Shown: piece by piece, positions 1-13,158 of the stretch
Position numbering within the stretch: position 1 is the first letter of the stretch
How the letters are laid out: each line of letters starts with the position of its first letter
Origin: Nitrosospira sp.
GTDB taxonomy: Bacteria; Pseudomonadota; Gammaproteobacteria; Burkholderiales; Nitrosomonadaceae
NCBI GenBank assembly: GCA_030453055.1
Contig: JAKDLC010000026.1
Location: 1-13,158 of the forward strand
DNA length: 13,158 nt
Direction: 5' to 3'
Translations under genes and position numbers: made by a program
The notes under the pieces: generated by a model
What the model saw: only the letters and a program-made list of their open reading frames with translations
Told to the model about the DNA's origin: nothing
Databases searched by the model: none

Positions 1-370
1 TTATTCATTTGAATCGGTTTTTTAACGATATCTCTGACTCACTACACTAGAATCCCGTATTCTAAGTTTAGTCACGATTCCTGAAAATACAAGGAATTCC
101 GCGGCGCGCGAATTGCGCCACATTATTGCCGCTTATCGCTGGTGGAGGCAAACGCCGGAAAAAAATAAAGACAACTGGATTTTGCCATGGACGTAATGTC
201 CAAAGGTGCTCTTACTGTGTTAATGGGGCAGAACCGGATTGACTAATCAAGGAACCGATGTATGATGAAATCAGGACGGAAGAAGGTAGGAGATATGTCA
301 GGAGTGGCTTTAACCGTGGGGGGTCAGCGTGTGCCCTATATAACACGCGCAATACAGGAAGGGGGTTTTA
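1..370. other. gene-free left edge and leader of first gene
   Basis: I see no convincing gene in this stretch. Its left part is AT-rich with stops in all frames. It holds a good sigma-70 promoter (239-266). Downstream is a leader of about 98 bases ending in a purine-rich ribosome binding site (GGAAGGGGG at 357-365) just before the ATG at 371. The leader contains a 6-bp inverted repeat, GCGTGT (327-332) and ACACGC (343-348), whose AT-rich loop includes TATATA. This could be a weak hairpin near the ribosome binding site. Confidence 0.5.
239..266 (+). promoter_or_regulatory. sigma-70-type promoter of the left operon
   Basis: TTGACT (239-244) and TATGAT (261-266) are separated by 16 bases, close to the sigma-70 consensus. 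Transcription would start near 273, giving a leader of about 98 bases to the ATG at 371. It probably drives the first small gene and possibly the whole left operon. Confidence 0.6.
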
Positions 371-802
371 ATGGCCTACGATATTCAACAGGTAGTCAAT
401 ATGTCTCAAGCCGAGCTCGACCGGTTGTTTTCCGCCAGTGAGCCCGGTGACATTCCCAATGGTGAAGCAAATGGTACGGCCATTATCGCGCTTGGAACTC
501 CCTACAGCTACGCTGTCTCGCAGATAATCAGTTACTTCGCCTGGCAGGGCAAGATATTCGACGCCAAGAGCGGCACGTTGAAGAATGAGATCACACCCTT
601 CGGCCTTCGCGCTATCATCGCCAAGGTCTACAAGGCCGACAGCTGGTTCGACCAGAAGCCGTGCATCGTCCTCGACTATTCCGAAACCTCGATGGTTGCG
701 CACTGGATACGCGACGAAATCCGCCTGGTTGCAGACAAGCAATATTTGGGTAAGGTGTACTGGGGCAAGAAACACCTTATCGATTTCTTTTTGCAGTTCT
801 GA
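371..802 (+). CDS. small protein of unknown function, paralogue of the next gene
   Basis: A 143-residue protein with no signal peptide or membrane segment. I do not recognise a named family. It is clearly a paralogue of the protein at 1117-1572. Both share PGDIP near residue 25, GTAI, AWQGKxFD, ITPFGL, AKVY-x-x-SW, DYS-x-TS-x-VA and IRDEIR, and end with YLGKV-x-WGK followed by a hydrophobic DF. The pattern of short strands with Trp and Gly suggests a small beta-rich fold (inference). The ATG follows a strong purine-rich ribosome binding site and a sigma-70 promoter. Because it sits upstream of heme enzymes, it may bind their substrate or product or act as an accessory factor, but nothing in the sequence proves this. 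Codons end in C or G noticeably more often than in its paralogue. Confidence 0.85.
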   Translation: MAYDIQQVVNMSQAELDRLFSASEPGDIPNGEANGTAIIALGTPYSYAVSQIISYFAWQGKIFDAKSGTLKNEITPFGLRAIIAKVYKADSWFDQKPCIVLDYSETSMVAHWIRDEIRLVADKQYLGKVYWGKKHLIDFFLQF

Positions 803-1116
803 GAGATTCCGCCGGCGCTCAGAAGATCAAAATTCCCGCCAAAATACTTTTGGACGGTTAGCCGACGGTTGCGTAGGTATTTCTGCAACCACTTCACTTG
901 GAACTCATCGTTATCTTTGGGCGCCGCGCCGAGCAACCCCAGGGCGGAATCAATGATCACCGGGGTATGAGTCGCGGCTGCCCGCGCCCCGTTCCCTTAT
1001 TGCGCGCGGTACGCCGTACTTCTTCTGGCTTCATCCTCGCATATCATGGGTTTTCTTGCTATAAATCAAGTGTCGCGGGGCATTTGGTTTACTTGTTTTA
1101 ACAAGGAGCAACTAAA
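803..1116. other. intergenic region between the two paralogues
   Basis: This 314-base gap separates the two paralogous small genes. No GC-rich hairpin followed by a T run is visible. The minus strand is open from about 996 leftwards into the 3' end of the first gene (to 676). Its translation between 996 and about 803 (for example KWLQKYLRNRR, LTVQKYFGG) looks more protein-like than random, but it has no clear start with a ribosome binding site. It could be a decayed gene fragment. An extended -10 element lies near 1057-1065. Confidence 0.35.
1057..1065 (+). promoter_or_regulatory. possible extended -10 promoter of the second paralogue
   Basis: TGCTATAAA has the TGn extension plus TATAAA expected of an extended -10 element. 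No good -35 box lies 17 bases upstream. It would start transcription near 1072, about 45 bases before the ATG at 1117, so the second paralogue and downstream genes may have their own promoter. Confidence 0.3.
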
Positions 1117-1572
1117 ATGAACGATACGGTAAGAACCTGGTTGGGTAAAACACGCGAAGAGTTGGATGAAATCTATCGTAACGGCAAACCGGGAGACATT
1201 CCGGTTGGTGATACGCGCGGCACAGCGATTCTGGCAGGGTCAATCTTCTCGAAAACGGTAGCTGCCCTCGCACGTCTCCTTGCTTGGCAAGGTAAAGTAT
1301 TTGATCTCTTTTGCCCCGGTAGCCAGGCTGGTATTCTTGTCAACAAAATTACGCCATTTGGTCTGACATTCATTGTCGCGAAAGTATATCGTGACAAAAG
1401 CTGGCTCGACGGGAAGGATACCATTGTCATCGATTATTCTAAAACTTCATTTGTCGCCAAAGTGATTCGCGATGAAATTCGTGAAATCGAACCCGGTGTT
1501 TATCTCGGGAAGGTGTGGTGGGGTAAGACGCGCGTCCTGGATTTTGCTCTGACCAAACAAGAAGTCGTATAA
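1117..1572 (+). CDS. small protein of unknown function, second paralogue
   Basis: A 151-residue protein, paralogous to the product of 371-802 along its full length. It carries PGDIP, GTAI, AWQGKVFD, ITPFGL, AKVYRDKSW, DYSKTS, IRDEIR and YLGKVWWGK. It has about five extra residues (around 66-76) after the AWQGK motif and a longer C-terminus. The start is well supported: AAGGAG at 1103-1108, eight bases before the ATG. No signal peptide or membrane helix is seen. Only 23 bases separate it from the preferred start of the next gene, so it is probably co-transcribed with the membrane protein, the DyP and the catalase-like gene. Its biochemical role is unknown. An accessory or lipid/peroxide-binding role is inference from context only. 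Confidence 0.88.
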   Translation: MNDTVRTWLGKTREELDEIYRNGKPGDIPVGDTRGTAILAGSIFSKTVAALARLLAWQGKVFDLFCPGSQAGILVNKITPFGLTFIVAKVYRDKSWLDGKDTIVIDYSKTSFVAKVIRDEIREIEPGVYLGKVWWGKTRVLDFALTKQEVV

Positions 1573-1595
1573 ATGTCTACGTGAGATGGAAGACT

Positions 1596-2900
1596 ATGAC
1601 ACCCCAATCTAGCTTCATGATTGCTGCGACTGTACGTGTCGGGCAGTTGGAAAACCTGCGCGCCCTATTGGCCTCGATGAATAAAATACCTGGTCATGCA
1701 GACTCCGATAATGGGCTGATTTCATTCAGGAAGTTTGATCGATTGCATTTTGCGCGTTTTGTAATCATAGAAGCAAAAACCGCACAGGAAATCAAAGAAT
1801 TTGGTGTGACGCCAAGAGCGTGGCCACCCACGCTTGCCTTTCTTGGCGACATCGATGGAGACATCCAACCTTTTTTAGTAGAACTTGTGGAGCATGCAGA
1901 ATCAGGTCTGAAAAAAATCTTTTCTCATTGCGAAGGGTTTTCCGAGGAAGATCAAAATCTTCTGCAATGGATGAAAGCGCACAATATAAATGCCAACGTT
2001 GATTATGTTAACTGGATTGGTCGAACGGTCAGGCAGATCCGTGAAGAAGCGGCGCTACATCGAAGTTTGTCTACCTGTTTACAGAGAATCGCTGACGATG
2101 TTGGCCGGGAGAACGTCCTGGTTTTACGGCAGAAGCTATTGTCTTATGTCGAAATGGAGAAATATGAGGGCAGGCTTACGTTATCCCCACCAGAGCCCAC
2201 GCCCACTGAATGGAAAGTCCGCAATCTTCTCCATAAGATCGGGGTGCCGTTGATCATACTTCTCTTATCCCCGCTATTATTGGTTATCGCACCTTTCTTT
2301 GCGCTACGTTTGAGAATGCTGGAACGTTCTGACCCTGAGCTCTTTATCCGCCCTGATCGTGAACATTTAACGGAACTTACCGTGCAGGAAGATTGGGATG
2401 TCAGTAATCAGTATAGTGTGTTCGGTGATGTGAAACCCGGTCTGTTCCGCTTGCTGACTTTCAAATTCATACTCTTGCTGACCGACTATTTTGCCAGGCA
2501 CCTATACAACCGCGGATTTCTCGCTCGAATAAAAACGATTCATTTTGCCCGTTGGGTGTTCATGGATAATAACCATAGAATTTTTTTCGCCAGTAATTAT
2601 GATGGCAGCCATGAAAGCTATATGGACGACTTTATCAATAAGGTCGGCTGGGGCCTGAATCTTACCTTCAGTAATGCTGCCGGTTACCCTACCACGAGGT
2701 GGATCATCAAGGAAGGCGCACAACGGGAGCATGCATTCAAATACACGCAAAGGCGGCATCAAATACCCACTGACACTTGGTATAAGGCCTATCCCGGATT
2801 AACGGCCGTTGATTTGGCGCGTAATAGTCGTATTCGGCAAGGCGTGGAAATTCGGCAATCCAATGATGCGGAACTCCGTGAATGGCTCAGCCTGATCTGA
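1596..2900 (+). CDS. membrane-anchored protein of unknown function with internal duplication
   Basis: A 434-residue protein from the ATG at 1596, which follows a GGAAG. An in-frame GTG at 1581 would add five residues but lacks a ribosome binding site. A strongly hydrophobic stretch at about residues 217-238 (PLIILLLSPLLLVIAPFFAL) should cross or anchor in the membrane. On each side lies a similar module. HFARFV (about 51-56) is followed by LAFLGDIDGD, and HFARWV (about 316-321) is followed by IFFASNYDGS; both are followed by a helical stretch. This suggests a duplicated ferredoxin-like (alpha+beta) domain, a fold class that also occurs in DyP peroxidases (inference). No heme or metal motif is recognisable. 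The gene is 15 bases upstream of the DyP gene, so a role as membrane partner of the DyP or catalase-like enzyme is plausible. Confidence 0.85.
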   Translation: MTPQSSFMIAATVRVGQLENLRALLASMNKIPGHADSDNGLISFRKFDRLHFARFVIIEAKTAQEIKEFGVTPRAWPPTLAFLGDIDGDIQPFLVELVEHAESGLKKIFSHCEGFSEEDQNLLQWMKAHNINANVDYVNWIGRTVRQIREEAALHRSLSTCLQRIADDVGRENVLVLRQKLLSYVEMEKYEGRLTLSPPEPTPTEWKVRNLLHKIGVPLIILLLSPLLLVIAPFFALRLRMLERSDPELFIRPDREHLTELTVQEDWDVSNQYSVFGDVKPGLFRLLTFKFILLLTDYFARHLYNRGFLARIKTIHFARWVFMDNNHRIFFASNYDGSHESYMDDFINKVGWGLNLTFSNAAGYPTTRWIIKEGAQREHAFKYTQRRHQIPTDTWYKAYPGLTAVDLARNSRIRQGVEIRQSNDAELREWLSLI

Positions 2901-2915
2901 GCAGGGAGTAGGGAA

Positions 2916-4430
2916 ATGAAAAAATCAAGCGACTTTCAATTCGATGATTTGCAGGGATTGCTACGCTTTGGTTATGGGAAATTAACCGATACCTGTTTTA
3001 TGTTGCTGAATATTGCAAATGTCGATCTGGCAAAAAAATGGCTGGATACGGCGCCGATCAACGGCGCCATTACGCAGGATCCTCCGCCGGATACGGCGCT
3101 GCAGATTGCTTTTTCCGTAGAAGGTCTGCGCGCACTGGGGCTAAAAGAATCGGTTGTCGATGGCTTCTCCGATGAGTTCATCGTTGGTATGGCGGGAGAT
3201 GAAAGCCGCTCTCGCCGCTTGGGCGACATCGGCGGCGATGCGCCGCAACGGTGGAAGTGGGGAGGCGATGCGGCGAAAGCGCCGCATGTTTTGTTACTGC
3301 TTTATGCCAGAAAAGGGCATATCAAAGCCTGGCGAAAAACCGTAGAAAGCGAACATTTCTCAAGGGCGTTTCAGCTGCTGGAAGAATTGCCCACACTTTA
3401 TATTGGCGACATTGAACCTTTCGGATTCGAAGACAGCATCAGCCAGCCAACCATTGACTGGATGCAACGACAAAGCACGGATGTCCATGAACGCGATCGT
3501 TTTTCCAACTTGCTGGCCGTTGGGGAGATGGTGCTTGGCTATCCCAATGAATATGGGCAATACACCGCACGGCCGCTCATCGATCCCGAGAAAGACAAAC
3601 TTGCAACCTTGCTGCCCAGTGCCCAGGATGACCCCGCACTGAAGGATTTTGGTCGTAATGGAACGTACCTGGTGCTTCGGCAACTGAGTCAGGATGTTCC
3701 GGGCTTCTGGCAGTTTCTTGACGAGGTGTCGGATCACGTGCCGCAGAAACGCGAACAACTGGCCGCCGCGATGGTGGGTAGAGAACGCAATGGTACGCCT
3801 TTGATTGCGGAACGCATTCCAGGTATCCCGCGCAAAGATCACAGGAACGAATTTACCTACGATCAAGACCCAAATGGGAACCATTGTCCGCTCGGTGCGC
3901 ATATCCGCCGATCCAACCCACGTACAGGCGATTTGCCGTCGGACGCAAACGGCTTTATCAGCCGGTCGATTAAAATATTAGGTTTTGGTCAAAGGCCGGA
4001 TGAGGACCTGGTTGCCTCTTCCCGTTTTCATCGTTTGCTGCGACGTGGCCGCACTTATGGACCAGCGCTTGCACCGAAAGATGCCATCAAACCGGATGCG
4101 CCTGCCGCAGAACGGGGTATACAGTTTATCTGCCTGGTGGCCAACATATCGCGGCAGTTCGAATTTGTTCAGAATGCCTGGATCATGAATAGTAAATTCA
4201 ATGGAGTGCAAGAGGAAAGAGATCCATTGCTGGGGAATCGCGAACCGTTGATGAGTGGTGAAAGCACTGATCATTTCAATCATCCCGATCAGTCCGGACC
4301 GATGCGGAAAACCTGTCACTTGCCGCAGTTCATTACCACCCTTGGCGGCGGATATTTTTTTATGCCCGGGTTGCGCGCGCTGAAGTACATTTCGGCCTTA
4401 CCTGCTAACGGGACGGATAGCTCATCATGA
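2916..4430 (+). CDS. DyP-type heme peroxidase
   Basis: A 504-residue dye-decolorizing-type peroxidase, a heme enzyme using peroxide as oxidant. The distal motif is at residues 169-178 (FGFEDSISQP), with the expected catalytic Asp at 173. The usual GXXDG ends here in Ser instead of Gly. CPLGAHIRRSNPR at 324-336 contains the probable proximal heme ligand His329. RRGRTYGP at 376-383 provides the conserved distal-side Arg. No Sec or Tat signal is present, so the enzyme is probably cytoplasmic or held to the membrane by the upstream gene product. The ribosome binding site GGGAG (2904-2908) lies seven bases from the ATG. The stop overlaps the start of the catalase-like gene by 4 bases (ATGA), so the two are translationally coupled. 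Family assignment is firm. Substrate is unknown; a lipid hydroperoxide is inference from the neighbours. Confidence 0.93.
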   Translation: MKKSSDFQFDDLQGLLRFGYGKLTDTCFMLLNIANVDLAKKWLDTAPINGAITQDPPPDTALQIAFSVEGLRALGLKESVVDGFSDEFIVGMAGDESRSRRLGDIGGDAPQRWKWGGDAAKAPHVLLLLYARKGHIKAWRKTVESEHFSRAFQLLEELPTLYIGDIEPFGFEDSISQPTIDWMQRQSTDVHERDRFSNLLAVGEMVLGYPNEYGQYTARPLIDPEKDKLATLLPSAQDDPALKDFGRNGTYLVLRQLSQDVPGFWQFLDEVSDHVPQKREQLAAAMVGRERNGTPLIAERIPGIPRKDHRNEFTYDQDPNGNHCPLGAHIRRSNPRTGDLPSDANGFISRSIKILGFGQRPDEDLVASSRFHRLLRRGRTYGPALAPKDAIKPDAPAAERGIQFICLVANISRQFEFVQNAWIMNSKFNGVQEERDPLLGNREPLMSGESTDHFNHPDQSGPMRKTCHLPQFITTLGGGYFFMPGLRALKYISALPANGTDSSS

Positions 4431-5632
4431 CAAAGATCAAGAATCGAATACTAAAAGCTATTCACAATTTTCTGATTATGCTGCTACGCATCGAGCGCCG
4501 GTTAGAACCCTGGTTTCGCCCACAATGGAACTATCTCTTTCGCGAACCCAGCGCGAAGGTTATCCAGTTCTTGATCAATCGGCGACGCAAGAACGAAGGC
4601 CTGCGACTGGCTGAAGAAAAATTCGACCCGGATGAAGAAGACAGCTTGAATGAAATTATCGATCTCATGATGGATCAGATGCGCGGGCGTTTCAAGCCGG
4701 GAGGGTATGAGCGGGGTGGCAATACAAAAACACACGGCATCGTGCGCGCTACGGTAACTATACGAGATGATTTGCCGGAACACTGTCGCAAAGGTGTTTT
4801 TGCCAATCCACGCAGTTATCCTGCCTATGTGCGCTATTCCGGACCAGGACCGAACGTGCCTGCTGATATCAATGATGTCGGTTTTATGAGCATGGCGGTG
4901 AAACTCATGGGTGTTCCGGGCGAAAAGCTCATGAGCGAGGAAAAATTTACGCAGGATTTTATAACAACCAGCGGCGGCGCGACGTTTGTCACACCCAACA
5001 CGCGGGAAAACGCCAAACTGCAATACTGGAGCCTGGTAGACATGACGCTTTATTATTTTATCAATCCGAAGGATTCCCACTTGCTGGACTTCTTCATGCA
5101 GAGTCTGTGGAATGAAACTCAGTATAACCCGTTGGGACGACGTTACTGGAGCTGCACTCCCTACCTGTTGGGTGAAGGACAGGCCATGATGTACTCATTC
5201 GTGCCAAAAACGTCAGAAGTTGAAACCCGTATTCCCGGTCTGCCATTTGGCACACCGCCTTTTAATTATCTGCGGGAGAACATGATCAAGACCTTGAGTG
5301 AGAAAGATGTCGAGTTTGATCTTATGATTCAACTACAGACGGATCCTCATTTAATGCCTATTGAAGATGGTTCGGTACGTTGGCCAGAAAAGCTTTCCCC
5401 GTTTATTCCTGCCGCCACAGTTCATATCCCGAAACAAAAGTTCGATTCCGAGGCGTACTTTGAGTTTGCCAAGCAACTGAAAATGAATCCTTGGCATTGC
5501 CTTCCTGAACATAGGCCATTAGGCAATCAAAATCGAGCACGCTTCAGAATGTATTATGAGTTATCCAACTTTCGGCAGGAGATGAATCAAACCACACATG
5601 TTGAACCAACCGGGGATGAAATATTCGATTAG
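4427..5632 (+). CDS. catalase-related heme protein (allene-oxide-synthase-like candidate)
   Basis: A 401-residue protein of the catalase-related superfamily, shorter than typical monofunctional catalases (about 480 or more). The distal heme His is His103 in the run TKTHGIVRATV. The preceding residue is Thr, as reported for coral allene oxide synthase, where catalases usually have Val. AYVRYS (133-138) matches the catalase segment after the distal helix. At the position of the catalase distal Asn the protein reads TTSGGATF (180-187), with no Asn. The C-terminal block NPWHCLPEHRPLGNQNRARF (354-373) plus RxxxY (Arg372 to Tyr376) supplies the probable proximal Tyr ligand. It overlaps the DyP gene by 4 bases. 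Loss of the distal Asn argues against an efficient H2O2 catalase. Fatty-acid hydroperoxide conversion is a plausible alternative given the lipoxygenase and COX-like genes nearby. Confidence 0.88.
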   Translation: MTKIKNRILKAIHNFLIMLLRIERRLEPWFRPQWNYLFREPSAKVIQFLINRRRKNEGLRLAEEKFDPDEEDSLNEIIDLMMDQMRGRFKPGGYERGGNTKTHGIVRATVTIRDDLPEHCRKGVFANPRSYPAYVRYSGPGPNVPADINDVGFMSMAVKLMGVPGEKLMSEEKFTQDFITTSGGATFVTPNTRENAKLQYWSLVDMTLYYFINPKDSHLLDFFMQSLWNETQYNPLGRRYWSCTPYLLGEGQAMMYSFVPKTSEVETRIPGLPFGTPPFNYLRENMIKTLSEKDVEFDLMIQLQTDPHLMPIEDGSVRWPEKLSPFIPAATVHIPKQKFDSEAYFEFAKQLKMNPWHCLPEHRPLGNQNRARFRMYYELSNFRQEMNQTTHVEPTGDEIFD

Positions 5633-5717
5633 TATTCTTTATCGCATCACAGTTTATTTCAAGGAAATATAACAGGGCTAATGATTGATTTGATCACCTC
5701 CCTCGGGTGGTAAATTT

Positions 5718-5734
5718 ACAGCCATGACGGCTGT
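5718..5734 (+). terminator. small hairpin after the left operon
   Basis: ACAGCC (5718-5723) and GGCTGT (5729-5734) form a perfect 6-bp stem with a 5-base loop, 86 bases past the catalase-like stop. No T run follows, so it is not a canonical intrinsic terminator. It could stabilise the 3' end of the mRNA. Confidence 0.3.
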
Positions 5735-5741
5735 GCCATTA

Positions 5742-5770
5742 TTGACGAAATGGGGGAAATCTATTATAAT
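5742..5770 (+). promoter_or_regulatory. near-consensus sigma-70 promoter of the STAS/PIN pair
   Basis: TTGACG (5742-5747) and a perfect TATAAT (5765-5770) are separated by 17 bases. This is one of the best promoter matches in the window. Transcription should start near 5777, leaving a leader of about 118 bases before the ATG at 5895. The AAAAGCTTTT palindrome (5774-5783) overlaps the start point. Confidence 0.75.
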
Positions 5771-5787
5771 TCAAAAGCTTTTTTTCG

Positions 5788-5815
5788 AGGGTAGTACGTT
5801 GATTCAAGTTACCCT
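5788..5815 (+). promoter_or_regulatory. inverted repeat in the STAS/PIN leader
   Basis: AGGGTA (5788-5793) and TACCCT (5810-5815) are complementary. The 16 bases between them contain a further TTGA/TCAA match. It lies just after the predicted transcription start, so it could be an operator for autoregulation or an mRNA hairpin. The ribosome binding site (GGGGGAG ending at 5886) is well downstream. Confidence 0.4.
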
Positions 5816-5894
5816 GCGCTGTGACGATAATTATTATTATTCGTTGTCCAATCAAGTAGATTCAGCGCCGTATTTTTGAGGGGGAGTAAGCGCC

Positions 5895-6248
5895 ATGCAA
5901 CATATTTCAGTTAAGGAGCTGGTCGGGGAGAACGCCATAACGCTGGATGATGGTGAGGCAATTTTTTTCCGAATTCATGATCCGCTGATACGCGGTGAAA
6001 TGGTGGAGCTGGATTTCGACGGCGTGGAGATTTTTGCTTCCCCCTTCTTCAACGCGGGCATTGGTCGTCTGTTGGCTGATGTTCATCCCGACAACCTGAA
6101 CGCCTGTCTGAAATTTCAGCATATGCCCGCGCTGGGGGACCGTTTGCTACGCCGCGTGATCGAGAATGCCAAGGAATACTACGCGGCCAACCAGGGGCAA
6201 CGTGAGGCAATCGATCACATTGTCCACGAAGCCGCAGTGTCAATGTAA
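5895..6248 (+). CDS. STAS-like (DUF4325-type) domain protein
   Basis: A 117-residue single-domain protein. After an N-terminal strand and helix it has the pattern VELDFDGVEIFASPFFNAG (residues 37-55). This is a hydrophobic strand ending in D-F-x-G-V, then Ser-Pro-Phe-x-x-x-G at the helix start, typical of the STAS-like DUF4325 family related to anti-sigma-factor antagonists. Such proteins usually act by protein-protein interaction or nucleotide-dependent switching, not catalysis (family knowledge). GGGGAG (5881-5886), eight bases before the ATG, is a strong ribosome binding site. The TAA stop shares one base with the next ATG (TAATG), so the two products are probably made together and may form a complex. 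The long leader and strong promoter suggest tight control. Confidence 0.78.
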   Translation: MQHISVKELVGENAITLDDGEAIFFRIHDPLIRGEMVELDFDGVEIFASPFFNAGIGRLLADVHPDNLNACLKFQHMPALGDRLLRRVIENAKEYYAANQGQREAIDHIVHEAAVSM

Positions 6249-6874
6249 TGCCTTTGGTTGTCCGTGCCCGGATCATTGACATCCGGGCGGACACCCCAAA
6301 AGCTACTGATCGCTTTTTAGTCGATACTAATGCGTGGTACTGGCTGTTTTACCCCAGGGTTTCGCAGGCACCTTCCTCGCCTTCACCGCATCAGCTTGCT
6401 GACTACCCCGCCTATATCAAGAAAGCCATAGCAAACAAAGCTGCCCTGCATCATTACGCACTCGCTTTTGCGGAATTGGCGCACAATATAGAAAAAGCTG
6501 AACGGGAGATATACGAGAACCAAGCTGCGAGGAAAATAAGGCCTAAAGAATTTCGTCACGACTACGTCAACCAACGCCGCAGGGTTATTGAACTTATTGC
6601 CGATACCTGGGCAGATGTGATGAGTGTGGGCACCTTGCTGGACATGAATCTGAGCGCACCCTTTGTACAATCGGCGCTGACGCTATATCCCTCTGTGGGC
6701 CTGGACGGCTACGATCTTTTTATGGCGGAGATGGCGCTTCAAAACGGCATTACCCAGATTATCACCGACGATGGCGATTATGCGACTGTGCCAGGACTGA
6801 TTATTTTTACCGCTAACCAGAATGTCATCCATGCTGCCAGGTCCGCCGGCCAACTGATCAATCGTCAAGGTTGA
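6248..6874 (+). CDS. PIN-domain protein (putative ribonuclease)
   Basis: A 208-residue protein with the acidic layout of PIN nucleases. FLVDTNAWYW (23-32) carries the first Asp (26) and Asn. AFAELAHN (73-80) has Glu76. LDGYDLFMAEMA (152-163) provides the third acidic pair. ITDDGDYATV (172-181) supplies Asp174/175 near the C-terminus, followed by the strand LIIFTAN. The middle section (about 50-125) is longer and more charged than in small VapC toxins. It has no ribosome binding site of its own and overlaps the STAS-like stop by one base, so translation is probably coupled. A toxin/antitoxin-like or defence role is inference. A housekeeping RNase is less likely because of the pairing. Confidence 0.75.
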   Translation: MPLVVRARIIDIRADTPKATDRFLVDTNAWYWLFYPRVSQAPSSPSPHQLADYPAYIKKAIANKAALHHYALAFAELAHNIEKAEREIYENQAARKIRPKEFRHDYVNQRRRVIELIADTWADVMSVGTLLDMNLSAPFVQSALTLYPSVGLDGYDLFMAEMALQNGITQIITDDGDYATVPGLIIFTANQNVIHAARSAGQLINRQG

Positions 6875-7021
6875 AGTTGGTAGTTCCGATATATCACAAG
6901 TGGCTTTGAAGTCGAGAGTTGACGCACTGTAGGCAAAAATATAACGTAACTTAACTACGCCACTCTTTCACAAAATCCCCCTACAAAACCAAATCCTGCG
7001 CAATCATCACGCGAATTTATG

Positions 7022-7035
7022 AAACATCCGGGTTA
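7022..7035. repeat. 14-bp direct repeat, left copy
   Basis: AAACATCCGGGTTA occurs here, 28 bases past the lipoxygenase stop, and again at 10408-10421, just upstream of the COX-like start. The copies bracket the whole two-gene minus-strand operon. The rest of the 6875-7063 convergent gap shows no clear terminator. Confidence 0.5.
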
Positions 7036-7063
7036 AAATTGATTTGCGTGTCACAGCCCCTCA

Positions 7064-8731
7064 CTAAACGGTTACCCCGTTTGGAATCACTCTTGGATTC
7101 ATGCGGTCGTAGACGAAAGAACGGCTGCTGTTTCTTTTATCAATTTGCCCTTCTATTTCGTCTAGCCGGTCTCTGAACCGCCTTATCACATCGCGTGCTT
7201 CAGGGTCGAATTGCTGTAGCTCGTACTGACCAATCGAGTTGACACGAAAATTCGTCAGGAAATAGGTCCACGTTTGCGAATACGCAGATCGAAACGCTGG
7301 CAGGAACTTCAATAATTCAGCTGCCTTCATTTCAGCGTTTTTTCCCGCCGGAGGCGGGGCATAAGCTGAATACGGCATATTGGGAACGAATCCCGGATAT
7401 TTGTATTGGTGGAAGTGAATGCAGGAATGAAACGCAGTACATAGAAAAATGATATGACCAAGCGTCTCGGCCAGCTCTTGCCTGGACCCGAATCTGGCAG
7501 GAAACCCGGGGATTCTGCCGCGATCTCGTGCACTGATATCATTTGCCCACGCCTGAATCTCATGGTCTTCGGTAATGTCCGCTTCGGATTTGTAGTATAA
7601 ATCGACATATTCCTTGCTAAAGCTTTGAATTGCGTTCCATAACAAAACGCCATCATCGCGATAGGGATAAAAAAGATCAGGATTATCGACTTCCCGGTTC
7701 GCAATATCATCAGGAAAGGCGGATTCTTTGAAATCAAAGCTCGTCATGCCATTGGCCATGCACTGCATCGTCGAGTCATAGTCTCCGGCAAATAACTCAC
7801 CGAACCGGCCCGGGCGTCCTTTCCGGTTTTTCAGGAAAGTGTGCTGGTGATTGACATTGAGCGTATATTGAAGATGTGGATTCAATAGAATATAGAGCGG
7901 GTGAGATTTATAAAGCTGTCTCCGTGAGGCCATGATTATGGCCTCCATGACGTAGTGAATACGGGTCTCATGGGTATACAGTATTTGATGGTTGCCATCC
8001 GCGACTTGAGCGAACATTTTTGCTGTCAGCCATAGATTGCCGTCTTTTGAAGTATAGATTGCATTATCGGGTCTGGAATCCTGGTATAACTGTATGGCGA
8101 TCGGCCGCAACATGCCGTCCGATTGCAAAAACAACACGACGATCGGAGTCGTGACATATTGTTTTTGGCCGCCGTCGATATGCCCCGGGTTTAACTGCAA
8201 TACATCCAAGGCTGCATAGTCCAAGACATATACGCGCTTTTGTTCAATAGCAGCCTTATAGTCAATCTCATCAATTTGCGCTTCAAAAATGTGTCGGATT
8301 TCAGATTCCGGCAGCTTTTCCGGTAGAGGATTCTGGTTGGTTACAGCGCGCAATACCACGGGATTGACGCCAATGACGCGTTGCAGACCAAATATCAGAT
8401 CTTGCTGGAAGCTATCAACCAGATCGGGATTTGGAGGACTGGACGGAAAAAAAACATAGTCTCGATAGCTTGCCATCGGCTTGCCGAGCAAGTAGCGCAA
8501 AAAAGTGACCGAGAGACTGGGTAAGCTTGGAATCAACTGTAAAAGATTCATCCCCCCACGGAGCCAATATCCAATGCCGGGTATCTCTCGCCACGGCAGT
8601 TTACGCGCGACAGCAATAGTATTGGCATACTCATAGGCGTATTGATATTGCGCCTGCCTCTGAAGAAGATAATTTCTCCGATCTTCTACTGCGCGTATAT
8701 TTTCTTCGTTTTGTGGTAGCTTATTCGACAC
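7064..8731 (-). CDS. lipoxygenase without PLAT domain
   Basis: A 555-residue non-heme-iron lipoxygenase (fatty-acid dioxygenase). It starts at GTG, six bases after AAGGAG (8738-8743), and lacks an N-terminal PLAT/C2 domain. WLTAK (234-238) leads into the iron helix, with His248 and His254 then TH, Glu263 and HPLYILLNPHLQYTLNVN (277-294). AFHSCIHFHQY (433-443) gives the third ligand His435 and the fourth-position His439, which is His as in mammalian enzymes and not Asn. PNMP follows. The chain ends RVIPNGVTV, so Val555 is the carboxylate ligand where Ile is usual. The first ligand pair is spaced HX5H; the family norm is HX4H. Ala315 in ELFAGD aligns with the Coffa-Brash Ala typical of S-specific enzymes. 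FPDDIANREV (339-348) is a family signature. It lies 54 bases after the COX-like gene in the same operon. Substrate and regiospecificity are unknown. Confidence 0.93.
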   Translation of the reverse strand: MSNKLPQNEENIRAVEDRRNYLLQRQAQYQYAYEYANTIAVARKLPWREIPGIGYWLRGGMNLLQLIPSLPSLSVTFLRYLLGKPMASYRDYVFFPSSPPNPDLVDSFQQDLIFGLQRVIGVNPVVLRAVTNQNPLPEKLPESEIRHIFEAQIDEIDYKAAIEQKRVYVLDYAALDVLQLNPGHIDGGQKQYVTTPIVVLFLQSDGMLRPIAIQLYQDSRPDNAIYTSKDGNLWLTAKMFAQVADGNHQILYTHETRIHYVMEAIIMASRRQLYKSHPLYILLNPHLQYTLNVNHQHTFLKNRKGRPGRFGELFAGDYDSTMQCMANGMTSFDFKESAFPDDIANREVDNPDLFYPYRDDGVLLWNAIQSFSKEYVDLYYKSEADITEDHEIQAWANDISARDRGRIPGFPARFGSRQELAETLGHIIFLCTAFHSCIHFHQYKYPGFVPNMPYSAYAPPPAGKNAEMKAAELLKFLPAFRSAYSQTWTYFLTNFRVNSIGQYELQQFDPEARDVIRRFRDRLDEIEGQIDKRNSSRSFVYDRMNPRVIPNGVTV

Positions 8732-8785
8732 GCGGCGCTCCTTTACAGAAAATAAAACTCGCTTGGTATCTCAAATAATTCCGGG

Positions 8786-10393
8786 TTAGCTGTCTGATGA
8801 CCGAGTCGGTGTCTGGAAGCTTGCAACGACCGTATCGCTATCCTTTACGTTACGGTTAACAATATCCGCAAGCGAGTTTGTTTCTTCAATGATAGATTGT
8901 CCAACCCTTGAAAATGTCATTTCGTTGTGTACGTAGACCGATACAAGCGGGTTTGTCAGCGCGTGGGTGAACGCATCATAACCAACCATCCGTACCATAA
9001 GGGGTCCAAGACTAAAGCCTTCATCATGATCTTCGGCGGATATGCCGACCTGCCACTCCAGATCCTCGATCCGGCCATTATAGAGTTCCTTCAGTTCTCG
9101 CTGTAGTTCGTGATCATCCGTTAATTCCTCGAAACTCCTCAAGCGAGGCATGCTGAATGCTTCACGATAGTCATTGAATGAACGCAGCTTGGCTTGGCGT
9201 CCCATTGCGACGGTGCGCTCCATGACGCTTCTATTATCGTCACCGACAGGAATCGGATCGAAAAAGAAACCATGGGTATTGTGAAGACCAATACGGCCGG
9301 CTCGTTGCATCGACGCCGCCGTTATCAGCGGCCCGATGCCATATTGAGTGACCAAAGGGGTATTGTTACGAAATTCATCCAGCTTGTATAACTTGTCGCC
9401 AACCACATAGTTTTCCGGGACCATCGAGTGCCATCGGTACAGGAGATTGAATTCCAGGGAGATCCAGTTGGTACGGTACCAGCGCTGTCTTTCCGCCAAA
9501 TCAGGGGATGGGTCAAGGGTAAAACCAAACTGTGTAAAGCGCGAGACGTAATCCCGCAAAACCACTTTGATCAGCAGCACGATCATGATGTTTCTGGCCG
9601 TCTGAAACAGGCGTTCATCATCCCATCTTGAATAAGCCCCCTTTAACGAATCACAAATCCGATTGTGTTCACGCAGCAGGAGCGTATTCATTATGGTATA
9701 GCCAATCGACGAATTGCCGTGCTCCAAGCCGGTGGCAAGCATGCGTTTTAACCGGTTCTCGGGAACGTTGTTGAAAACAAAATCCAAAGCGTATCGCGGG
9801 TGCAACTTCTCAAATTCTTCATTGGCGAACACCCAATTGCCGGTAGTCGTCTCATCAACGTTAAAAAGATAGGGAGGAAAAATTTCTCCATCGATAATCT
9901 GGTACTTCAGTTTTCCATCCTTTTGTAACCGTAAATAGTGTGTAACTTCTTCGCGCAAACCATAAATCTGGCAAAGATCGATTTCGTGATTCGATGTATT
10001 TTTTCGACGATCGCGAAAATCCGTTCTAAGGAAACTATCGGTAAACCATTGGGCAAAGAAAGAAAATAGTATGCTTGTATCGACCGAAGGTATTTCTTTA
10101 TTCTCTTTTCTTCGCCATAGATCAACGACTTTTTCTATGCTCGGAAAATTCTGATCTCCTTCCGCCTCTGGCAGATGTCGTCCGGTAAATGACCTGTCAG
10201 TCAACGATTGCCATGTGGTATACGACGAAGCCATTGAAAACGGCCTGGGACGAGGGTTGGTGGAATAGGCTTGCCAATTGATGAAAGTGTCGCTGATGAA
10301 TCGCCGCAACCACGTTATCCGCGATGCAATCCTGGCAATCCATGGGAACCTGTTTACAATCCGGAAAACAATCTGAAAAAAGAATTCGTTCAT
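8786..10393 (-). CDS. cyclooxygenase-like heme dioxygenase
   Basis: A 535-residue member of the animal heme peroxidase superfamily, strikingly similar to prostaglandin endoperoxide synthases. Matching blocks (numbered from ATG 10393) include FFAQWFTDSFLRTD (112-125), DGKLKYQIIDGE (159-170), LLREHNRICD (239-248), RLFQTAR (261-267), EFNLLYRWH (314-322), SFNDYREAF (405-413) and SFEELT (420-425). Tyr319 matches catalytic COX Tyr385 and His322 matches proximal His388. Gln115 matches Gln203, but the distal His207 position is Asp119. The aspirin-site Ser530 is not conserved and no clear Arg120 equivalent is seen. There is no signal peptide or EGF domain. An amphipathic N-terminus (about 3-38) resembles the COX membrane-binding helices. 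AAGGGGG six bases upstream favours ATG at 10393 over an in-frame TTG at 10399. It is the first gene of an operon with the lipoxygenase. The product is probably an oxygenated fatty acid; prostaglandin formation is unproven. Confidence 0.92.
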   Translation of the reverse strand: MNEFFFQIVFRIVNRFPWIARIASRITWLRRFISDTFINWQAYSTNPRPRPFSMASSYTTWQSLTDRSFTGRHLPEAEGDQNFPSIEKVVDLWRRKENKEIPSVDTSILFSFFAQWFTDSFLRTDFRDRRKNTSNHEIDLCQIYGLREEVTHYLRLQKDGKLKYQIIDGEIFPPYLFNVDETTTGNWVFANEEFEKLHPRYALDFVFNNVPENRLKRMLATGLEHGNSSIGYTIMNTLLLREHNRICDSLKGAYSRWDDERLFQTARNIMIVLLIKVVLRDYVSRFTQFGFTLDPSPDLAERQRWYRTNWISLEFNLLYRWHSMVPENYVVGDKLYKLDEFRNNTPLVTQYGIGPLITAASMQRAGRIGLHNTHGFFFDPIPVGDDNRSVMERTVAMGRQAKLRSFNDYREAFSMPRLRSFEELTDDHELQRELKELYNGRIEDLEWQVGISAEDHDEGFSLGPLMVRMVGYDAFTHALTNPLVSVYVHNEMTFSRVGQSIIEETNSLADIVNRNVKDSDTVVASFQTPTRSSDS

Positions 10394-10411
10394 ATCCAAC
10401 CCCCTTTAAAC

Positions 10412-10450
10412 ATCCGGGTTATCCGGGTTAAGTGGCAATTGGCCGGATAA
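10412..10450. repeat. tandem and inverted repeat upstream of the COX-like gene (operator candidate)
   Basis: ATCCGGGTT occurs twice in tandem (10412-10420 and 10421-10429). TTATCCGG (10419-10426) is also inverted as CCGGATAA (10443-10450) with 16 bases between the arms. The element lies between the predicted minus-strand -10 box and the COX-like ribosome binding site. It could be a repressor site or an mRNA stem. The upstream member belongs to a 14-bp repeat also found at 7022-7035. Confidence 0.5.
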
Positions 10451-10465
10451 CGCAGTTTTATTATG

Positions 10466-10471
10466 ATTATA
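10466..10471 (-). promoter_or_regulatory. -10 box for the COX/LOX operon
   Basis: On the minus strand this reads TATAAT, a perfect -10 hexamer, about 70 bases before the ATG at 10393. No good -35 box is found 16-18 bases upstream (about TTCTGC). If real, the promoter is weak and may need an activator. Confidence 0.4.
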
Positions 10472-10480
10472 GTCGGTCCG

Positions 10481-10508
10481 TTGTAAAACGCAGAAAATGG
10501 ACTATGAT
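10481..10508 (+). promoter_or_regulatory. sigma-70-type promoter of the subtilase gene
   Basis: TTGTAA (10481-10486) and TATGAT (10503-10508) are separated by 16 bases. Transcription would start near 10515, about 43 bases before the ATG at 10558. It is divergent from and close to the COX/LOX promoter region, so shared control is possible. Confidence 0.5.
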
Positions 10509-10557
10509 AAAAATTATCCACGATCTTTCATCTTTGATTAGCAAGTAAGGGAATTCA

Positions 10558-12603
10558 ATGCCGTCATTTATCCGTCCGCCGGAAGAACAAGCAAGTGTCA
10601 AACCATTTGATCCGGTAGTGCTTGACAGCTCAGTCATCGCTATCCCGCTTCTCCGGCAGATGGAGCAAGAATTACGGAGAATTAAAGTCTTTCAGGCTGA
10701 GCATCCCCATGCCCCGCGCGAGTTCAACGCCGTGATCGAATACAACAGGACGGAGCCCGATAGGGCGGAGGAGATGCGAGCCCTTGTCGTCGAGATGGCG
10801 GATCGTGCGGCAAATAAGGCTGTGGAAGCATCGAAAAAACGTCTTGCCGCGATCGCGCCCGCCGGGAAACAAATTTCCGATGATTCGACTAAGCGTCGTG
10901 CCGATATTTATGGGGATATGCCCTTGATGGAGCTGAGGCGGCACGCGGCGCTCGAAGTTGCAAAAGCCGAGCAAAGGATTGGCCCCCTTCAGGAAGATGG
11001 AGCCTATGGCTTTGCCAACCTGCACGCGTCCATCATCCGCCGCCTGCTGGCCGAAAACGATCGGATATCGGCGACGGGTGAGGAGCGGAGTAGACCCATC
11101 GTTCAAATTCATCCCGTCCGATATGAGATCATCATCGATCTGAATCTTGAGTATCCTGGCGGGCGGGAGGCCGCACGCCGCTGGGTGTTTAACAACATCG
11201 AGCAGGCTAAAGAAAAAGCGAATGTCCACGACGCCGGTCAGGATGTTCATCTCAAGAAAGACCAGCGGGAAAGCAGCTACGTATTCGCACGGCTGGAAGC
11301 GCGGGTTATCAAAGCCCTTGTCGATCTCGATATCGACGAGGTCAAGAAGGCGGAAGCCGGAAATCGTGATGCAAGCCTGGACAATTCGGCCGGTGCGCCG
11401 AAAGTCAGTCCGAGCAAATTTCGCGCGATCTTTCGTATCTGGCCGGACTTTGAGGTTTCCGCGTATATCAACAAATCAATCGCCACAGTGAAGGCGGATG
11501 CGGCGCAAAATTCCTTTTCCGCGCATGGTGCGGGAATCACATGGGCTGTTATGGATTCGGGTATCAAGCACGATCATGAGCACTTCCTTAAACATAACAA
11601 TGTCGATACAAATTTAACATGGCACAAGGATTTCACGGTGGATGGCAGTGGTCCGTTCGATGATGAAAATGGACATGGCACTCATGTGGCCGGTATTATC
11701 GCCGGCGAATGGTGCGTGACAGCCGAGGCGCCGGCGTCCGCCGCAGCGCCCACGTCCACGGCTGCGCCCAAACCCGCTGCGCGAATACCTATCGCAGTCT
11801 CGCGCTACTTGAAAAAGGACTTCGGGGATGTCGAGTACCAGCCGATAAAACTCGTTGAGGGCGTAAGGGGCATGGCCCCGCGGTGCAAGCTTGTGAGCCT
11901 GCGCGTGCTTGACGAAAACGGAAAAGGCAGCGTGAGCAATCTCATCGCCGCGATCGGTCATGTACAGGAAATTAACGGTTACGGCCGCAGGCTTCTAATC
12001 CAAGGAGTCAACATGAGTCTGGGATACAACTTTGAGCCCGAGTGGTTTGCGTGCGGCCAGAGTCCGCTCTGTGTGGAGGTCGATCGGTTGGTAAAAACGG
12101 GGGTCGTTGTCGTTGTGGCGGCCGGCAATACCGGATACGGAACGCTAAAGTCCTCTATCGGTGCAACGGCTGCGGGCATGGCTCTGACAATCAATGATCC
12201 CGGCAATTCCGATCTTGCCATCACAGTCGGTTCAACGCATCGCGACATGCCGCATGTTTACGGGGTGTCATACTTTTCCTCCAAGGGGCCGACCGGCGAT
12301 GGCCGCCTCAAACCGGACCTCGTTGCGCCGGGCGAAAAGATTATTTCGTGCGCGACGGGCAACCTGAAAAATAAGGGTGCGCATGGTATCGAGTGCGATT
12401 ATGTGGAAACCAGCGGTACGAGTATGGCGGCTCCCCATGTCAGCGGCGCAATCGCCGCATTCCTGTCGGTGCGCATTGAATTCATCGGCAAGGCGGAACG
12501 CGTTAAGGAGATTTTTCTCGCTTCGGCCACGGATCTGCGGCGTGACCGGTATTTTCAAGGTGCCGGCCTGGTCGATTTGATGCGCGCCATTCAGTCGGTA
12601 TAA
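10558..12603 (+). CDS. subtilase (S8) serine protease with repetitive N-terminal region
   Basis: A 681-residue subtilisin-type serine protease. The catalytic domain spans about 322-680. Asp333 is in AVMDSGI, His373 in NGHGTHVAG, the oxyanion Asn524 in VAAGN and Ser622 in SGTSMAAPHVSG, so the triad is complete. The first 320 residues are much longer than a standard prodomain and carry repeated units (strands AVIEYN, EIIIDLN and AIFRIW; helices YGFANLHASIIRRL and YVFARLEARVIKAL). An Ala/Pro-rich insert (about 389-409) follows the His motif and looks like a flexible linker. No Sec or Tat signal is present, so it is probably cytoplasmic or exported by another route. AAGGGA (10547-10552) precedes the ATG. 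The alpha/beta-hydrolase-like gene follows 60 bases later. The substrate is unknown. Confidence 0.92.
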   Translation: MPSFIRPPEEQASVKPFDPVVLDSSVIAIPLLRQMEQELRRIKVFQAEHPHAPREFNAVIEYNRTEPDRAEEMRALVVEMADRAANKAVEASKKRLAAIAPAGKQISDDSTKRRADIYGDMPLMELRRHAALEVAKAEQRIGPLQEDGAYGFANLHASIIRRLLAENDRISATGEERSRPIVQIHPVRYEIIIDLNLEYPGGREAARRWVFNNIEQAKEKANVHDAGQDVHLKKDQRESSYVFARLEARVIKALVDLDIDEVKKAEAGNRDASLDNSAGAPKVSPSKFRAIFRIWPDFEVSAYINKSIATVKADAAQNSFSAHGAGITWAVMDSGIKHDHEHFLKHNNVDTNLTWHKDFTVDGSGPFDDENGHGTHVAGIIAGEWCVTAEAPASAAAPTSTAAPKPAARIPIAVSRYLKKDFGDVEYQPIKLVEGVRGMAPRCKLVSLRVLDENGKGSVSNLIAAIGHVQEINGYGRRLLIQGVNMSLGYNFEPEWFACGQSPLCVEVDRLVKTGVVVVVAAGNTGYGTLKSSIGATAAGMALTINDPGNSDLAITVGSTHRDMPHVYGVSYFSSKGPTGDGRLKPDLVAPGEKIISCATGNLKNKGAHGIECDYVETSGTSMAAPHVSGAIAAFLSVRIEFIGKAERVKEIFLASATDLRRDRYFQGAGLVDLMRAIQSV

Positions 12604-12605
12604 AT

Positions 12606-12631
12606 ATCCTGAACATACACATCCTGAACAT
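12606..12631 (+). repeat. two direct copies of ATCCTGAACAT
   Basis: ATCCTGAACAT occurs at 12606-12616 and 12621-12631 with a 15-base period, right after the subtilase stop and before the next ribosome binding site. It is probably a local duplication. A role as a binding site is possible but unsupported. Confidence 0.55.
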
Positions 12632-12663
12632 TCCTTAAAAACAGAAAAAAAGGAGCATACCTT

Positions 12664-13158
12664 ATGAATGAGATCGCCGGAATTCCTTACATTGAAGCGG
12701 AATTCGACAAGAATGGCGTGGGGACCGGAGCGCAAATCAACGTGCCCGCTGGAGTGACGGATCTCTTCGTCATATCGCACGGATGGAACAACAACAAGCT
12801 CAGGGCCGAGGAGGTGTATCGCAAATTCTTCGAGAATTTTGTCGCAGTTGCTCCCCCCGGCGATTTGCCGGGACGCAACTTCGCTATAGTCGGTATAATC
12901 TGGCCTTCCAAAGAGTACGACGCGTCCGTCGCCGTTTCCGGGGTATCGGGCGCGGCGCAAGGCTCCGCCGGACTTGGAGTTGCAGATGCGGAGTCCGGCA
13001 AGGCCCTGGAAGAAAAGCTCGATCAGATGAAAGATATTTTCACAGAGCCCCGGCAACAGCAACTTCTCGATGAAGCAAAAGCGCTACTTCCGGATCTCGA
13101 CGAAAAAACCTCCGCGCGGCTTGATTTTGTGAACAAAATGCGCTCCTTGCTCGATCCG
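12664..13158 (+). CDS. alpha/beta-hydrolase-like protein, 3' end beyond window
   Basis: The reading frame is open from the ATG to the last base (165 codons), so the protein is truncated only by the window edge. AGGAG (12651-12655), eight bases upstream, supports the start. TDLFVISHGWNNN (32-44) has the strand plus His-Gly-Trp motif that forms the oxyanion region of many alpha/beta hydrolases and lipases. A second strand, FAIVGIIWPSKEYD, follows near 73-86, as expected when the fold continues. A Gly/Ala/Ser-rich run (about 88-105) comes next, then a charged helical region. The nucleophile Ser elbow would lie beyond the window. It is probably co-transcribed with the subtilase. A lipase or esterase role is possible but unproven. 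Confidence 0.75.
   Translation, partial: MNEIAGIPYIEAEFDKNGVGTGAQINVPAGVTDLFVISHGWNNNKLRAEEVYRKFFENFVAVAPPGDLPGRNFAIVGIIWPSKEYDASVAVSGVSGAAQGSAGLGVADAESGKALEEKLDQMKDIFTEPRQQQLLDEAKALLPDLDEKTSARLDFVNKMRSLLDP

Follow-up and report, generated by a model that had tools for sequence, protein, structure and literature searches.

A 13,158-nucleotide contig from Nitrosospira sp. (JAKDLC010000026.1; the whole stretch is called the window below) probably, on balance, carries a bacterial oxylipin-type gene set of the ammonia-oxidizing Nitrosomonadaceae, in which a fatty-acid heme dioxygenase and a lipoxygenase (LOX) would form hydroperoxides and catalase-related and DyP enzymes would process them. As the initial annotation had described, the genes for a cyclooxygenase (COX)-like protein and the LOX lie on one strand, 54 bases apart. 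The former, a predicted fatty-acid heme dioxygenase of 535 aa with an ATG start (positions 8786-10393, minus strand), was assigned from Pfam, residues and predicted fold; the latter, a mini-LOX of 555 aa with a GTG start (7064-8731, minus strand), was assigned from PF00305 and its iron ligands. The 54-bp gap (8732-8785, minus strand) carries AAAGGAG just before the LOX GTG, and on inspection of the COX-like ORF an in-frame TTG is also present at 10399. The two genes are probably co-transcribed. A scan of positions 6800-10700 gave 11 promoter-like sites (6.9 in shuffles) and eight terminator-like sites (3.8 in shuffles), which are given no weight here.

Five further genes, all on the plus strand, encode a catalase-related hemoprotein of 401 aa (4427-5632), a DyP-type peroxidase-like protein of 504 aa (2916-4430), a 439-aa protein of unassigned family with a hydrophobic stretch (1581-2900, directly before the DyP gene), and a 151-aa protein (1117-1572) and its 143-aa paralogue (371-802), which form one family, also unassigned. 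The initial annotation had passed over these opposite-strand genes, whose phyletic distribution is that of the COX-LOX pair.

By sequence, the COX and LOX family matches are both far above chance. For the COX-like protein, An_peroxidase (PF03098) scored 138.3 bits against a cut-off of 25, and the closest solved relatives in a PDB sequence search were prostaglandin G/H synthases (best E 3.6e-63); the families ranking next were peroxinectin and alpha-dioxygenase, with E between 2e-17 and 3e-17. For the LOX, PF00305 scored 206.8 bits against a cut-off of 23.6, and the best solved relatives were the 569-aa 'Arachidonate 15-lipoxygenase' chains 5med, 5mee and 5mef (E ~1e-70), which we take to be the Cyanothece mini-LOX CspLOX2. 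The window LOX is likewise a catalytic domain only with the iron ligands kept, but differs in neighbouring a COX-like gene. His254, His259 and His435 are invariant in 11 aligned LOX sequences, and the window LOX also has H439 and a C-terminal Val555; the iron ligands are presumably these three His residues, probably His439, and the carboxylate of Val555. The motifs first noted in the letters were all recovered in the translations, LYRWH, DGKLKYQIIDGE and LREHNR in the COX-like protein and IPNGVTV in the LOX.

COX numbering was mapped by hand onto a sequence alignment with solved prostaglandin G/H synthases. Tyr319 preserves the catalytic Tyr (Tyr385 in COX) and His322 the proximal His (His388), and Tyr282 corresponds to Tyr348; the equivalents of Tyr385, Trp387, Tyr348 and His388 are invariant in 120 of the 120 homologues listed, and those of Tyr385 and His388 in all 80 rows covering the position in a second alignment (two gaps). 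The distal His207 is replaced by Asp119. This Asp is found in 37 of 37 close-clade rows (the window included) and 81 of 81 others, with three gaps, and in 81 of 81 rows of the second alignment, where the one gap is a 50-aa fragment. Elsewhere Arg120 is replaced by Gln41, Tyr355 by Phe289, Ser530 by Ala474 and Gly533 by His477, the placements of Arg120 and Tyr355 being less sure because those alignment columns are variable; the Gly526 equivalent also differs. The predicted structure has three N-terminal helices and aligns to COX from COX residue 82-84 onwards, and therefore lacks an EGF part. Compared with animal COX-1/2, the whole catalytic fold, the four invariant residues and the three N-terminal helices are thus shared, whereas the distal residue is Asp, and Arg120, Tyr355, Ser530, Gly533 and the EGF part are missing. 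Since a true COX has a distal His, Arg120, Ser530 and Gly533, and all four are replaced here, the name 'cyclooxygenase' first given to the 535-aa protein is too strong. Recoding through in-frame stops in COX relatives was considered and dropped, as the stops in the seven flagged loci inspected lie at C-terminal ends.

The Nostoc punctiforme linoleate 10S-dioxygenase (10S-DOX; B2J5P4) of Brash 2014 reportedly has an adjacent catalase-related 10S-hydroperoxide lyase. According to the available excerpt of PMC13049297, the enzyme carries a distal Asp, makes 10S-hydroperoxides and has distal F143-tds-F, Tyr342, Ala487 and Gln490; set against these residues, the window protein has the FTDSF distal motif, Ala at the position of Ser530 and Tyr at those of 348 and 385. 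The distal Asp, the Ala, the catalytic Tyr, the proximal His and a nearby catalase-related gene are therefore common to both, whereas the window protein is ~37% identical, falls in another clade (in a tree built without animal COX sequences) and has His477 for Gln490. His477 is found in 36 of 36 close-clade rows covering the position (one gap), and the window protein is therefore not filed as 10S-DOX itself. The window further differs in adding LOX, DyP, 439-aa and 143/151-aa genes, and in having a catalase-related partner that is only 25-33% identical.

The initial annotation had named homologues that are never neighbours in other genomes as evidence that would count against the pairing. Among 125 Nitrosomonadaceae genomes (counted regardless of kinship), a close COX homologue and LOX were confined to the identical 17 genomes and adjacent in all 17, so this objection falls. 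Of 80 named COX-like loci, 15 reach a COX identity of at least 74%; LOX adjoins COX in 14 of them, and the contig of the fifteenth ends inside COX. LOX was not seen in the flanks examined, some of them short, of the other 65, so that the COX-LOX pairing is not general among bacteria. At class level, LOX was matched in six of 369 genomes, the window's own included; in one (42% identity), homologues of the COX-like, catalase-related and DyP proteins were absent within the 19.5 kb examined, and the remaining four matches are at 26-27% identity. For 10 of 36 close COX clusters the longest contig is exactly as long as that of a LOX cluster (0.09 expected with shifted lengths), although short size matches may be accidents because one of 3,941 bases also matches a catalase-related cluster, which cannot fit beside both the COX and LOX genes; these equal-sized contigs hint that COX and LOX are linked even in relatives as distant as 66% identity.

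Close homologues of the catalase-related, DyP and 439-aa proteins and of the 143/151-aa family were found in the same 17 COX-LOX genomes plus one genome that has this second module alone, COX and LOX being absent. Many genomes that carry neither COX nor LOX have remote homologues of the catalase-related and DyP proteins. The distance between LOX and the catalase-related gene is 67-1,438 bp in eight genomes and 11.1-16.4 kb in six; in three the two genes are on different contigs. Such phyletic matching of the catalase-related and DyP genes suggests one pathway shared with COX-LOX. The catalase-related protein, a candidate fatty-acid hydroperoxide-converting enzyme, has a catalase-type fold in its predicted model and the RxxxY proximal motif (R372xxxY376), and among solved structures its family best matches the allene oxide synthase domain of a coral AOS-LOX fusion (cAOS, 1u5u). 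A distal Thr-His pair is typical of cAOS; the window protein has T102-H103, a pair that HMMER does not align to the Thr-His of cAOS. LOX together with a catalase-related hemoprotein is also the arrangement of the coral AOS-LOX and Acaryochloris catalase-LOX fusions (the latter named in the available excerpt of PMC11719350), whereas the window has separate convergent genes plus a COX-like dioxygenase. The DyP-type protein scored below cut-off for TIGR01413 (60.7 versus 100.5 bits) and PF21105 (20.1 versus 27.5 bits) and matched the solved peroxidase 8re2 (E 1.4e-41) and DyP2 4g2c (E 3.5e-25). Pfam gave no significant match for the 439-aa and 143/151-aa proteins, and a PDB search with the 151-aa protein gave chance-level matches only. 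In-frame stops were flagged in some relatives of the 439-aa protein.

Neighbours of the pair differ between Nitrosospira and Nitrosomonas. A patatin phospholipase lies near three Nitrosomonas loci (two by Pfam, the third by ORF cluster) and an aldehyde dehydrogenase near two loci, both of N. marina (one by Pfam, the other by cluster). In cyanobacteria, 15 of 20 loci place a COX-like gene of the distal-Asp kind next to a catalase-related gene; a catalase-related gene was not seen in the flanks examined of the other five, nor in those of most non-cyanobacterial COX-like loci. An anti-phage role was also considered and set aside, PADLOC having matched only the subtilase among 10 window proteins.

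From the genes, predicted folds, residues, neighbourhood and matched distribution observed, we infer activities, substrates, step order and biological role as follows. The COX-like protein would be monotopic and belong to the distal-Asp family of bacterial fatty-acid heme dioxygenases (the Nostoc 10S-DOX kind). Peroxide would oxidize its heme, with the distal Asp acting as acid-base catalyst in place of His; the ferryl heme would generate a radical on Tyr319, which would abstract an allylic hydrogen, and addition of O2 would yield a mono-hydroperoxide. The adjoining LOX would form a second hydroperoxide, at a different position, from 1,4-diene acids, and the catalase-related hemoprotein and DyP-type peroxidase would then convert or reduce both.

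Substrate supply bears on this model and on its rivals. N. europaea is reported to have C16:0 and C16:1 as its major fatty acids, and the 1,4-diene substrate of LOX is therefore without an obvious source in the cell; eicosanoid chemistry is unlikely for the same reason. The 'eicosanoid-like' label given earlier is thus not supported, the nearest characterized bacterial relative, in the available excerpt of PMC13049297, making 10S-hydroperoxides. Desaturases are uninformative as a sign of PUFA supply, since FA_desaturase (PF00487) is found in 125 of 125 genomes, with three matches in that of the window. Since PUFA are absent among the major acids of N. europaea, substrates may come from outside, which would suit lipid-peroxide detoxification or fatty-acid defence, whereby the oxygenases consume toxic exogenous unsaturated acids, the catalase-related and DyP enzymes remove the peroxides and no signal molecule is made. 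Two peroxide-handling heme enzymes do share the COX-LOX distribution, and PUFA toxicity is among the roles discussed for bacterial LOX in the available excerpt of PMC6612559. However, producing hydroperoxides is an odd route to detoxification, and inspection by eye shows no evident signal peptide on either the COX-like protein or LOX, so that exogenous acids would be met only inside the cell; we regard this explanation as unlikely.

Less likely still, the COX-like protein may not oxygenate fatty acids at all and may instead serve a different pathway as a heme enzyme such as a peroxidase or a tailoring enzyme, its pairing with LOX reflecting a different lipid or secondary-metabolite product. 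None of the COX residues distal His, Arg120, Tyr355, Ser530 and Gly533 is kept, and to our knowledge only a single, distant COX-like relative has a tested function. Yet all 120 homologues listed keep the equivalents of Tyr385, Trp387, Tyr348 and His388, and the Nostoc enzyme, with the same distal Asp, is an active dioxygenase (available excerpt of PMC13049297, citing Brash 2014). That two unrelated oxygenase genes merely travel together on a transferred island, their shared distribution reflecting inheritance and not function, accords with patchy presence (17 of 125 genomes, regardless of kinship) and with the differing neighbours in Nitrosospira and Nitrosomonas, but is very improbable, as COX-LOX adjacency was kept while the surroundings changed and the two modules still co-occur where they lie apart in Nitrosomonas. 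Least credible is a true cyclooxygenase that would turn C20 acids into prostaglandin-like endoperoxides: the Arg120, Tyr355, Ser530, Gly533, Gly526 and His207 equivalents all differ, the characterized distal-Asp relative yields mono-hydroperoxides (same excerpt) and the major acids described for N. europaea include no C20 PUFA. Prostaglandin synthesis was thus rejected as the main reading, key COX residues being missing.

The oxylipin-type reading has a bolder, doubtful extension: a complete oxylipin cascade that ammonia oxidizers assembled independently of animals, in which the products of the COX-like protein and LOX would pass to a catalase-related and a DyP enzyme and, perhaps through sequential action on one chain, doubly oxygenated lipids would be formed and released to organisms nearby. 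If true, the set, with the phospholipase and aldehyde dehydrogenase that lie beside it in some Nitrosomonas, would be a bacterial counterpart to the arachidonate cascade.

COX-like genes are mostly without LOX in the loci and genomes examined, and the COX-LOX pair is conserved in these nitrifiers. Their version of the cyclooxygenase heme pocket, in which the distal residue is invariably Asp, offers a test of tyrosyl radical formation without a distal histidine. Together with its peroxide-handling set, the pair resembles a pathway of the bacteria's own for fatty-acid signalling or defence, not prostaglandin synthesis, in a family whose reported lipids are simple C16 ones; which fatty acid the nitrifiers oxygenate, and for whom, is a question testable in cultured strains.

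The pairing of a COX-like gene (8786-10393, (−) strand; 535 aa) with a mini-lipoxygenase (LOX) gene (7064-8731, (−) strand; 555 aa; 54 bp away) that the initial annotation had pointed out was confirmed, and their homologues adjoin elsewhere. Among the 125 species genomes of Nitrosomonadaceae searched, 24 harbour some match to the COX-like protein: 17 carry a close homologue (75-100% identity), and seven only a distant one (38-42% in genomes G095, G037 and G052; 49% in G080; 25% in G009, G043 and G075, where the matches contain short better stretches). LOX is present in exactly the same 17 genomes (Fisher p 2.5e-21, kinship ignored), and in all 17 the two are adjacent on one contig in the order COX to LOX, with 57-199 bases between the aligned ends. 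Among the best 80 of 164 named COX-like loci, which overlap with the 125 family genomes and are thus not an independent sample, LOX adjoins COX in 14, all from Nitrosomonadaceae and with COX identity of at least 74%; a 15th locus of such identity (L085) is cut by a contig end. LOX was not found beside COX in the remaining 65 loci within the flank compared, some of it short. Furthermore, Methylomonas was named for a COX cluster (73%) and for a LOX cluster (70%), and for 10 of 36 close COX clusters the contig is exactly as long as that of a LOX cluster (short matches may be accidents). Therefore, the pair is probably also present in close relatives outside the family.

The conserved pairing extends to a six-family gene set. 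The (+) strand genes at 371-5632 form one contiguous module that encodes 143- and 151-aa proteins (371-802 and 1117-1572), a 439-aa protein (1581-2900), a DyP-type peroxidase-like protein (2916-4430) and a catalase-related hemoprotein (4427-5632). Close homologues of all four module families were found in the 17 COX-LOX genomes plus one other of the 125 (G081), from which COX and LOX are absent. Thresholds were set by us where each list shows a visible gap (identity of at least 88% for catalase-related, 69% for DyP and 78% for 439-aa), and for the 143/151-aa family any match to the 151-aa query was counted; in seven Nitrosospira this query retrieves a paralogue (47-48% identical). These counts leave out more distant matches, as at any E ≤ 0.001 the catalase-related, DyP and 439-aa queries match 47, 48 and 31 of the 125 genomes, respectively. 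The catalase-related gene lies 67-1,438 bases from LOX in eight genomes, 11.1-16.4 kb in six and on a separate contig in three.

In the window, genes for a STAS-like DUF4325 protein and a PIN-domain protein (5895-6874) separate the catalase-related gene from LOX and look like an insertion; of the seven other Nitrosospira genomes, six have just 67-225 bases here and G097 has 1,352. Short stand-alone ORFs that match residues 314-413 (~100) of the 439-aa protein occur in 13 further genomes of the genus, with a distant DyP match nearby on the same contig in 12 (none in G107), which suggests that this segment is a DyP partner domain.

Around COX-LOX, patatin phospholipase was found in Nitrosomonas loci L062 and L064 (and in L107 by ORF cluster), and aldehyde dehydrogenase in L062 (and, by cluster, in L107). 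Some Nitrosomonas loci also have large animal-type heme peroxidases and GMC oxidoreductases nearby, and a tyrosinase cluster is near the pair in four loci of both Nitrosomonas and Nitrosospira; none of these clusters was found in the flank compared of L054, L056 and L059. Divergent from COX are subtilase and alpha/beta-hydrolase-like genes (10558-13158; Abhydrolase_1 match on the L052 homologue), also present in all six named Nitrosospira/Nitrosovibrio loci compared. In Nitrosomonas mobilis, a caspase-domain (Peptidase_C14) gene with Sel1 repeats (L061:3943-5778) lies directly downstream of COX-LOX.

Active-site residues were mapped by alignment to mouse COX-2 and homologues, with COX numbers assigned by hand. 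Equivalents of Tyr385, His388, Gln203, Tyr348 and Trp387 are kept, while others are replaced (His207 by Asp119, Ser530 by Ala474, Gly526 by Val470, Gly533 by His477, Arg120 by Gln41, Tyr355 by Phe289, Tyr504 by Gln448). With His207, Arg120, Tyr355, Ser530 and Gly533 all replaced, the name cyclooxygenase is not supported. In LOX, the three iron histidines are kept. Every aligned row possessing the distal position carries Asp: 37 of 37 close-clade rows (window included), 81 of 84 further homologues (three gaps) and the C424 paralogue in one alignment, and 81 of 82 rows of named loci, window and paralogue (one gap) in another. The former covers the 120 top-ranking protein hits out of 3,986, and the named loci were retrieved via the patterns FFAQWFT and SNHEID[LF]C, a selection that may miss a His-bearing bacterial branch. 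In DyP enzymes Asp is the acid-base catalyst, and Asp119 might act likewise. According to a 2026 review (PMC13049297), the Nostoc linoleate 10S-dioxygenase (10S-DOX; F143-tds-F, Tyr342, Ile483, Ala487, Gln490) also departs from COX at distal His207 and forms 10S-hydroperoxides from linoleic and oleic acid; the distal Asp is thus compatible with dioxygenase activity.

A tree of 47 rows groups the window protein with Nitrosomonadaceae sequences, one from Methylomonas and others in a clade of 14 rows (100/99), whose five-row sister group (96/91) includes two bacterial COX-P450 fusions (L065 and P0053). Nostoc proteins form a separate eight-row clade (100/99) with a second Nitrosospira paralogue; the window enzyme is thus a cousin of 10S-DOX, not an orthologue, and its regiochemistry may differ. 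This paralogue (L004:15830-17404; ~40% identical, distal Asp) is on another contig of the same genome (C424; 19.9 kb), where no LOX, catalase-related or DyP homologue was found. The fusions (An_peroxidase plus p450 Pfam matches), from Marivivens (L065:9902-12856), Mesorhizobium loti (L104:9908-12889) and Planktomarina (P0053), resemble fungal DOX-CYP in layout.

A LOX of Nitrosomonas europaea receives a single-line mention in PMC11941309, and bacterial cyclooxygenases were termed putative in 2015 (PMC4420034). No account of the COX-LOX pair was found among the matches listed for open-access literature on Nitrosomonas/Nitrosospira cyclooxygenase, lipoxygenase and gene neighbourhood (it may be known elsewhere), nor any match there to the locus tag NE1240, and Nitrosospira is not named in the best 10 of 650 matches for LOX or PGHS.

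The diene source for LOX is the main gap in a fatty-acid oxygenase reading: a heme dioxygenase could use monoenes, while LOX needs a 1,4-diene. The major acids reported for N. europaea and N. stercoris, of a different lineage from the window's, are C16:0 and C16:1 (PMC4567560), which leaves the proposed eicosanoid-like pathway unsupported. Therefore, a trace or conditional polyunsaturated fatty acid, or an exogenous one, must be invoked as the LOX substrate.
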